A stretch of 64,000 nt of DNA from Lachnospiraceae bacterium AC2012 (lineage in GTDB: Bacteria > Bacillota > Clostridia > Lachnospirales > Lachnospiraceae), in assembly GCA_000702525.1 (NCBI GenBank), contig JNIN01000002.1, forward strand, positions 186,001 to 250,000, read 5' to 3'. The notes under the pieces are model-generated. The model searched no databases, had not been told where the DNA came from, and worked only from the letters and a program-made list of their open reading frames with translations. Below, piece after piece: positions 1-64,000 of the stretch; within the stretch, counting starts at the first letter, position 1; every line of letters starts with the position of its first letter. A program made the translations under genes and the position numbers.

Positions 1-1
1 A

Positions 2-82
2 CCTATATTGCTTGGAGGTTGCTGTTGGGCAGGAATAACAGTGGTTAGCTTGTTAATGCAGCGAGTTATGGGAATTTGGTAA
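2..82 (+). CDS. C-terminal end of a membrane protein (partial)
   Basis: An open frame enters from the left edge and ends at a TAA at 80-82, giving 26 residues. They are hydrophobic (PILLGGCCWAG, then TVVSLLMQRVMGIW) and look like the last transmembrane helix of an integral membrane protein, for example an ABC-type permease. The family cannot be told from so little sequence. The terminator at 212-248 would end this transcription unit. Confidence 0.4.
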   Translation, partial: PILLGGCCWAGITVVSLLMQRVMGIW

Positions 83-211
83 AAATGCAACTTCAAAACC
101 TTCCTTTTGATGCATGGTTCGTAATAAGATTTATGATGCTTTTTGCAATAAACCTTTGTTTTTTTATTTTTTTTTGATAGAATGATAAATCTCAAGTCTA
201 GAAGCAAAAGT

Positions 212-248
212 GGCTCAATCCTAGATGATGTCTGGGATTGAGCCTTTT
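212..248 (+). terminator. Rho-independent terminator
   Basis: A perfect 10-bp stem, GGCTCAATCC at 212-221 with GGATTGAGCC at 235-244, is followed by TTTT. It lies 130 bp after the partial membrane-protein gene and probably ends that transcript. Confidence 0.8.
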
Positions 249-513
249 CGTCTGTATAGCGAACTAACAGTTATTCTTGTATGACATAGATTTTTTCAGA
301 CGCTTCCAAGAAGCAACATTAGATGAAAGAAGGAAAGGGTATCCTTTATGTGGTTGATATCTCGCTCTACGGTAGTTTTCTAGAAAATTGGAATGTTTTA
401 CGTTGGATAGAAAAAGCGCATCGTCGATTATATCCGAATATAAATGAGTACGACAATTTCGGTTTGTAAAGACGAAAAGTATTGGAAAAAAACAGATATA
501 AAGTTGCCACCAG
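249..513. other. Gene-poor stretch, probably decayed sequence
   Basis: The only plus-strand reading of note is an ATG frame at 323-469 of 48 codons, without a good ribosome binding site and with no family I recognise. An inverted repeat with 9-bp perfect arms (GTTGTGTAC at 513-521, GTACACAAC at 543-551) sits at the boundary with the acetyltransferase remnant. The stretch is best read as eroded coding sequence. Confidence 0.35.
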
Positions 514-801
514 TTGTGTACAGTAGTCCTGAGCTTTCTACCGTACACAACAGGTAAACAGCAACTAGATGAAGAAATGCCTCAAATACGGCATTTTTAC
601 TTCATTAATCGTTCTCAAGGAGAAAAGATAGGTAGTAAATTATTAAGTTTTGCAACCTCAGACAAAGGAGCAAAATGGCTTTGGGTTTTAGAACAAAATG
701 AGCGAGGCATTAAGTTTTATAAGAAGAATGGATTTGATTTTACGGGGGAGAGGATGATAGAGGACGACTGGATTCCATTAAAGAAAATGTTAATTAATTA
801 A
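514..801 (+). pseudogene. GNAT acetyltransferase remnant (C-terminal part)
   Basis: The frame ends with a clear GNAT C-terminus: a Q/R-x-x-G-x-G/A-like segment degraded to SQGEKIGSKLLSFA, then WLWVLEQNERGIKFYKKNGF, the beta4-alpha4 region typical of N-acetyltransferases that use acetyl-CoA. Intact members have about 150-180 residues; only about 70 here look like GNAT. The N-terminal strands are missing, the nominal start is a TTG without a ribosome binding site, and a small inverted repeat (513-551) lies across the break. I infer a truncated, probably inactive gene. Confidence 0.6.
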
Positions 802-950
802 CTTCAGATTAAATGAGACAAATTCCAATTTGTCGGGATGTGGCATAGCCTTTTATATCGCAATATAAATGATAAAGACAGCTTCATGTTTGCTAGAGTG
901 AATAATTGAATATGTAGCTTTGGGGTAAATGGACCAAAGGCGGTGAATGA

Positions 951-980
951 AGTCGAGAGCAATCTCGGCTTTATTTTTTT
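951..980 (+). terminator. Rho-independent terminator
   Basis: Stem AGTCGAGA / TCTCGGCT (one G-T pair, loop GCAA) is followed by TTATTTTTTT. It lies 150 bp after the acetyltransferase remnant and just before the repeat region of the mobile element. Confidence 0.65.
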
Positions 981-986
981 GCGCAA

Positions 987-1320
987 ATTTTAGTAATCAG
1001 TACCAACTCGTTCCAAATAGTAGATGTAAGGACAAAAAGTTGGCTTTTGTTTTAGCAACCAAGAAAAAAGGTACCAAATGAAAGATGAAAGCAGAAATTT
1101 TTTTCTTTAATTTTTGGAAATCAAACATCTGGCAACCCAAGTATATGGTGAAGCAATGAGGAAGGAGAAAAAATTTTTCAAAAAAATATTGTCTTCGTTT
1201 AGTAATAGGGGGTCAACCCAACCCAAATGTATAGTGAGGGAAAAAATAAGCCAGTTTTTGAAACTATTTTTTTCGGCATTTAGTAATCAGTCATTTTTGA
1301 ACATAAATGCATTGTGAGAG
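987..1320 (+). repeat. Degenerate direct repeats (possible iterons) ahead of the replication-like genes
   Basis: Units beginning near 987, 1052, 1128, 1198 and 1278 share a loose pattern: TTTAGTAAYCAG or TTTAGCAACCA at the start, then CAAATGNATNGTGAG and a run of A or GAAAAA. Spacing is about 65-80 bp. The copies are diverged, so unit borders are approximate. No convincing gene lies here. Position just before a replication-like module suggests protein-binding iterons or an origin, which is inference. Confidence 0.45.
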
Positions 1321-1423
1321 GAAAAAGCTTTTTTTAGCCTCGGGGCAGACGTGCCCACAACTAGTAACAATTGATACCAATTCAGTTGACTGCAGCAATG
1401 GCGATTGGGGAAAGGATACTTTT

Positions 1424-2392
1424 ATGGATTTAGTAAACATTGATGAAACATTAAAAAACATAGGGACTTACTGGGAAGTATATTGCTTTATAGCCGAAGA
1501 GGACCGCACCTTGGATGAAATCAAAAGGTTTTTGATGACGGAGTGCGATAAACCGGAATCGACAGCACGAGCACAGGTGTCTGCCTTTAAATCAGCACGG
1601 GACAATATTTATGAGTTTTGTGAAGATGGTGAGCATGTATGTATCAGTGTGGACAAGATGAATCGTTTGGAAGAGCAGATGGATGATTTTCTTGGCTTTA
1701 CCAAGTACGACTATCGTGCAGTGGATCATCGCGACTATGAAGATGCATTTAATGAGGCGGCAGAAGAATGGAAAAAGAATCGAGAGGAATTAACCAATCG
1801 CATCAACAAACTCAACAAGGCTGCATGGAATTGTCAAATGGAAAGCTATAAGAAGCAGATTGAATATTTAAAAAAGCTTTTGGAACAACCGGTGTTGGTA
1901 ACTAATGATACTTTCACAGTTGATAGCCAGAAGTATTATGCTAAGGATTTTTCTTTTTATTCGAACAGACAAGAGATGGAAGACAGGGAATTAAACTGGA
2001 TTGCATCAAAGCATCGAGTTGAAGTCTCTGCTGAAAAAGATGAGTGGGAAGAAGTTACTAATCTTTTTAAGAACAAGAGGGTAAAACTGAAGGATAGAAT
2101 TCTTTTGTTTCCGCTTTGTATGTTAGCTCGCTGGAAGAAACGGAAATATGAGAAGATAGCGAATTCCATTATCTATGATGACATAGTAAAGCGATTTGCC
2201 AGAGAAATGGTGGAGCAGAAGATATTTATCATTGCTGATTTCAACGGTAAGAAGGAACCATTTAAGATCGTTCCGCAGCGTTATTTGGATGACTTAAGAA
2301 AACGGGTAGATGACCTTGAAAAACAAATTGAATCCACTTGTGGTCCATTGGACCATAAGCCGGAAAATGAGCCTACAGGAAAGGAGGCGTAG
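1424..2392 (+). CDS. Mobile-element protein of unknown function, first gene of the replication-like module
   Basis: This 322-residue soluble protein belongs to no family I recognise. I chose the ATG at 1424 because GGGGAAAGGA lies just ahead of it; the frame stays open further upstream without a site. Residues 1-60 look like a small helical domain (TYWEVYCFIAEEDRTLDEIKRFL). Residues about 110-155 and the last 40 are rich in charged heptads and may form coiled coils. It runs directly into the helix-turn-helix gene and the DnaC-like gene with almost no spacing, so the three are probably one operon. Position behind direct repeats suggests a role in element replication or its control, but nothing in the protein proves it. 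Confidence 0.7.
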   Translation: MDLVNIDETLKNIGTYWEVYCFIAEEDRTLDEIKRFLMTECDKPESTARAQVSAFKSARDNIYEFCEDGEHVCISVDKMNRLEEQMDDFLGFTKYDYRAVDHRDYEDAFNEAAEEWKKNREELTNRINKLNKAAWNCQMESYKKQIEYLKKLLEQPVLVTNDTFTVDSQKYYAKDFSFYSNRQEMEDRELNWIASKHRVEVSAEKDEWEEVTNLFKNKRVKLKDRILLFPLCMLARWKKRKYEKIANSIIYDDIVKRFAREMVEQKIFIIADFNGKKEPFKIVPQRYLDDLRKRVDDLEKQIESTCGPLDHKPENEPTGKEA

Positions 2393-2395
2393 TTG

Positions 2396-2911
2396 ATGGA
2401 GAATCGATATTTACGAAAAGATGACAAATTGAATAACTTCATACCGATTCCGCTTTCTTTGCTGGATTCAAAACTCAGTAGCACCACATTGCTTGTATAT
2501 GGCTGTCTCCTTGGACGTGGCATCTTATCCCAGAAGAATGGCTGGTATGACCAGAATGGGGCTATATACGTCCGTTATACGGCGCCTCAGCTTGCCAGGG
2601 ATTTGGGCAAGGGTAAATCCACAGTAAAGGCTTCTTTAAAGGAATTAGAGACTGCGGGTCTGATAGAGAGAAGGCGTATGGGACTTACTATGACAAATAT
2701 TTATATCAAGGTTCCATGCTCATCTGAAAGCGGTCAGTATTCTGACCACGCAGGACAGAAATCTGACCTGCCTAAGCCGGAAAACAAGACTTACAGCGGT
2801 CAGAATTCAAGCCCATCCGAGGTCAGAAAACCGGACCCAAGTAAATATAACAGAATAAATAATGGAACATACCATAAAGAATATATCGTGAGAGAGGGGG
2901 AGAGCTTTTGA
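2396..2911 (+). CDS. Helix-turn-helix replication-associated protein
   Basis: A 171-residue protein starting at the ATG 2396, behind a strong AAGGAGG. Residues about 13-105 resemble the winged-helix N-terminal domain of plasmid and ICE replication proteins (FIPIPLSLLDSKLSSTTLLVYGCLLGR, then TAPQLARDLGKGKSTVKASLKELETAGLIERRR, a typical recognition helix and wing). The tail of about 60 residues is polar and probably disordered, as in DnaD/RepA-like proteins. Its TGA overlaps the next ATG, implying translational coupling to the DnaC-like ATPase. Likely role: binding the element origin and helping load the replicative helicase. The domain is seen; the role is inferred. Confidence 0.72.
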   Translation: MENRYLRKDDKLNNFIPIPLSLLDSKLSSTTLLVYGCLLGRGILSQKNGWYDQNGAIYVRYTAPQLARDLGKGKSTVKASLKELETAGLIERRRMGLTMTNIYIKVPCSSESGQYSDHAGQKSDLPKPENKTYSGQNSSPSEVRKPDPSKYNRINNGTYHKEYIVREGESF

Positions 2912-3714
2912 TGAAGAATCAGGATTTAGAAAATGAAACTTATGTTGGCGAAGATGGATTGCTTTATTGCGCTAAGTGCCACACACCTTGCGAAAAGGCT
3001 CTCCCACATCCTTTGGAGAAGGGGAAGCTCTGGAGAGTTCATGTAATGTGTCGATGCCAGCGTGAGGCCTATGAAAAGGAGCAGGCCGAACGTGCTAAGC
3101 GTGAGTTTGATGAGATGGTAGAGCGTAACCGTATGGTTTGTTTTCACGAAAAGCAGATGTATGCCATGACCTTTGAGTCTGATGATGGCAGTGTGCCGGC
3201 CATGAAAAAAGCCAAAGCTTATGTAAACCATTGGGATGAGGTAAAGGCTAAGAACGTCGGCTTATTACTCTATGGCGACGTTGGTACAGGTAAAACCTAT
3301 ATAGCGGCGGCAATAGCAAATGCACTTCTTGATCAAGGTAAGAGAGTTTTGATGCGTGACTTTACTGAGATAAGCAATATCTCTACTTTTGACTCGGATG
3401 AATATGTTCGCTCGTTATCTGCTTATGATTTATTGGTTTTGGATGATTTGGGAGCGGAGCGTACCACAGAATTTGCGATGCAGAATGTATTTAATGTAGT
3501 CAATCGCAGGATGGAGTCCGGAAAGCCACTCATCGTCACGACAAATAAGTCTATGGATGATTTGAAGAATCCTAAGGAACTTACAGATAAGCGTATTTAT
3601 GATCGCATCCTTGCCATGTGCACGCCGGTCTTTGTCGGTGGTAATAGCAAGCGAGAAAAGATTGCATCCGATCATTATCAGAATTTAAAAGATATTTTTG
3701 GAAAGGAGGAATAG
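2911..3714 (+). CDS. DnaC/IstB-like AAA+ ATPase, putative helicase loader
   Basis: A 267-residue protein. The N-terminus carries a Cys cluster (YCAKCHTPC, then VMCRCQ), a probable zinc-binding domain as in Firmicute DnaC/DnaI-type loaders. The AAA+ core follows with Walker A GDVGTGKT near residue 126 and Walker B LLVLDDLG near 177, then sensor-1 VTTN and an arginine-finger region. Such ATPases load the replicative helicase. The start overlaps the stop of the previous gene (TGATG) and a GAGAGGGGGAGAG site precedes it. With the helix-turn-helix gene upstream and xis-int downstream it fits a mobile element that replicates after excision. Confidence 0.85.
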   Translation: MKNQDLENETYVGEDGLLYCAKCHTPCEKALPHPLEKGKLWRVHVMCRCQREAYEKEQAERAKREFDEMVERNRMVCFHEKQMYAMTFESDDGSVPAMKKAKAYVNHWDEVKAKNVGLLLYGDVGTGKTYIAAAIANALLDQGKRVLMRDFTEISNISTFDSDEYVRSLSAYDLLVLDDLGAERTTEFAMQNVFNVVNRRMESGKPLIVTTNKSMDDLKNPKELTDKRIYDRILAMCTPVFVGGNSKREKIASDHYQNLKDIFGKEE

Positions 3715-3717
3715 TTT

Positions 3718-3933
3718 ATGGCTGAATTACAAACTTATAGTGGCGTTCCTCTTTGGAAGAAATATTCCTTAAACATTCAGGAAGCTGCAGAATACTACGG
3801 AATTGGCGAAAAACGACTCAGACAGATTATTTCTGAAAATCGTGACGCAGCATTTGTTCTTGAGGTGGGAAGTCATACCAGAATTAAGAGGGAATTGTTT
3901 GAAAAATACTTGGATGAATCGACTGTGGTTTGA
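3718..3933 (+). CDS. xis: Tn916-type excisionase
   Basis: A 71-residue protein of the Tn916 Xis family: KYSLNIQEAAEYYGIGEKRLRQIIS is a winged-helix motif of the MerR/excisionase kind, followed by a basic wing (GSHTRIKRELFEKYLDE). Excisionases bend DNA at the element ends and direct the integrase toward excision. It starts behind AAAGGAGG, 3 bp after the ATPase gene, and precedes int, the standard Tn916 order. Size matches the family. Confidence 0.88.
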   Translation: MAELQTYSGVPLWKKYSLNIQEAAEYYGIGEKRLRQIISENRDAAFVLEVGSHTRIKRELFEKYLDESTVV

Positions 3934-3983
3934 GTGAGTTTTGAATGCAATTAGTGATGGTTGAAAACTATAACTTATAGAGA

Positions 3984-4032
3984 AAAAGCCGCGTTTATGG
4001 TATGATAGGGCATATCGTATCGTGGCTTTTTT
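3984..4032 (+). terminator. Hairpin with T-run between xis and int
   Basis: AAAAGCC at 3984-3990 pairs with GGCTTTT at 4024-4030; inner pairing (TATG.TATG with CATA.CGTA) extends the stem. The structure ends in TTTTTT, so it may lower read-through from the replication module into int. Confidence 0.55.
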
Positions 4033-4061
4033 CAGAAGTTATGTCGTAGAAAGGAGACGTA

Positions 4062-5261
4062 ATGAGTGAAAAAAGACGAGATAATAAAAATCGCGTACTT
4101 CGTAATGGAGAAAGCCAACGAAAAGATGGAAGATATATGTACAAATACAACAATGAAAATGGTGAAGCAAAGTACTTTTACAGTTGGAGACTGGATAAGA
4201 ATGACCCGACACCGGTAGGAAAGAAGCGTGAGTTATCTTTACGAGAAAAGATTAGGAAAATGGAAGAAGATAAGCTTGCAGGACTTCTTCCCGGGGCAAG
4301 TAATACAACAGTCCTTGAACTCGTTGAAAAGTATGTTTCTTTGAAAACCGGAGTAAGGCATAATACGGAAGCAAATTATCGATTTGTAATCAATATTATT
4401 AAAAAGGAACCGTTTGGGAAGATGCGTATCGATCGGGTGAAACAATCGGACGCGAAGGCATGGCTTATCAAACTCCAAAAGGATGGCCGTGGTTATAGCA
4501 CTATTCATACGGTGCGTGGTGTTGTAAGACCAGCATTTCAAATGGCGACAGATGATGATTTGATAAGAAAGAATCCGTTTGAGTTCCAATTAGCAACTGT
4601 AGTTGTAAATGATAGTGTTACCAGAGAAGCTATTTCCAGAGCAGATATGCGTAAGTTCCTTAAGTTTGTTGAAGAGGATAAGCATTTTAGCAGATACTAT
4701 GAAGGGTTTTATATTCTCTTTCATACGGGACTTAGAATATCTGAGTTTGTTGGACTTACGATAAATGATATTGATTTTCGTGAAATGAAGATTCATGTCA
4801 CACATCAGCTTCAGCGAAAGCGAAATATGGAATATATCATTGAAGATACCAAGACTTCCAGTGGTACCAGAGATATTCCGATGACTTCCGAAGTGGCAGA
4901 GTGTTTTCGTAGGATTATTGACAAGAGACCGAAAGCAAAAGTTGAGCCGATGATAGATGGCTATAGTGGTTTTTTGTATCTTGATAAAAATGAAAAGCCT
5001 ATGGTTGCTCTACATTGGGAGAAATATTTTCAGCAAGTTGTAGAGAAGTATAATGGCATTTATAAAATTCAGATGCCTAAGATTACACCGCATGTGTGCC
5101 GCCATACATTCTGTTCAAACATGGCAAAGTCGGGAATGAATCCGAAAACTCTTCAATACATAATGGGACATTCGGATATAGGAGTTACGTTAAATACATA
5201 TACGCATTTAACGTTTGACGATGCAAAGGAAGAGATGGAAAGATTAGCAAAGGCACAATAA
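4062..5261 (+). CDS. int: Tn916-type tyrosine recombinase (integrase)
   Basis: A 399-residue tyrosine recombinase close to the Tn916 Int length. It has the N-terminal arm-binding domain (RDNKNRVLRNGESQRKDGRYMYKY, about residues 5-75), a SAM-like core-binding domain (about 85-190) and a catalytic domain with Arg in HTGLRISE, Lys in KTSSGTRD, HxxR in HVCRHTF, His in MGHSD and the Tyr nucleophile in NTYTHL. It catalyses integration and excision without strict site choice in the family. It starts behind AAAGGAGACGTA and is the last gene of the element; repeats that look like its arm sites follow. Confidence 0.93.
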   Translation: MSEKRRDNKNRVLRNGESQRKDGRYMYKYNNENGEAKYFYSWRLDKNDPTPVGKKRELSLREKIRKMEEDKLAGLLPGASNTTVLELVEKYVSLKTGVRHNTEANYRFVINIIKKEPFGKMRIDRVKQSDAKAWLIKLQKDGRGYSTIHTVRGVVRPAFQMATDDDLIRKNPFEFQLATVVVNDSVTREAISRADMRKFLKFVEEDKHFSRYYEGFYILFHTGLRISEFVGLTINDIDFREMKIHVTHQLQRKRNMEYIIEDTKTSSGTRDIPMTSEVAECFRRIIDKRPKAKVEPMIDGYSGFLYLDKNEKPMVALHWEKYFQQVVEKYNGIYKIQMPKITPHVCRHTFCSNMAKSGMNPKTLQYIMGHSDIGVTLNTYTHLTFDDAKEEMERLAKAQ

Positions 5262-5283
5262 TAGCGAGTTGTAAGAAACTCAG

Positions 5284-5350
5284 ATTTACAACTATTTTTA
5301 CAACTTTTGATGGCAAATTTACAACTTTTTATGCCAAGATATGCCAAGAA
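5284..5350 (+). repeat. Short direct repeats at the int-proximal end (putative integrase arm sites)
   Basis: TTTACAACT occurs three times (near 5285, 5297 and 5318) and ATGCCAAGA twice (5331 and 5341) within 70 bp after int. Tn916-type elements carry integrase arm-binding repeats (DR2 type) at this position. The exact element border, probably between here and 5425, cannot be set from one end alone. Confidence 0.5.
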
Positions 5351-5424
5351 ACGGAGATAATCATTCTGCCGAAAATGTGCCGCAAACCCAGTAAAATCAA
5401 GGAAAATAGAGGATTTACAATACT

Positions 5425-5901
5425 ATGATAAAAATATTATTCATCTGCCACGGCAACATCTGCCGATCACCTATGGCAGAATTTATACTAAAAGACATGG
5501 TTCGGAAACGTAACATTTCCGAAAAATTCTATATCGAATCAGCAGCAACCTCCACGGAGGAAATCTGGAACGGTGTCGGGAATCCGGTATATCCGCCGGC
5601 GAAAGAGATTTTGTCTCAGCATGGAATTGATTGTTCCGGCAAGCGGGCGCGACAAATCAACCCAGAAGATTATGAAGCATTTGATTTGTTAATCGCTATG
5701 GATGATAATAATCTTAGAAATATGGCACGCGTGTGGCCGAAAGATACTGAGCATAAGATTCATAAGATGCTAGAGTATGCAGACGAAGACGGAAATGTAG
5801 CGGATCCTTGGTATACGGGCGATTTCCAAAAGACATGGGACGATATTTACCGTGGTTGTGTTGGGCTATTACAAAAACTCGATTCTAGAATGGACCATTG
5901 A
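5425..5901 (+). CDS. Low-molecular-weight protein tyrosine phosphatase
   Basis: A 158-residue enzyme with the P-loop C8-HGNIC-R14-S at the N-terminus (CX5R) and the general-acid loop DPWYTGDF near residue 131. The family removes phosphate from tyrosine, in bacteria often from capsule-synthesis kinases, though no such kinase is nearby. It is the first chromosomal gene after the mobile element. I see no clear ribosome binding site before the ATG. The stop codon and last three residues lie inside a GGGGACGGGG-type element (5891-5923), so insertion of the repeat probably reset the C-terminus. Confidence 0.9.
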   Translation: MIKILFICHGNICRSPMAEFILKDMVRKRNISEKFYIESAATSTEEIWNGVGNPVYPPAKEILSQHGIDCSGKRARQINPEDYEAFDLLIAMDDNNLRNMARVWPKDTEHKIHKMLEYADEDGNVADPWYTGDFQKTWDDIYRGCVGLLQKLDSRMDH

Positions 5902-5923
5902 CCCCGTCCCCAAAGGACCATTT
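5891..5923 (-). repeat. GGGGACGGGG palindromic element, copy 1
   Basis: Contains ACCCCGTCCCCAA flanked by GGACCATT on both sides, an imperfect palindrome. It supplies the TGA stop (5899-5901) of the phosphatase gene. Six copies occur in the window. Confidence 0.75.
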
Positions 5924-5950
5924 CAAGATCTCACGAAAGGAGCAATCGAA

Positions 5951-6301
5951 ATGTTATTTATCGAATATCCAAAATGTTCAACCTGCCAAAAAGCCAAGAA
6001 ATGGCTGGATGAGAAGGGCGTATCCTACGTTGATCGCCACATCGTTGAAAATAATCCAACTTATGAAGAATTAAAAGAATGGCAAGCTAGAAGCGGCCTG
6101 CCACTCAAGAAATTCTTTAATACCAGCGGTATGATTTACCGTGAAATGGAACTGAAAGATAAGCTTCCAACGATGAGCGAAGAAGAGCAGTTAAGACTCC
6201 TTGCTACAAATGGAATGCTTGTAAAACGTCCATTGATTGTTGACGACGATTTCGTTTTAACCGGGTTCCGTGAAAAGGAATGGGAAGAGCGGTTACTATA
6301 A
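5951..6301 (+). CDS. ArsC/Spx-family thiol reductase-like protein
   Basis: A 116-residue protein of the ArsC/Spx thioredoxin-fold family. CxxC (YPKCSTCQKA, residues 9-12) sits at the N-terminus, followed by LKKFFNTSG and the RPLIVDDDFVLTGF segment typical of the family. Members include glutaredoxin-coupled arsenate reductases and the Spx/YffB-like group; this one resembles the short non-arsenate group more, so I give no symbol. The start at 5951 is chosen for GAAAGGAG ahead of it. GGGGACGGGG elements lie just upstream and downstream. Confidence 0.85.
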   Translation: MLFIEYPKCSTCQKAKKWLDEKGVSYVDRHIVENNPTYEELKEWQARSGLPLKKFFNTSGMIYREMELKDKLPTMSEEEQLRLLATNGMLVKRPLIVDDDFVLTGFREKEWEERLL

Positions 6302-6302
6302 A

Positions 6303-6336
6303 TGAACCACTAACCCCGTCCCCAAGAGACCATTTT
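6303..6336 (-). repeat. GGGGACGGGG palindromic element, copy 2
   Basis: TGAACCAC, then TAACCCCGTCCCC and AAGAGACCATTTT. It starts one base after the stop of the ArsC/Spx-like gene and lies in the convergent gap with the MIF-like gene. Confidence 0.8.
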
Positions 6337-6347
6337 CTTATAGAATC

Positions 6348-6689
6348 CTAGAAATTTTGTCCGTTCCAGCCCCAGTCACTTACGGGATGGTACGTAACAT
6401 ATACGGAATCCGCTGGGATACCGAGCTTTTCAGAGAAAAGGGCGCAGATTTGGCCTGTCATCTTGTTATAGGAATCAGCAGATGCATTTCCATACAAGCT
6501 GACAGCTACATAGGCGCCTTTTTCTAATTTTTTACCGCCCAACCATAAATCATAGGCATCTTCGATTCCAACCATTAAATATGTTTCGGATTTATTTAAG
6601 GTCGTAATCAACTTTCCAAGTTCTGTTTTCAATTCTTCCTTTGTTTCTGGCGAAATTTTGCTCGTTATTTTCGAATCAATAAATGGCAT
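6348..6689 (-). CDS. MIF/4-oxalocrotonate-type tautomerase
   Basis: A 113-residue homologue of macrophage migration inhibitory factor. The N-terminal Met is followed by Pro (MPFIDSKI), which becomes the catalytic Pro1 of phenylpyruvate/dopachrome tautomerases. The C-terminal VYVTYHPVSDWGWNGQNF matches the MIF beta-strand with the WG-x-N-G motif. MIF-like proteins trimerise. The bacterial substrate is not known; a small ketonase-tautomerase role is likely. AAGGAGG precedes the start. The gene is convergent with the ArsC/Spx-like gene and divergent from the lipase, flanked by element copies 2 and 3. Confidence 0.85.
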   Translation of the reverse strand: MPFIDSKITSKISPETKEELKTELGKLITTLNKSETYLMVGIEDAYDLWLGGKKLEKGAYVAVSLYGNASADSYNKMTGQICALFSEKLGIPADSVYVTYHPVSDWGWNGQNF

Positions 6690-6839
6690 TTTAAAACCTC
6701 CTTAAATCATGCTTTATTAAGTAAAACCTTACACCTAATGTAATCCAAATCACTATTATTTTTCAATAGAAAAGTCAAGTTGGCAAACATACTGAATTCC
6801 AATCAAAAGAAATATAGATAATTCACAAATCGTAGGAAA

Positions 6840-6870
6840 TGAACCACCAACCCCGTCCCCAAGGGAGCAT
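6840..6870 (-). repeat. GGGGACGGGG palindromic element, copy 3
   Basis: TGAACCACC, AACCCCGTCCCCAAGGG and a diverged end (AGCAT). It lies between the divergent MIF-like and lipase genes. Confidence 0.78.
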
Positions 6871-6952
6871 CCTATGCTAGAATAATCCTGTCACTTGTCG
6901 CGTCAGGGGAACGCGGCATCACAAAACGAATGTATGTAAAGGGGGAAAACTT

Positions 6953-7717
6953 ATGAAACATTCATTCAAACGCCGTTTGGCAATTCTTTTCGTTCTATGT
7001 TTCACAATCGTCAGTGCATGGCCAATGACCGCAAAAGCGCAGACAGCAACCTACTATAATGCTGCCCAGATTTGTAGCATTGTTTACCAAGGCTACAACA
7101 ATGGCTCGAAAGGTCCCATCATTGTTACCAAAGGTACGTATCGTGCAGGTAGTACTTCCAAAACCATTTATCTGGTGACATTATCAGGTACGGAGCTTGT
7201 AACCAATCAATCTACAGGCTATTACACAGATTTATTGGCTGGTTTTAATTTGAACAATGCATACCAGCGTAATGTTGTGAATGTCATTAGCGCCAATATT
7301 CCAAAGAATTCCAATCTGATTCTTGCTGGTCATAGTTTAGGTGGCATGATTGCTCAGCAGGTTGCTGCCAATTCAACCATTAAAAACAACTATAATGTTA
7401 TGAATACGGTTTGTTTCGGCTCACCGCTACTTGCGGCTGGTAGCAGAGAGGGCACCGTTCGTAGACTTGGTGATACCTCGGATGCGGTCCCTTATTTGTC
7501 CGGTTCCTTATTCAACAACACCGCCTGGGCAATCGCTGGATTACAGCGTGAAAATGGTGGATATAATGGAAATGCTCTGAAAGCTCATACGGAGAGTTAT
7601 ACACGTCAAGATGTCTGGGGCAAGTACGACGCGGTTGGTACGAAATATGGAAATGTTTCGTTAACACTGGATTTGTCCACACAGCGTTATTATTACTCTC
7701 CAAGAACCGTACGATAA
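6953..7717 (+). CDS. Secreted class-3-type lipase
   Basis: A 254-residue exported protein. Residues 1-30 form a Sec signal peptide (KRR, a hydrophobic core, then AKAQ as a likely cleavage site). The alpha/beta-hydrolase nucleophile elbow is GHSLGG with Ser near residue 127. An Asp in GDTSDAVPY and a His in KAHTESYTR are well placed for the triad. This matches lipase class 3, which hydrolyses acylglycerols or other esters outside the cell. AAAGGGGGAAAAC precedes the ATG. Elements 3 and 4 flank the gene. Confidence 0.85.
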   Translation: MKHSFKRRLAILFVLCFTIVSAWPMTAKAQTATYYNAAQICSIVYQGYNNGSKGPIIVTKGTYRAGSTSKTIYLVTLSGTELVTNQSTGYYTDLLAGFNLNNAYQRNVVNVISANIPKNSNLILAGHSLGGMIAQQVAANSTIKNNYNVMNTVCFGSPLLAAGSREGTVRRLGDTSDAVPYLSGSLFNNTAWAIAGLQRENGGYNGNALKAHTESYTRQDVWGKYDAVGTKYGNVSLTLDLSTQRYYYSPRTVR

Positions 7718-7736
7718 ATTCTTTCTATTTCTAAAA

Positions 7737-7771
7737 TGAACCACCAACCCCGTCCCCAAGGGACCATTTTT
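7737..7771 (-). repeat. GGGGACGGGG palindromic element, copy 4
   Basis: TGAACCACC, AACCCCGTCCCCAAGGGACC and ATTTTT. It is the best match to the consensus and lies just after the lipase stop. Confidence 0.82.
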
Positions 7772-7790
7772 GGGTGGATTATGTGCGCCC

Positions 7791-7835
7791 TTGCGAATGC
7801 AAATATTTTGTTCTATACTGTTAGAGACAACTAAC
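7791..7835 (+). promoter_or_regulatory. Promoter of the ABC exporter operon with a dyad at the start point
   Basis: TTGCGA (7791-7796), 17-bp spacer, TATACT (7814-7819). GTTAG-N6-CTAAC at 7820-7835 overlaps the expected start point and could be an operator for a dimeric repressor or a 5' hairpin. Confidence 0.65.
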
Positions 7836-7867
7836 AAGAATAATATACATACATAAAGGGAGGGCAC

Positions 7868-8575
7868 ATGACTGAAAAATTTTTAGAAATAAAAGATCTT
7901 AAAAAAAGCTATGGCGTTGGTGAAGCCAGACAGGATGTTCTAAGAGGCATGGATTTCACAGTAAAAAAAGGGGAATTCTGTGTACTCTTAGGGCCATCCG
8001 GTTCTGGTAAATCAACGCTTCTTAATATTATAGGCGGAATTGATACTCCAGATTCCGGTTATGTTAGTATTAATCAAGACATTCTCGAAGATATGAACGA
8101 GAAGCAGCTCACAATGTACAGACGAAAACACCTGGGTTACGTTTTCCAGATGTACAATCTGATTCCAAATCTCAATGTAAAAGAAAATATCGAAGTTGGG
8201 GCATACTTATCTGATAATCCTCTCGACGTGGAGGAGGTTCTCACCACACTTGGACTTCAGGATCACAAATACAAATATCCTAATCAGCTTTCGGGAGGAC
8301 AGCAACAGCGTGTTTCCATCGGTCGAGCCGTTGTGAAAAATCCGGATATTCTTCTCTGTGATGAACCAACCGGAGCGCTTGATTATAAGACTTCCAAAGA
8401 AATTCTCGGACTGATTGAAGACTGCAACAAAAAGTATGGAAGTACCGTCATTATGGTTACACATAATGAAGCCATCAAACATATGGCAGACCACGTAATC
8501 AAGCTTCGTGATGGTGTAGTTCGTCATAATGATCACAACGATAACAAAATAGACGCTTCCGAGCTGGAATGGTAA
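7868..8575 (+). CDS. ABC exporter ATPase (MacB/SalX type)
   Basis: A 235-residue ABC ATPase of the LolD/MacB class: Walker [10 protein letters not shown] near residue 42, Q-loop FQMYNL, signature LSGGQQQR and Walker [13 protein letters not shown], then the switch His (VTHNEA). It powers the FtsX-type permease encoded 12 bp downstream. Such pairs move peptides, lipids or lipoproteins or give resistance to antimicrobial peptides; the substrate here is unknown. AAAGGGAGGGCAC precedes the ATG. Its own promoter lies at 7791. Confidence 0.92.
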
Positions 8576-8587
8576 GGGGGCAATAAC

Positions 8588-10924
8588 ATGAAAAATCCAT
8601 TGATAAAGAGAGTTCCCAGAGAATTAAAGTCTGACTGGCACAAATATATCGTTATTATTTTCTTTATGATTCTTATGATTGGCGTAATCTCTGGTATGTA
8701 CGTTGGTCATGACAGTATGCTTTCAGCCATCTATTCTGGTCAGAAGGATCTAAATCTGGAAGATGGTAATTTTGAATTAACGTCCAAAGCTACCGCTGAT
8801 TTACTTGATGATTTAAGTGATCAATCAACAAAGGTCGATATCTATGAGCATTTTTATAGAAATGAATCGGAAGATGTTGATTTCGATGGCGAAGAAGATG
8901 CCACCATCCGAATCTATCAGTCCGATTCAACCATTGATCAGGCTTCCTTTTTAGAAGGTCGTGCACCAGAAAAGGATACCGAAATTGCGATTGATCGAAT
9001 GCATGCAAATAACCAGAAGATTAACATTGGAGATACCATAAAAGTTGGCGATACCGAATTTGAAGTCGTCGGTCTTTTGTCCTATGTAAATTATCTGACG
9101 CTTCATGAATCCAATACGGATCTCATGTTTGATTCCTTCGGATTCGATGTTGCGATGGTAACCCCATCAGCATTCGATGATTTAACTTCCAGAATTCACT
9201 ATAATTACGCCTTTACTTATGACAAAACACCGGAAGATGAAATCGAAGAAGCTGATTTTTCCGACATATTTCGAGAGGATTTGATCGAATTAAGTTATGC
9301 AAATGGAAATCCATTACAAAACTACGTTCCGGAATACTTAAATCAGGCGAGCAATTTTGCACCGTCAGATATTGATGGCGATACAACGAGTTCCAGTATC
9401 TTATGTTATATCCTGATTGGCGTTATTGCTTTTATTTTCGCAATTACCATTAGTAACACGATCGAAAAGGAGAGTACCGTCATCGGAACACTGCGTGCTT
9501 CGGGATATAGCAAACGCGAATTAATTGTTCACTATATGTCGATGCCAATTATCGTAACAATCATTGGTGCCATCCTTGGAAATATCCTCGGATATACGGC
9601 GTTTCGACGTATCGCCTTGAATCTGTATTACAATAGTTACAGTTTGCCATCCTGTGATTTGGTTTGGAGCAATACGGCTCTTATAAAGACGACCATTATT
9701 CCGCTCTTTTTGATGTTCTTTATTAACTTATTCATCATTATAAAGCGTTTACAATTGAGTCCCCTTCGCTTCCTTCGAAATGATCTCACGAAAGTAAGAC
9801 GAGAGAAGGCTAGACGTCTGCCAAAGTGGTCATTTCTAGCGAGATTTCGATTACGTATCTTATTCCAGAATCTGCCGAATTACCTGGTTCTGATTTTTGG
9901 TGTAGTCTTCATTGAACTGATGCTTTGCTTTGCCTTCGGACTTCCGGACTCTCTGAATTATTACAGCAAAACAGCGTCCTCTATGATGTTTGCAGACTAT
10001 CAATACGTTCTTATGAATCCTAAAGATGCCATGGGAAATGAAATCACAACATCGGAAGATACGGCTGAAAAATTCAGTTCCAAAAAGCTGATGTATCCAA
10101 AGGATTTAAATGCAACCTTCGAGGGTTACGGAAGTGGCGAAGATGAAGAAGTGACCGTCTATGGAATCGAAGAGAACAGTGATTACATTGCTTTACCGGA
10201 AACTCTGGATGCTGATGAAGTCTACATTTCTAGCGCTTTTTCCAATAAATTTGATTTAGAAGAAGGCGATACGATCAAACTTCATGAGGAATATGAAGAT
10301 CAGGAATACAAGTTTACGGTCGCAGGAATTATCGAATATGACGGCGGAATTGCAGTATTTTTAGGAAATGATAACTTTAACGATATTTTCGACAGAGATG
10401 CGGATTCCTTCAATGGCTATTTTTCACAGCATGAAATTACCGATATTGATGAGCAAAATATCGCAACTACCATTACTGCAGAAGATATCACAAAAGTTAC
10501 CACACAGCTACAACACTCTATGGGCGACATGTTTGTTGTGTTTAAATTTGTATTGATTGCCTTATCTGCAGCATTGATTTATCTTCTTGCGAAAATCATT
10601 ATTGAAAGAAATGAAAAATCCATTTCGATGGTAAAAATCCTTGGCTTTAAGAATCGAGAGATTGCATCCCTTTATATTTTATCGACAGCCATCGTCATTA
10701 TTCTCTTTACTGTCATTGGATTTTTGATTGGATATCAGCTTATGACCTGGATTTTTAAGATGTTTATCCTACAGATGGATGGCTATTTCGCTTATTATAT
10801 GAGTTTCCAGTCCATGCTATTATCCATGCTATATTTATTGATTGGCTACGTTTTCGTTTCTATCATTGATTTTATCCGTATCAAACGGATTCCGATGGAT
10901 GTGGCATTAAAGAATATCGATTAA
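8588..10924 (+). CDS. FtsX-type ABC exporter permease, two-repeat form
   Basis: A 778-residue permease with a TM helix near residues 20-42, a large extracellular domain, three TMs around 270-390, a further TM near 435, a second extracellular domain and three C-terminal TMs (about 650-770). This is the eight-TM, two-FtsX-domain layout of SalY/YxdM-like permeases rather than four-TM MacB. Both extracellular regions are very acidic. It pairs with the ATPase just upstream. No accessory protein or sensor kinase is adjacent, so substrate cannot be inferred. Confidence 0.9.
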   Translation: MKNPLIKRVPRELKSDWHKYIVIIFFMILMIGVISGMYVGHDSMLSAIYSGQKDLNLEDGNFELTSKATADLLDDLSDQSTKVDIYEHFYRNESEDVDFDGEEDATIRIYQSDSTIDQASFLEGRAPEKDTEIAIDRMHANNQKINIGDTIKVGDTEFEVVGLLSYVNYLTLHESNTDLMFDSFGFDVAMVTPSAFDDLTSRIHYNYAFTYDKTPEDEIEEADFSDIFREDLIELSYANGNPLQNYVPEYLNQASNFAPSDIDGDTTSSSILCYILIGVIAFIFAITISNTIEKESTVIGTLRASGYSKRELIVHYMSMPIIVTIIGAILGNILGYTAFRRIALNLYYNSYSLPSCDLVWSNTALIKTTIIPLFLMFFINLFIIIKRLQLSPLRFLRNDLTKVRREKARRLPKWSFLARFRLRILFQNLPNYLVLIFGVVFIELMLCFAFGLPDSLNYYSKTASSMMFADYQYVLMNPKDAMGNEITTSEDTAEKFSSKKLMYPKDLNATFEGYGSGEDEEVTVYGIEENSDYIALPETLDADEVYISSAFSNKFDLEEGDTIKLHEEYEDQEYKFTVAGIIEYDGGIAVFLGNDNFNDIFDRDADSFNGYFSQHEITDIDEQNIATTITAEDITKVTTQLQHSMGDMFVVFKFVLIALSAALIYLLAKIIIERNEKSISMVKILGFKNREIASLYILSTAIVIILFTVIGFLIGYQLMTWIFKMFILQMDGYFAYYMSFQSMLLSMLYLLIGYVFVSIIDFIRIKRIPMDVALKNID

Positions 10925-10933
10925 AATCTACAC

Positions 10934-10962
10934 TTGCAAATTTGTTCAAAACAAAGTATAGT
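10934..10962 (+). promoter_or_regulatory. Promoter of the helicase leader
   Basis: TTGCAA (10934-10939), exactly 17 bp, TATAGT (10957-10962). The predicted start is near 10969, the first base of the leader hairpin. Confidence 0.75.
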
Positions 10963-10968
10963 ATAGGG

Positions 10969-11052
10969 GTTGCACTGCAAAGGTGCAACGTATACGTGAA
11001 CAGATATGGGGGCTGATCAGGTATCGACATAAACCTGATCGGCTCCTTTTTT
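10969..11052 (+). ncRNA. Terminator-bearing leader or small RNA ahead of the helicase gene
   Basis: About 84 nt from the predicted start to a T-run. A first hairpin (GTTGCAC at 10969-10975 with GTGCAAC at 10983-10989) begins at the start point. A second, strong hairpin pairs GGCTGATCAGGT (11011-11022) with ACCTGATCGGCT (11033-11044), followed by CC and TTTTTT. The terminator stands just ahead of the helicase ribosome binding site with no other gene between, so it is either an attenuator or the end of an independent small RNA. Confidence 0.6.
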
Positions 11053-11073
11053 AGGAAAGTGAGATAGAAATAT

Positions 11074-12492
11074 TTGAAGTTTAAAGAATTTGGAATTAAA
11101 AAAGACATTTTAAATGCGATTCGAAAGGCTGGATATGAAGAAGCAACCCCAATCCAGGAGAAATCCATTCCAGTTATTATGGAAGGACATGATATGATTG
11201 GTCTTGCCCAGACCGGTACTGGTAAGACAGCAGCATTTGCATTGCCTATCCTGAATTCCATTGAATATCGCAAGAAACCACGCGTACGCGCATTAATCCT
11301 TGCACCAACTCGTGAACTTGCGATTCAGACATTTGAAAATTTTAAAAAGTATGGTCGTTATATCGATCTTCGTACCGTTTGTCTCTATGGTGGTGCAAAG
11401 AAGGGAAATCAGATTTCCCACTTAAAGCGCGGTGCAGATATTATTATCGCGACACCAGGACGACTTTTAGATTTACAGAATGAAGGTTTTGTAAAGCTTG
11501 ATCAGGTGGAATACTTCGTTCTTGATGAAGCGGATCGTATGCTGGATATGGGATTTATTCCTGATATTAGAAATATTAATGCGATGTTACCTGAAAATCG
11601 CCAGATGATTATGTTCTCCGCAACAATGGAACGTGCCGTTGAAAATCTTGCGATGGAAATGCTTACGAACCCGGTTCGTATTCAGGTTGCCGCACAGAAT
11701 AACGCAGCGGATACCGTTGATCAGAAACTGATCTTTACAGAAGGTGCTAACAAGGATATCATCCTTACCACTTTCTTAAAGAAGGAGATTAACAGCGAAG
11801 AAAATCGTGCACTCCCTCGTAAAGAACGTAAGAATGCCATCGTATTCACACGTACTAAGCGTGGTGCTGATCGATTAAATAAAGCGTTAAAGCAGCATGG
11901 ACTGATGTCTGTTGCCATTCATGGTGATAAGAGCCAGGGGCAGCGTAAAGATGCACTGGATCGTTTCCGCTCCGGACAGGTTTCCATCCTTGTTGCAACC
12001 GATGTTGCTGCAAGAGGACTGGATATTCCAAAGTTAAATTATGTCTTTAACTATGATTTACCAGAGGAATCGGATAACTATGTACATCGAATTGGTCGTA
12101 CCGGTCGTGCCGGCGAGTCAGGTGTTGCCTATACGCTTTGCTGTGAAGACGAACTTGGTTTACTTTACGAAATTGAGAAATTAATTGGTAAGGAAATCCC
12201 TGAAACAGAGACAAAATGGTCCATTTCTTTAGAACGTAAGAAGAAACCATCCTTTGATCCTCATAAGAATCGTCGTGGACGTGGCGGATATAAGGGAAAT
12301 AACAATCGTAGAAACAACAAAGACGGCAAGGCACGTCATTCCCATGATTCTCGTAAGCCTCATAAAGAACGCAAAAACTTCAAGAAAGAAGAGCAGAGTA
12401 ATCAAAAATTTACAAAGAACAAGAACAACGGCAATAAAAAGCCAGCGATCAAGTTCAGCCGTAAATTAAACGAACGTAAGCAAAACCTCTAA
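11074..12492 (+). CDS. DEAD-box RNA helicase (RhlE/CshA type)
   Basis: A 472-residue RNA helicase. Motifs in order: F-x-x-x-GI and Q motif (ATPIQ), Walker A AQTGTGKT (45-52), PTRELA, TPGR, DEAD, SAT, ATDVAARGLD and HRIGRTGRAG. The last 80 residues form a basic, Asn/Lys/Arg-rich tail (RRGRGGYKGNNNRR) for RNA binding. Such enzymes unwind structured RNA in ribosome assembly, mRNA decay and cold adaptation. The start is a TTG behind AGGAAAGTGAG, 22 nt after the leader terminator. It converges with plsY, their stop codons sharing bases. Confidence 0.93.
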   Translation: MKFKEFGIKKDILNAIRKAGYEEATPIQEKSIPVIMEGHDMIGLAQTGTGKTAAFALPILNSIEYRKKPRVRALILAPTRELAIQTFENFKKYGRYIDLRTVCLYGGAKKGNQISHLKRGADIIIATPGRLLDLQNEGFVKLDQVEYFVLDEADRMLDMGFIPDIRNINAMLPENRQMIMFSATMERAVENLAMEMLTNPVRIQVAAQNNAADTVDQKLIFTEGANKDIILTTFLKKEINSEENRALPRKERKNAIVFTRTKRGADRLNKALKQHGLMSVAIHGDKSQGQRKDALDRFRSGQVSILVATDVAARGLDIPKLNYVFNYDLPEESDNYVHRIGRTGRAGESGVAYTLCCEDELGLLYEIEKLIGKEIPETETKWSISLERKKKPSFDPHKNRRGRGGYKGNNNRRNNKDGKARHSHDSRKPHKERKNFKKEEQSNQKFTKNKNNGNKKPAIKFSRKLNERKQNL

Positions 12493-13199
12493 AAGAATTT
12501 CTTCTTAATGGCTCCTAGTACATCGACGCGTTCTGCTTCGCCAGATGGAATCTGTTTTAAAAATGCAAGATTTCTGATAATCATTAATATTTCCAGAAGG
12601 ATCGCAACGATTCCGGCTTCCACGCCATCCACAAGAAATGCAGGGATAATGAAGATTGCAGGGATGACAACGGCTCCCAGTCCCAAGTACTGAGAAGCAA
12701 AAACGATGAGCATGCCAACAATATTCGATAAAAGTCCCCAAAGTGGCTGGATTAAAATCATCGCAGAATTCGTGACTGCAACGCCTTTACCTCCATGCTT
12801 TATCTGCCAAAACGGGTAGTTATGACCGATGCAGCAACCGAGAGCTACATAATAAAGAAGCACATGATTCCATAAATCACTTGCCTCAAACGTTATACCA
12901 TAAGTTGCCATCGCATAACCACGCATGGTTTGCGCAACAAAGGCAGGCAGTAAAAAATAAGTCATCAGCATCGCAAGGATTACTTTCAAAACATCACCTA
13001 CTAAGACCGTGATTCCAGGTTTGAATCCCAGATGTGCCATCACATTTGCCATTCCTGGATTACCGGTTGTACCCAGGTATTTACAAGGCTTCCCTGTCAG
13101 CTTTCTTGTTACGACCTCAGCGGTCAGAAAGCTGCCAAGGAGGTAGCTGATGACCAAAGTTAATATTCTAATTTCCATTTCCATCATATTTAAATTCAT
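12489..13199 (-). CDS. plsY: Glycerol-3-phosphate acyltransferase (acyl-phosphate dependent)
   Basis: A 236-residue membrane enzyme. PlsY motifs are visible: GSFLTAEVV, TTGNPGMANV (the GxxNPG substrate loop) and GHNYPFWQIKHGGKGVA. About six TM helices. It transfers an acyl group from acyl-phosphate to glycerol-3-phosphate, the first step of phospholipid synthesis. I start at 13199, where AAAGGAATTTTTGAA precedes ATG; an upstream in-frame start has no site. The family is usually about 200 residues, so this one is slightly long (LPAFVAQTMRGYAMATYGITFEASDLW is an extra loop). Confidence 0.9.
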   Translation of the reverse strand: MNLNMMEMEIRILTLVISYLLGSFLTAEVVTRKLTGKPCKYLGTTGNPGMANVMAHLGFKPGITVLVGDVLKVILAMLMTYFLLPAFVAQTMRGYAMATYGITFEASDLWNHVLLYYVALGCCIGHNYPFWQIKHGGKGVAVTNSAMILIQPLWGLLSNIVGMLIVFASQYLGLGAVVIPAIFIIPAFLVDGVEAGIVAILLEILMIIRNLAFLKQIPSGEAERVDVLGAIKKKFF

Positions 13200-13269
13200 T
13201 TCAAAAATTCCTTTATTCATTTTAGAAATAATACATCTCATCATTTCAAAAAGTAATATAACATATTTT

Positions 13270-13298
13270 TTGCGATTCTACGCGTTTCGCGGTAAAAT
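13270..13298 (+). promoter_or_regulatory. Promoter of xthA-dtd
   Basis: TTGCGA (13270-13275), 17-bp spacer containing the palindrome ACGCG-TTT-CGCG(G), TAAAAT (13293-13298). The start codon follows about 40 bp downstream of the expected start point. Confidence 0.6.
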
Positions 13299-13347
13299 AA
13301 ATAAGATTTAGACCCAGAAATTTATACATTGAAATGAGGATAAAATT

Positions 13348-14103
13348 ATGAAATATGTATCTTGGAATGTAAACGGGCTTCGTGCCTGCGTTACCAAAGG
13401 ATTTGTTGATTCCGTTCTATCACTGGATGCCGATGCCATCTGTATTCAGGAATCAAAATTACAGGAAGGTCAGATTGACCTTGCTTTACCTGGTTATCAC
13501 CAGTATTGGAATTATGCAGAAAAGAAAGGATATTCTGGAACTGCCATTTTCACCAAACAGGAACCGCTTTCCGTAGCATACGGAATAGGAATCGAAGAGC
13601 ATGACCACGAAGGCCGTGTCATTACTCTCGAATTCGAAGATTGGTATCTTGTGACATGCTATACACCAAATTCTCAAAATGAATTAAAGCGTTTGGATTA
13701 TCGTATGACATGGGAAGATGATTTCAGAGCCTATCTTCAGAAATTAGATGCAGTAAAACCAGTCATCCTCTGTGGTGATTTGAATGTTGCACACAAAGAA
13801 ATTGATTTGAAAAATCCAAAGACAAATCGTAAAAATGCAGGTTTTACGGATGAAGAACGCGATAAGATGACAACCCTTTTAAACAGCGGATTCACGGATA
13901 CTTTCCGTCATTTCTATCCAGAGCAGGAGGGTATCTATTCCTGGTGGTCTTATCGTTTTAAAGCACGTGAAAAGAACGCAGGATGGCGTATTGACTATTT
14001 CCTCACCTCAGAACGTCTAAATGACAGACTTGTCAATGCGACCATTGAAACAGAAATATTCGGGTCTGACCACTGCCCGGTTACATTGGAGATTCAATCA
14101 TGA
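13348..14103 (+). CDS. xthA: Exodeoxyribonuclease III / AP endonuclease
   Basis: A 251-residue ExoIII-family nuclease for base-excision repair. Active-site segments are intact: WNVNGLRAC (Asn7), IQESKLQ (metal-binding Glu), CGDLNVAH (Asp and Asn), WRIDYFL (Asp) and GSDHCPV (His). It cleaves 5' to abasic sites and removes 3' blocks. ATGAGGATAAAATT gives a plausible site ahead of the ATG. The stop overlaps the start of dtd (ATGA). Confidence 0.95.
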
Positions 14104-14573
14104 GATTTGTAATACAAGTTGCTAGAAATGCGAATGTTACCGTCGACGAAGAACGCGATGGCAAAATCGAAAGCCATGTAAATGGGGAAATAGATTATGG
14201 CTTTGTCGTGCTCATTGGTGTTGGACACGACGATACGGAAGAAATCGCAGATAAGATGGTGAAAAAACTCCTTGGCATGCGAATCTTCCCGGATTCTGAT
14301 GGCAAGACCAATCTATCTCTTGCTCAAGTGGATGGACAACTGCTCCTAATCTCACAATTTACGCTCTATGCGAATTGTAGAAAGGGAAACCGTCCTAGTT
14401 TTACAGATGCAGCCGCTCCAGAGGAGGCAAACCGCCTCTATGAATACGTCGTTTCCAAATGCCGTGAACAAGTTTCGCATGTCGAAACGGGTGTATTCGG
14501 CGGCGACATGCATGTCACACTTACAAATGAAGGTCCCTTCACCATTATTTTAGATTCGAGGGATCTAAACTAA
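14100..14573 (+). CDS. dtd: D-aminoacyl-tRNA deacylase
   Basis: A 157-residue Dtd. It hydrolyses D-aminoacyl-tRNA, protecting translation. Motifs: [17 protein letters not shown] (the SQFTL catalytic loop) and [11 protein letters not shown], the cross-subunit NxGP(V/F)T motif that reads chirality. It overlaps xthA by 4 bp, so the two are co-translated. Bacterial Dtd usually starts MRxVxQRV; here [21 protein letters not shown] lacks the second Arg but keeps the fold. An insertion KIESHVNG follows. Confidence 0.93.
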
Positions 14574-14631
14574 AATTAGTAGCAAAACTATTATCTATCA
14601 AGTATCAAAAAACAAAAGAGGAGGAGCACTT

Positions 14632-15270
14632 ATGAACGAATTCAAGAAAATCGCCTATGAAAATCAGGCGAATACGATTATCAAGAAATTACAGCTTCGT
14701 CATATGGCAGGTTACTACGTCGACAATATGGAAGAAGCGACAAAGAAGGTGCTTGAATTACTCGGAAGCGACAAGAAAACTGTCTCCTATGGAGGTTCTA
14801 TGACAATCGATGATTCCGACCTCAAGGAACGCATCGTTGCTGCAGGTCATGAGCTTATCATTCGAGAAAATGCAAAGACCGAAGAGGAATTGAAAGAGGT
14901 AAAAGCAAAAACCGTCAATGCCGATGCATTTCTTATGTCTTCGAATGCCATCACGCTCGACGGAGAACTGATTAATATCGATGGCCGTGGAAACCGCGTA
15001 TCTTACATGATTTACGGGCCAGAAAAAGTCATTATGGTTGTCGGCATGAATAAAGTAGTTCCGACGGTGGAAGACGGCATTCGCCGTGTTAGAAATGTAG
15101 CATCTCCTGCTAACACAGCGAGACTGCACGTCGATTCCCCTTGCGCGAAAACCGGACGTTGTGCAAACTGTCTGGACAATACCATCTGTGATCAGATTGT
15201 CGTAACACGCGCGTCCCGCGTACCGGAACGAATTCAAGTAATTTTAGTAGGAGAGGAGTTAGGTTACTAA
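14632..15270 (+). CDS. LUD-domain protein (lactate utilisation type)
   Basis: A 212-residue single LUD domain (LutC/YkgG-like, former DUF162). Visible family features are YGGSMTIDDSDL near residue 55, DAFLMSSNAITLDGELINIDGRGNRVS and VGMNKVVPTVEDGIRRVR. A Cys-rich stretch near the C-terminus (SPCAKTGRCANCLDNTIC) may hold a metal or a cluster. LutA and LutB partners are absent nearby, so it belongs to the stand-alone group found in Clostridia, whose role is not settled. GAGGAGGAGC precedes the ATG. Confidence 0.85.
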   Translation: MNEFKKIAYENQANTIIKKLQLRHMAGYYVDNMEEATKKVLELLGSDKKTVSYGGSMTIDDSDLKERIVAAGHELIIRENAKTEEELKEVKAKTVNADAFLMSSNAITLDGELINIDGRGNRVSYMIYGPEKVIMVVGMNKVVPTVEDGIRRVRNVASPANTARLHVDSPCAKTGRCANCLDNTICDQIVVTRASRVPERIQVILVGEELGY

Positions 15271-15296
15271 TCAAATTTGACTAGAACATACATATT

Positions 15297-16361
15297 ATGA
15301 AACATAAAACCGTAAAAACCCTGGCCTTATTTCTAACACTGTTTGTTTTCTTAACAAGTTCTGGATGCCAGTATACCAGTGAATTACCGGATACAGATAC
15401 TAGTACCGAAGCAGAATCTGAGACATCCTCTGTAAATTCTTCAGATTCAATAGAAACCGAAAATACAAATGAGCAAGTAGAGACAGCGGAGGAAAGCAAT
15501 TCCGAATCAACAGAAAATACGCAAATTGTAGATTTGACATCTATCCCGGCGTATTCTGGAACAGCAGCTATCGAAATCAATGGAAATGTTCCATTTTTCT
15601 CTGCCGAAGATCAGACAAGAACCGATGCCTTTGAAACCTATGAATCACTGGATAGCCTAGGCCGATGTGGAGTTGCCTACGCAAATATTTGTCAGGAAAT
15701 TATGCCAACAGAAGATCGTGGAGAAATTGGTTCCATCAAACCAACGGGATGGGTACAGAATAAATATCCGGATATTATCAAGGAATCTCCATCCTATCTC
15801 TATAATCGTTGTCATCTGATTGCTTTCTGCTTGGCTGGAGAAAATGCAAATGAAAAGAATCTCATTACCGGGACAAGATATCTAAATATCGAAGGTATGC
15901 TTCCTTATGAAGAAATGGTTGCAGACTATGTTGACCGGACAGGAAACCATGTATTATATCGTGTTACCCCGATTTTTGATGGTGATAATCTTCTTGCTTC
16001 CGGCGTATTGATGGAGGGATATTCTGTAGAAGATCAGGGTTCAGGCATCCAATTCTGTGTCTATGCCTATAATGTGCAACCCGGCATCTCCATCGATTAT
16101 GCAACCGGTAGCAACTGGGCCGATGGAAGCTCCGAAACAACAAGTGACACAAATACGACAAATAACACAAGTACAACTACAAATACGACTACAAATACCA
16201 GCACCTCCGGCTATGTCATTAATAAAAATACAAAGGTCTTCCATAGTCCTACTTGCAGCTCGGTAAGTCGTATGAAGGAATCCAACAAGCAGTACTCGAA
16301 TGAGAGTCGCGATTCTTTGATTTCGGAAGGATATAGTCCTTGTGGGAACTGTAATCCTTAG
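15297..16361 (+). CDS. Lipoprotein nuclease of the DNA-entry (EndA/NUC) type with a C-terminal Cys/His domain
   Basis: A 354-residue exported protein. A lipobox ends at Cys24 (LTSSGC), then an acidic Ser/Thr/Glu linker to about residue 80. The nuclease core covers about 85-265: YLYNRCHLIAFCLAGENANEKNLITGTRYLN carries the His general base and the metal-binding Asn of beta-beta-alpha-metal non-specific nucleases. A Thr/Asn-rich linker leads to a 45-residue domain (VFHSPTCSSV, then SPCGNCNP) of the kind seen after surface nucleases, perhaps zinc-binding. It probably degrades extracellular DNA at the membrane for nutrition or uptake. It follows the LUD gene by 26 bp. Confidence 0.8.
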   Translation: MKHKTVKTLALFLTLFVFLTSSGCQYTSELPDTDTSTEAESETSSVNSSDSIETENTNEQVETAEESNSESTENTQIVDLTSIPAYSGTAAIEINGNVPFFSAEDQTRTDAFETYESLDSLGRCGVAYANICQEIMPTEDRGEIGSIKPTGWVQNKYPDIIKESPSYLYNRCHLIAFCLAGENANEKNLITGTRYLNIEGMLPYEEMVADYVDRTGNHVLYRVTPIFDGDNLLASGVLMEGYSVEDQGSGIQFCVYAYNVQPGISIDYATGSNWADGSSETTSDTNTTNNTSTTTNTTTNTSTSGYVINKNTKVFHSPTCSSVSRMKESNKQYSNESRDSLISEGYSPCGNCNP

Positions 16362-16475
16362 GGCAAGAGTGTATCCTCTGAAAATCTATGAAATCGCTGA
16401 TTTTCTTGTTCACAAAGCTCTGCATTTTTGCTATTATAGTAAGGCTGTATAATTATAAGTAAAAAAGGAGCATCT

Positions 16476-17396
16476 ATGAATAAATTCAAAATTGCACCTA
16501 CATATCATTCTGTAGGCGAATGTATAAAAGACTTAATATACATGGCAGTTGCGACTTTTATTATTGCCGTTGCTGTTTATTTCTTTATGAAGCCGTCAAA
16601 CACTGCGATTTCTAGTGTTTCTGCGCTTGCTATTGTATTAGAAAATATTGTTCCATTAACAGTAGCGCAATTAACAATGATTATGAATGTCATTCTCTTA
16701 ATTATCGGTTTCGCATTATTCGGATCGGAATTCGGATTTAAAACGATTTATACATCGATTTTACTTCCTGTTTTTCTTCGCATCTTCGAAATTGTTAGAC
16801 CGGAGAATATCTCATTCACAGATGATCCATTTCTAGATGTGATTTTATATGTCACTTTAGTAAGTTTTGGAGCGGCACTTCTTTTCAATGATAATGCCAG
16901 CTCTGGCGGTCTCGATATCGTTGCTAAAATTTTGAACAAGTATCTCCATATCGAGCTCGGCAAGGCAATGTCGGTTGCCGGAATTGTCATTGCTTGTTCT
17001 ACAATTTTCTTCTATGACACAAAGTCCGTTATTTTATCTTTACTTGGAACCTATATTAATGGATTAGTTCTCGATCATTTCATCTTTGGTCAGAATATCA
17101 AGAGAAGAGTATGTATCATCACCGATAAGCAGAAGCTCGTTCGTAACTTCATTCTCTATGATTTACAAAGTGGAGCAACCCTTTATGAAGCGACGGGTGC
17201 TTATGATATGAAGACAAGACAGGAAATCATCTGTATCGTCACAAAACCGGAATATCAGAAATTAATGACATTCCTGGAAGAAAATGATCCAAGCGCCTTC
17301 GTTACGGTTTATACCGTTTCTGAAATTCGATATATTCCAAAGACATTTGGAATCGAACATCATGAGAAACGGAAACGCGAACAGGGAAATGTATAA
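16476..17396 (+). CDS. YitT-family membrane protein
   Basis: A 306-residue YitT protein: five to six TM helices (about residues 20-200, former DUF161) and a C-terminal cytosolic DUF2179 domain (about 215-295, RRVCIITDKQKLVRNFILYDLQSGATLYEATGAY). Function is not established; transport or sensing has been proposed for the family. AAAAAAGGAG precedes the ATG. A second YitT protein is encoded at 48958-49899. It converges with the ZIP gene over a shared terminator. Confidence 0.88.
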   Translation: MNKFKIAPTYHSVGECIKDLIYMAVATFIIAVAVYFFMKPSNTAISSVSALAIVLENIVPLTVAQLTMIMNVILLIIGFALFGSEFGFKTIYTSILLPVFLRIFEIVRPENISFTDDPFLDVILYVTLVSFGAALLFNDNASSGGLDIVAKILNKYLHIELGKAMSVAGIVIACSTIFFYDTKSVILSLLGTYINGLVLDHFIFGQNIKRRVCIITDKQKLVRNFILYDLQSGATLYEATGAYDMKTRQEIICIVTKPEYQKLMTFLEENDPSAFVTVYTVSEIRYIPKTFGIEHHEKRKREQGNV

Positions 17397-17403
17397 AACA
17401 AAA

Positions 17404-17435
17404 AAGTAGTTTGATCTTAACCGATCAAACTACTT
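17404..17435 (-). terminator. Terminator with the ZIP stop codon in its loop
   Basis: Perfect 13-bp stem: AAGTAGTTTGATC (17404-17416) and its complement (17423-17435), loop TTAACC. On the minus strand a T-rich run follows. The last codons of ZIP form one arm and its stop lies in the loop. It can also act on the convergent YitT transcript. Confidence 0.85.
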
Positions 17436-18163
17436 ACATAAACCAATGCAAAGCCAATGACAAGTCCCGTGATATTCATCACCTTGTCGTTGGTTTTTAT
17501 AATATGTGGAATTAATTCTTCGAATACGATATAAACAATCATTCCCGTTGCAACGCAAAGAAGGAAACCAACGAACTGTTCCGTCATAAGTGGACTGATT
17601 GCAAACATGGCAAGACCACCAAGGAATGTTGCAATCGTAACCAATCCAAGTACAACCGCTTTTTCATATCTTCCACGATGACTTTCTCGAAGCGCGGAAT
17701 AAATCAGCATTCCGACAGGAATATTATGTAAACTGATTCCAATCGCAAAGAGAAGACCATCTCTAGGTTCCATCATAGATACGGAATATACACTCATTCC
17801 CTCTACAAAATTGTGAATCAGAAGAGCAACAGCAGCAATCAATCCGATATGTTCTGCATTTTCATGATCATGTGTCTCCGGTGTATCCTCGTGATGCGCA
17901 TGATCTGGCGATAACTTGTCCAATACTGCAAGTAAAATAACTCCAGCAGCAATGAATGCAAGAGTGAGCCATAATCCAAAAACAGGTTCAACCTCTTCTT
18001 GTAAATCTGAATACAAATCAAAAACTAAAAGTGATGCAAGTGCTCCAAGTGCCATCGCCATAGAGAAATGTTCCAAACGCTCTGTATCATGCATGACACG
18101 AATAATCAGTGCACCAATCATCACCGAAACACCAGCTAAAAAAGTAATTAGTAATGCTATCAT
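17417..18163 (-). CDS. ZIP-family metal transporter
   Basis: A 248-residue ZIP transporter with eight predicted TMs. TM4 and TM5 carry the metal-site motifs HNFVEGMSV and SLHNIPVGM. The loop between TM3 and TM4 is His-rich (DHAHHEDTPETHDHENAEH), typical for zinc. The family moves Zn2+ or other divalent metals into the cytosol. TATGAGGTATAGAA precedes the ATG. An ArsR-type operator (18205-18226) identical in half-sites to those of the cadA-like operon lies in the promoter region, and Fur-type boxes lie further up. Confidence 0.9.
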   Translation of the reverse strand: MIALLITFLAGVSVMIGALIIRVMHDTERLEHFSMAMALGALASLLVFDLYSDLQEEVEPVFGLWLTLAFIAAGVILLAVLDKLSPDHAHHEDTPETHDHENAEHIGLIAAVALLIHNFVEGMSVYSVSMMEPRDGLLFAIGISLHNIPVGMLIYSALRESHRGRYEKAVVLGLVTIATFLGGLAMFAISPLMTEQFVGFLLCVATGMIVYIVFEELIPHIIKTNDKVMNITGLVIGFALVYVSSLIG

Positions 18164-18204
18164 TTCTATACCTCATATATAATTTGTAAAGCAAATCCTA
18201 TAAA

Positions 18205-18226
18205 ACAATTAAATAAACATTTAATT
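18205..18226. promoter_or_regulatory. ArsR-type operator before ZIP
   Basis: AATTAAA (18207-18213), 6 bp, TTTAATT (18220-18226), preceded by AC. The same dyad and spacing occurs twice between arsR and the HMA gene (26815-26838, 26886-26915); the copy at 26815 differs at only one base in the core. Confidence 0.7.
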
Positions 18227-18310
18227 TGCAACTTATTTGCATTTTTAAGACCTATATAAATATGCAATACATTTGCATTTTTGTCAAACCTTTTTTGCAA
18301 ATAATTTGCA
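18227..18310. promoter_or_regulatory. Three Fur-type boxes TGCAA-N5-TTGCA
   Basis: Exact TGCAA-N5-TTGCA dyads at 18227-18241, 18263-18277 and 18296-18310. The last (TGCAAAT-A-ATTTGCA) is a perfect 7-1-7 palindrome, the geometry of Fur-family sites, and overlaps the -35 of the MATE promoter. The same dyad lies on the promoter of the Fur-family gene at 37117. Confidence 0.72.
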
Positions 18311-18334
18311 TTTTTGGCAGTTCGCATCTAAAAT
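18306..18334 (+). promoter_or_regulatory. Promoter of the first MATE gene
   Basis: TTGCAT (18306-18311), 17-bp spacer, TAAAAT (18329-18334). The -35 shares five bases with the third Fur-type box, so a bound repressor would block it. Confidence 0.65.
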
Positions 18335-18353
18335 AGTCCTACGAGGTAGACAT

Positions 18354-19766
18354 ATGAACGAACAAATGAAATCGAATAAAATCATAGAAAAAACGAAAAG
18401 CAATCATACATCGGATAAAAACGGCATCACAAATGGAGTGATTTGGAAACAGATTCTGTATTTCTTTTTCCCAATCTTAATTGGTGCCTTTTTTCAAACG
18501 TTATATAACACGGTCGATGCCGCCATTGTAGGGCAGTTCGCCGGAAAACTTGCGCTCGCAAGTGTTGGTGGATCTTCCGGACAGATGCTAGACTTTGTCT
18601 TCAGTTTCTTTATGGGACTTTCTACAGGTGCAACGGTCATTATTGCGCAGTATTTTGGGGCAGAAGAGTATAAGAAAGTGGATGACGCCCTGCATACCGC
18701 CTATACCTTCGCATTAGTCGGAGGAATCGTGCTTGGTATCATCAGTATTTTCCTGACAAGACCATTTCTTCGTCTTCTGAAGACGCCGGAAAATCTGATG
18801 GATTTATCTACCATCTATATGAGAACACTGTTTTCCGGTCTCGTATTAGCATTGATTTTCAATATCGGTTCCGGAATCCTACGTGCCATTGGCGATAGTA
18901 AAAGACCACTTTATATCCTCATGGCCTGTGCCGCTGTGAATATCGTGCTCGATCTCATATTTGTAAAAACATTACACATGGGTGTTCTCGGCGCAGGCAT
19001 TGCAACCAATATCGCGCAGTTTGTCTCTGCCATCCTGGTAACCTGGCTTCTCATGAAACGAACACCGGGACTGCAGCTATCCCTAAAGCGCCTTCATATC
19101 ACACCTAAAACCCTTGGAAAGATTCTACGCATCGGCCTTCCAACCGCGATTGCAGGTTCCATGTTTAATGTCGCCAATATGATCATCCAGAGTTCTCTGA
19201 ACCTCATGGGTGTAAATACTGTCGCTGCATGGACTGCCTACGGACGAATTGATGCGCTTTGGTGGATGATTAACCGTGCCTTCTCTATTTCTATCACGAC
19301 CTTTGTCGGACAGAATTTCGGTGCCGCCAAGACAGAACGAATTAAAAAAGCGGTACGAGAAGTGCTCGCTATGGAAATTTGCTCCGGTATGGTGATGTCC
19401 GCCATCATCCTGACCTTTGCACCGTTTCTACTGCGATTTTTCGCCGATAGTACCGATGTCATCTCCATCGGTATACAGATGTCACGTATCATTGCGCCAG
19501 CCTACGCTGTTTATGCCATTGTTGAAATCCTAGCGTCAACGCTTCGCGCAGAAAATTACGTCTATATCACAACCATCGTAAACCTGCTCGGCGTATGCGT
19601 CTATCGTATCGTTTGGGTCAAATTCATCGTTCCTAATGGGAGCCTGAAACAGATTTTGCTCTGTTATCCGATTAGTTGGACCATACTGGCTGTCTTTATG
19701 GTGATCTACTACATCGTAATGCAGCCAAAGATCTTGAAACGACTGAAAAACCCAAATGCATTATAA
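18354..19766 (+). CDS. MATE-family efflux transporter
   Basis: A 470-residue, 12-TM antiporter of the MATE/DinF family (PLYILMACAAVNIVLDLIF and GAGIATNIAQ are typical). MATE proteins export cationic drugs or metabolites with Na+ or H+. I start at 18354 behind ACGAGGTAGACAT; the open frame extends upstream through the operator region, where it cannot be coding. Three Fur-type boxes precede it, and the only other MATE gene in the window follows a Fur-family gene with the same box, which suggests a metal-linked or stress role. A radical SAM gene follows 22 bp downstream. Confidence 0.9.
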   Translation: MNEQMKSNKIIEKTKSNHTSDKNGITNGVIWKQILYFFFPILIGAFFQTLYNTVDAAIVGQFAGKLALASVGGSSGQMLDFVFSFFMGLSTGATVIIAQYFGAEEYKKVDDALHTAYTFALVGGIVLGIISIFLTRPFLRLLKTPENLMDLSTIYMRTLFSGLVLALIFNIGSGILRAIGDSKRPLYILMACAAVNIVLDLIFVKTLHMGVLGAGIATNIAQFVSAILVTWLLMKRTPGLQLSLKRLHITPKTLGKILRIGLPTAIAGSMFNVANMIIQSSLNLMGVNTVAAWTAYGRIDALWWMINRAFSISITTFVGQNFGAAKTERIKKAVREVLAMEICSGMVMSAIILTFAPFLLRFFADSTDVISIGIQMSRIIAPAYAVYAIVEILASTLRAENYVYITTIVNLLGVCVYRIVWVKFIVPNGSLKQILLCYPISWTILAVFMVIYYIVMQPKILKRLKNPNAL

Positions 19767-19788
19767 AATCACATAAAGGATCATCGAT

Positions 19789-20817
19789 ATGAATACGATA
19801 AATACAACAACTTTAAACGAATATCATGCCTGCCATCTCTGCCCACGTCATTGTGGCATCAATAGAAATGATGCGAAAACCGGTTTCTGCAGACAGACCA
19901 GCACCATCCGTGCAGCAAGAGCAGCGTTACATTTCTGGGAAGAGCCTTGCATCTCCGGCACATCCGGATCAGGTGCAGTCTTCTTTAGCGGATGCACTCT
20001 TCGCTGTGTTTTCTGTCAAAATGAGGGAATCGCAAAGGGTGATATCGGAAAAGAACTATCGAAAGAACGTCTTGCAGAAATTTTCCTCGAATTACAAGAA
20101 AAAGGTGCCAACAATATCAATCTTGTGACAGGTGGACATTTCCAGCCTTCCATTGCGGAAGCACTCGAAGATGCCAAGGCGAACGGACTGATGATTCCCA
20201 TCGTCTATAACACCAGTTCCTACGAATCCCTCGATACCATTCGAAGCCTCGATGGACTGGTAGACATCTACCTGCCGGACTTAAAATACTTTGACAGTAC
20301 CTTATCCATGCGCTATAGCCACGCCGCGGATTATTTTCAGATTGCTTCCAAAAATATCGAAGAAATGGTACGTCAGACCGGTGAGCCACTGTTTCGCATC
20401 AAGCCAGAGCACAGCATGCAGGAAAGCTACGAGATGTGGGAATCCGAAGCGGCTCTACCAATCTCTGCGACGGAATATAATGAAATCTGCGATATGGACG
20501 AAGAAGCAGAGATTCTCATGCAGCGCGGAACCATTGTAAGACACCTCCTGCTTCCGGGCTGTACCGAAGACTCCAAGCGCGTGATCGGATACCTTCTGGA
20601 TACGTTTGGAGATGAAATCTATATCAGTATTATGAACCAATTTACGCCACTGAAAAATGTAGAAGACTATCCGGAACTGAATCGTAAAGTAACAGAAAAG
20701 GAATACGATGAGGTTATCCAATTTGCCATCAACCATGGAATTGAAAATGCCTTTATTCAAGAGGGGGATGTCGCAGAAGAAAGCTTCATTCCATCCTTTG
20801 ATTATGAAGGTTTATAA
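19789..20817 (+). CDS. Radical SAM protein, PflX / pyruvate-formate-lyase-activase-like
   Basis: A 342-residue radical SAM enzyme. An N-terminal Cys cluster (CHLCPRHCGINR, then GFCRQ) is followed by the 4Fe-4S motif CTLRCVFCQN near residue 70, and NLVTGGHFQPS and DIYLPDLKY as in PflX-like proteins. The family resembles glycyl-radical activases but its substrate is unknown. Between DYFQIASKN and GTIVRHLLLPG the chain is about 35 residues longer than usual (PLFRIKPEHSMQESYEMW region). AAAGGATCATCGAT precedes the ATG. It may be co-transcribed with MATE. Confidence 0.85.
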   Translation: MNTINTTTLNEYHACHLCPRHCGINRNDAKTGFCRQTSTIRAARAALHFWEEPCISGTSGSGAVFFSGCTLRCVFCQNEGIAKGDIGKELSKERLAEIFLELQEKGANNINLVTGGHFQPSIAEALEDAKANGLMIPIVYNTSSYESLDTIRSLDGLVDIYLPDLKYFDSTLSMRYSHAADYFQIASKNIEEMVRQTGEPLFRIKPEHSMQESYEMWESEAALPISATEYNEICDMDEEAEILMQRGTIVRHLLLPGCTEDSKRVIGYLLDTFGDEIYISIMNQFTPLKNVEDYPELNRKVTEKEYDEVIQFAINHGIENAFIQEGDVAEESFIPSFDYEGL

Positions 20818-20922
20818 AATTTCTATTAATCGTCCGTTTCTCATATAATTCTCTTTCAGAGTTCGATATAATAAATACGTTACATGATTTGAACTTGAAT
20901 TTTCTGGGGAGAAAATGAGATT

Positions 20923-23115
20923 ATGGGCGATTATTCTGCTTCATTAGGCAATCTTAAACAGTTCGATGAAGATCAAATGGAAGAAATTAGAATCGGCATG
21001 GAAGAGGGGCTGGATGTCTCTATTTATGCGGATCCTGAATATATGCCCCTGCAAATGGAAGCCATCCGCTTGGGATTGGAAAAGGGGCTCGACGTTTCTA
21101 AATATGCAAATCGTAAATTTGACTGGTTCCAAATGGATGAAATCCGCTTGGGACTGGAATATGATTTACCCGTTTCACGCTATGCAAATCCCGAACTATC
21201 TTATCAAATTATGCATGAAATCCGTCTCGGCTTAGCAGCGGGCATCGACCTCGGCCGTAGAACTGACCTGGATTGGAAGACCCTGGAACAATTGCGCCTT
21301 GCGCATACTTATGGCATCGATTTAGATTCCTATGTAGATCGGGGTTACAACTCTTATCAACTCGAAGAAATCAGAATTGCTCTGGAAACCGGCATCGATA
21401 TAGATCTCTATCTACGGCCGGACTTTCGTGCTGCAGCAATTCGGGAGATTCGTTTGGGATTAGAAGAATTCGTAGATGTATCCGTTTATGCCAAAGTTGA
21501 ATACAGTTGGATGCAAATGCGAGAATTACGCCTTGCTTTGTCCGAACAGTTAGATGTCTCAAAATTCAGCAGTCCGCTCTACAATTGGCGACAGATGCGA
21601 GAAATTCGCCTGGGTCTTGCAGATGGTCTGAATATCGATGTCTATAATAACCTCATGTACACGGAATACGACATGCATAACATGCGTGTTGCCTTACTGA
21701 AAACTGTGGATATCACAGGAAGTAATCAGCAACATAACATTTCCACGACTAATTTCCAGATTTTTGTTTCCGAAGATGGAATGGAAGCGGACTTTACACT
21801 CCTTAGTCCACTCCATGGCCGTACGAAAACCAAAATACGAAATATATTAAAAGAAAATGGGATTACTACCGGTGTTCAGAAAACCATGCTGGAAAAGCTG
21901 ATCTCGGAGCACCGCCTAAATACGCCTTATATTCTTGCTACGGGCGTTCCATCGCAAAAGGGACGCGATGGGTACTATCAGTTTTCCTTCGACCCAAAAC
22001 TCATTCGTTCGAAAACAAATAGCGATGGCTTATTAGATCTGAATAACGGACAGTTTTTTCATATCGTAAAAAAAGGAGAGAAACTGGCAGTTTATCAACC
22101 GGCTGAAAATGGGAAAGACGGCTACAATGTCTATGGGGAAACCCTCCCTGCCAAACGTGGAAAAGAGCAGAAAAGGCTCCATGGCAAGGGTGTCATCCTC
22201 CTTCCCGACGGAAAAACCTACCAGGCGCTTACGGATGGATGCGTCAAATATTATGAAGAAAAATCCGAACTGAATGTTGTGAAGATGGTGGTCTACAATG
22301 AAGTCACCCTCGCCACCGGCGATATCCATTTCGAAGGAAATGTTTACGTTACCGGAATGGTCGGCGACGGCGTCACCATCACAGCAACAGAAGATATCAT
22401 TGTAGATGGACCTGTTGAAGCAGCCCATCTGCGCGCAGGTAAAAATATCTATCTCCGCCGTGGCATTCATGGGAAACACCGTGGAACCCTCTATGCAGAT
22501 GGTTCCATTATCTCTAGTTTCTGTGAATCCGTTAAAATCCACTGTGGTGAAAATTTCCATACCAATTATTGTATGGATGTTCGCGCTGAAATCGAAGGAT
22601 TTACGGAAATCATGGGTAAGAAAGGCTCTATCGTAGGCGGTTACATCGAAAGCTTATGCGGTATCACCTGCACAACCATTGGTAATCCTGCCGGCATTGA
22701 AACGCATATTCGAATTGGGCCTACGGAAAAAATGACGGAGCGGATTCGGTATATGTTAATGGCAGATGACCGTGTTCGAAAGGAATTATTGTTATTGCAA
22801 AAAGGTCTTGAAAAATTCCATACGCAATATAAACCGGAAGTTTATCACAATATGGATATGTACAAGAAAATTGAAAATGCAATCTATACCAAAAACCTCG
22901 AGATGCAACAGTTAAATGAGGCGGAGCAAAAACTAGATTCTGAGATGTATGAAGTTCGAAATGCCAAAGTCATCGTTCGTAAAAAGGTATACGAAGGGGT
23001 CGACGTACGAATCGAAGATGTAAAATGGGAGGCTACCGAATCTGAAAACATCAATCTCTGTAAAAAACAGAACAATATCGTGGTAAATAGAAACAACGAC
23101 TCATTGGAGAAATAA
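20923..23115 (+). CDS. DUF342/FapA-domain protein with ten N-terminal 25-residue repeats
   Basis: A 730-residue cytosolic protein. Residues about 18-275 are ten tandem repeats of 25-26 residues with consensus QMxEIRLGLExGLDVSxYAxPxY; repeats 4, 5 and 10 are the most diverged. Residues about 300-620 form the FapA (DUF342) beta-helix region (DGPVEAAHLRAGKNIYLRRGIHG, TEIMGKKGSIVGGYIES), then a coiled coil to about 700. FapA-type proteins are polymer-forming scaffolds linked to flagella or cell-surface sites; the repeat array is an add-on of unknown role. The HD-GYP gene starts 1 bp after its stop. GGGGAGAAAATGAGATT precedes the ATG. Confidence 0.88.
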   Translation: MGDYSASLGNLKQFDEDQMEEIRIGMEEGLDVSIYADPEYMPLQMEAIRLGLEKGLDVSKYANRKFDWFQMDEIRLGLEYDLPVSRYANPELSYQIMHEIRLGLAAGIDLGRRTDLDWKTLEQLRLAHTYGIDLDSYVDRGYNSYQLEEIRIALETGIDIDLYLRPDFRAAAIREIRLGLEEFVDVSVYAKVEYSWMQMRELRLALSEQLDVSKFSSPLYNWRQMREIRLGLADGLNIDVYNNLMYTEYDMHNMRVALLKTVDITGSNQQHNISTTNFQIFVSEDGMEADFTLLSPLHGRTKTKIRNILKENGITTGVQKTMLEKLISEHRLNTPYILATGVPSQKGRDGYYQFSFDPKLIRSKTNSDGLLDLNNGQFFHIVKKGEKLAVYQPAENGKDGYNVYGETLPAKRGKEQKRLHGKGVILLPDGKTYQALTDGCVKYYEEKSELNVVKMVVYNEVTLATGDIHFEGNVYVTGMVGDGVTITATEDIIVDGPVEAAHLRAGKNIYLRRGIHGKHRGTLYADGSIISSFCESVKIHCGENFHTNYCMDVRAEIEGFTEIMGKKGSIVGGYIESLCGITCTTIGNPAGIETHIRIGPTEKMTERIRYMLMADDRVRKELLLLQKGLEKFHTQYKPEVYHNMDMYKKIENAIYTKNLEMQQLNEAEQKLDSEMYEVRNAKVIVRKKVYEGVDVRIEDVKWEATESENINLCKKQNNIVVNRNNDSLEK

Positions 23116-23116
23116 C

Positions 23117-23767
23117 ATGGATAGAAAAATATTATCTGAAGCAACCAACAATCAACATCTCATCAAAATGATGGGGGCTCTCATCGAGATGCGAGACCTC
23201 GATCGTACGGATCATATTGAAAATGTCGGTCGAATTGTACAAACGATCGGATACGAATACCTTCGCCTTTATCCAAAATGCGGTCTGACAAAAGACGATA
23301 TCGATACCTATATGGTGGCTTCTTACCTCCATGACATTGGTAAAATCACAATTCCTGACAGTATTCTATTAAAGCCAGGAAAGCTTACCACGCAGGAATT
23401 TGATATGATAAAAAGCCATACCAGTCGAGGTTGTAATCTGTTAACACATTTCCAGGATTTACTGGAAGAGAAGTACCTACGTGCAGCATTGGATATCTGT
23501 AAACATCATCATGAGCGTTACGATGGAACAGGTTATCCTGACAAACTCGTTGGTGATTCCATCCCGATTTCTGCTCAATTAACGAGTATTGCAGATGTCT
23601 ACGATTCCATCTTGCATGAAAGTGTTTATGAAATTGCCCATACCAAAGAAGAAGCCTTCCACATGATCATTTCCGGTCAGTGTGGTATGTTTTCGCCGAA
23701 AATCCTCGAATGCTTCCGCAATGTACAATCGGAACTCGAGCAAATCGAAAGTTCTGCCATGATTTAA
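23117..23767 (+). CDS. HD-GYP domain protein, putative c-di-GMP phosphodiesterase
   Basis: A 216-residue protein that is essentially one HD-GYP domain. Motifs: LHDIGK near residue 72 (HD), HTSRGCNLL, KHHHERYDGTGYPDKL near 130 (HHExxDGxGYP) and SIADVYDSI. These residues bind two or three metals and hydrolyse cyclic di-GMP. There is no receiver domain, so the input must come from a partner. Its gene starts directly after the DUF342 gene, which points to a functional pair. TTGGAGAAATAAC, inside the end of the DUF342 gene, is its ribosome binding site. Confidence 0.92.
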   Translation: MDRKILSEATNNQHLIKMMGALIEMRDLDRTDHIENVGRIVQTIGYEYLRLYPKCGLTKDDIDTYMVASYLHDIGKITIPDSILLKPGKLTTQEFDMIKSHTSRGCNLLTHFQDLLEEKYLRAALDICKHHHERYDGTGYPDKLVGDSIPISAQLTSIADVYDSILHESVYEIAHTKEEAFHMIISGQCGMFSPKILECFRNVQSELEQIESSAMI

Positions 23768-23841
23768 GCGCAATGGGGTGGCTTGAAACCGCTTGTTATG
23801 CTATGATTGTGATAAATTTGGATGATGTAGAGGGATAAACT

Positions 23842-24114
23842 ATGGCAAGAAAGAGAGTAGGGGTACAATTCTTCGGACGCGTACAGGGCGTTGGATTTCG
23901 TTGGCGATGCAAAATGATTGCTGCGGAAACAGACCTGACCGGCTTTGCATTTAACGAATCGGATGGAACGGTAAAAGCCGAATTCCAGGGAGAAGAATCC
24001 CATATCAATAAATTACTCTATGAATTAGACCATGATCGTTTCATACGAATCGAACACATGGATATCCGCATCATGCCATTAAAAGAAAATGAATCTGGAT
24101 TTCAGGTATGGTAA
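23842..24114 (+). CDS. acyP: Acylphosphatase
   Basis: A 90-residue acylphosphatase: FFGRVQGVGFRWRCK holds the catalytic Arg and phosphate loop, and GFAFNESDGTVKAEFQGE the catalytic Asn segment (NxxDG; Glu-Ser replace the usual residues between). It hydrolyses acyl phosphates such as acetyl phosphate or carbamoyl phosphate. GTAGAGGGATAAACT precedes the ATG. The stop overlaps the region where the asparaginase begins. Confidence 0.93.
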   Translation: MARKRVGVQFFGRVQGVGFRWRCKMIAAETDLTGFAFNESDGTVKAEFQGEESHINKLLYELDHDRFIRIEHMDIRIMPLKENESGFQVW

Positions 24115-24116
24115 AT

Positions 24117-25118
24117 ATGAATAAGAAAATAATGATTTTAAATACCGGTGGAACTCTATCTTCCGTTATGAAAGACAATGGACTTGCACCGGGACTTACT
24201 GCAGAAAGTCTGCAGAAACAGTTACATATGGTTTCCCAAGGTACAGATCTGTCTATGATGGATCTGTTTTCTTTGGATAGTGCAAATATATTTCCAGAAG
24301 ACTGGGCATTACTTGCGAAAAAGATTGCTGAAATAAAGGATGATTATGATGGTATCGTCGTCATTCATGGAACGGATACGATGGCCTATACCTCTTCCAT
24401 GTTATCTTTCATGTTGCAAAACATCGATATTCCGGTAGTCATCACAGGCTCTCAGCTCTCTATGGCGGATCCCATTGCAGATGCTATGGAGAATTGTCGT
24501 TGCGCGATTCATATGGCTGCATCCGGTATTCCGGGTGTCTACACAGCCTTCAACCGTAAAGTCATGCTGGGATGTCGAACTTCCAAAGTACGTTCCATGT
24601 CCTTTGATGCCTTCGACAGCATTAACTGCCCAAATGTCGCACAGATCAGTTCCCTTGGAATGGAAATCAATCATCAGGTAATTCCATCCAAAAATAATAT
24701 CTTTCATTTGGAAAACCAATTTTCCAACAAGGTATTCATGCTGAAAATGTTTCCGGGCGTACACCGTTCCTTCCTTCACTCTTTACGAGCACAGGGATAC
24801 GAAGGACTCTATATCGAGGCCTACGGTCTTGGCGGTCTACCTTTTATCAATCACGATATCTCCAGTGCGCTTCAGGAACTGGTGGAAGATGGTATGACAG
24901 TGGTTGTCGGCACGCAGGTACGCTATGAAGGAAGTAATTTATCCGTCTATGAAACAGGTAGAAGAGCCTTAGAATCCGGCGTATTACAGGCATACGATAT
25001 GACCTCAGAAGCTGCCATCACAAAACTGATGTGGGTTCTTGGTAAGACCAAAGATCCTAAGCAGATTCGTGACTATTTCCAGGTCAGTCTCTGTGGAGAA
25101 GTGAATATCCCGGAATAA
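24117..25118 (+). CDS. L-asparaginase
   Basis: A 333-residue asparaginase of the cytosolic (type I) size class without signal peptide. NTGGTLSS holds the first catalytic Thr, VIHGTDTMAYTSS the Thr-Asp pair, and SQLSMADPIADAMENC the following helix. It turns asparagine into aspartate and ammonia. An alternative in-frame ATG lies at 24108 inside the acylphosphatase gene; I prefer 24117 because MNKKIMILNTGGT is the usual family N-terminus. Neither has a strong site, so it is probably coupled to acyP. Confidence 0.9.
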   Translation: MNKKIMILNTGGTLSSVMKDNGLAPGLTAESLQKQLHMVSQGTDLSMMDLFSLDSANIFPEDWALLAKKIAEIKDDYDGIVVIHGTDTMAYTSSMLSFMLQNIDIPVVITGSQLSMADPIADAMENCRCAIHMAASGIPGVYTAFNRKVMLGCRTSKVRSMSFDAFDSINCPNVAQISSLGMEINHQVIPSKNNIFHLENQFSNKVFMLKMFPGVHRSFLHSLRAQGYEGLYIEAYGLGGLPFINHDISSALQELVEDGMTVVVGTQVRYEGSNLSVYETGRRALESGVLQAYDMTSEAAITKLMWVLGKTKDPKQIRDYFQVSLCGEVNIPE

Positions 25119-25205
25119 GAATACATAATACGAAATTCATTCGATAAAATCATATCATACACTTTGTATGATATTTTATAGTATATTGCTTGAAAGGAGT
25201 TTTAT

Positions 25206-26291
25206 ATGTTATCACAAGCAAGAGTAAATCGCGTTATTGACGAAATGAAAAATAGAAATCTAGACCAGATGTTAATCAGCGATCCTGTCGCTATCTTCTG
25301 GCTCACAGGCAAATGGGTTCATCCCGGTGAACGTTTTTACGGTCTCTATATCAGCAAGGACAAGGCACCGGTTATGTTTATCAATGCCTTATTCCAATTT
25401 GAAGAAGAAATCGGTGTTGAAAAGGTTTATTTCACAGATACCGACGATATTATCCCCATCTTAAAGCGCTATATCTCTGCAGAGAAGCGACTTGGCGTTG
25501 ATAAGATTCTTCCTGCGAGATTCCTGCTTCCTATGATGGAATCCCGTGTTGCAAGCGGATTTGACAATGGTTCCCTTGCGATCGATGAGACTCGTTCTAT
25601 GAAAGATGCCATGGAAATCGAAATCATGCGCGAGTCTTCACGCATCAACGACCTTTGCATGGAAGACTTCAAGAAACTGGTACAGCCAGGGATCACAGAG
25701 CTTGAAATCGCAGATCAAATGCTCGATATCTACAAGTCTCATGGTGCATCCGGCTATTCCTTTGATCCAATCGTAGCATTTGGTAAAAACGCAGCGGATC
25801 CACATCACATGCCAGACAATACGGCATTAACAGAAGGGGATTGTGTTCTCTTTGATGTCGGTGGCGTTTATCAGAATTACTGTTCCGATATGACAAGAAC
25901 CTTCTTCTATAAATGTGCGCCAACAGAAGAACAGAAGAAGATTTACAACCTTGTAAGACAGGCCAATGAGGAAGCCTTAGAAATGGTACGTCCCGGCATC
26001 GTGATTGCAACGCTCGACCAAAGAGCCCGCGATATTATCACAGACGGTGGTTATGGCGAATACTTCACACACCGACTGGGACATTTCATCGGCATTGAAG
26101 ATCATGAGTACGGTGACGTTTCCTGCACAAATCAGAATCTGGAAAAACCGGGAATCGTACATTCCATTGAGCCAGGAATCTATTGTCCAAAGGCAAATAT
26201 TGGTGTTCGAATCGAAGACCTTGTATTAGTAACAGAAAATGGCCACGAGGTATTAAATCATTACTCCAAAGATATCGAAATCCTCGGATAA
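25206..26291 (+). CDS. M24-family Xaa-Pro aminopeptidase
   Basis: A 361-residue pita-bread metallopeptidase. The N-terminal creatinase-like domain (about 1-125) precedes the catalytic M24 domain. Metal ligands are visible: Asp in LFDVGGVYQNYCSDMTRTF (both Asp), His in HRLGHFIGIEDHE, Glu in SIEPGIYCP and the final Glu in GVRIEDLVLVTENG. It removes N-terminal residues from peptides with proline second. GAAAGGAGTTTTAT gives a strong start. No operon partner is evident. Confidence 0.92.
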   Translation: MLSQARVNRVIDEMKNRNLDQMLISDPVAIFWLTGKWVHPGERFYGLYISKDKAPVMFINALFQFEEEIGVEKVYFTDTDDIIPILKRYISAEKRLGVDKILPARFLLPMMESRVASGFDNGSLAIDETRSMKDAMEIEIMRESSRINDLCMEDFKKLVQPGITELEIADQMLDIYKSHGASGYSFDPIVAFGKNAADPHHMPDNTALTEGDCVLFDVGGVYQNYCSDMTRTFFYKCAPTEEQKKIYNLVRQANEEALEMVRPGIVIATLDQRARDIITDGGYGEYFTHRLGHFIGIEDHEYGDVSCTNQNLEKPGIVHSIEPGIYCPKANIGVRIEDLVLVTENGHEVLNHYSKDIEILG

Positions 26292-26336
26292 TTTCTTACC
26301 AGGTGACCATCTGATTTTATAATCTATATAAGATGA

Positions 26337-26735
26337 TTAGAATGGGCAGGTAATCTCGCCCACCTTTTCTATGATGTGATGAAGGCTGTTGACAAGTTCT
26401 GTGTCGGCAGCCTTATAATACATCTCTTTTCCTTCTCGTCGCGAAGTAATCAAACCCGCGGACTTTAACAGTTTTAAATGATGCGAAACTGCAGGGCTTG
26501 TCATACCGACAGCAGCAGCAATATTAATCACACATTCCTCTGCATGACAAAGCAGCCAAAAAATACGCAGTCGACTTGGATCACCAAGCTGTTTCATCGC
26601 CGCAGAAACGCTTTGAATCACACTGTCTTCCGGAATATGTGAGAGCAATTCTTCCATATTCTCTTCTCCATGATCATGCGGAAGTGGGCAATTACTATGC
26701 TTTTTATTTTCTGTCATTTCCTTTGTTACTTTCAT
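26337..26735 (-). CDS. ArsR/SmtB-family metal-sensing repressor
   Basis: A 132-residue winged-helix repressor. The N-terminal extension CPLPHDHGEENMEE has Cys and His ligands as in CadC-type sensors. The alpha3 region AEECVINIAAAVGMTSPAVSHHLKLLKSAGL has one Cys (CadC has CVC) and the recognition helix. The C-terminal helix DTELVNSLHHIIEKVGE resembles the alpha5 Zn site of SmtB/CzrA. It probably senses Cd, Pb or Zn. It faces the HMA/P-type ATPase operon, with two matching dyads in between, and a third copy sits at ZIP. Confidence 0.9.
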   Translation of the reverse strand: MKVTKEMTENKKHSNCPLPHDHGEENMEELLSHIPEDSVIQSVSAAMKQLGDPSRLRIFWLLCHAEECVINIAAAVGMTSPAVSHHLKLLKSAGLITSRREGKEMYYKAADTELVNSLHHIIEKVGEITCPF

Positions 26736-26774
26736 AATCTATACTCCATCTAATATTCATTCCTATTATCTATC

Positions 26775-26803
26775 ATATTAGGTCATGGAATCTAAAAATA
26801 CAA
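26775..26803 (-). promoter_or_regulatory. Promoter of arsR
   Basis: On the minus strand TTGTAT (26803-26798), 17 bp, TAATAT (26780-26775). GATGGAGTATAGATT then leads into the arsR ATG. Confidence 0.55.
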
Positions 26804-26814
26804 GATTCTATTAA

Positions 26815-26838
26815 ACAATTAAATAAACTTTTAATTAA
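26815..26838. promoter_or_regulatory. ArsR-type operator 1, between the divergent promoters
   Basis: ACAATTAAA-N6-TTTAATTAA with the same half-site and 6-bp spacing as the other two dyads. It lies between the arsR and HMA -35 elements. Confidence 0.65.
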
Positions 26839-26852
26839 ATAATAAAATTCTA

Positions 26853-26915
26853 TTGACACTCTAGAAAAACAAATGTATGATAAGACTAACAATTAAACAT
26901 TCTTTTAATTGTTAG
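26853..26915 (+). promoter_or_regulatory. Promoter of the HMA-cadA operon with ArsR-type operator 2
   Basis: TTGACA (26853-26858), 17 bp, TATGAT (26876-26881), a near-ideal promoter. The start point is covered by a perfect dyad with 12-bp arms, CTAACAATTAAA (26886-26897) and TTTAATTGTTAG (26904-26915). Binding here would block initiation, as in known ArsR-regulated metal operons. Confidence 0.82.
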
Positions 26916-26948
26916 AAACTTAATAATTATAATAGTGAGGGTTACATT

Positions 26949-27167
26949 ATGAAAAAAAGTTATAAGATCGAAGTTGATTGTGCAAACTGTGCAGCTAAAA
27001 TGGAAGACGCAACCAAGAAAACAGCTGGTGTCAAAGATGCCAATATCAATTTCATGGCACTTAAGATGAAAGTAGAATTTGAAGAAGGTGCAGATCCAAA
27101 AGAAGTTATGCCTAGAGTACTGGAAGCTTGTCGTAAAGTAGAAGACGACTGCGAAATCTTCTTCTAA
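26949..27167 (+). CDS. Heavy-metal-associated (HMA) domain protein
   Basis: A 72-residue HMA domain: IEVDCANCAAKMEDA carries CxxC, and the rest has the ferredoxin-like beta-alpha-beta layout. It binds soft or borderline metal ions and hands them to P-type ATPases. In most CadA proteins this domain is the N-terminal part of the pump; here it is a separate gene 18 bp upstream of a pump that lacks it. The last residues (DDCEIFF) add another Cys. TAGTGAGGGTTACATT precedes the ATG. Confidence 0.9.
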   Translation: MKKSYKIEVDCANCAAKMEDATKKTAGVKDANINFMALKMKVEFEEGADPKEVMPRVLEACRKVEDDCEIFF

Positions 27168-27185
27168 AAAGAAAAGAGTGATTGT

Positions 27186-29075
27186 ATGACAAAAAAACAG
27201 AAGAAAAATCTAATTCGAATTATTGCAGCAGCAGTATTTCTGGTGATTTTACATTTCCTGCCACTTACGGGAGTTGTTCGATTTCTCGGATATCTGATTC
27301 CTTACTTTATTGTGGGATATGATGTTCTCTTAAAAGCGGGAAAGGGCATCAAGAACAAGCAGGCCTTTGATGAATGTTTCCTGATGGCGGTTGCGACCAT
27401 CGGAGCGATTGCGCTTGCTATCTATACCGATGGAGATTATACCGAAGCCATTGCCGTTATGTGGTTCTATCAGATTGGAGAATGGTTCCAGGGATATGCC
27501 GTAGGAAAGAGCCGTAGAAATATCTCTGACCTTATGAATATCTGTCCGGATTATGCCAATATCGAACTGGAAAACGGGCAGTTAGAGCAGGTGGATCCCG
27601 ATGATGTCGAAATCGGAACCATCATCGTAGTTCAGCCAGGCGAGAAGATTCCGATCGACGGCGTTATTGTCGAAGGCACCTCCACACTGGATACCGCCGC
27701 GCTTACCGGAGAATCCGTTCCAAGAGATGTCACAAAAGGCGATGATGTCATCTCCGGATGCATTAACCAATCCGGTCTATTAAAAATTGAGACAACCAAG
27801 GAATTTGGAGAATCTACCGCTGCCAAGATTATGGAATTAATCGAGGATGCAAGTTCCAGAAAATCACACTCTGAGAATTTTATCACAAAATTTGCGAGAA
27901 TCTATACACCTGCCGTTGTATATGCAGCGCTTGCACTTGCGATTCTTCCGCCCATCGTGACGTATCTTCTCAGTCGTGATGTGACATTTGGAATCTGGCT
28001 CTATCGTGCTTTGACATTTCTGGTTATCAGTTGTCCTTGTGCACTCGTTGTCAGCATTCCACTCAGTTTCTTCGCTGGAATTGGTTCTGCAAGTGCACAG
28101 GGTATCCTGGTGAAGGGTTCCAACTATCTGGAGATCCTTTCCCAGACGAAAACGGTCGTATTTGATAAAACCGGTACGCTGACACAGGGCGTATTTGAGG
28201 TTACCGCCATCCATCCTTCGGAAATGGATGCGCGCGAGCTTCTCCATATTGCCGCACATGTGGAACGATACAGCAAACATCCGATTGCGATGTCTCTGAA
28301 AAATGCTTTCGGCGAAGAAGCGGACGACTGCCAGGTTACCGACATTGAGGAAGTCGCTGGTCACGGTATCAAAGCACTCGTAAATGGACATGTGGTACAT
28401 GTTGGAAATAGCAAGATGATGGAAGCAATCAACGCTGATTGGCACGATTGCAGCACCCATGTTGGAACTGTTGTTCATGTTGCAGTAGATGGAAAATATG
28501 AGGGGCACATCGTCATTTCCGATGTCATCAAGCCACACAGTGCGGATGCCATCCGTGAATTAAAGCGAAACGGCGTAAGCCAGGCGATTATGTTAACAGG
28601 TGATACCAAAAAGGTAGCAGACCACGTTGCCAACGAACTAAAGCTCGATCAGGCATATAGCGACTTGCTACCTCAGGATAAGGTATCCAAAGTAGAGGAA
28701 TTCTTATCCCAAAAGAAACATGAAAATGATGTCCTCGCCTTTGTCGGTGACGGAATCAATGATGCGCCCGTTCTTTCGCGTGCAGATATCGGTGTTGCCA
28801 TGGGAGCTTTGGGTTCCGATGCCGCAATTGAAGCTGCTGATGTCGTATTAATGGACGATGATCCACTGAAACTTGCAACTGCGATTCGCATTTCCAAGAA
28901 ATGTCTTCGCATCGTTAAGGAAAATACCTGGTTTGCTATCGGAATCAAGCTTCTATGCCTGCTTCTCGGAGCCATCGGTATTGCCAATATGTGGGTAGCT
29001 ATATTTGCAGACGTAGGTGTTATGGTACTTGCGGTACTTAATGCGATGCGCTGCATGTTTATCCGCGCAAAATAG
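27186..29075 (+). CDS. cadA: Cd/Zn/Pb-type P1B ATPase without fused metal-binding domain
   Basis: A 629-residue P1B-type ATPase. Motifs: TGES near residue 180, SCPCALV (metal-binding CPC, about 283), DKTGTLT (phosphorylated Asp, about 325), HP motif in RYSKHPIA and GDGINDAP (about 520). CPC with a C-terminal MWVAIFADVGVMVLAVLNAMR helix fits the Zn/Cd/Pb group. It exports metal using ATP. The N-terminus begins at the first TM, without HMA domain; that domain is encoded just upstream. Control by the divergent ArsR protein is likely. Confidence 0.92.
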   Translation: MTKKQKKNLIRIIAAAVFLVILHFLPLTGVVRFLGYLIPYFIVGYDVLLKAGKGIKNKQAFDECFLMAVATIGAIALAIYTDGDYTEAIAVMWFYQIGEWFQGYAVGKSRRNISDLMNICPDYANIELENGQLEQVDPDDVEIGTIIVVQPGEKIPIDGVIVEGTSTLDTAALTGESVPRDVTKGDDVISGCINQSGLLKIETTKEFGESTAAKIMELIEDASSRKSHSENFITKFARIYTPAVVYAALALAILPPIVTYLLSRDVTFGIWLYRALTFLVISCPCALVVSIPLSFFAGIGSASAQGILVKGSNYLEILSQTKTVVFDKTGTLTQGVFEVTAIHPSEMDARELLHIAAHVERYSKHPIAMSLKNAFGEEADDCQVTDIEEVAGHGIKALVNGHVVHVGNSKMMEAINADWHDCSTHVGTVVHVAVDGKYEGHIVISDVIKPHSADAIRELKRNGVSQAIMLTGDTKKVADHVANELKLDQAYSDLLPQDKVSKVEEFLSQKKHENDVLAFVGDGINDAPVLSRADIGVAMGALGSDAAIEAADVVLMDDDPLKLATAIRISKKCLRIVKENTWFAIGIKLLCLLLGAIGIANMWVAIFADVGVMVLAVLNAMRCMFIRAK

Positions 29076-29135
29076 AATAGAAATTATTGCAGCAATTGAC
29101 TTTTCAAAAATTAGATTTTATGCAATAATAATGCG

Positions 29136-29164
29136 ACAGGGGCAGTCATTGCCCCTGTTTTTTC
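29136..29164 (+). terminator. Rho-independent terminator after cadA
   Basis: Perfect 9-bp stem ACAGGGGCA (29136-29144) with TGCCCCTGT (29150-29158), loop GTCAT, then TTTTTTT. Confidence 0.9.
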
Positions 29165-29196
29165 TAAAAAAAGTATCAGTATCTTAGGAGGACAAA

Positions 29197-29445
29197 ATGA
29201 GTAGAGTAGAATTCACACCAAAGGGTGTATGTAGCAGACATATCAGCTTCGACTTAGAAGATGGAAAACTTTATAATGTAAAATTTGAGGGTGGATGCGA
29301 TGGTAACTTAAAAGCCATCGGAAAATTAGTAGAAGGACAGGATGCAGAAAAAGTTGCTGCGATTTTAGAGGGTAACATCTGTGGATTCAAAAATACATCC
29401 TGTGGCGATCAGTTTGCGAAAGCAATCAAAGAAGCTCTGCCATAG
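29197..29445 (+). CDS. TSCPD-domain protein
   Basis: An 82-residue TSCPD-domain protein (TIGR03905 type). Conserved Cys residues are at GVCSRHI, GGCDGN and NICGFKNTSCGDQ; the last matches the TSCPD signature, as in the C-terminal domain of class II ribonucleotide reductase. The Cys set suggests metal or thiol chemistry; function of stand-alone forms is unknown. TAGGAGGACAAA precedes the ATG. It stands alone between a terminator and larE. Confidence 0.9.
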   Translation: MSRVEFTPKGVCSRHISFDLEDGKLYNVKFEGGCDGNLKAIGKLVEGQDAEKVAAILEGNICGFKNTSCGDQFAKAIKEALP

Positions 29446-29503
29446 ACTTTCGTTAAACATTAGGAATCTTTAAGAATAGTTTAATAAATGTATGGGGGAT
29501 TTT

Positions 29504-30334
29504 ATGTTAAACTTATCAAACGGCGCAATGAAGAAGTATCAAGACTTGCAGTCTTATTTAAAGGATTTAGGTAGTGTTATCATCGCTTTTTCCGGAGGTG
29601 TAGATTCTACATTTCTTGCAAAAGTTGCTCATGACGTACTGCAGGATCACATGATTGCGATAACCATTACTTCTCCGAACTTTATAAAACGAGAAATGAA
29701 AGATGCCATTGATTTTTGTAAAAAAGAAGGCATCTCCCATATGGTGAATCACTTTGATACGCTTTCCATCCCAGGCTTCCAGGAAAATCCAGTCGATCGA
29801 TGCTATATCTGCAAAAAAGCCTTGTTTCAAAAGCTTTTGAAATATATATCCACGATGGATTTTGACTATGTCTGTGACGGAACCAATGTGGATGATACCA
29901 GAGACTTTCGTCCCGGTCTTCGCGCCTTAGATGAGCTTCAAATTAAAAGTCCCTTAAAGGAAGTTGGCCTTACCAAAGAGGAAATCCGTGAATTATCCGA
30001 TTATCTCGGGCTTTCTTCCTGGAATAAACCAAGTAATGCTTGTTTAGCTTCTCGATTCGTCTATGGAGAAAAGATTACAGAAGAGAAATTAACCCGTGTA
30101 GAACGAGCTGAGCTTCTTCTGTATGACCTTGGATTTACACAATGTCGCGTTCGTATACACGGAGATAATCTCGCTCGCATCGAACTTCTACCGGACGACT
30201 TTTATCGAATCATCGATAACGATGATATGCGAAACCAAATCTATACAGCATTAAAACAAGATGGTTTTGACTATATCACACTTGACTTACAGGGATATCG
30301 CACAGGAAGTATGAATGAAACTCTGAAACAATAA
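29504..30334 (+). CDS. larE: ATP-dependent sacrificial sulfur transferase LarE
   Basis: A 276-residue PP-loop enzyme. SGGVDST near residue 30 is the ATP pyrophosphatase loop; CDGTNVDDTRDFRPGLRAL and WNKPSNACLASRF are LarE motifs, the last with the Cys that donates its sulfur in the known lactobacillus enzyme. LarE helps make the nickel-pincer cofactor of lactate racemase. LarA, LarB and LarC are not in the window, so the cofactor may serve another enzyme. I start at the ATG 29504 behind GGGGGA; an ATG at 29492 is possible but has no site. Confidence 0.9.
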   Translation: MLNLSNGAMKKYQDLQSYLKDLGSVIIAFSGGVDSTFLAKVAHDVLQDHMIAITITSPNFIKREMKDAIDFCKKEGISHMVNHFDTLSIPGFQENPVDRCYICKKALFQKLLKYISTMDFDYVCDGTNVDDTRDFRPGLRALDELQIKSPLKEVGLTKEEIRELSDYLGLSSWNKPSNACLASRFVYGEKITEEKLTRVERAELLLYDLGFTQCRVRIHGDNLARIELLPDDFYRIIDNDDMRNQIYTALKQDGFDYITLDLQGYRTGSMNETLKQ

Positions 30335-30353
30335 GGAAATACAAAGAGGTTAA

Positions 30354-31124
30354 GTGAAAAAAATGATTAAAGCAGTAGTATTCGATTTAGACAACACATT
30401 ATACAATTTTGACAAGCACCACCAGATGGTCTTAAGACCATTGGCGCAGATGGCACATAGCAAGTACGGGGTAAATCCAGAAGAATTTACCAAGGCCTAC
30501 TATGATTCCATGGATGAAATGGCAAAGAATAGCCCATTTCTCTATTCCGGACTCCATAGTCGTGCTGTCAGATTTACGGATATTTGTTCCCGCATGGGAA
30601 TTCCGGTGATTCCAAACGCAGCTGATCTGGCTAAGATGTATTGGGACATCCTGCTTATGGGACTCGTTCCAGAGCCACATGTCATCGAATTAATGCACAG
30701 TCTTCGTGACCAGCAGATTAAGATTGGTCTCGGAACGAATATGACTGCTTATATTCAGTATCGAAAATTGGAAAGAATCGGTATTCGTGATGAAATCGAA
30801 TACTTCATCACAAGTGAAGAGAGCGCCTATGAGAAACCACAGGACGGATTCTTCCAGTATGTCATCAAAAAGCTTGGTGTTGATGCCAATGAGATTTTAT
30901 TTATCGGAGATGACATGGTAAATGATATCCTTCCTGCTTTAAAGAACGGTATGCAGGCTATGTGGTATACCAGATGTCTCTCTCCTGAGAAAATCGAAGC
31001 TGCGAAAAAACTTGCTGCTGAGAATAAATACCAGATTCTCGAATACGCAAGCAAACTTCCAAATGTCGGTGACTATGAGAAGAGTTCTATCCTTCATATC
31101 AACGATTATTGGACGATTTTATAA
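30354..31124 (+). CDS. HAD-family phosphatase (YjjG-like)
   Basis: A 256-residue HAD hydrolase. Motif I VVFDLDNTLYNF, a helical cap (about residues 20-100), motif II GLGTNMTAY, motif III Lys in SAYEKPQDGFF and motif IV FIGDDMVNDILPA. The closest named group is the YjjG/5'-nucleotidase type, which dephosphorylates nucleotides or small sugar phosphates; the substrate is not certain. Start is GTG at 30354 with AAAGAGG at ideal distance; the ATG at 30363 is too far from it. It follows larE by 19 bp and ends at a terminator. Confidence 0.85.
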   Translation: MKKMIKAVVFDLDNTLYNFDKHHQMVLRPLAQMAHSKYGVNPEEFTKAYYDSMDEMAKNSPFLYSGLHSRAVRFTDICSRMGIPVIPNAADLAKMYWDILLMGLVPEPHVIELMHSLRDQQIKIGLGTNMTAYIQYRKLERIGIRDEIEYFITSEESAYEKPQDGFFQYVIKKLGVDANEILFIGDDMVNDILPALKNGMQAMWYTRCLSPEKIEAAKKLAAENKYQILEYASKLPNVGDYEKSSILHINDYWTIL

Positions 31125-31134
31125 TAGTAAAGCA

Positions 31135-31160
31135 AGAACCCGTGCGCTAGCACGGGTTCT
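31135..31160. terminator. Terminator between the HAD and histidine kinase genes
   Basis: Perfect 11-bp stem AGAACCCGTGC / GCACGGGTTCT with loop GCTA. It lies between convergent genes and may serve both, although T-runs on either side are short. Confidence 0.75.
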
Positions 31161-31170
31161 CTTAATATAA

Positions 31171-32547
31171 TCACACTTTATAATCTTCCTTCACCGGGAA
31201 TGTTAATACCGTACGGAAAGAAATATTATTTCGTTCCACTTTAAACTGCCCACCTTGTCTGGTCATCAGTGCACGAAGGGATTCTAATCCCACCTTGGCA
31301 CTTTCATTTTTCTTTGGTTTTCGATCAATACGATTCGAAATCATAATTTCACATTGATTTTCTGTATGATGGATACGGATAATGACCGTCTCATTCTTAT
31401 CTGCATATTTCTCAATATTCGAGAAGATATTGTTAAAGATTCGCATACAATCCTCTGGATTGACTTCCACAAAGAACTGTTCTTCCGGTTCGTCCAAGAG
31501 AAACTGGAATCCTATTTCCTCAAGATACATCGTATGCTCGGTAATAAGCTGCATAAAGAGTTCCAATGCATCCACAACCTCTCTTTGCTGTAGAGACTCC
31601 GTATTTCGATCGAAGGCCAGGAAATATTCAAATAAGCGATCCGATAGAATCTTAATCTGCTTCCCATTTTCAATCGCCTTATCCAGATACTCCTGACGTT
31701 CCTCCTCGGAAGTGTAATGCTGTTCTTTTAAAATCTCCAGATAGCCTAGCTGTGTTGTCAGTGGGGTACGAAGGTCGTGGGAGAGTGCAGTAACCAACGA
31801 ATTATTCGCCTGAATCGCCTTCTTTTCGGATTCAATCTGTTTCGACAGAGTTGTCCTCATATGATTCAAACTCTTCGCAACGGATGTGATTTCATCGGAT
31901 CCTTCTTCTGGAATCTCATAATCCAGATTATCATTCTCTAATACCCGAATCGCATCGGTGATTCGCTGAATATACTTGATTTTACGACGGATAATAAGAA
32001 CAAAAATCAATATAAAGGACAAAAAGCTTGCCCATCCAATAATAAAATTAAATGTCTTAAAATAAGAAACCGCAGAATTACTGATCATATAAACGGTCGA
32101 TGTACCATCTGTAAAATTCACGGTAAATTCCTTGATGGAACGATCAACATCCTCCGATTCATAGGAAATATAATATTCCAAATCAGAGATGATATTCGAA
32201 AAATTATTCTCATATATAATTTCCTTCTGGTCTACCGATTCAATATACAAACCGATTTTACGATCCGAATTCGATTTATACCAAATTTTTAAAGACTTTA
32301 AATCCGCCGACGAAAGATTATTGTCCAATACATAATCCTGTAACGAAGCCGCTTTTTCTTCTAGAACTGGTTGTATAAAGTTTCGATCATACCAACTGGA
32401 ATCCTCCACGGCAAAGGCAATGGCAATCGAAAAGATATCGATCAGAATCGCAATAAGTCCGGAAATAAGTATCGCAACAAAAAGTTCGACATAAAGAGAC
32501 TTCCGCAAAGGATTATATTTCTTAATTAACCTGCAAAAGGATTTCAT
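31171..32547 (-). CDS. Membrane sensor histidine kinase
   Basis: A 458-residue kinase: TM1 about 22-45, extracellular domain about 46-165, TM2 about 168-188, HAMP about 190-240, dimerisation domain with phospho-acceptor His in ALSHDLRTP (about 255), then the ATPase domain with N-box IFNNIFSNIEKYA. The ATP-lid part is short: the usual D-x-G-x-G, F-box and GLGLSI motifs read NRIDRK and VGLESLRALM. The cognate regulator gene is 13 bp upstream, and a MacA/MacB exporter is divergent, so it probably senses an antimicrobial or envelope stress and induces the exporter. Confidence 0.9.
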   Translation of the reverse strand: MKSFCRLIKKYNPLRKSLYVELFVAILISGLIAILIDIFSIAIAFAVEDSSWYDRNFIQPVLEEKAASLQDYVLDNNLSSADLKSLKIWYKSNSDRKIGLYIESVDQKEIIYENNFSNIISDLEYYISYESEDVDRSIKEFTVNFTDGTSTVYMISNSAVSYFKTFNFIIGWASFLSFILIFVLIIRRKIKYIQRITDAIRVLENDNLDYEIPEEGSDEITSVAKSLNHMRTTLSKQIESEKKAIQANNSLVTALSHDLRTPLTTQLGYLEILKEQHYTSEEERQEYLDKAIENGKQIKILSDRLFEYFLAFDRNTESLQQREVVDALELFMQLITEHTMYLEEIGFQFLLDEPEEQFFVEVNPEDCMRIFNNIFSNIEKYADKNETVIIRIHHTENQCEIMISNRIDRKPKKNESAKVGLESLRALMTRQGGQFKVERNNISFRTVLTFPVKEDYKV

Positions 32548-32560
32548 CGGGTTTCACCTC

Positions 32561-33295
32561 TTAGATATATTTGTATCCCTTACCCCATACCGTAAGGATA
32601 TGGCGTGGGTTCTTAGGATCGGCTTCCACCTTGGTTCTAAGATTTCTGATATGAACCATGATAGTTGCATTAGAACTATAGAGATATGGCTCTTCCCAAA
32701 TCGTCTCATAAATAATCTGTGCACTATAAACACGTCCCGGATGGGAGATGAGAAGACGCAAAATCTCATATTCTTTTTGAGATAAATCCACATGCACCTC
32801 GCCGTTTTCATTTCTAGCACCATCCATCGAGTCATCGAGGATAAACACTTCGTTCATCTCTTTATTTACTTTCATAAAGTCCGTTGTATAGACTTCGTCA
32901 TGCTGTGGAACATTTTCCTTGCCACGATATACATGGAAACGTCGCAGCAGCGACTTCACACGTGCCGTCAACTCCGCATGCGAAAATGGCTTCACAAGAT
33001 AATCATCGCCACCAATCAATAAGCCAAGCGACTTATCCGCATCGGCAGACTTCGCAGTCAAAAACAGAATCGGAAGATTCAGATTTTTACGAATTTCCTC
33101 GCAAACCTGATATCCTGACATGTCTGGCATCATAACATCCAAAATGCATAGATCAAAGCTCTCATCTATTTTTTTCAATGCAGAAGTACCATCACTTGCC
33201 TCCTCCACGAGGTATCCCTCACTTTGAAGCAGAATGCGGAGCACATTTCTGATTTCTTCATTATCATCTACAATTAAAATCTTTGTCTGATTCAT
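32561..33295 (-). CDS. OmpR-family response regulator
   Basis: A 244-residue regulator: receiver domain with acidic pair (VDDNEE), phospho-acceptor Asp in CILDVMMPDMSG and Lys in YLVKPF; then a winged-helix DNA-binding domain (about 140-244, LSQKEYEILRLLISHPGRVYSAQII). I start at 33295, where GAGAGATGTT precedes ATG; an ATG four codons earlier lacks a site. It pairs with the histidine kinase and likely controls the divergent exporter genes. Confidence 0.92.
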   Translation of the reverse strand: MNQTKILIVDDNEEIRNVLRILLQSEGYLVEEASDGTSALKKIDESFDLCILDVMMPDMSGYQVCEEIRKNLNLPILFLTAKSADADKSLGLLIGGDDYLVKPFSHAELTARVKSLLRRFHVYRGKENVPQHDEVYTTDFMKVNKEMNEVFILDDSMDGARNENGEVHVDLSQKEYEILRLLISHPGRVYSAQIIYETIWEEPYLYSSNATIMVHIRNLRTKVEADPKNPRHILTVWGKGYKYI

Positions 33296-33398
33296 AACAT
33301 CTCTCATTTCTATTGCTATATAAAATGAAACATGTACATTATAGCATGGGATTCTGAGAAATCCGATTCCCTAAACTAATTTTAGATTTCTTTAGAAA

Positions 33399-33433
33399 CC
33401 CTTAAGAATACGCTTTAGTTTTCCCCCTTAAGA
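33399..33433. promoter_or_regulatory. Direct repeat CCCTTAAGA in the regulator-exporter intergenic region
   Basis: CCCTTAAGA at 33399-33407 and 33425-33433, 26 bp apart. TTTAGA-type motifs at 33381 and 33391 add a 10-bp rhythm. OmpR-type regulators bind direct repeats on one DNA face, so this is a candidate site for the divergent two-component system. Confidence 0.4.
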
Positions 33434-33472
33434 TGATTAGTAAAGAATACTCGCATATAAAGGAGAATACGA

Positions 33473-34999
33473 ATGAGAGATAAAAAGAGACTTCTGATTG
33501 TACAGAAGTTAAAAGAAAATAAGAAACGTGGCATTGCTCTTGGATTAATTGCAGTTGTTGTTATTGGAGGCGCAGCTGTAAAAGTTTCCAGCTCACAGAG
33601 CTCTGTTGATGCATCGGAAGAAGAAGCTTCTGCAACAGATCTTGTAGAAAAGCAGGCACACCTGGAAAAGACAAGTAGTGTGACTGGAACCATCACATCT
33701 GCAAATTCTACGACAGAAAATGCAGGTGTAACCGCTAGCTATCCCGTAGAATCTGTCAATGTAAAAGTAGGCGATACGGTACACGCGGGTGACGTTCTCT
33801 ACACACTGGACATGAGCACGGTAGAATCCGACATCGCAACACAGCAAGCAACAAAAGCTGCACAGAATACTTCTGACCAGAGCGCCATCTCTGCTGCAAA
33901 CCGTCAGGTTTTCGAAGCCGTTTCTGCTGCAAACTCTGCAAATGCGAAAGCTGCTTCCGACGTTTCCAATGCGCAGTCCGATTTAGATGCAGCACAGACA
34001 GCTTTAAACAATGCCAATGCAACACTTGCCGCTGCACAAACAGCAGAAGCAAACGCGTTAAACGCATATAACAGTGCAAGTGAAGACCAGAAGGCTTCTC
34101 TGAAAGCCGATTACGATACCGCAGTGTCCAACCGTCAGGCAGCCGAAGAAGCAGCAGCTACTGCACAGACCAATCTCACCACAGCACAGAGAACTCTGAG
34201 TTCTGCACAGTCAGACCAGTCCTCTACCGCAGCTTCTGGAAACAGCAGTGTTGCTTCTTCTCAGGATGCCGTAAATTCTGCTAGAAATAGTGCGTCTACC
34301 TCCAACTTGACAACCGATCAGGCCATCACAAAGGATCAGGAAGAACTTGCTAAGAAAGAAGTTCGCGCAAGCATGGATGGAACGGTAACAAATGTCAATG
34401 TATCCGTTGGCCAGAGTTATAGTGGAACCGGCGGCGTAGTCATTTCCAATACCGATAACCTGGTAGCATCTGCAAATGTTGACGAATCTATCATTTCCCA
34501 GATCACAACGGGTATGAAGGTTTACATCAAGACAGAGGCAACCGGAGACGAAGAGCTTACCGGTACTGTATCTTTCGTTTCCCCAACGGCAACAAAAAAT
34601 TCCGGTGCAAGCGGTGATTCTACATCTTCTGATGCAAGCACATCCGATGGAACAGGTGCTGTATCCACAACACGTGCCACTTACCGTGTCGATGTGACGC
34701 TGGATGAAGCAAATTCTAACCTTCGTCTCGGCATGACAGCAAAGATGAATTTCGTCCTCGCATCCGCTGACAATGTTCTCGTTGTACCAACCGCAGATAT
34801 TACTACTTCCGGCGATGAAAGTTTTGTAACCGTTCTTAAGAATGGCAAAGAAACAGAAGTACCTGTAGAAGTTGGAATCGCAAACGACTACTATACCGTC
34901 ATTAAGTCTGACGATATCAAAGAAGGCGATGAAGTCCTTATGGTAACAGATCTTGGATCTGACGAGGAAGACGAAGATCTGCTTATGGGCGCTTACTAA
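33473..34999 (+). CDS. MacA/HlyD-type membrane fusion protein of an ABC exporter
   Basis: A 508-residue adaptor. TM helix about 20-40 anchors the protein; residues about 80-125 and 290-330 form the split lipoyl-like hairpin (YPVESVNVKVGDTVHAGDVLYTLD; KEVRASMDGTVTNVNVSVGQ). Between them an Ala/Ser/Asn-rich coiled coil of about 150 residues forms the hairpin. The beta-barrel follows, with a low-complexity Ser/Thr/Gly insert (SGASGDSTSSDASTS). With the next two genes it forms a YknXYZ-like tripartite exporter. AAGGAGAATACGA precedes the ATG. Confidence 0.9.
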   Translation: MRDKKRLLIVQKLKENKKRGIALGLIAVVVIGGAAVKVSSSQSSVDASEEEASATDLVEKQAHLEKTSSVTGTITSANSTTENAGVTASYPVESVNVKVGDTVHAGDVLYTLDMSTVESDIATQQATKAAQNTSDQSAISAANRQVFEAVSAANSANAKAASDVSNAQSDLDAAQTALNNANATLAAAQTAEANALNAYNSASEDQKASLKADYDTAVSNRQAAEEAAATAQTNLTTAQRTLSSAQSDQSSTAASGNSSVASSQDAVNSARNSASTSNLTTDQAITKDQEELAKKEVRASMDGTVTNVNVSVGQSYSGTGGVVISNTDNLVASANVDESIISQITTGMKVYIKTEATGDEELTGTVSFVSPTATKNSGASGDSTSSDASTSDGTGAVSTTRATYRVDVTLDEANSNLRLGMTAKMNFVLASADNVLVVPTADITTSGDESFVTVLKNGKETEVPVEVGIANDYYTVIKSDDIKEGDEVLMVTDLGSDEEDEDLLMGAY

Positions 35000-35020
35000 T
35001 CGTAGAAATGAGGAATAATT

Positions 35021-35734
35021 ATGCAGATTATTAATGGAAATAGGACGATCAAATCGCCTTCTGTCATTCACGCAGAAAATATTATTAAGACATATAATCA
35101 AGGAACGGAAAATGAGCTCGAAATCCTGCACGGTATCAATCTGGATATCAAACGTGGCGAATTTGTCTCTATTGTAGGGCAGTCTGGCTCTGGTAAGAGT
35201 ACACTTATGAATATCCTTGGACTTCTAGACAGACCGACCTCTGGCAGCTATTTTATGAATGGCCAGGATATGAATGCTGCTCCTGACAAAGCACTTGCTC
35301 GTATTCGTAACAAGTCCATCGGTTTTGTTTTTCAGAACTATAACCTGATTGCCAGAACCAATGGCATCTCAAATGTAGAATTACCAATGCTTTACGCTGG
35401 ACTCAGTCCTCGTGCTAGAAAAGAACGTGCCATCGAACTTCTGCATATGGTAGGTATGGAAAATCGTATGGACCATACACCAGACGAATTATCCGGTGGT
35501 CAGAAGCAACGTGTTGCTATCGCACGTGCCATGGCAAATGATCCAGATGTCATCCTGGCGGATGAGCCAACCGGTGCGCTGGATTCCAAAACAGGACATA
35601 TGGTTATGGATATTTTCCATCGCCTTCATGAAGAAGAGAAAAAGACCATCATTCTGATTACACATTCCAATGAATTAGCAGCAGAAACCAGTCGTATCAT
35701 CCATATTAAGGATGGCGAAATCGTACCAGCGTAG
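35021..35734 (+). CDS. MacB-type exporter ATPase
   Basis: A 237-residue ABC ATPase: Walker A GQSGSGKST near residue 52, Q-loop FQNYNL, signature LSGGQKQR, Walker [13 protein letters not shown] and His-switch THSNEL. It belongs to the LolD/MacB class and works with the permease encoded 12 bp downstream and the adaptor upstream. GAAATGAGGAATAATT precedes the ATG. This protein is about 15 residues longer at the N-terminus than usual (MQIINGNRTIKSPS). Confidence 0.92.
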   Translation: MQIINGNRTIKSPSVIHAENIIKTYNQGTENELEILHGINLDIKRGEFVSIVGQSGSGKSTLMNILGLLDRPTSGSYFMNGQDMNAAPDKALARIRNKSIGFVFQNYNLIARTNGISNVELPMLYAGLSPRARKERAIELLHMVGMENRMDHTPDELSGGQKQRVAIARAMANDPDVILADEPTGALDSKTGHMVMDIFHRLHEEEKKTIILITHSNELAAETSRIIHIKDGEIVPA

Positions 35735-35746
35735 GAGGTGTAACAG

Positions 35747-36976
35747 TTGATTATAGAGAATTTAAAACTTGCACTTGCAAGTATCAAAGCAAATAAGATG
35801 CGTTCCTTCCTGACCATGCTAGGAATCATCATCGGTATCAGTTCCGTTATTGCCATCATGACCGTTGGTAATTCTCTGACAAAAGCAGAAGAGGAGTCCA
35901 TGTCCTCCATGGGTGCCAATAATATCATGGTTGGTGTTTATACCGAAAGTGATACAGCAGGCGAAATGCCTACCTTTAAAGAAGAGACCATGCAGGGACT
36001 TGTAAAAGCGTATGGCAAGAGAATCAGTGCCATTGGTATTGATTCGCAAGTGGGAACGGGAACCGCCAGAAGCCAGGTCTCAAACGACGGAAAGACAACT
36101 AGCGTCACTGTGGATGGCGTGAATTCCGGTTATTTCAAAGCCAATAATGTGACAACCATAAAGGGCTCCACCTTTGCAAAAGGTGCTTACGAAAATGGAA
36201 CAAACGTAGCCATTATCTCGGATCTCTTTGCCGAAGCCATCTTTGGTTCTGTAGACAAAGCCATGGGACAAACAGTTGAAATCAATGTCGATAACAACTA
36301 CACAACCTATACCGTTGTAGGAGCTTATAAGTTCGAAAATAACGGAACAATGGGGACAAAGAAGTCAACAGTTTTCTATATCCCATTGAAAACAGCGCAG
36401 AATCAGCTTCATAGTACGGATGTCTACGGATTTACAGCCGTAGCAAAGAATAGTGATGATTCTTCCGCATTATCTGCCGATATCATGTCCTATTTACAGA
36501 AGATTTTAAATCCAGATAATGACGAAGATATCGTCATCTATGCGGACTCCTTACAGTCCTATATCGAAGAAGCTTCTAAAATGCTTGGACAGATTACGAT
36601 TGCCATTGCAATGATTGCGGGAATTGCCTTACTTGTAGGTGGTATTGGTGTTATGAACATCATGACCGTTTCCATCACAGAGCGTACACGAGAAATCGGT
36701 ACCAGAAAAGCACTTGGTGCAGAGAACTACCAGATTATGCTGCAGTTTGTAACAGAAGCGATTATCCTCTGTTTGCTCGGTGGAATTATCGGTGTTGCCC
36801 TTGGCGTATCCCTTGGTTTACTTGCCTCCTCCGGTCTTGGATATCCAGGTACTGTATCCATGACAAGTGTCCTTGGTTCCGTAGGATTCTCCATGGCTGT
36901 CGGACTCTTCTTTGGCTATGCGCCAGCCCGCAAAGCGGCTAAGATGAACCCAATCGATGCCCTTCGCTACGAATAG
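35747..36976 (+). CDS. MacB-type exporter permease
   Basis: A 409-residue permease of four TMs: TM1 about 18-40, then the extracellular MacB periplasmic-core domain (about 45-275), and three C-terminal TMs around 285-400 with the FtsX signature (VGGIGVMNIMTVSITERTREIGTRKALGA). Start is TTG behind a consensus AGGAGG. With the adaptor and ATPase it should expel a toxic peptide, macrolide-like compound or lipid. The operon ends at a GGGGACGGGG element. Confidence 0.92.
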   Translation: MIIENLKLALASIKANKMRSFLTMLGIIIGISSVIAIMTVGNSLTKAEEESMSSMGANNIMVGVYTESDTAGEMPTFKEETMQGLVKAYGKRISAIGIDSQVGTGTARSQVSNDGKTTSVTVDGVNSGYFKANNVTTIKGSTFAKGAYENGTNVAIISDLFAEAIFGSVDKAMGQTVEINVDNNYTTYTVVGAYKFENNGTMGTKKSTVFYIPLKTAQNQLHSTDVYGFTAVAKNSDDSSALSADIMSYLQKILNPDNDEDIVIYADSLQSYIEEASKMLGQITIAIAMIAGIALLVGGIGVMNIMTVSITERTREIGTRKALGAENYQIMLQFVTEAIILCLLGGIIGVALGVSLGLLASSGLGYPGTVSMTSVLGSVGFSMAVGLFFGYAPARKAAKMNPIDALRYE

Positions 36977-36978
36977 AA

Positions 36979-37015
36979 TTTTGGTCCATTGGGGACGGGG
37001 TTGTTGGTCCATTTT
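36979..37015 (+). repeat. GGGGACGGGG palindromic element, copy 5
   Basis: TTTTGGTCCA, TTGGGGACGGGGTTG and TTGGTCCATTTT: nearly symmetric GGTCCATT ends. It begins two bases after the MacB-type permease stop. Confidence 0.8.
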
Positions 37016-37038
37016 GAGATTCCTCGCAGCTGCATTTC

Positions 37039-37088
37039 TTGACATCCTATAAATGATTGTATAAAATACAAAATGCAATTAATTTGCA
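37039..37088 (+). promoter_or_regulatory. Promoter of the Fur-family gene with a Fur-type box at the start point
   Basis: TTGACA (37039-37044), 17 bp, TAAAAT (37062-37067). TGCAA-TTAAT-TTGCA at 37074-37088 covers the expected start point, so the regulator probably represses itself. The box is the same as the three in front of the first MATE gene. Confidence 0.78.
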
Positions 37089-37116
37089 ATTATTATTTGA
37101 TGAGGTAACAAATTTT

Positions 37117-37533
37117 ATGCAGCAAAAGCGATATCGCTCCAAAGGAAGCCAATTAATTGAACAATTTGGGAAAGCTCATAAGGACCAGTCTTTTTCCGCC
37201 GGTGAAATCGTAGACTATGTAAAATCAGAAGGGCTGAATGTCAATACAGCCACCATTTACCGCAGTCTAGATCGTATGTCCGAAGACGGTTTATTATTAA
37301 AATTCAAACCACAGGACAGTGACTCCGTTGTTTACCAGTACAAGGGCTTGCACCAGCATTGCGATCATCATATGCATATGCGATGCAGACAGTGCGGAAA
37401 ACTCATCCATCTGGAATGCGAATTTGCAGCTGCATTTATCAAAAATATAGAAGAAGAGTATGGCTTTACCATCGAGCCAACCATCACATCCCTTGGTGGT
37501 TTATGCTCCAACTGTAAAGCTGCAAAATCGTAA
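37117..37533 (+). CDS. Fur-family metalloregulator
   Basis: A 138-residue Fur/Zur/PerR-type repressor. The winged helix covers about 20-75 (FSAGEIVDYVKSEGLNVNTATIYRSLDRMSEDGLL). The dimer domain has a His-rich segment HQHCDHHMHMRC and two CxxC pairs (RCRQC, LCSNC) for structural zinc. The His-rich loop favours a zinc or nickel sensor over PerR, but the metal is not certain. I start at 37117 behind GATGAGGTAAC; the open frame continues upstream only through its own promoter. The MATE gene starts 3 bp after its stop. Confidence 0.9.
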   Translation: MQQKRYRSKGSQLIEQFGKAHKDQSFSAGEIVDYVKSEGLNVNTATIYRSLDRMSEDGLLLKFKPQDSDSVVYQYKGLHQHCDHHMHMRCRQCGKLIHLECEFAAAFIKNIEEEYGFTIEPTITSLGGLCSNCKAAKS

Positions 37534-37536
37534 CCT

Positions 37537-38865
37537 ATGAATACCAAAAAAGATTTAATGACCTCCGGGTCGATACAAAAAAAGTTGATTGGATTTGCAA
37601 TGCCTTTATTTCTGGGCAATCTTTTCCAACAGTTATATAATGCCGTCGATTCCCTTATCGTTGGAAATTACATCGGGAGCGAGGCCCTCGCCGCCGTCAG
37701 TTCCGCCGGAAACCTGATCTTCATGGTCATTGGTTTCTTCAACGGAATTGCCGTTGGTGCCGGGGTGGTCATCGCACGATTTATCGGGGCAGAAGATAAG
37801 AAGAATACAGAAACAGCGGTGCATACAACCGTTGTTTTGGGTATTCTTTTTTCTGTTCTGATGTCCATCGTAGGCGTACTTATGGCACCTACCGTGTTGA
37901 AACTGATGAGCACACCGACGTCCGTTCTTCCGGAATCTATCACCTATTTCCAGATTTACTTCGCGGGCTCCATCGGATTTGTTATGTACAACACCCTCGT
38001 GGGAATCCTCCAGGCAGCGGGCGACTCCAAGCATCCATTGTATTACCTGATTTTTTCATCTGTCATCAATGTTGCTCTGGATCTGCTACTCATCAAAGGA
38101 CTCCATTTCGGCGTCGGAGCAGCAGCATTTGCCACCGCAATATCACAGCTATTCAGCGCCATCCTATGCCTGATTCGTCTGATGAATGTCGATGCGGACT
38201 ATCGTATCGTCCTGTCCAAACTACGAATCAACAAGCGCATGATGGAAATGATACTGCACTACGGCCTGCCATCAGGACTTCAAAACTCCATTATGGCTTT
38301 TTCCAATGTCGTGATTCAGTCCTATATCAATTCTTTTGGAAAATATGCCATGGCTGGAATCGGCGCCTATATCAAGGTGGAAGGATTTATCTTCATCCCG
38401 ATTACAAGTTTTGCAATGGCCATTACCACCTTCGTAAGTCAGAATCTGGGCGCGAAAGAGTACGAGAGAGTGAAGAAGGGCATCCGCTTTGGAGCACTTT
38501 GCACCTTACTATCCGCAGAAATCCTTGGCGTGCTTTTGAATTTCTTTGCAGAACCACTGGTTGCGCTATTTGATTCCAATCCTGCGGTTATCGTTTTTGG
38601 TGCGGAGAGAGCGCATATTGTTGGATGGTTCTTCTGCCTCTGTGCATTTACACACTTTATGGCAGCGGTTCTCCGCGGAATCGGAAAACCAATGGTACCT
38701 ATGCTTGTATTCCTGTTTTGCTGGTGCGTTGTTCGAATCCTATTCTTACTCATCGCATCCAACTTCATACACAGCATCTATCTAACCTACTGGGTATATC
38801 CCATCACATGGATCTTAAGTTCTGTAGTTCTCTTTGCATTTTATAGGAGAAGCGGGAAGATTTGA
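37537..38865 (+). CDS. MATE-family efflux transporter
   Basis: A 442-residue, 12-TM MATE exporter (NLFQQLYNAVDSLIVGNYIG at the N-terminus, PLYYLIFSSVINVALDLLLI in TM6 region). It starts 3 bp after the fur-like gene with no strong site of its own, so it is translated with the regulator and shares its autoregulated promoter. That arrangement suggests export of a metal-chelating compound, metal complex or toxic metabolite when the regulator is relieved. A bidirectional terminator follows. Confidence 0.9.
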   Translation: MNTKKDLMTSGSIQKKLIGFAMPLFLGNLFQQLYNAVDSLIVGNYIGSEALAAVSSAGNLIFMVIGFFNGIAVGAGVVIARFIGAEDKKNTETAVHTTVVLGILFSVLMSIVGVLMAPTVLKLMSTPTSVLPESITYFQIYFAGSIGFVMYNTLVGILQAAGDSKHPLYYLIFSSVINVALDLLLIKGLHFGVGAAAFATAISQLFSAILCLIRLMNVDADYRIVLSKLRINKRMMEMILHYGLPSGLQNSIMAFSNVVIQSYINSFGKYAMAGIGAYIKVEGFIFIPITSFAMAITTFVSQNLGAKEYERVKKGIRFGALCTLLSAEILGVLLNFFAEPLVALFDSNPAVIVFGAERAHIVGWFFCLCAFTHFMAAVLRGIGKPMVPMLVFLFCWCVVRILFLLIASNFIHSIYLTYWVYPITWILSSVVLFAFYRRSGKI

Positions 38866-38890
38866 CGAATGATCTTAAAATAAAAAAATA

Positions 38891-38939
38891 AGCTAGGCGA
38901 ATGAGTAAGTTGAGTACCATTTCGCCTAGCTTTCTTTTA
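38891..38939. terminator. Bidirectional terminator
   Basis: AGCTAGGCGAA (38891-38901) pairs with TTCGCCTAGCT (38921-38931), followed by TTCTTTT on plus and TATTTTTTTA on minus. It separates convergent MATE and ECF genes. Confidence 0.85.
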
Positions 38940-39509
38940 CGCTTTTAATTTCCGATATGCCGGTTGAATAATGGGAAAGAGTGCAGAAGATACTAAAACA
39001 CCAAATAATCCCTGTACCAGGTTAAATGGTACCCCCGCAAGAGAAGCAGCAGTACCAGCCGCAAGTGATGCCGCATCAAGGCCCGTTCCCGTTGTAAATG
39101 CCAAAAGGAAAATTTCAAAAACAAAATATCCAATGACCATAAATAATTCTGCAATCACACCGGCAAACACCACACCGATATAATCCTGTATTTTCGCGAT
39201 TTTTTTCAACTGTTTCTGTGCCTGATGGAAAACAGCATAGGCAATGATTGCTGTAAAAGCCTTAATCAAAAAGGTAGCTGGAACATAAAACATATAACCA
39301 CCAATCAAATCGGATAACATGGATCCAAATCCAGCAGCAAAGCCTCCATAAACTGGGCCAAGTAATACACCTGCCAGCAATACCATACCATCCCCCGGAT
39401 GAATATAGCCCATCGTAGGCGTCTGTATCTTAATGACATAAGTAGAAATGAATACCATCGCTGTAAATAAACCAGTAAAAACTAGTTTCTTAAGTTTCTC
39501 ACTATTCAT
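38937..39509 (-). CDS. ECF transporter S-component
   Basis: A 190-residue membrane protein of the ECF S-component family (PF07155 type), about six TMs. YIHPGDGMVLLAGVLLGPVYGGFAAGFGSMLSDLIGGY is the conserved TM3-loop region. S-components bind a vitamin and are energised by a shared EcfA-A'-T module encoded elsewhere. Residues that would identify the vitamin are not clear to me, and I see no riboswitch in the 240-bp upstream region, so the substrate is open. GAGAGGGATTACA precedes the ATG. Confidence 0.85.
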   Translation of the reverse strand: MNSEKLKKLVFTGLFTAMVFISTYVIKIQTPTMGYIHPGDGMVLLAGVLLGPVYGGFAAGFGSMLSDLIGGYMFYVPATFLIKAFTAIIAYAVFHQAQKQLKKIAKIQDYIGVVFAGVIAELFMVIGYFVFEIFLLAFTTGTGLDAASLAAGTAASLAGVPFNLVQGLFGVLVSSALFPIIQPAYRKLKA

Positions 39510-39703
39510 TGTAATCCCTCTCTTTCGTAATGCTTTTTTCTTCTTTTTATTAAGTTTCCATTACTAGCTATTATAGTCCTTATACAGACAGAAAAACATA
39601 CCAAAATCATAGGGATTCCTTATCGATTTTTTATGACCAGTTCATGATAATTACTATAAACGAATTCGCGAACAACAACATTGTATACAAAACGAGGTAT
39701 ATA

Positions 39704-39731
39704 TTGTTTTTTTGTCTGCGTGTCTTATAAT
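39704..39731 (+). promoter_or_regulatory. Promoter of the VanZ-like gene
   Basis: TTGTTT (39704-39709), 16 bp, TATAAT (39726-39731). The transcript would start about 10 bp before the TTG start codon region. Confidence 0.55.
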
Positions 39732-39748
39732 TAAATAGGGTTTATTTT

Positions 39749-40270
39749 TTGGCTTTTCTTTGTTTACTCATCATGAAAAAGCAAAAACCAAATACTTTAA
39801 AATTCTGGATTCATTTTACATTTATCGTATATCTGATTTGCTTAATCGATGTAACACAGTTTCCTATACGATTTTATGATTCCGAAACACTAAAAGAATT
39901 AAAAGCTGGAATCGGCGATTATATCGTTTATTACCAATTGATTCCTTTTCATTCCATCAAAAATTATTTTGTTTCAGGCGTAGGGACAGAATTGCAAATC
40001 ATTGGAAATGTTATTTTGCTGATTCCATTCGTTATTTATCTGGATCTTATGTTCTATGATAAATTGTCCCCATTAAAAGAAATCGGAATCACCTTGATAT
40101 GCTCATTTGTAATTGAAATGCTTCAGTTTCTTTTTAATTCCATTACTGGATTCCCAAGTCGTGTTGTCGATATCGACGATATCATTTTAAATACTTTTGG
40201 TGGAATCATCGCTGTAATTGTAATAGTGATCATTCGAAAACTTTTTCGTAGAAAAACCGGACATCAGTAG
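39749..40270 (+). CDS. VanZ-like membrane protein
   Basis: A 173-residue protein with four to five TMs and the VanZ-family core: DVTQFPIRFYD, then NVILLIPFVIYL and EMLQFLFNSITGFPSRVVDIDDIILNTFGGIIG-like VDIDDIILNTFGG. VanZ of the vanA cluster gives low-level teicoplanin resistance; most chromosomal homologues have unknown roles. I keep the TTG start at 39749 because AGGG lies at proper distance and it completes the first TM; the ATG at 39773 has no site. The gene stands alone. Confidence 0.85.
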   Translation: MAFLCLLIMKKQKPNTLKFWIHFTFIVYLICLIDVTQFPIRFYDSETLKELKAGIGDYIVYYQLIPFHSIKNYFVSGVGTELQIIGNVILLIPFVIYLDLMFYDKLSPLKEIGITLICSFVIEMLQFLFNSITGFPSRVVDIDDIILNTFGGIIAVIVIVIIRKLFRRKTGHQ

Positions 40271-40283
40271 TGATGCCCGGTTT
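40254..40283 (+). terminator. Hairpin at the end of the VanZ-like gene
   Basis: AAACCGG-A-CATCA pairs with TGATG-C-CCGGTTT, loop GTAG, overlapping the stop codon. The T-run is weak, so termination may be partial. Confidence 0.5.
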
Positions 40284-40299
40284 AACTTTCTATATATCG

Positions 40300-40315
40300 T
40301 GCACTTCGCATAATC
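40300..40315 (+). repeat. 16-bp direct repeat, copy A
   Basis: TGCACTTCGCATAATC, exactly repeated at 41837-41852 on the far side of sstT. A promoter-like TTTACG-17-TATAAT follows at 40321-40349 on the plus strand. Confidence 0.6.
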
Positions 40316-40375
40316 ATAATTTTACGCATAGATAGGGCCTTAATATAATAGAGACAACTTCTAAAGTCAGCAAAA

Positions 40376-40406
40376 GAAGCCGTATCCACATAATCGATAC
40401 GACTTC
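40376..40406 (-). terminator. Terminator of sstT
   Basis: GAAGCCGTATC and GATACGACTTC pair with one wobble; on the minus strand TTTTG follows. It lies 15 bp after the sstT stop. Confidence 0.65.
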
Positions 40407-40420
40407 CATTGAATTACTGA

Positions 40421-41692
40421 TTAAATATCTAATTCCATATTACCGCCGAGGAAATAAGGCAATTCTTTTCCCTTCTTTTTCCATTCATAATATTCTGCAG
40501 TTGCTGCAAAACAAACATCTCCAGCAGAATTTAATGCTGTTTCAACGGAATCCTGGATAACACCGATGATAAAACCAACGGCAACGGTCTGCATAGCGAC
40601 ATCATTTCCAATACCAAATAAAGAACAAGCCATTGGAATTAAAAGAAGGGATCCGCCAGCCACTCCAGAGGCACCACAAGCTGATAATGTAGCAAGTAAG
40701 CTCAGTACAAGCGCTGTTGGGAAACTAACGCTGACACCCATGGTATTTGCTGTTGCAAGTGTCATAATCGCAATGGTAATTGCTGCACCATCCATATTAA
40801 TCGTTGCGCCAAGTGGAATTGATACAGAATACATATCCTTATCCAGTCCAAGCTTTTCACATGTTGACATGTTCACTGGAATATTCGCTGCAGAAGATCT
40901 TGTAAAGAACGCTGTTAAACCAGATTCTCTTAAGCATCTGAAAATCAGTGGATATGGATTCTTACGAAGGATTGCAAATACTACAATTGGATTAATTACT
41001 AAGGCTACAAATAACATGCTGCCAACCAGTAATAGAATTAAAGATCCATAATTTACAAAAATCGATACACCATTGGTGGAAACCGTGTTAAATACTAAAC
41101 CGCAAATTCCAAATGGTGCCAGGTTGATAATCCATCTAACACACTGAGATACAGCTTCGGAAACATCTGTCAGGAAGTTCACTGTCTCATGCTTTCCCAC
41201 TTTCTTAAAAGCTAAACCGACAAGAATTGCCCAGAATAAAATTCCGATATAGTTAGCATCTATAATTGCGGAAATCGGATTGGTTACCAAATTATTTAAG
41301 AGGTTTGACATCACCTCTGCTAAACCTGTCGGAGCAACGGAACCCTCTGTAGCTGCTGCATCCGCCAGAATAATCTTCTGAGGGAATAAGAAACTTGCTA
41401 CTACCGCCCAAACCGACGCCAAAAGAGTTGTCATTAAATACAGACCAATTACAAGTCCGAATCTCTGGTCCATCTTACTTGACTTTTGCGCAAGCGCACT
41501 CACCACTAGTACAAACACCAAAACCGGTGCAATCGCTTTCAACGCACCAACAAATAAATTTCCGAGAACAACCAGTCCAGTTGCCTGTGGCACGAATAAG
41601 CCTAACCCTGTACCAATCATCAGTCCCACTAAAATCCTCAAAATTAGGCTGACCGAATTGTACTTCTTCACAAGTTTCTTTAATAATTGCAT
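40421..41692 (-). CDS. sstT: Serine/threonine:Na+ symporter
   Basis: A 423-residue transporter of the DAACS family. Signature parts: AFFTRSSAANIPVNM (the hairpin HP1 serine-rich loop), GATINMDGAAITIAIMTLATAN (TM7 NMDG motif) and SACGASGVAGGSLLLIPMA (HP2). It matches SstT, which takes up serine and threonine with Na+. TTCTCC on the plus strand gives GGAGAA ahead of the ATG. It has its own promoter (41774-41802) and a hairpin in the leader. Confidence 0.92.
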   Translation of the reverse strand: MQLLKKLVKKYNSVSLILRILVGLMIGTGLGLFVPQATGLVVLGNLFVGALKAIAPVLVFVLVVSALAQKSSKMDQRFGLVIGLYLMTTLLASVWAVVASFLFPQKIILADAAATEGSVAPTGLAEVMSNLLNNLVTNPISAIIDANYIGILFWAILVGLAFKKVGKHETVNFLTDVSEAVSQCVRWIINLAPFGICGLVFNTVSTNGVSIFVNYGSLILLLVGSMLFVALVINPIVVFAILRKNPYPLIFRCLRESGLTAFFTRSSAANIPVNMSTCEKLGLDKDMYSVSIPLGATINMDGAAITIAIMTLATANTMGVSVSFPTALVLSLLATLSACGASGVAGGSLLLIPMACSLFGIGNDVAMQTVAVGFIIGVIQDSVETALNSAGDVCFAATAEYYEWKKKGKELPYFLGGNMELDI

Positions 41693-41716
41693 AATCTTTT
41701 TTCTCCTTTTTCCCTC

Positions 41717-41744
41717 GGCGACACAATTTTGAAATGTGTCCGCC
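41717..41744 (-). promoter_or_regulatory. Leader hairpin of sstT
   Basis: GGCG-ACACA pairs with TGTGT-C-CGCC around an AT-rich loop, between the promoter and the ribosome binding site. It may modulate mRNA stability or translation. No T-run follows. Confidence 0.4.
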
Positions 41745-41773
41745 TGTCGCGTACTACTGTCCGCGTTACAGAA

Positions 41774-41802
41774 ACTATACTAAACTTTCACACTTTATGC
41801 AA
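41774..41802 (-). promoter_or_regulatory. Promoter of sstT
   Basis: Minus strand TTGCAT (41802-41797), 17 bp, TATAGT (41779-41774). Confidence 0.65.
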
Positions 41803-41836
41803 GTAGAGTTTTAAAATTTCTGAAAAAATTTTTCTA

Positions 41837-41852
41837 TGCACTTCGCATAATC
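41837..41852 (+). repeat. 16-bp direct repeat, copy B
   Basis: Same 16 bases as at 40300-40315. Here the wider context is a dyad, TATGC-N5-GCATA, located just upstream of TATACT (41856-41861), the likely -10 of the Xer-type gene, so it could be an operator. Confidence 0.6.
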
Positions 41853-41894
41853 TGCTATACTACATGTAGAACACGAAATGGAGGCGGCCACAAA

Positions 41895-42956
41895 ATGAGT
41901 GATGAATACAGAAAGCAACGCGAAGAAGTCCATAAGGAAAAGTTAGAGGAAATGCTTGGTGAAATGCCAGATTTCGCACGGAAATATTTCCGCTCCATGG
42001 TCATTCGTCAGAATTCCACCAATACGATTCTCTCCTATTGCTACGATATCAAATCATTCTTCGACTATTTGGTTTGTCAGAGCGGTTTTAAGAAGTATGC
42101 TAAGGAAATCCAGCTCATGCCATTAGAATGCCTGGAAAAGCTAAATAAGGACGATTTAGACGAATATCTGGACTATCTGAACTATCATAAAGACAGGCAT
42201 GGCAATTCGATCGTAAATGGCGAAGCTACCATGCGTCGAAAGATTGCCTCCCTTCGCTCCTTTTATTTTTATTATTACAAAAACGGGTACATTAAAAATA
42301 ATCCAGCCCCCCTCCTTGATACGCCAAAAAAGCATGAGAAGGAGATTATCCGATTAGACCGTTCCGAAATTAAGAATATTCTAGATGTTGTTAACACCGG
42401 CGATGGCCTGAGCGAGAAACAGCTCGTCGCCTACCAGAAGACGCAGTACCGTGACATCGCAATTATCTACACTTTTTTAGGAACGGGAATGCGTGTATCA
42501 GAAATGGTCGGTCTCAACGTAACCGATGTGGATTTTAAAAATGCTTGTTTTCATGTAATTCGAAAAGGTGGAAATGAAGCCCGCATCTATTTTGGACCGG
42601 ATATTGAAAAAGCATTATCCGATTATCTCGGCTTTGAACGAGATAAGTATCTGATTGCAGCACCATCGGATAGTGTTGGAACCGATGCCTTATTCCTATC
42701 CCTGAAGGGAAATCGTCTCACGGTGCGTGCCGTAGAAAATCTGGTAAAAAAATATGCCGTAGCGGCTGGTCTAAGCACAAAAATATCTCCTCACAAGCTC
42801 CGTGCCACATTTGGCACGATGCTTTATGAGGAGACCTCTGATATCTATTTAGTTGCAGATGCGCTCGGCCATAAATCCGTAGATACTACGCGTATGCACT
42901 ACGCAGACATGACCGAATCGCATAAAAGACGTGCTGCACAAATTGATATTTTCTAA
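41895..42956 (+). CDS. Xer-type tyrosine recombinase
   Basis: A 353-residue tyrosine recombinase. The SAM-like core-binding domain (about 25-140) is followed by a catalytic domain with Arg in GTGMRVSEM, Lys in IRKGGNEA, HxxR in SPHKLRAT, His in ALGHKSV and the Tyr nucleophile in RMHYADM. Length and arrangement fit chromosomal Xer proteins that resolve dimers at dif; the N-terminus is about 25 residues longer than XerC/D. It stands alone without cargo genes, so a housekeeping role is more likely than a mobile one. GAAATGGAGGCGGCCACAAA precedes the ATG. It converges with the PilZ gene, one base apart. Confidence 0.85.
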   Translation: MSDEYRKQREEVHKEKLEEMLGEMPDFARKYFRSMVIRQNSTNTILSYCYDIKSFFDYLVCQSGFKKYAKEIQLMPLECLEKLNKDDLDEYLDYLNYHKDRHGNSIVNGEATMRRKIASLRSFYFYYYKNGYIKNNPAPLLDTPKKHEKEIIRLDRSEIKNILDVVNTGDGLSEKQLVAYQKTQYRDIAIIYTFLGTGMRVSEMVGLNVTDVDFKNACFHVIRKGGNEARIYFGPDIEKALSDYLGFERDKYLIAAPSDSVGTDALFLSLKGNRLTVRAVENLVKKYAVAAGLSTKISPHKLRATFGTMLYEETSDIYLVADALGHKSVDTTRMHYADMTESHKRRAAQIDIF

Positions 42957-42957
42957 A

Positions 42958-43602
42958 TTACTTTCGCTCTGCAGACTGTCTTAAGAACATATAGAGCAAT
43001 AAATCTTCTGATGTGGAACGGAGTTGGCATCCATAAAGGACGTCATCTTCGTTCGGCACAATACGAACAATTCTGGCTGGCAAATCCAAATCAAATTCCT
43101 GATCCTCAATCATATCTGAAAATGCCACTTTGATATTAATCTTACTAATCTCTTTCGATACTGGAGCACGAAAAGCAATCCCTCTCGAACTTACATCCAT
43201 CACTCTAACATTCGTACGTAAACCACTTTCCAGATCGGTTACAGCCCCCGGTAAATTGATTCTCATGCGTAGATCCCCTCTTCTCTCCTGATCTTGCGCA
43301 TAGAGTAAATAGGTCTTTGATTTACAGATATAGTAATGAACTCCTTTATAGTCCACGGATTTCAATTCTACATCATTCCATCCGACTCTATGGTTTGTAA
43401 CCGGATCCATCGTATAAATATTAAATACAAAATTTCTGGCATTTTCATGGACTCGAATTTCATTTCCATGAAACACGTATGGTTTTAACAGAATATTCTC
43501 TCCATGATGTCCCACAACGGTAGAATCAATACGATATGTCTGAGAGCCCCAGTTTATCTCAATTTTTACACGTTGATTATCAACCAAGTCTTGTATTGTC
43601 AT
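42958..43602 (-). CDS. PilZ-domain c-di-GMP receptor (YcgR-like)
   Basis: A 214-residue protein. The N-terminal half (about 1-95) is a YcgR-like beta-barrel; the PilZ domain follows with the c-di-GMP motifs RRGDLRMRI (RxxxR) and DVSSRG (D/NxSxxG). It should bind cyclic di-GMP and affect motility or surface functions. Start is set at 43602, behind GGGAGG; the frame is open further up only because it crosses a terminator hairpin. It is downstream of the SNF genes but separated from them by that terminator. Confidence 0.87.
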   Translation of the reverse strand: MTIQDLVDNQRVKIEINWGSQTYRIDSTVVGHHGENILLKPYVFHGNEIRVHENARNFVFNIYTMDPVTNHRVGWNDVELKSVDYKGVHYYICKSKTYLLYAQDQERRGDLRMRINLPGAVTDLESGLRTNVRVMDVSSRGIAFRAPVSKEISKINIKVAFSDMIEDQEFDLDLPARIVRIVPNEDDVLYGCQLRSTSEDLLLYMFLRQSAERK

Positions 43603-43622
43603 TTCAATCGGCCTCCCTAATT

Positions 43623-43655
43623 CGAAAAAAATAGCGTGGAGTCTGTACTCCACGC
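43623..43655 (-). terminator. Terminator between the SNF operon and the PilZ gene
   Basis: Perfect 9-bp stem GCGTGGAGT / ACTCCACGC with a 4-base loop, then TATTTTTTT on the minus strand. It sits about 20 bp ahead of the PilZ ribosome binding site, so it could also act as an attenuator for pilZ if that gene has a promoter near 43690 (TATATT there is suggestive). Confidence 0.85.
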
Positions 43656-43758
43656 CAATAATCTCTCAATGTCATACTCCCCGTCAGACATTTAAAATAT
43701 AGCATATTTTCTCGTGGTATTCCATAAGAAAACTACGAAAACTATTCTATGAAAAACT

Positions 43759-45162
43759 TTATGAAAACAGATTTAATAATCCCGTAGACTGTAAAAACAG
43801 CACAAACATCATAATCGGTGCAATGTATTTAATCATCACTACATAGATGTGCTTACGCGTAAATCTCTCGCCGTTCGTTTCCATTTCCTCAATAATCCAC
43901 TTTGGTCCGACAACCCAGCCGATAAGAATCGTAGATAACATACAGATAAATGGCATCATAAAGCTGTTACTGATGTAATCCATAATATCCAGAAGCTGTC
44001 CTACGGAACCATTTGGCAAGGTCACTTCCACGTAGAAAATGCTATAACCAAGCGCTATAATCACAGACGCTGCGAGATAAATCACTGTCAGAATCAGAGT
44101 CACTTTCTTTCTTCCAACATGGAAAATCTCCATGCAATTCGACACGATCGCCTCCAATACAGAAATGCATGATGTCAACGTCGCAAAAATAGCCATAATA
44201 AAGAATGCCGCTCCAACAAATACGCCTGCGACCCCCATTTTAGCAAACACTTTCGGCAGAGACACGAACATCAGTCCCGGGCCGGCAGACATTCCTTCTA
44301 CACCTGAAAATACATATACTGCAGGAATGATCATCGCTCCGGCAATAAACGCAATCAGAGTATCAAATACTTCAATCTGACCTACTGCACGATTTAAATC
44401 CACATCCTTCTTAACGTATGAACCATAGGTGATCATAATTCCCATGGAAACCGACAATGAGAAAAAGAGCTGGCTCATCGCATCCAAGAGGATGGACATA
44501 AATTTCGATACCGTAAGGCCTTCAAAATTCGGTGTGATATATACAAGAAATCCCTCTATCCCTGTACGAACATCACCTTCCGCAGTAGTATGCGAAAGCG
44601 TCAACGAATAAACCGCAATAATCACAATTAACAACGTCAGAAATGGCATCAGGAATCTGGATACACGCTCAATTCCCTTCTCAACACCGTTATATACAAC
44701 AAAAGATGTTACAGCCATAAACAATAATGTGAAAACCACTGGGGAAACCGGTGATGTAATAAAGCTTGTAAAATAGCCATCTTCTGCTGCAGCCTTCGCC
44801 TGGCCTGTCACATATACAACTGCGTATTTCGTAATCCAACCGCCGATTACAGCATAGTAAGTCATAATGAGTACAGGCACAAGAAATGTTAAGATTCCAA
44901 GGAACTTCCATCCTCGATGCATCGTCTCATAAGCTTTGATTGCACTTTGCTTCGTTCTGCGACCAATCGCAATATCTGAAGTTAATAACGTAAACCCAAA
45001 CGTAAGAATCAGGGCAAAATAAACCAATAAGAATAATCCGCCGCCATCTTTCGCTACTAAATATGGAAATCTCCAAATATTTCCAACTCCAACAGCACTT
45101 CCAGCAGCAGCCAGGACGAATCCCAGCTGACCACTAAAACTACCCTTTTTCTTCTTCTCCAT
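43759..45162 (-). CDS. Sodium-dependent transporter of the SNF/NSS family (second of two)
   Basis: A 467-residue, 12-TM NSS transporter. TM1 GFVLAAAGSAVGVGNIWRFPYLVAKDGGG holds the unwound substrate and Na+ site; the following GGGLFLLVYF and FSLSVSMGIMITYGSYV (TM6-7 region) are typical. Bacterial members import amino acids such as tryptophan, tyrosine or alanine with Na+; the exact substrate is not clear. It lies 13 bp downstream of a paralogue with the same layout, probably one transcript. A GGAGGAC site precedes the ATG. Confidence 0.92.
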   Translation of the reverse strand: MEKKKKGSFSGQLGFVLAAAGSAVGVGNIWRFPYLVAKDGGGLFLLVYFALILTFGFTLLTSDIAIGRRTKQSAIKAYETMHRGWKFLGILTFLVPVLIMTYYAVIGGWITKYAVVYVTGQAKAAAEDGYFTSFITSPVSPVVFTLLFMAVTSFVVYNGVEKGIERVSRFLMPFLTLLIVIIAVYSLTLSHTTAEGDVRTGIEGFLVYITPNFEGLTVSKFMSILLDAMSQLFFSLSVSMGIMITYGSYVKKDVDLNRAVGQIEVFDTLIAFIAGAMIIPAVYVFSGVEGMSAGPGLMFVSLPKVFAKMGVAGVFVGAAFFIMAIFATLTSCISVLEAIVSNCMEIFHVGRKKVTLILTVIYLAASVIIALGYSIFYVEVTLPNGSVGQLLDIMDYISNSFMMPFICMLSTILIGWVVGPKWIIEEMETNGERFTRKHIYVVMIKYIAPIMMFVLFLQSTGLLNLFS

Positions 45163-45175
45163 CTATAAAGTCCTC

Positions 45176-46540
45176 CTACATGCTGATCAATCCGAATGCA
45201 TTAGCAATGCTGGATAACAGGATAATTCCTGCAAATACAGGTGCAAGGTACTTAATCATAAAATTAAATACTTCTCTTCTTCTAAATGCACCACCACGAA
45301 GCACTTCCTTGCCAAGCTTCTCTCTGCCAATGACAAATACAACCACAAGACATGTTGCGCATGCTGCAATTGGCATCATCACAGAGTTTGTAAGGAAATC
45401 GAAGAAATCCAAAAACTGCATTCCGATAATTGTCACACCAGAAAGTGGTCCATATCCAAGGGCAGAAAGTGAACCAAGAATTACGATTACTAAACCGATG
45501 ACAACGGTCGCTCTTCTTCTCGACCAGTGGAGCTGATCTTCGAAAGTTGCAACTGCGGATTCTGCCAATGCGATGGCAGATGTCAGTGCTGCAAATAATA
45601 CCAATAAGAAGAATACCGCACCGATGGCATTTCCAAATCCCATGGCATCAAAGATCTGAGGCATGGTAATAAACATAAGGGATGGTCCTGCATTCAAATT
45701 ATCCGCTGCACTATCCCCAGAGAAGGCAAATACAGCAGGAATAATCATAAGACCGGCTACGATAGCAATACCTGTATCAAAGAATTCCAACTGTTTTGTA
45801 GAACGCTCGATGGAAATGTCCTTCTTCATATAAGAACCAAAAGTTACCAGGATACCCATCGCAATCGAAAGCGAATAGAACATCTGTCCCATTGCTACTA
45901 CCACTGTCATCCAAGAGAAATTCTTTGGATTTGGAATCAGGAAATATTTCACACCTGCAAGTGCGCCAGGTCTCGTCATGGAATATACACAAACGATGAC
46001 GGCAAGTACCACAAGGATTGGCATCATAATCTTGGAAACACGTTCAATACCAGAACGAACGCCCATGAAGATGACTGCTAATACCAGGAATGTGAAAACC
46101 AAAAACCAGATTTCTGAAGTATATCCGCTTGTAATCATGGATGAAAATGCGCCGTCCTGCGCAAGTGCATGCGCATCACCCATAATATATTCCACCAGAT
46201 AGCGGACAACCCAGCCACCAATAACAGAATAATAAGGAACAATCAGAATTGGAATAATGGCATTGATCCATCCACCTGCCTTTACCCATTTCTTATCGCT
46301 AAAGCTTGCAAAGGCACCAACAGGACTCTTGCCTGTCATACGACCAATGGCTGTTTCTGCAATGATCATGGTATAGCCAAATGTTAAAGCCAAAACAATA
46401 TAAACTAACAAGAAGATTCCACCACCATACTGAGCAGCAAGGTAAGGGAATCTCCAAATGTTTCCTAAACCTACGGATGCGCCGGCCGCTGATAGAACAA
46501 AGCCTAGCTTTCCAGTAAATGTGTTACGTTGTTTGTTCAT
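45176..46540 (-). CDS. Sodium-dependent transporter of the SNF/NSS family (first of two)
   Basis: A 454-residue NSS transporter with TM1 GFVLSAAGASVGLGNIWRFPYLAAQYGGG and YSLSIAMGILVTFGSYMKK. It shares the fold and about a third to a half of residues by eye with its downstream neighbour, so the pair arose by duplication. Two adjacent carriers could differ in substrate or form a complex. GAGAGGAAAGTATT precedes the ATG. The promoter upstream carries two 16-bp operators 22 bp apart, so the pair is regulated. Confidence 0.92.
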   Translation of the reverse strand: MNKQRNTFTGKLGFVLSAAGASVGLGNIWRFPYLAAQYGGGIFLLVYIVLALTFGYTMIIAETAIGRMTGKSPVGAFASFSDKKWVKAGGWINAIIPILIVPYYSVIGGWVVRYLVEYIMGDAHALAQDGAFSSMITSGYTSEIWFLVFTFLVLAVIFMGVRSGIERVSKIMMPILVVLAVIVCVYSMTRPGALAGVKYFLIPNPKNFSWMTVVVAMGQMFYSLSIAMGILVTFGSYMKKDISIERSTKQLEFFDTGIAIVAGLMIIPAVFAFSGDSAADNLNAGPSLMFITMPQIFDAMGFGNAIGAVFFLLVLFAALTSAIALAESAVATFEDQLHWSRRRATVVIGLVIVILGSLSALGYGPLSGVTIIGMQFLDFFDFLTNSVMMPIAACATCLVVVFVIGREKLGKEVLRGGAFRRREVFNFMIKYLAPVFAGIILLSSIANAFGLISM

Positions 46541-46571
46541 AATACTTTCCTCTCTTTTTTACAATGAAGAA

Positions 46572-46611
46572 AGTTTAACACATAGTTGAACTGAATTCAA
46601 CACCTAGTTGA
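46572..46611 (-). promoter_or_regulatory. Promoter with paired operators before the SNF genes
   Basis: Minus strand TTGAAT (46600-46595), 17 bp, TAAACT (46577-46572). Two dyads TCAAC-N5-GTTGA (46597-46611) and TCAAC-N5-GTTAA (46575-46589) repeat with a 22-bp period, on one face of the helix, and overlap the -35 and -10. This looks like cooperative repressor binding. Confidence 0.72.
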
Positions 46612-46659
46612 CACATTTTTAATAAAAGGTTTAATTTTTTTCACTTTATTATTATTTTA

Positions 46660-47346
46660 TTACGATGAATGATGATATTTTCCTAGAAATTCGCGGGTTC
46701 TGGCATTTTCTGAGGTAAACACTTCTTCTGGTGTTCCATCCTCCACAATATAACCATTTTCCATGAAAATGATACGATTGCTGACATCGCGAGCAAAGGA
46801 CATCTCATGCGTCACGATCACCATGGTCATCTTCTCCTCTGCCAATTCTCGAATGACCTTCAAAATCTCAAGTGTAAGCTCCGGATCCAGCGCACTGGTT
46901 GGTTCGTCAAAGAATAAAATCTTTGGATTCATCGCTAAAGCTCTCGCGATGGAAACGCGCTGTTTCTGGCCTCCGGACAATTCGCATGGATAGGCAGTCT
47001 CCTTGTCCGACAAGCCCATTTTTTCCAGGAGTTCTCTGGCCTCTTGATAAACTTCTTCCTTTGGACGTTTCTGATTTCGAATCGGTGCATCCACAATGTT
47101 TTTCAACACAGAGAAATGTGGAAACAGGTTAAAATTCTGAAATACCAGCCCAAATTCCTCGCACTGAATCTCTCCTTCATCCATGGTCTCCAGTCCGGTT
47201 GCACAGCGAAGAAGCGTTGATTTCCCGGAACCGGATGGCCCGATAATAGAGACCACATCGCCTTCCTTCACGCTAAAACTAATATCCTTCAAGACGCCGG
47301 TTTCTCCGAAGGCCTTCTTCACGTGTTTCATTTCTAACATATTCAT
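46660..47346 (-). CDS. Polar amino-acid ABC transporter ATPase
   Basis: A 228-residue ATPase of the GlnQ/HisP class: Walker [10 protein letters not shown] near residue 36, Q-loop FQNFNLFPH, signature LSGGQKQR, Walker B ILFFDEPTSALDPE and His-switch VTHEMSFA. It energises import through the permease encoded just upstream. It is the last gene of a three-gene operon (binding protein, permease, ATPase) on the minus strand. GGAGGTCAGAAG precedes the ATG. Confidence 0.93.
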   Translation of the reverse strand: MNMLEMKHVKKAFGETGVLKDISFSVKEGDVVSIIGPSGSGKSTLLRCATGLETMDEGEIQCEEFGLVFQNFNLFPHFSVLKNIVDAPIRNQKRPKEEVYQEARELLEKMGLSDKETAYPCELSGGQKQRVSIARALAMNPKILFFDEPTSALDPELTLEILKVIRELAEEKMTMVIVTHEMSFARDVSNRIIFMENGYIVEDGTPEEVFTSENARTREFLGKYHHSS

Positions 47347-47357
47347 CTTCTGACCTC

Positions 47358-48008
47358 CTACTCGTAGTATTTCATGCTCTTTTCCGCGCGTTCCATAAGG
47401 AATGCTACTACACCGTTAAAAATATAATAGAATAACCCGGCAGCTAACAGCGGTACCACATTATGGGCTGTCGCTGCAAGCGCCTTCGCCTGCGTAAACA
47501 TTTCCGCATAGGCGATGGAAAACGCAAGAGATGTATCTTTGACCAGTGTGATCACCTCGTTCGTGATGGATGGGAGGATGCGCTTTAACACCTGTGGGAA
47601 CAGAATCACAAAGAATGTCTGAACCTTCGAATATCCCAAGACTTTTGCAGCTTCATATTGTCCCTTTGGCATCGACTCGATCCCGCTACGATAGATTTCC
47701 GCAAAATACGCCGCATAATTCAGTGCAAAAGCAATAATGACGGCAATTCCTCGATAATTTGAGGAAATCGTCATACCGAAAATGTAATACGGTCCAAAGT
47801 ACACCACGATCAATTGCAACATCAAAGGCGTGCCACGCATGATGGAAATGTAAACCTTCACCAACGTTCTAAGAATCACATACTTCGACATCCTGCCAAA
47901 GGCAATCAACAATCCCAGTGGTAAAGAAAACACCAGTGTCAATATGAAAATCCAGATGGTTGTGAGCATACCACCCATTAATTGCTGCAAAATTGTTATA
48001 AAGTCCAT
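47358..48008 (-). CDS. Polar amino-acid ABC transporter permease
   Basis: A 216-residue permease with five TMs. The cytosolic coupling helix carries the EAA-type motif EAAKVLGYSKVQTFFVILFPQVLKRILPS. A single permease gene implies a homodimeric channel. It begins one base after the binding-protein gene (stop at 48010), so the two are translationally coupled. Confidence 0.92.
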   Translation of the reverse strand: MDFITILQQLMGGMLTTIWIFILTLVFSLPLGLLIAFGRMSKYVILRTLVKVYISIMRGTPLMLQLIVVYFGPYYIFGMTISSNYRGIAVIIAFALNYAAYFAEIYRSGIESMPKGQYEAAKVLGYSKVQTFFVILFPQVLKRILPSITNEVITLVKDTSLAFSIAYAEMFTQAKALAATAHNVVPLLAAGLFYYIFNGVVAFLMERAEKSMKYYE

Positions 48009-48009
48009 A

Positions 48010-48816
48010 CTATTTACCTAAAATCGATACGTCTGTTCCAAACCATTTCTCAGAAATCTCGGCGAATGTGCCATCTTCATTCATCTCAAGCAAAATTTCA
48101 TTTACCTGATCACGAAGTTCTGTATTACCGGATGCAAATCCTACCGCATACTGCTCTGACGAAATCTCATAGTCTAAAACGGTATAAGTATCTTCCTTTC
48201 CATTGATCTGATCGAGTGCTACAAACTTATCCATAGCGACCGCATCTACCGCACCGGACTCTAAATCCATCATTGCTGTGTTGTAATCTGCTACGGAAAT
48301 CAGCTGACTAAAGCTACCGGTAAGGGATGCCAGACTATCCTCGTTCAATGCCGTCTCTGCCGAAGATTCCTTCTGGACATCCACGATTTTACCTGCAAGA
48401 TCCGCCTCGGAAGTAATGCCGGAATCCGTTCTAACTACGAATACCTGTGCATTATTCATATAAGGATCTGACCAGGTGTAATCGTCTTCTCGACCGTTGA
48501 TTGTAAATCCGTTCCAAATACAGTCAATCGTTCCTGACTCAAGTTCCATATCCTTGGCATCCCAGTCAATCGGCTGAAGCACGCACTCTACACCCATGCG
48601 CTTAGCCACTTCCTCGGCCAATTCGATATCAAAACCTGTGTACTCACCATCTTCATCTACATAGCCAAAAGGTGGAAAATTCTGATCGAATCCGACCACA
48701 AAGGTCTCGTCCGTATTTTCTACCTTGCTGCTGTCTTCTGCCGACGTACCGCAAGCTACCATCGTAAATGCCAAGATGGATACCATGAATGTTGCTACTA
48801 ATCTTTTTAATCTCAT
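48010..48816 (-). CDS. Amino-acid ABC transporter substrate-binding lipoprotein
   Basis: A 268-residue binding protein of the SBP_bac_3 family. Lipobox FTMVACG sets Cys22. Motifs: FPPFGYVDEDGEYTGFDIELAEEVAKRMG and DCIWNGFTINGREDDYTWSDPYM, typical of polar or neutral amino acid receptors. It delivers the ligand to the permease encoded next. Substrate (for example glutamine, cystine or arginine) cannot be fixed by eye. GGAGGGAAAAAGAA precedes the ATG, and TTGCAA-17-TATTGT about 50 bp further up is a possible promoter. Confidence 0.92.
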   Translation of the reverse strand: MRLKRLVATFMVSILAFTMVACGTSAEDSSKVENTDETFVVGFDQNFPPFGYVDEDGEYTGFDIELAEEVAKRMGVECVLQPIDWDAKDMELESGTIDCIWNGFTINGREDDYTWSDPYMNNAQVFVVRTDSGITSEADLAGKIVDVQKESSAETALNEDSLASLTGSFSQLISVADYNTAMMDLESGAVDAVAMDKFVALDQINGKEDTYTVLDYEISSEQYAVGFASGNTELRDQVNEILLEMNEDGTFAEISEKWFGTDVSILGK

Positions 48817-48902
48817 TTCTTTTTCCCTCCGTTTAACGCTTTACTATGCTAAACTGATAAAACAATAACTTATTTGCCAGAAATTTGCAACCCCTAAAAT
48901 CA

Positions 48903-48943
48903 AAAAAATAAAAAAAGCAAGAGAGCGATTCTTGCTCTCTTGC
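48903..48943 (-). terminator. Terminator of the GGDEF-yitT unit
   Basis: Perfect 10-bp stem GCAAGAGAGC / GCTCTCTTGC, loop GATTCTT, then TTTTTTTATTTTTTT on the minus strand. Confidence 0.9.
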
Positions 48944-48957
48944 CGTTTCTAATGTTC

Positions 48958-49899
48958 TTATGTCAATTTCTTCAGGAAATGTCCATCCACATTCACATCT
49001 TCATTTACAATCATAAACGCATGTGGATCAATCTCATGTACAATACTTCGCAGTCTACTAATCTCATATTTGCTGATAATAACCATCAGCACACGCTCAT
49101 CATTTCCCGTATACGCACCATTTGCAGCCCAACGCGTGATACCACGCTCTAACTGTCCCATGATTTCAATTTCCAAAGCTTTAGAATCCCGAAGCTTCGT
49201 AACAATCAATACCTGCACATTGATATTCTGCGCATGTACCTTATCCGTTGCAAGCGATGATACCGCCGAATACATCAGAGAATAAATCACCGTTGGAATA
49301 TCATAGAGTGCGAGACAGAAAATATACAGGATAAAATTGCAAATGAGTCCCCACTGTCCAACGGACAAATCGCCCTTTCGTCTCTGTACAAGAATCATAC
49401 TGATCAGATTCATTCCACCATCGCAGGCTCCCATTCGTAGGATAATTCCAATACCAACACCGGCAATCAGCCCCGCTGTAAGCGCATTCGCGATAATTTC
49501 TTCTAACACCGGTTCTGTTGCGACCGGAATAATCGTAAGAAAAATCGTACTACAGGATACCGTAATCACCGTCTTTACGAGATAACGTTTGCGCATATAT
49601 TTATAGGTCAAAATCAATCCCGGGATATTCAAAATATAATAGAAAATACCCGTTAAATCGATATGCGTTTTGATTCCCCAAAAATCGACCATGATATTAT
49701 AAAATAACTGCGCAAATCCCATAAATCCTGCAGAATACAGTTTTAATGGACGAAGGAAGAAATTAATTCCAATCGCGTAAATAAAACAACCCACAATAAT
49801 TCCAGCAATCCTTACGCATTCCCGTCTCCAGGAAGAACGACTACGCATCTCTTCTTCTCGAAATCTAACTTCTTGTTCAACCGTTTTCATATTATTCAT
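48958..49899 (-). CDS. YitT-family membrane protein
   Basis: A 313-residue YitT protein with six TMs (about 30-215) and a C-terminal DUF2179 domain (about 220-313, VQVLIVTKLRDSKALEIEIMGQLERGITRWAANGAYTGNDERVLMVII). The N-terminus is basic (REEEMRSRSSWRRE). I start at 49899, whose ATG is preceded by AAAGGCGTC and overlaps the end of the GGDEF gene by 8 bp; a longer open frame is only a shadow of that gene. Coupled expression with a diguanylate cyclase is unusual for the family. Confidence 0.87.
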   Translation of the reverse strand: MNNMKTVEQEVRFREEEMRSRSSWRRECVRIAGIIVGCFIYAIGINFFLRPLKLYSAGFMGFAQLFYNIMVDFWGIKTHIDLTGIFYYILNIPGLILTYKYMRKRYLVKTVITVSCSTIFLTIIPVATEPVLEEIIANALTAGLIAGVGIGIILRMGACDGGMNLISMILVQRRKGDLSVGQWGLICNFILYIFCLALYDIPTVIYSLMYSAVSSLATDKVHAQNINVQVLIVTKLRDSKALEIEIMGQLERGITRWAANGAYTGNDERVLMVIISKYEISRLRSIVHEIDPHAFMIVNEDVNVDGHFLKKLT

Positions 49900-51022
49900 G
49901 ACGCCTTTCATGTGTCTTATAATAAATTTCTTTCTGCTCGTACATCCGCTTATCGATGTCCTTGAGAATCGTATCCATCGTGGTATCCGCCAGGTCATAT
50001 AAGCCATATCCAATCGAAGCAGAGAGACGATAGGATCGATAGCCATCCTGATTATATTCCTCGAATTTTTCTTCGATTTTCTGTTTGATCATTTCCCCAT
50101 CTTCCGATGATTTCGCACCAAAAATCACGAAGAATTCATCTCCGGCATATCGAATTGCAAAACCATCACTCGGTGAAACGGATTGAAGAATTCGACCAAC
50201 GATGATTAGGGCATGGTCCCCTTCGGTATGACCATACCGATCATTAATCTCCTTAAATTCATTCATATCCAGCATCATCATGACAAAACGTCCACGTCGC
50301 ATCCGATCTCGCTCAATCTTATCGAGAAATGTTCGGTTATACAGTCCGGTAAGCTGATCTAAGTATACCTTCTCATTCTGCAGAGCAATAATCATGACCG
50401 CCATACCAATACTGCAAGATGGCCAGATGACAGATATACCATATTCCATAGCTTGCACCGTCAGACCAAATAACACAGGAATAAAGAACTGCGATACCGG
50501 AAAGAAGCGCATGGAACCGTATAACAAACGTCGAATCACATATAAAATAATGCCCAAAATAATGTAAATCACAGAGATGGCATTATATAACCAAAATAGT
50601 GGTCCTCTATGATACATATTCATAGAATCCACCATAAAAATAATCGGATTAAAAACATTGATAATAGAAATGACGATGCCGAGCATAATCGGAATCATAA
50701 CAACCAAGCTCAACCATTTCGGATTTCTACCATTCATATGATGATTAATCAAAAGCACCCAAACCGGTCCCATCAATAGATTTGTAGCATATAGCCAAAA
50801 ATTAGACAGATAAACGAAACAAAACCACTGTCCGCCAGGTCTGCCATTGGCATATGAGGATAGTGGATCTAACACACAAGAGATACATGCAATCACAATC
50901 AAATATAAGAGTAAACGAGATTCATACTGATCAGATGATTTCCATGCACCACTACTAACAATTCCGATCAACAGCAACAATGCAAGCACATCAGCAATAT
51001 AGATTTCACTCAAATACAACAT
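49892..51022 (-). CDS. Membrane GGDEF protein, putative diguanylate cyclase
   Basis: A 376-residue protein: about seven TMs in residues 1-215 (no known input domain that I can name), then a GGDEF domain. Active-site text is RYAGDEFFVIFG near residue 290, with DMNEFKEINDRYGHTEGD for metal and substrate. AGDEF variants are usually active. The RxxD inhibitory site five residues ahead is absent (SPSDGF), so product inhibition there is unlikely. It makes c-di-GMP, matching the PilZ and HD-GYP proteins elsewhere in the window. AGGGAGATATAAA precedes the ATG. Confidence 0.9.
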   Translation of the reverse strand: MLYLSEIYIADVLALLLLIGIVSSGAWKSSDQYESRLLLYLIVIACISCVLDPLSSYANGRPGGQWFCFVYLSNFWLYATNLLMGPVWVLLINHHMNGRNPKWLSLVVMIPIMLGIVISIINVFNPIIFMVDSMNMYHRGPLFWLYNAISVIYIILGIILYVIRRLLYGSMRFFPVSQFFIPVLFGLTVQAMEYGISVIWPSCSIGMAVMIIALQNEKVYLDQLTGLYNRTFLDKIERDRMRRGRFVMMMLDMNEFKEINDRYGHTEGDHALIIVGRILQSVSPSDGFAIRYAGDEFFVIFGAKSSEDGEMIKQKIEEKFEEYNQDGYRSYRLSASIGYGLYDLADTTMDTILKDIDKRMYEQKEIYYKTHERRHE

Positions 51023-51124
51023 TTTATATCTCCCTTATTTCATAATAAAGCAAGATATATTATATAACTTTTTTTCGTAAATTCCAAATCGAACAGAACA
51101 TTTCCAAGCACTCTAACCATATAA

Positions 51125-51145
51125 AAAAGGCGCCCAGAGGGCGCC
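51125..51145 (-). terminator. Terminator of the nucleoside operon
   Basis: GGCGCCC / GGGCGCC stem with loop AGA, then CTTTTTTAT on the minus strand, 20 bp after the udk stop. Confidence 0.88.
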
Positions 51146-51167
51146 CATAAAAATGATAGACTATGTT

Positions 51168-51797
51168 TTATTGTTCAGAGAGTTTACTCTGCGCTAAAAT
51201 ACTACGAATCTTAGCAGATACAACATCAAAAGCAACATCATTCATACCACTGTTAAGAACAACGTCCGCCATAGCACGTGTAGGTTCTACATAGATATAA
51301 TGCATAGGCTTAACCGTTGTTAAATACTGATCTACGATACCCTGCAGATCTCTACCACGTTCTTCCACGTCACGAAGTGCACGACGAAGAATACGCTCAT
51401 CTGCATCTGCATCGACATAAACCTTGATATCCATCTGATCACGAAGACGTGCATCCTGAAGTACCAGAATACCTTCAATAATGATGACTGGACTAGGCTT
51501 AATTTCAATAAATTCTTTGGAACGTGTATGCTGTGTGTAGTCATATACAGGGCAACATACCGTTTCGCCGTTCTTTAACATTTCCAGATGCTCGAGAAGT
51601 AAATCTGTCTCGAATGCACTTGGATGATCGTAGTTCTGAAGCTTACGCTGCTCAAATGGCATATCATCCTGAGATTTGTAGTAATTATCATAATAGATAA
51701 TAGATGTTTCCTCAGGAAATGCATCCTTGATTCTGTTTGTAAATGTAGATTTTCCAGATCCGGTACCACCTGCGATACCAATAATAATAGGTTTCAT
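51168..51797 (-). CDS. udk: Uridine kinase
   Basis: A 209-residue uridine/cytidine kinase: P-loop GIAGGTGSGKSTF at the N-terminus, YYDNYYKSQDD (substrate-binding), DHPSAFETDLL, and RDVEERGRDLQGIVDQYL (lid). It phosphorylates uridine and cytidine with ATP or GTP, trapping nucleosides after uptake. It is the last gene of the operon for a BMP-type nucleoside ABC importer, which makes pyrimidine nucleosides the likely cargo. AAGGAAGAAAT precedes the ATG. Confidence 0.95.
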   Translation of the reverse strand: MKPIIIGIAGGTGSGKSTFTNRIKDAFPEETSIIYYDNYYKSQDDMPFEQRKLQNYDHPSAFETDLLLEHLEMLKNGETVCCPVYDYTQHTRSKEFIEIKPSPVIIIEGILVLQDARLRDQMDIKVYVDADADERILRRALRDVEERGRDLQGIVDQYLTTVKPMHYIYVEPTRAMADVVLNSGMNDVAFDVVSAKIRSILAQSKLSEQ

Positions 51798-51813
51798 ATT
51801 TCTTCCTTCTTAC

Positions 51814-52371
51814 TTAAGCTACTACTATTTCTTCTTTCTCTTTCCCTCTCAGGATCATCACAATACCAACCATTGTTGAAATAATAGTAAGTACATCGAA
51901 TGTCAAAGAGGCAAAATTCATGATTACATAATCATAAATCAGCCAGAAAACCTGAGAAATTACAATTACAACTTTTAGTTTCACATCACTCTTAACATCT
52001 AAGAATAATGTAAACAACGTCGTACCGATAATCGGGAACCAGATAATGATTCCATAGGGATCTCTACCATCCGGTATGACTCCCTGGCCATTCATAATAG
52101 CAAAGATGGATAAACCAACCTGCACAATGATAAAAGCAATCTTGAGTGGCCATGTAAATTTAAACTGGAAACACACTAGGTTTCTCACTATGCTAAGCAT
52201 ATTTGTGATAAATGCTGTAACGCCCCCGAGGACGAGATTACCCACACCCATAAGGATGAACTGGATAATCTGCGCTCCTAAAATTTTCTTTCGACTTTTT
52301 ACAAAACCTACAAGAACCATGATGATGGCTCCTGCGAAAGATAGGCCATTTCCTAATAACAATAAATTCAT
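51814..52371 (-). CDS. YgjV-family membrane protein in the nucleoside operon
   Basis: A 185-residue membrane protein with six to seven TMs of the YgjV (Imp_YgjV) family: LSFAGAIIMVLVGFVKSRKKILGAQIIQFILMGVGNLVLGG and IWFPIIGTTLFTLFLDVKSDVKLKVV. The family has no settled function and resembles small PQ-loop-like carriers. Here it is encoded between the nucleoside permeases and udk, with short gaps on both sides, which points to nucleoside or nucleobase handling. No strong ribosome binding site is seen (TTAGGAATTAA is weak). Confidence 0.82.
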   Translation of the reverse strand: MNLLLLGNGLSFAGAIIMVLVGFVKSRKKILGAQIIQFILMGVGNLVLGGVTAFITNMLSIVRNLVCFQFKFTWPLKIAFIIVQVGLSIFAIMNGQGVIPDGRDPYGIIIWFPIIGTTLFTLFLDVKSDVKLKVVIVISQVFWLIYDYVIMNFASLTFDVLTIISTMVGIVMILRGKEKEEIVVA

Positions 52372-52388
52372 TTAATTCCTAACTAATA

Positions 52389-53333
52389 CTATCTTGCGCC
52401 CTTATCGTAAGGAATACCTTCCGCCTTAGGTGCGCGTGAATTTTTAGATGTAAGTGCGAGCACAATCAAAGAAACAATATATGGGAACATATTATATACC
52501 GTTCCGGAAATTGGAAGTGCATGTAAGAAATCAATTCCCATATATACATTTGAAAGTGATCTGAAGATTGCAAATAATACGGCAGCACCGGCAATCTTCT
52601 CTGGCTTCCACTGACCAAAGATCATAACCGCTAATGCAAGGAAACCTGCACCTGCAACACCATAATCAAAGTGCCATGTAGAGTTTGCAGCTGCGATATA
52701 GATGATTCCACCAAGTCCTCCAAGGAAACCTGACATCAGTACACCCGTGTAACGCATCGCATAAACATTGATACCTACAGAATCTGCAGCCTGTGGATGC
52801 TCACCACATGCTCTAATACGAAGCGCAAGCTTTGTCTTATAGAAGAATACGGTTGCACAGATTAAAAGAACAATCGCAACTACGATAAACCAGCTAAGGG
52901 ACAGCTTTCCAATAGAGAACATAAAAGCATCATGTCCACGTGCATAATCCAGCTTTGCAGAGAAATCTGCACCATTGGAACGTGCTGTATTAAACGCCTT
53001 GATAATTACTGTTGCTGCAGCTGTTGCAATCATGTTTACAGCTGTACCGATCAGAGTCTGATCTGCCTTAAAGTTAATACAAGCAACTGCAATTAAGAGG
53101 GATGAAATCATACCTGCAACTGCAGCAGCAAGTAATGTCAATGCAATAATCGTGAATTTTGAAGCATCCGATGGAAGTAATACCATAACCATCGCACCAG
53201 CCATAGCACCAAATACCATGATTCCTTCCAAACCAAGGTTGATGATACCGCTTCGTTCAGAGAACATACCGCCAAGCGCTACTAAAATCAGAACGGCTGC
53301 AAAAATAAGTGTGTATTGAACTAATAATAACAT
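52389..53333 (-). CDS. Nucleoside ABC transporter permease 2
   Basis: A 314-residue permease of the BPD_transp_2 (branched-chain/ribose/nucleoside) family with about nine TMs. Signatures are SGIINLGLEGIMVFGAMAG near residue 27 and RACGEHPQAADSVGINVYAMRYTGVLMSGFLGGLGG. It pairs with the larger permease of the preceding gene, the two genes abutting with no gap, as in YufPQ/NupPQ. The gene continues the operon toward YgjV and udk. Confidence 0.93.
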   Translation of the reverse strand: MLLLVQYTLIFAAVLILVALGGMFSERSGIINLGLEGIMVFGAMAGAMVMVLLPSDASKFTIIALTLLAAAVAGMISSLLIAVACINFKADQTLIGTAVNMIATAAATVIIKAFNTARSNGADFSAKLDYARGHDAFMFSIGKLSLSWFIVVAIVLLICATVFFYKTKLALRIRACGEHPQAADSVGINVYAMRYTGVLMSGFLGGLGGIIYIAAANSTWHFDYGVAGAGFLALAVMIFGQWKPEKIAGAAVLFAIFRSLSNVYMGIDFLHALPISGTVYNMFPYIVSLIVLALTSKNSRAPKAEGIPYDKGAR

Positions 53334-54470
53334 TTATTTCGCCTCCTTTTCTTCTGCATTTGCATTGGTAGCTGCAGTAACTACTTTATTCTTTCCAACC
53401 TTATTCATCACGTGCTTTAAGAAAAGTACGAAACCGCAAAGGTAGATAATGATAGCAACCATCAGATCTGCAACCTGAGGGTTGAAATATGTTGTGTTCA
53501 AATACTGACCACCAAGTGTAATGTATTCTACAAAGAATCCCGCAAGAATTGCTCCAAGTGGATTCAATCCACCAAGGAATGCTACGGCGATACCGTTGAA
53601 TCCCATAGAAGGTACAGAGGAAGCAATCTTGTAGTGCTCAATACCTGTTAAGTAATACATAGAAGCTGCCATACCAGCGATGGCACCAGAAATAACAAGT
53701 GTAAGGATGATATTTCTCTGTGCATTCATACCTGCATACTTTGCAGCGTCCTTATTGTGACCAGTAGCCTTTAATTCGTAACCAAAAGTTGTCTTATTCA
53801 GAACAAACATAATCAGCAGTGCAACGATAATTGTGATTGGAATCGCAATTGTCATGTACTGGTTATTTCCAAATGCTTCCTTTAAGAATTCAGGAAGAAT
53901 CGCATTCTTATTCGCAGAGAGTAAGTTGTATGTTTCAGACTTAGACTGATCCATAACTTTCTCTCCACCAAGAACAATATTTGTAAGATAAAGAGCAATC
54001 CAGTTTAACATAATACCAGCGATTACTTCGTTTACGTTAAACTTAGACTTTAAAAATCCTGCTAAAAATCCCCATAATGCACCTGCAACGATGGCAGCAA
54101 GAACACAGAGGAACCAGTTCCACTGAAGTGCAATAGCAGTATAAAGAGACGCAAGAAGTCCCATTGTATACTGACCAGCAGCACCGATATTGAAAAGTCC
54201 TGCCTTATATGCAAAGAGGATAGCCTCTGCACAAAGAATCAATGGTACAGACTTTACTAATGTAGAACCAAAGTAATACATCATTGTTGTTGAACTACCG
54301 CTGTATTTGAAGAAGTTCTGCAAAATTGCAAACATACCTTCAAATGCGTGATCCGGATTCATTGCAAGTAAGATAAAGAATCCAAGAACAATACCTAAAA
54401 GTGCACAGAAAACAGATGCAAGAAATGTCTGCGCGCCCGGTCTTTTTAATAAGCTAGTCTTTTCCTTCAT
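53334..54470 (-). CDS. Nucleoside ABC transporter permease 1
   Basis: A 378-residue permease with about ten TMs. YKAGLFNIGAAGQYTMGLLASLYTA is the family signature, and ATGHNKDAAKYAGMNAQRNIILTLVISGAIAGMA follows. It forms a heterodimer with permease 2. The start is 3 bp after the ATPase gene, whose end supplies the GAGGCC-like site. Polar C-terminus (NAEEKEAK). Confidence 0.93.
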   Translation of the reverse strand: MKEKTSLLKRPGAQTFLASVFCALLGIVLGFFILLAMNPDHAFEGMFAILQNFFKYSGSSTTMMYYFGSTLVKSVPLILCAEAILFAYKAGLFNIGAAGQYTMGLLASLYTAIALQWNWFLCVLAAIVAGALWGFLAGFLKSKFNVNEVIAGIMLNWIALYLTNIVLGGEKVMDQSKSETYNLLSANKNAILPEFLKEAFGNNQYMTIAIPITIIVALLIMFVLNKTTFGYELKATGHNKDAAKYAGMNAQRNIILTLVISGAIAGMAASMYYLTGIEHYKIASSVPSMGFNGIAVAFLGGLNPLGAILAGFFVEYITLGGQYLNTTYFNPQVADLMVAIIIYLCGFVLFLKHVMNKVGKNKVVTAATNANAEEKEAK

Positions 54471-54473
54471 CGA

Positions 54474-56009
54474 CTAGGCCTCCTTTCTATCGTCACGCTT
54501 TGCACCTGACATGTATAAACCTAATTCCTGAAGTGATGTTGTCTTAGGATCAACTTCACCTACAATTTCTCCCTCGTACATAACTAAGATACGATCGGAG
54601 AGGTTCATAACTTCATCAAGTTCCAGTGAGACAAGGAGGATTGCAGAACCATTATCACGTTCTTTTACAATTTCCTTATGGATATATTCAATCGCACCGA
54701 CATCCAATCCACGTGTTGGCTGAACCGCAATCAGAAGCTTGTGATCACGATCCATCTCACGAGCGATAATGGCCTTCTGCTGGTTACCACCAGACATAGA
54801 ACGAGTGATACTCTTAGATCCCTTACCAGAACGTACATCGAATGCCTCGGAAAGACGATCAGAGTATTCTCTCATAGCATCTTTCTTGATAATTCCATGC
54901 TTAGAGAACTGTGGTTCAAAATATCTCTGAAGAATCATATTTTCTTCTACCGTATAATCCAGTACTAAACCGTGCTTATGACGATCTTCCGGTACATGGG
55001 ACATACCATGTGTGTTCTTGTAACGGATGGATTTCTTTGTGATATCCTCGCCACAAAGTGTGATCTTACCGCTGGAAATATCCTCTAAACCTGTCAAACC
55101 ACCGACAAATTCTGTCTGACCATTTCCATCAATACCAGCGATACATACAATTTCACCAGCGCGAACGTTGAAGGATACATTGTGAACGCTGTCATTCTTA
55201 TGAAGCTTAGACTTCACACAAACATTCTCCACCTTAAGGACTTCTTCCCCTGGCTTCGCTTCTGTCTTATCAACTGCGAATTTAACATCACGACCAACCA
55301 TCATAGAAGAAAGTTCTTCCTTAGAAGAGTTCGCAACGTCAACTGTACCGATATACTTACCTTTTCTTAAGATAGAGCAACGGTCAGCAACTTCCATAAT
55401 TTCATTTAACTTATGAGTAATAAAGAGGATAGACTTACCTTCCTTTGCAAGTTCCTTCATGATTGCCATAAGTTCATCGATTTCCTGAGGAGTAAGAACC
55501 GCTGTAGGTTCATCGAAAATCAGGATATCGTTATCTCTGTAGAGCATTTTCAGAATTTCGACACGCTGCTGCATACCGACTGTAATGTCTTCAACCATTG
55601 CATCCGGATCAACCTTCAAATTGTACTTTTCAGAAAGTTCGATAACCTTCTTACGCGCATCAGCCTTTGTCAGGAAACCAAACTTACTTGGTTCTGCTCC
55701 AAGGATAATATTGTCGAGAACTGAGAAGATATCAACCAACATGAAATGCTGATGTACCATACCAATTCCAAGTGCTGTGGCATCGTTAGGATTACTGATT
55801 TTAACTTCTTTGCCGTCCTTTTTTATTACACCTTTTTCTGGAGTATAAAGTCCGAATAAAACACTCATCAGTGTAGACTTACCTGCTCCATTTTCTCCGA
55901 GAAGTGCATGAATTTCACCACGTTTTAACTGTAACGTAATATCATCATTTGCGATGATACCAGGAAATTCTTTTGTAATGTGCAACATCTCAATTACATA
56001 GTCTTCCAT
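54474..56009 (-). CDS. Nucleoside ABC transporter ATPase with two nucleotide-binding domains
   Basis: A 511-residue double ATPase of the RbsA/YufO type. NBD1: GENGAGKST, then [15 protein letters not shown]2: signature SGGNQQK, and the degenerate Walker region [17 protein letters not shown]. The second P-loop reads GIDGNGQTE, lacking the GK(S/T) Lys, as in the second domain of many family members. I start at 56009 with AGGAAGGGTG at good distance; the GTG three codons up is too close to that site. It drives nucleoside import. Confidence 0.92.
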
Positions 56010-56076
56010 TGAATACACCCTTCCTAATGTATTTATTTATACTGATTCTACATTACCTTATCATATTGGCGCACGT

Positions 56077-56132
56077 AAAACCATAGCAATAACTACTCAT
56101 ACCAAAGTATCAGTAGTCATTGCTACGGTTTT
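56077..56132. repeat. Long palindrome in the nucleoside operon
   Basis: Two 26-base arms (56077-56102, 56107-56132) around a CAAA loop match at 23 of 26 positions; two of the three differences become G-U pairs in RNA. It lies between the BMP gene and the ATPase gene and would form a very stable stem-loop in the operon mRNA, perhaps protecting the upstream segment from 3' decay. Confidence 0.8.
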
Positions 56133-56137
56133 ATGCA

Positions 56138-56190
56138 GAAAAATAGGGGGAATGGACATTTCTAAAAATGTAAGTCCTTCCCCCCATTGG
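56138..56190 (-). terminator. Intra-operon terminator after the BMP gene
   Basis: GGGGGAA-GGAC pairs with GTCC-A-TTCCCCC, then TATTTTTC on the minus strand. It would let most transcripts end after the binding-protein gene, giving more receptor than transporter. Confidence 0.75.
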
Positions 56191-56233
56191 AAATTCTTAA
56201 CCTAGTATTTAATTCTTATTAAAAACCGATCAA

Positions 56234-57355
56234 TTAGTGAATGTTGTCAAATGTTGTCATTGTGATTTCAACATCTGGAGCATTGTCTGTGTCGTTAGAA
56301 ACCTTAATATCACCGTTGTAAAGCTTAGCAACTAATTCGTTGTAATCTTCTACTGTGAAGTTTGTCATAGACCATGTTTCTGTTGGAAGCTGAACATAGT
56401 TCTGTGATGGATCATCAGCAGATACAAGACCAAGGTTATCTACCTTACCAGCATATTCATCCCAGTTTCCATCAACAACTGCCTGAAGTGTTGTGTCTAC
56501 TGTTGCAGCAAGACCCTTCATCGCAGATGTTAAGCAAAGACCATCTGTACCTTCTGTTTTATCAATTGTTTCAGCCTGATCAACGTCAACACCGATAACC
56601 TTAGCACCATCAACAGCCTTAGCAGCTTCTGCAGCAGATGTCCAGATACCACCACCGCAAGCGAATACAACCTGTGTACCATTTCCGTACCATGTATCCA
56701 TTACAGCCTTGATTGCATCATCACCGTAGAACTGTCCACCGTAGATGTAATTTACGCTAACCTGATCAGCGATTCCCATTTCTACAGCAGCTTCGTTACA
56801 ACCCTGAACGAATCCGTAACCATAACGGATAACTGCAGGAACTGCAACACCACCTAAGAAACCAAGCTGTGTGTATCCTTCAGATACAGCTGCATAACCA
56901 GCCATGTAACCAGCGATTTCTTCCTGGTATGTAAAGCAACATACGTTTTCAGGAATTGTGTATCCTTCAGAGAAATCTCCTTCGGAAACGTCAAGAGCAA
57001 TAATCTTAACATCTGGAGTTGCTTCTGCAACTTCTTCGATCATTGGAGCGAATAAGTAACCAGGAACAACGATTACATTGTATCCATCAGCTACTGCGTT
57101 GTGGAAAGAAGCAATTCTAGCTTCATCAGAATCTTCTGTAGGCTTGTAGTAACTAAATTCGATGTCGTTAGCCTCAGAGAAAGCCTTAGCAGCTTCATAA
57201 GTTGTCTGGTTGAATGACATATCTGTGATGTCACCAGAGTCAGTGATCATTGCGATCTTTGTTGCACCATCAGATGCAGAATCTTTGGAACCGCAGCCTA
57301 CTAATGTAGTTACTGCAAGTGCCATAACCATAAGTAATGAAAGAATTTTCTTCAT
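56234..57355 (-). CDS. BMP-family nucleoside-binding lipoprotein
   Basis: A 373-residue BMP/PnrA-type receptor. Lipobox TTLVGCG sets Cys21. The fold is periplasmic-binding class I; MITDSGDITDMSFNQTTYEAAKAF is the BMP N-terminal signature with ligand-binding Asp and Asn, and VFACGGGIWTSAAEAA follows. It binds purine or pyrimidine nucleosides and feeds the ABC complex encoded downstream. AGGAGGGTAAA precedes the ATG. The operon promoter is at 57397. Confidence 0.93.
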   Translation of the reverse strand: MKKILSLLMVMALAVTTLVGCGSKDSASDGATKIAMITDSGDITDMSFNQTTYEAAKAFSEANDIEFSYYKPTEDSDEARIASFHNAVADGYNVIVVPGYLFAPMIEEVAEATPDVKIIALDVSEGDFSEGYTIPENVCCFTYQEEIAGYMAGYAAVSEGYTQLGFLGGVAVPAVIRYGYGFVQGCNEAAVEMGIADQVSVNYIYGGQFYGDDAIKAVMDTWYGNGTQVVFACGGGIWTSAAEAAKAVDGAKVIGVDVDQAETIDKTEGTDGLCLTSAMKGLAATVDTTLQAVVDGNWDEYAGKVDNLGLVSADDPSQNYVQLPTETWSMTNFTVEDYNELVAKLYNGDIKVSNDTDNAPDVEITMTTFDNIH

Positions 57356-57396
57356 TTTACCCTCCTATTTCTTTATTACTCAAAAATACGTCTACT

Positions 57397-57425
57397 ATTT
57401 TATTAAAAAAATCTAAAGTCTGCAA
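57397..57425 (-). promoter_or_regulatory. Promoter of the nucleoside operon
   Basis: Minus strand TTGCAG (57425-57420), 17 bp, TAAAAT (57402-57397). No operator or riboswitch is obvious around it. Confidence 0.65.
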
Positions 57426-57572
57426 TATCAAATATCACCAAATCCATATCAATTCCTAATTTTATTATGAAGTAGAGCTAATAAGAGGTAGGAATAATAC
57501 GCTACCAAATCGTGTTCAGAAGTTAAATACCATGATATAATAAAAGTGGTCTTTACCATGGGAGGAAAAGTT

Positions 57573-57980
57573 ATGAGTGAATTAAAAAAGGAAGATATGC
57601 TGGCATACATACCAGATAAATTAACAGAAAAAGGCACGGCCATCGCCGTAGAAGAAATTCTAAACTTCGAAAAAGAAAATCCTGGAATCAACATTCCCGC
57701 TGATTTACGAGAAACGATCGTCCAACGCTCCATCGCTGATTTAAGTTTTAGTTTTAGCGAATTTCATACCCATGCATTTACAGATATGGATGATTTTAAA
57801 GAACACTTTGAGAAATGGTACGCAGATCGGGCAGAACCAGCGCTCCACCGTATGATTTCTACCAATATAAGAACCGAAGCCGAGAAATTGAAGAAGGAAC
57901 AGGGCGAACCGCTCTCCTTTATCGATAGTTTTCGGAAACAAGTACATGAACAGGCCCAAAATCCCGATTTCCATCTATAG
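57573..57980 (+). CDS. Conserved-looking protein of unknown function
   Basis: A 135-residue soluble, acidic and mostly helical protein that I do not recognise. MSELKKEDMLAYIPDKLTEKGTAIAVEEILNFEKENPGINIPADLRETIVQRSIADL suggests helices; DMDDFKEHFEKWYADRAEPALHRM follows. The start at 57573 is chosen because GGGAGGAAAAGTT stands directly ahead. A TATAAT at about 57535 may be its promoter. It stands alone, divergent from the BMP gene, and its end abuts the 27-bp tandem array. Confidence 0.65.
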   Translation: MSELKKEDMLAYIPDKLTEKGTAIAVEEILNFEKENPGINIPADLRETIVQRSIADLSFSFSEFHTHAFTDMDDFKEHFEKWYADRAEPALHRMISTNIRTEAEKLKKEQGEPLSFIDSFRKQVHEQAQNPDFHL

Positions 57981-58061
57981 TGGTCCCTTGGTTTTTCGGG
58001 GGCTGAATGGTCTCTGGGGTTTCCGGTGGCCGAATGGTCCATTGGTTTTCCGGTGGCCAAA
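57981..58061 (+). repeat. Three tandem 27-bp repeats
   Basis: Units at 57981-58007, 58008-58034 and 58035-58061. Consensus begins TGGTCCCTTGG or TGGTCCATTGG, then TTTTCCGGTGGCC and GAA or AAA. The first ten bases equal the start of the adjacent GGGGACGGGG element. Confidence 0.85.
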
Positions 58062-58097
58062 TGGTCCCTTGGGGACGGGGTTAGTGGTTCATTTTTT
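58062..58097 (+). repeat. GGGGACGGGG palindromic element, copy 6
   Basis: TGGTCCC, TTGGGGACGGGGTTAGTGG and TTCATTTTTT, directly continuing the 27-bp tandem array and ending 28 bp before the flavoprotein start. Confidence 0.82.
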
Positions 58098-58124
58098 CCC
58101 ATTTGTCTAAGAGGAGGTTTTGTT

Positions 58125-58652
58125 ATGAAAATCGCGATTGTTAACGGAAGTCCAAGAAAAGGAAACACCTACACTGCAATCAACGCGTTTGTAGAGGGCT
58201 CTATGGAGCATAACGACATCGATATCATCGAAGCAAACAAACTTTCCATCTCCCCTTGTCAGGGTTGTGGCACATGCGAATGCAAAAATGGTTGTATCGC
58301 CAAAGATGATACTAATGAAACCATCGATAAACTTGTCGCTGCGGATATGATTATCTTCGCAACTCCCGTTTATTGGTGGGGAATGACCGCACAGCTAAAG
58401 CTTGTCATCGACAAGTGCTACTGTCGCGCATCGCTCCTGAAAAACAAGAAAGTCGGCCTGATTATCGCCGGCGGGTCTCCAACAGACAGCGTTCAGTATA
58501 GTCTCATCAACCAGCAATTCGGATGCATTGCAAAATATCTCGGATGGGACATCATTTTCTCAAAATCCTATTACGCAACCGAACGAACGGACCTCTCCGA
58601 CCGTCCGGAGCAGCTGCGTGGCATCCGCGAAGTCGGCGCGATGATTCGTTAA
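58125..58652 (+). CDS. Flavodoxin-fold NAD(P)H-dependent reductase
   Basis: A 175-residue NADPH-dependent FMN reductase-type flavoprotein. NGSPRKGNTYT is the FMN phosphate loop, followed by Cys-rich CQGCGTCECKNGC, seen in iron-sulfur flavoproteins of anaerobes, and ATPVYWWGMTAQLKLVIDKCY. It probably carries electrons or reduces quinones or disulfides. I start at 58125 behind GAGGAGG; the frame extends upstream only through the repeat array. Confidence 0.88.
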   Translation: MKIAIVNGSPRKGNTYTAINAFVEGSMEHNDIDIIEANKLSISPCQGCGTCECKNGCIAKDDTNETIDKLVAADMIIFATPVYWWGMTAQLKLVIDKCYCRASLLKNKKVGLIIAGGSPTDSVQYSLINQQFGCIAKYLGWDIIFSKSYYATERTDLSDRPEQLRGIREVGAMIR

Positions 58653-58693
58653 TTCGGCAGTTCTCATTCGACGGCGCGATGATTCGTTAAAAA

Positions 58694-59605
58694 TCAAAAC
58701 AGGTCAAGGGTGTTATCAAGATACAAAGCTTCACGCACATGAATCTGATACCTTGGTTTTGTCATATAATACAGAATAAACTCCAGTACCAACGCGCTAC
58801 CAAGCCCGCGACCCTCGATTTTAAAATTCGAAAAGCCCACCGGAAGGTAAACATTTTCAATATCTTCCAAACTAATAAAACCCGGGTTGTCCATTGCCTT
58901 CGCAAAAGAATAGCCCTCACTTGCACCAGGTGACGTGCAGATGTGATCCGGTCCCGTAAGTCCAAGGTTCTTGCGACTTACATCGCGATAACACTCTGCA
59001 CGATCCGTGCAACCGAACCAACAGCACTCATTGCAGAGGAATTCCACCTTGTCTTTCAACTCCTGCGAAAGCCCCTTCCAATCCTCTATTCTCTTATTTA
59101 ATCGAAAATCTGGAACAACATATTGAAACTCCTCACGTTCCAATTCCTCTTTCAACTTCTCGAAATGCGTAATCACCTTAGTTGTCGACGAAACAAAATA
59201 TAATTCCGGGAAATGGTTCCGCAGATACTCCAACAACAAATCCGAATGCACAATCACACCGTTCTGGACAGCTAATTCACTCTCTTGTCCGTATCTTACT
59301 AGCTTCTTGCATAAATCATTACATTTCTTATCACGAAGATGCTCTTCTTCTACTAAAGAATTACTGCATGTCAATCGAGCTGATATTCCATAATCTCGTA
59401 ACATCGCAAATACATCATCCGGCGAGTCAAAACCAAGTTCCACCCGGCCGCCACCCCAGAGACACCCAGCCGGTGACCCGTAAATAGAACCAATCTCACA
59501 CCAATCATAGAAATATTCCCGATGTTCCTTATATAATTTCAAAAACTCCCGATAAAACTCATAAAACTCGAAGAGTCCCGGCAAGTGATAATATGCTTTA
59601 TTCAT
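58694..59605 (-). CDS. Cys-rich U32-like TIM-barrel protein of unknown function
   Basis: A 303-residue soluble protein. I do not know a named family; the layout recalls peptidase U32-type barrels. Visible landmarks are EIGSIYGSPAGCLWGGGRVELG (about 40-62), ISARLTCSNSLVEEEHLRDKKCNDLC, HSDLLLEYLRNHFPELYFVSSTTKVIT and a Cys cluster FLCNECCWFGCTDRAECYRD near residue 200, well suited to bind zinc or an iron-sulfur cluster. I start at 59605 behind AAGGACGGATTTTCA; the frame further up has no site. It is flanked by the long dyad-rich region at its 5' side. Confidence 0.7.
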   Translation of the reverse strand: MNKAYYHLPGLFEFYEFYREFLKLYKEHREYFYDWCEIGSIYGSPAGCLWGGGRVELGFDSPDDVFAMLRDYGISARLTCSNSLVEEEHLRDKKCNDLCKKLVRYGQESELAVQNGVIVHSDLLLEYLRNHFPELYFVSSTTKVITHFEKLKEELEREEFQYVVPDFRLNKRIEDWKGLSQELKDKVEFLCNECCWFGCTDRAECYRDVSRKNLGLTGPDHICTSPGASEGYSFAKAMDNPGFISLEDIENVYLPVGFSNFKIEGRGLGSALVLEFILYYMTKPRYQIHVREALYLDNTLDLF

Positions 59606-60391
59606 TGAAAATCCGTCCTTCTCTATGTCATACATTTTATTTACTATGTCATACCATCCAATTGATTTTATAAGTATAGCTTCTATCGGGCGTACGTGTC
59701 TAGATGGGGAGCCTTTGGATAGAATTCGTTCGGTTTTTCCTGGTGAACGGTTGGTTCTTTGAAAATTACAGAAAACAACCGGATTTAGCACAATTTTCTG
59801 TAATTCGACTTGTTACAGGCACAAATTCAACGGTAAATTATCTAAATATTTTTAATATAATTCCAAATTACGGTAAAATATAACAATTCTACAATTTATA
59901 CCGTAGCATTTCTTTGTAAAATAAAGTGGTTTACAGAATAGGCATGAATAATCCTTATTATTCTGTAAAAAACATTCAAGATAAATTGTATGCAATTCTA
60001 ATATTTGATATGGAATTCGTTACTTTAACATATCTGTATAAAGCATTACGGTATAAACAATTAGATTCAAAGGTTTTTCCGTAAAATCAAAGGATTTACC
60101 AAAATCGCTTACAGAAAACATGCGCATATCCGAAGAAAATTCCGTAAATTCAGTAAAGCAGCCCAAAATCCACAAAGAATCTATCAAGTATCTTTCCCTC
60201 TATTTTTTCCATCCGAATACTGTACAAATCTTCCGAAAGCCCGAGAAGAAATTTATGAATTTTTCACGAATCTAGATTTTATGCCTTCGGTAACGTTCCC
60301 AAAAATTCCAAACTAGATTATAATGCAATTTAAAAGCAAGAAAAAAGGAACACAAACACAACGATTTACAACAAAGAAAGAGGATGATTAC
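59606..60391. promoter_or_regulatory. Long non-coding region with an array of TTAC(A/G)G dyads
   Basis: No gene is credible in these 786 bp between divergent genes. Five inverted pairs of TTACAG or TTACGG have arm-start distances of 32-33 bp: 59766/59798, 59868/59901, 59931/59963, 60046/60079, 60109/60142. The best are AATTACAGAAAA with TTTTCTGTAATT (59764-59805) and TTTACAGAATA with TATTCTGTAAA (59930-59969). Pairs 2-3 and 4-5 repeat the same order with 63-bp spacing, 178 bp apart. TATAAT at 60319 may serve the GH13 gene. Function unknown. Confidence 0.7.
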
Positions 60392-62140
60392 ATGAATTAC
60401 GCTGGAATTTCACACTATGCAGACCAACGAGACTGTTTTTTCTTAGAAAACGGAAAGCTTCGCATTCGCTTAAAAACAGCAAAAAACGATATTTCTAGCA
60501 TCTATTTACATACACAGGACAAGTACATCTCCCTGGAAAAACGCGATACCAGGGAATGCTTTGAAATGAGACGATACGCCTCCGATTTTGGTCACGACTA
60601 TTACGTTGTTGACCTGAACATCCCAAAGACCAACGGCGGACAGGGGCCGAACCCAGACATACTCTGCCTGCGCTATTATTTCGAGCTCATCGATTCTGCA
60701 GGCGCACGCATCTGGTATGGAGACAGCCGTTTCTTCTCTTATACGCCAGGGGATGTGGAATGCATGTTTGACTGCCCGATTATCTCTCGCATGGAGCAGA
60801 CCTTCCAGATTCCAGAATGGGCCAAGGATGCGGTGGTTTATCAGATTTTCCCAACCCGCTATGCGACAACCGAAGACATCCCTGACGATGTTTGGTATCA
60901 GGAGCCGATCTCCTGGGATAGCGATTTGCGAGGAAACCTTCGCGGAATTACAGAGCATCTCCCACATTTAAAGGAAATGGGCGTGGACGTCATCTATATG
61001 ACACCGATTTTCAAGTCTAACACCTCGCATAAATACGACACTGTTGACTATTATCAGGTAGACCCTTCCCTCGGAAGTTCCGAAGACTTACATGAATTAA
61101 TAAACAACGCGCATGAACTTGGTCTTCGCGTGATGTTGGATGGCGTATTCAACCATACGTCCCCTGACTTTTTTGCGTTTGATGATATTCGTAGAAATGG
61201 TACGTCTTCCAAATACTATGATTGGTATTATATCGATTCCTTTCCGATTGATGGCGGTTCTCATGATCGAAAACCATCCTATCAATCCTTTGCCTATTAT
61301 GGACGAATGCCGAAACTTCGCGTTTCCCATCCGGAAGTGACAAAATACATCCTCGATGTGGCGAAATACTATATCACAGAATTTCATATTGATGGATGGC
61401 GCTTAGATGTTGGTGATGAAATTGGACATGATTTCTGGCGAACGTTCCGAAAGGAAATCAAGTCAGTCAATCCAGATGTGCTGATCGTCGGCGAAGTATG
61501 GCATTATGCTCCGGATTTCCTGCAAGGCGATCAGTGGGATTCCGTCATGAATTATGCCTTTTATAAATCTGTTTCCTCCATGATTTGTGATGACAGTTTA
61601 CGTCCTTCTGATTTCATGGCGGAACAAGGATTCCTCCAGGGGCAATACCACTCTGCCGTACTTCCTGTTCTATGGAATCTGATTGATAGTCATGATACGA
61701 GTCGTTTCCTATACCGCGCCGGTGGCGATAAGCGAAAACTCCGACTGGCCGCCGCGATGCAGATGTTACTTCCAGGAACACCTTTCCTGTATTATGGTGA
61801 TGAAGTCGGAATGACGGGTGGCGCCGATCCGGATAACCGTCGCGGTATGATTTGGGATGAAAGCAGACAGGATTTGGATTTATATGAATGGTACCAGCGA
61901 CTGACGTATTTCCGACATATATTAGTCGATATTGCAAAAGGAAATTATGAATTTACCTCCTGCGATGATTATCGCAGAATCCTGGAATATCACCTTGCAT
62001 CTGGCGAGAAGCTAATCTTCCACCCTGGCGACAGCCCGGCAAATGTAAAGGAATATACGGGATATCATGAATTGTTAAGTGATACGACATTTAACGGAAT
62101 TGTGGATGGATACGGCTGTGTTTTACTGAGAAAGCAATAA
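60392..62140 (+). CDS. Neopullulanase / cyclomaltodextrinase-type GH13 enzyme
   Basis: A 582-residue glycosidase of the GH13_20 type. An N-terminal CBM34-like domain covers about 1-130; the barrel has region I DGVFNHTS, region II GWRLDVGDE (nucleophile Asp, about 334), region III VGEVWH (acid Glu, about 366) and region IV IDSHDTSR (Asp, about 433), then a C-terminal beta domain. It cleaves maltodextrins, cyclodextrins or pullulan inside the cell (no signal peptide). I start at 60392 behind AAAGAGGATGATTAC. No sugar transporter or MalR-like gene is adjacent. Confidence 0.9.
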   Translation: MNYAGISHYADQRDCFFLENGKLRIRLKTAKNDISSIYLHTQDKYISLEKRDTRECFEMRRYASDFGHDYYVVDLNIPKTNGGQGPNPDILCLRYYFELIDSAGARIWYGDSRFFSYTPGDVECMFDCPIISRMEQTFQIPEWAKDAVVYQIFPTRYATTEDIPDDVWYQEPISWDSDLRGNLRGITEHLPHLKEMGVDVIYMTPIFKSNTSHKYDTVDYYQVDPSLGSSEDLHELINNAHELGLRVMLDGVFNHTSPDFFAFDDIRRNGTSSKYYDWYYIDSFPIDGGSHDRKPSYQSFAYYGRMPKLRVSHPEVTKYILDVAKYYITEFHIDGWRLDVGDEIGHDFWRTFRKEIKSVNPDVLIVGEVWHYAPDFLQGDQWDSVMNYAFYKSVSSMICDDSLRPSDFMAEQGFLQGQYHSAVLPVLWNLIDSHDTSRFLYRAGGDKRKLRLAAAMQMLLPGTPFLYYGDEVGMTGGADPDNRRGMIWDESRQDLDLYEWYQRLTYFRHILVDIAKGNYEFTSCDDYRRILEYHLASGEKLIFHPGDSPANVKEYTGYHELLSDTTFNGIVDGYGCVLLRKQ

Positions 62141-62151
62141 TCGTTTAACTG

Positions 62152-62191
62152 AAATAAGCACCCTTAATCGAATGGTTAAGAGTGCTTATTT
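62152..62191. terminator. Bidirectional terminator
   Basis: AAATAAGCAC-CC-TTAA pairs with TTAA-GA-GTGCTTATTT around TCGAATGG, between convergent GH13 and PAP2 genes. Confidence 0.8.
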
Positions 62192-62198
62192 CTATTTA

Positions 62199-62891
62199 TT
62201 ATTTCTTCCGTCTCTTCTTCATCGCGAGTACATTATTGAAAATCATCAAAAGTGTCACGCTAAGAAGCACCCCGCCCATAATATCTGTAAGCCAGTGCAC
62301 ACCGCAGATCAGACGTCCAATCACCGTAATGGCAATCACAACGGCACATACCATTTTCAAAATCTTTACTAGCTTTTCGTCACGAATATAGCGGTCGAGA
62401 AGCATCATCGCACTTCCCATAACAACACAAACCAGCATGGTATGAGAGGATGGAAAGGAAGCCTCTGGCGCTTTTTCGCCTTCCATAATAATCGGTCTAT
62501 AATTGATTACTACTTTATCAAACAATACATAGAAAGCGATTACCACTGCGTATAAACCGCCCAGGGACAGGATTTCATAATCCACTTTCCATAGATTCTT
62601 TCGCTGAATCAACTGCAATAATCCAATCAAAGCAAATCCAGCAGCAAATAATACCAAAAAGATTCCGAGTACGGTTGTGATTTTATACCAAATCACATTG
62701 ATTCCTGTCAGCGCAGCAAAACCTGTATTTAAATGATACAAACCAATGGTTGTGCCTGTTGCCTCCACTGTACCTACATCAACTTTCATTACAAGAATCA
62801 TTAAAATCACAAATAATAATCCTGTCATGCATGGGATAATTGGATTAATTTTCTTTCTACATCTTCTCTTTCTCTTCATTTCTTCCGTCAT
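62199..62891 (-). CDS. PAP2-family membrane phosphatase
   Basis: A 230-residue membrane protein with six TMs and the three PAP2 motifs: KVVINYRP (KxxxxxxRP), FPSSHT (PSxH) and GRLICGVHWLTD (SR/GR-x5-H-x3-D, catalytic His). It dephosphorylates a lipid phosphate, such as undecaprenyl diphosphate or phosphatidic acid. I start at 62891 with AAGAGGAGATTAGAC ahead. The N-terminus is strongly basic (KRKRRCRKK) and cytosolic. Confidence 0.88.
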   Translation of the reverse strand: MTEEMKRKRRCRKKINPIIPCMTGLLFVILMILVMKVDVGTVEATGTTIGLYHLNTGFAALTGINVIWYKITTVLGIFLVLFAAGFALIGLLQLIQRKNLWKVDYEILSLGGLYAVVIAFYVLFDKVVINYRPIIMEGEKAPEASFPSSHTMLVCVVMGSAMMLLDRYIRDEKLVKILKMVCAVVIAITVIGRLICGVHWLTDIMGGVLLSVTLLMIFNNVLAMKKRRKK

Positions 62892-62958
62892 GTCTAATCT
62901 CCTCTTACACATCAAACGCTGTCTTACTTAGCAATCACTGCCTTACACATCAAACGCA

Positions 62959-64000
62959 CTATACAAGTCTGGTCGTCCACTTCGAGCAATCCCAAATATC
63001 CGTCGCAATATCATGATAGAAATCTGGTTCATGACAAACCATCACAATACTACCCTTGTATTCATTTAACGCGCGCTTTAATTCCTCTTTTGCATCCACA
63101 TCCAGGTGGTTTGTTGGCTCGTCAAGAACGAGCAGGTTCGAAGGTCGATTAAGAATCTTACAAAGTCTCACCTTCGCCTGTTCTCCACCGGAAAGCACGC
63201 GAATCTGGCTCTCAATATGCTTCGTTGTAAGTCCGCATTTTGCGAGTGCCGCACGTATTTCCGCCTGATTCATAGATGGGAATTCTCCCCAAATCTCATC
63301 AATACAAGTGGTCGCATTATCATGTCCGGCTTCCTGCTCAAAATAGCCGATATCTAAATTCTCGCCTAACTCAACATTTCCAGAAATCGGCTTAATAACA
63401 CCAAGCAAACTCTTAAGAAGCGTTGACTTACCGATTCCATTCGCACCCGTAAGTACGATTCTACAGCCTCGCTCGATCTCAAAATTCAGCTTGGTAGAGA
63501 GTGGCTCATCATAGCCAATCACCAGATCCTTCGCCGTAATCATAAACTTGCTAGGCGCCTTGGAATACTGGAAATGAAACTCCGGCTTCGGTTTCTCCGT
63601 TACCTTCTCAATTCGTTCCATCTTATCAAGCTTCTTCTGGCGGGACATCGCCATATTACGCGTAGAGATTCTGGCCTTGTTTCTGGCAACAAAATCCTCG
63701 AGCTCGGCGATTTCCTTCTGCTGACGATTATATGCCGCCTCCTGCTGTGCCTTCTGCATGGCAAAAACCTCTTCGAAATGCGCATAACTGCCTGGATAAC
63801 GATTCAGCTTTCGATCATACATATGATAGATAATATTGATAACACTATCCATAAATGGTACATCATGTGAAATCAGGATAAACGCATTCTCATATTCTTC
63901 GAGATAGCGCTTCAACCAGACAATATGCTCTTCATCAAGGTAGTTTGTAGGCTCATCGAGCAGTAATATTTCCGGCTTTTCGAGAAGAAGCTTCGCAAGC
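62959..64000 (-). CDS. ABC-F ATPase, C-terminal part (runs off the right edge)
   Basis: The frame is open from the right edge to the stop at 62959, covering 346 residues. Reading from the edge: Walker B of the first domain (ILLLDEPTNYLD), the linker rich in charged residues (QKAQQEAAYNRQQKEIAELEDFVARNKAR), then the second domain with GANGIGKST, LSGGEQAKVRL and LLVLDEPTNHLD. This is an ABC-F protein that acts on ribosomes, in translation control or antibiotic resistance. The C-terminus ends soon after the second domain (SKWTTRLV), without a long tail. Start is outside the window. Confidence 0.92.
   Translation of the reverse strand, partial: LAKLLLEKPEILLLDEPTNYLDEEHIVWLKRYLEEYENAFILISHDVPFMDSVINIIYHMYDRKLNRYPGSYAHFEEVFAMQKAQQEAAYNRQQKEIAELEDFVARNKARISTRNMAMSRQKKLDKMERIEKVTEKPKPEFHFQYSKAPSKFMITAKDLVIGYDEPLSTKLNFEIERGCRIVLTGANGIGKSTLLKSLLGVIKPISGNVELGENLDIGYFEQEAGHDNATTCIDEIWGEFPSMNQAEIRAALAKCGLTTKHIESQIRVLSGGEQAKVRLCKILNRPSNLLVLDEPTNHLDVDAKEELKRALNEYKGSIVMVCHEPDFYHDIATDIWDCSKWTTRLV

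What the first reader, a model, noticed from the sequence alone, without database searches (positions are those of the whole stretch)
59764..60160. Regularly spaced inverted-repeat array TTAC(A/G)G ahead of the GH13 gene
Five inverted pairs of TTACAG/TTACGG with arm-start distances of 32, 33, 32, 33 and 33 bp lie in about 400 bp of non-coding DNA. Orientation alternates, and the order TTACGG, CCGTA(A), TTACAG, (C/T)GTAA occurs twice with 63-bp internal spacing. Near-constant three-turn spacing suggests binding by a multimeric protein on one DNA face, or a set of similar hairpins in a transcript. I know of no named element with this layout. Function (control of the GH13 or U32-like gene, or a chromosome-organising site) is open.
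Basis: partly seen in the sequence, partly recalled or inferred. Interest (0 to 1): 0.75.

Follow-up and report, generated by a model that had tools for sequence, protein, structure and literature searches.

The report
Orphan copy of nuclease-linked DNA arrays
This stretch is one of about 19 scattered copies, in one gut bacterium's genome, of a very regular series of short mirrored DNA words; in many related bacteria the same kind of series sits directly in front of a gene for an undescribed DNA-cutting-type protein, which suggests an unrecognised two-part system of a protein and its own docking arrays.

Summary
Five TTAC(A/G)G dyads lie at window 59766-60147 (four exact dyads, against 0 in 5000 shuffles). 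It is not a local GH13/U32 control site. The genome holds about 19 such arrays; several sit in a TIR element, others are diverged with unrelated flanks. Scans found more than 100 comparable arrays, mainly in Lachnospiraceae, also Ligilactobacillus ruminis and Peptoniphilaceae. Within a dyad the half-sites are rigidly 32-34 bp apart; between dyads distances fall in ~10.35-bp steps (19-20, 29-31, 39-41, 50-51...). That means duplex DNA read on one face, not RNA hairpins.

Following the arrays led to an unnamed ~265-aa protein family (no Pfam, NCBIfam or PDB sequence match; confident model with a C-terminal PD-(D/E)XK-type fold, catalytic-type residues invariant). Its genes commonly have a dyad array directly upstream, with a gene-specific half-site. 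Gene-less arrays elsewhere in the same genome often carry the same half-site; TACGTA arrays were found only in the four genomes whose gene array has that word (4 of 4, 0 of 24 others).

Best reading: docking arrays of an RSKSE-family nuclease-like protein, dispersed in a REPIN/RAYT-like manner. Binding, cutting and dispersal are inferred. In this genome the cognate gene seems absent; Lachnospira multipara has a matching one.

The parts
59766..59803 (.). dyad 1: TTACAGAAAA ... TTTTCTGTAA (arm distance 32)
59813..59836 (.). probable decayed dyad: exact TTACAG at 59813 and CGGTAA at 59831
   Evidence: inference
59868..59906 (.). dyad 2: TTACGGTAAA ... TATACCGTAG (arm distance 33, right arm one mismatch)
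59931..59968 (.). dyad 3: TTACAGAATA ... TATTCTGTAA (arm distance 32)
59983..59998 (.). central palindrome AAATTGTATGCAATTC inside an 83-bp step; related palindromes lie at the same place in type-B copies L002 and L003
60046..60084 (.). dyad 4: TTACGGTATA ... TTTTCCGTAA (arm distance 33)
60109..60147 (.). dyad 5: TTACAGAAAA ... AATTCCGTAA (arm distance 33)

Best explanation
The window array is a gene-less copy of a phased dyad array: a docking site on duplex DNA for a protein of an undescribed ~265-aa family, called here RSKSE after its motif, with a variable N-terminal half and a conserved C-terminal PD-(D/E)XK nuclease-type domain. One protein chain would contact each half-site. A dyad of about three helical turns would hold a dimer, and neighbouring dyads would stack on the same DNA face. 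The complete unit is array followed by gene, and the upstream position suggests that the protein also controls its own gene. Gene-less arrays with the same half-site are scattered in the same genomes, as REPINs are around a RAYT gene. They probably spread as non-autonomous copies that the cognate protein helps to copy, and, in this genome, also by hitch-hiking in a TIR element. Shown by sequence: the arrays, their phasing, the upstream linkage and the matching half-sites within genomes. Inferred: that the protein binds the arrays, that it cuts DNA, how arrays spread, and the benefit. In this genome the cognate gene appears to be lost or absent; Lachnospira multipara carries one with the same two-form half-site.
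For: Phasing. Upstream linkage: 36 of 44 genes with testable flanks have 4 or more dyads upstream, against 3 of 46 downstream and 0 of 44 in shuffles (my count from its table). Upstream periods cluster at 51-54, 62-64 and 73-74 bp. Same extended half-site in gene-adjacent and gene-less arrays of one genome: RGIG5638 TTACGGGTGAA, S1R_St_64 TTACGGACTA, RUI131 TTACAGTCT, SUG2129, CF1b, G167. Test: TACGTA arrays in G308, G052, G010 and G037, all with a gene array of that word, and in none of 24 others. Gene present in 7 of 7 multi-match array genomes against 142 of 397 in the family (p=7e-4), and in 25 of 31 array-selected genomes (p=1e-6). Fold: (pLDDT 95); K159, E161, D192, E207, H208 invariant in 43 of 43; C-terminal hits to PD-(D/E)XK families. 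The Lachnospira multipara gene array has TTACAGAA and TTACGGTA half-sites, as the window.
Against: The only family member in this genome (C1:204999-205787) has an array of a different word, TACTGTRC, and no second member was found. Some array-bearing genomes have no detected gene (6 of 31), and several genes examined in array-bearing genomes have an upstream word different from the dispersed arrays, L. ruminis among them. Half-site similarity follows protein similarity only weakly (Mantel r=0.18, 3 of 2000; spacers r=0.14, 36 of 2000). Foldseek gave no PDB match at E <= 0.001. No binding or cleavage has been measured.
Confidence: 0.66

Rival explanations
1. The arrays are sites of a general DNA-binding regulator or nucleoid organiser, and the RSKSE gene is merely one of its targets.
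For: Same-face phasing and many dispersed intergenic copies fit an architectural protein.
Against: The half-site differs from gene to gene and between genomes (TTACAG, TACGTA, GACACG, GGCTACC, GCATC...), and several words coexist in one genome beside different family members. A single global protein does not explain this.
Confidence: 0.12
2. The arrays are transcribed and act as RNA: a repeat-RNA antitoxin as in type III toxin-antitoxin systems, or a guide-RNA array as in TIGR-Tas.
For: A repeat array directly upstream of a nuclease-type gene resembles both layouts. Four of the five window dyads fold better than most shuffles on both strands. Dyad interiors in this genome are unrelated to each other, as guides would be.
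Against: Distances between dyads come in helical-turn steps. Arms do not covary in diverged copies. Interiors are nearly identical within some arrays (0.85 in G037). No Rfam match on the arrays. TIGR arrays have alternating 8-12-nt repeats with 9-nt spacers and a Nop-domain protein (PMC12045711); this protein has no such Pfam hit.
Confidence: 0.08
3. The arrays are only the internal structure of a miniature transposon, with no link to the nuclease family.
For: In this genome several copies lie in a TIR element (TIR CAATGTCATTTAGAT; both ends in L052 and L062; 10-bp imperfect target duplication in L062).
Against: The TIR was not found around the window, L002, L003, L051, L057, L058, L065 and L066 copies. 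In G037 arrays are 63-81% alike along their length while flanks are mostly unrelated. The link to the gene recurs in many genera.
Confidence: 0.1
4. A local operator that controls the GH13 gene or its divergent neighbour.
For: Position between two divergent genes.
Against: About 19 copies lie beside unrelated genes, and none was found in the three held same-genus species.
Confidence: 0.04

Closest known systems
REPIN / RAYT (REP-associated tyrosine transposase) systems
   Same: A gene with its own palindromic repeats beside it, many gene-less repeats of the same word elsewhere in the genome, a different word for each gene, several distinct gene-repeat sets per genome (PMC3116915).
   Different: The RAYT is an HUH/tyrosine transposase relative that acts on single-stranded hairpins; here the protein has a PD-(D/E)XK-type domain, and the repeats are long arrays of spaced half-sites phased to the DNA helix, upstream of the gene.
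TIGR-Tas arrays
   Same: Array of short alternating repeats next to a nuclease-type gene; repeat sequence conserved within a locus and different between loci (PMC12045711).
   Different: Those are processed into 36-nt guide RNAs used by Nop-domain proteins, with 9-nt spacers; none of these features is seen here.
Type III toxin-antitoxin systems (ToxIN type, from general knowledge)
   Same: Tandem repeats directly upstream of a nuclease gene.
   Different: There the repeats are an RNA that binds the toxin; here arms do not covary in diverged copies and spacing follows the DNA helix; the fold is of the DNA-endonuclease type.
BOX/RUP and other small interspersed repeats; MITEs
   Same: Short dispersed non-coding elements, in part with terminal inverted repeats.
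   Different: No gene-linked array with gene-specific half-sites is known to me for these.
PD-(D/E)XK domain of PADLOC PDC-S68, HEAT_CxxC_PDDEXK and some helicase-type proteins
   Same: C-terminal domain similar (best E 8e-33; plasmid helicase and AAA ATPase proteins).
   Different: Those matches cover essentially the C-terminal half; the N-terminal half here has no match.

Membership tests
REPIN/RAYT | Gene flanked by its own palindromic repeat, with the same repeat dispersed in the genome | tested here: met
   (in the genomes with matching words; not in the window's own genome)
REPIN/RAYT | Protein is an IS200/IS605-type HUH tyrosine transposase | tested here: not met
   no transposase hit in Pfam; C-terminal PD-(D/E)XK fold
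TIGR-Tas | Nop-domain protein | tested here: not met
   no Nop hit in Pfam for 43 members
TIGR-Tas | Alternating 8-12-nt repeats with ~9-nt spacers | tested here: not met
   inverted half-sites with rigid 32-34 bp and stepped 20/30/40 bp start distances
Type III toxin-antitoxin | Repeats form a conserved RNA structure | tested here: not met
   arms vary independently in diverged copies; no Rfam match
PD-(D/E)XK nuclease superfamily | Conserved acidic catalytic residues in the fold | tested here: met
   E161, D192, E207 invariant in 43 of 43 with the predicted fold
PD-(D/E)XK nuclease superfamily | Lysine of the (D/E)-X-K motif | tested here: inconclusive
   motif reads E-H-x; an invariant K159 lies next to E161; whether it replaces the lysine in space was not measured
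MITE | Terminal inverted repeats and target duplication around the array | tested here: not met
   met for a subset of copies (L052, L062), not found around the window copy

The most novel reading that the evidence does not exclude
A new class of bacterial genetic element, widespread in gut Firmicutes: a PD-(D/E)XK protein with rapidly changing DNA specificity, paired with long helically phased arrays of its own half-sites, in which gene-less arrays replicate within genomes as a population under the protein's action.
Probability: 0.45. Interest if true: 0.92.

Novelty: categorically new. Interest (0 to 1): 0.85.

Why it matters
It links three unexplained things found together: dispersed regular arrays, an unnamed protein family present in 142 of 397 sampled Lachnospiraceae genomes, and a matching DNA word that differs from gene to gene. 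If confirmed it would be a protein-DNA counterpart of the REPIN/RAYT association with a different enzyme fold. It would also give a natural set of paired DNA-binding domains and sites (57 gene-array pairs were read here), from which a recognition code could be worked out.

Tried and rejected
RNA hairpins or guide arrays: rejected on helical phasing, lack of arm covariation in diverged copies, and no Rfam match. Transposon ends: explains only a subset of copies. Local GH13 operator: rejected because the array is multi-copy. CRISPR array: interiors repeat within many arrays and arms are inverted. Phage origin: only three short unannotated 'Bacteriophage sp.' records match the protein, and viral contigs only its C-terminal domain. 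The array search of viral contigs failed at the server and was not repeated. Conservation of the window array at the same locus in relatives could not be tested: the flanking genes lie in a different order in G003. Microcoleus, Acinetobacter and Thermobacillus arrays were set aside: no gene found, and the first two have a different spacing. The literature search was limited to open papers and found no description. Two notebook statements need correction: the count of genes with upstream arrays is 36 of 44, not 40 of 44, and the array is not 'always' upstream, since 8 of those 44 fell below 4 dyads.

Full report
OBSERVATION. The five inverted TTAC(A/G)G pairs are present at the stated coordinates and distances. 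In 59700-60200 there are 10 exact half-sites and 4 exact dyads; 5000 dinucleotide shuffles give means of 0.44 and 0.

IT IS MULTI-COPY. The window lies in contig C2 of a two-contig, 2.55-Mb genome. The dyad pattern occurs 93 times against 7 for the control, the double dyad 37 times against 0, in about 19 clusters. Two main layouts occur. Type A is a 372-bp array of six dyads in about 14 copies; type B is two plus two dyads around an 83-bp step with a central palindrome (window, L002, L003). Several type-A copies sit in an element with terminal repeats CAATGTCATTTAGAT; both ends are seen in L052 and L062, with an imperfect 10-bp duplication at L062. The window copy and seven others lack these ends. 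No double dyad was found in the three held same-genus genomes, which are 77-83% complete.

HALF-SITES, NOT STEMS. In this genome the interiors of dyads are little more alike than shuffled sequence (0.38 against 0.35), while the half-sites persist. In diverged copies the two arms mix A and G at position 5 freely (16 of 40 dyads, p=0.34). In all unique dyads there is a partial association (22 of 70 mixed, p=0.006), which recent copies probably inflate. Single dyads can fold as hairpins, as any inverted repeat can.

A CLASS OF ARRAYS. One scan of 84,980 species stopped at its limit with 109 stretches holding two dyads in a row; I estimate about two by chance. Most are Lachnospiraceae, with Ligilactobacillus ruminis, Levyella, Murdochiella and a Tissierellia MAG. 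Within a dyad the distance is 32, 33 or 34 in 378 of 389 cases; between dyads it clusters at 19-20, 29-31, 39-41, 50-51, 60-61 and 70-71. Counting each distance once per locus gives a period of 10.35 bp, R=0.84, n=173, Rayleigh p~1e-53. The scan fixed the within-dyad distance but left the gap between dyads free over 12-37 bases. Loci of one genome are related to each other, so the p-value overstates the number of independent cases. The pattern is the signature of proteins on one face of a double helix.

THE LINKED GENE. Clustering ORFs near the arrays gave one family lying close by (median 109 bp, 10 loci). It has no Pfam or NCBIfam family and no PDB match by sequence. A 43-sequence alignment gave a model of mean pLDDT 95: helix, three strands and a long helix, then a C-terminal alpha/beta domain. 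That domain resembles PD-(D/E)XK nucleases: PADLOC PDC-S68 and HEAT_CxxC_PDDEXK, and, below significance at E <= 0.001, structures of DrdV, R2 and MunI. R157, K159, E161, D192, E207 and H208 are invariant; the N-terminal half is more variable. The family occurs in 142 of 397 family genomes, often in several copies.

ARRAY BEFORE GENE. 36 of 44 genes with testable flanks have 4 or more dyads in the 900 bp upstream, against 3 of 46 downstream and 0 of 44 shuffled. Repeat periods upstream are mainly 51-54, 62-64 and 73-74 bp, that is 5, 6 and 7 turns. The half-site differs between genes, often containing TAC. In a second sample, taken from array-selected genomes, upstream arrays were clear for about 17 of 30 genes.

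THE SAME WORD IN ONE GENOME. In six genomes the extended half-site upstream of the gene equals that of gene-less arrays elsewhere, and it differs between genomes. A test followed: three genes had TACGTA arrays, so TACGTA arrays were sought in 28 genomes. They were found in those three and in G037, whose own gene array turned out on inspection to carry TACGTATCAAAA-type half-sites, and in none of the other 24. In G010 the matches lie only beside the gene; G308 and G037 have clear gene-less arrays, and the G052 places were not listed. In G037, twelve arrays of 10-36 half-sites step 32, 21, 32, 21; they are 63-81% alike along their matched length with mostly unrelated flanks, so the array itself seems to be the unit that was copied.

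GENE PRESENCE. Array genomes carry the gene more often than expected: 7 of 7 against 142 of 397 (p=7e-4), and 25 of 31 (p=1e-6). The second comparison mixes taxa and uses the Lachnospiraceae rate as background.

THIS GENOME. It has one family member, and its 52-bp repeat array shows a different word, TACTGTRC. A Lachnospira multipara gene has an array of TTACAGAA and TTACGGTA half-sites, and that genome's gene-less arrays show the same two forms, as the window does. The window arrays are therefore best read as orphan arrays whose cognate protein is missing here, or as arrays served by the one remaining protein with looser specificity. I cannot decide between these.

WHAT IS NOT SHOWN. Binding, cutting, autoregulation, movement in trans, and any benefit to the host. 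The half-site to protein correlation is weak.

Noticed in passing
L052:1309-1981; L062:1323-2142: Non-autonomous element with terminal repeats CAATGTCATTTAGAT that carries type-A arrays; 673 and 820 bp.
   Followed up: partly
L055:1258-1401 and 1812-2048: Further dispersed palindromic elements next to type-A arrays, each self-complementary at 75-77%, with many other copies in this genome.
   Followed up: no
L107 (Microcoleus), L165 (Acinetobacter), L187 (Thermobacillus): TTACRG dyad arrays without a detected RSKSE gene; L107 and L165 have a different step between dyads; possibly unrelated classes.
   Followed up: partly
G150:C3:139889-140653 (L201): Family gene with an internal TAA stop in a genome that has gene-less TTACGGA arrays.
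   Followed up: no
plasmid hits H4-H8: The C-terminal domain alone also occurs within AAA ATPase and RecD-like helicase proteins.
   Followed up: no
window 58694-59605, minus strand: Protein beside the array has no Pfam match; the label 'U32-like' is not supported.
   Followed up: partly
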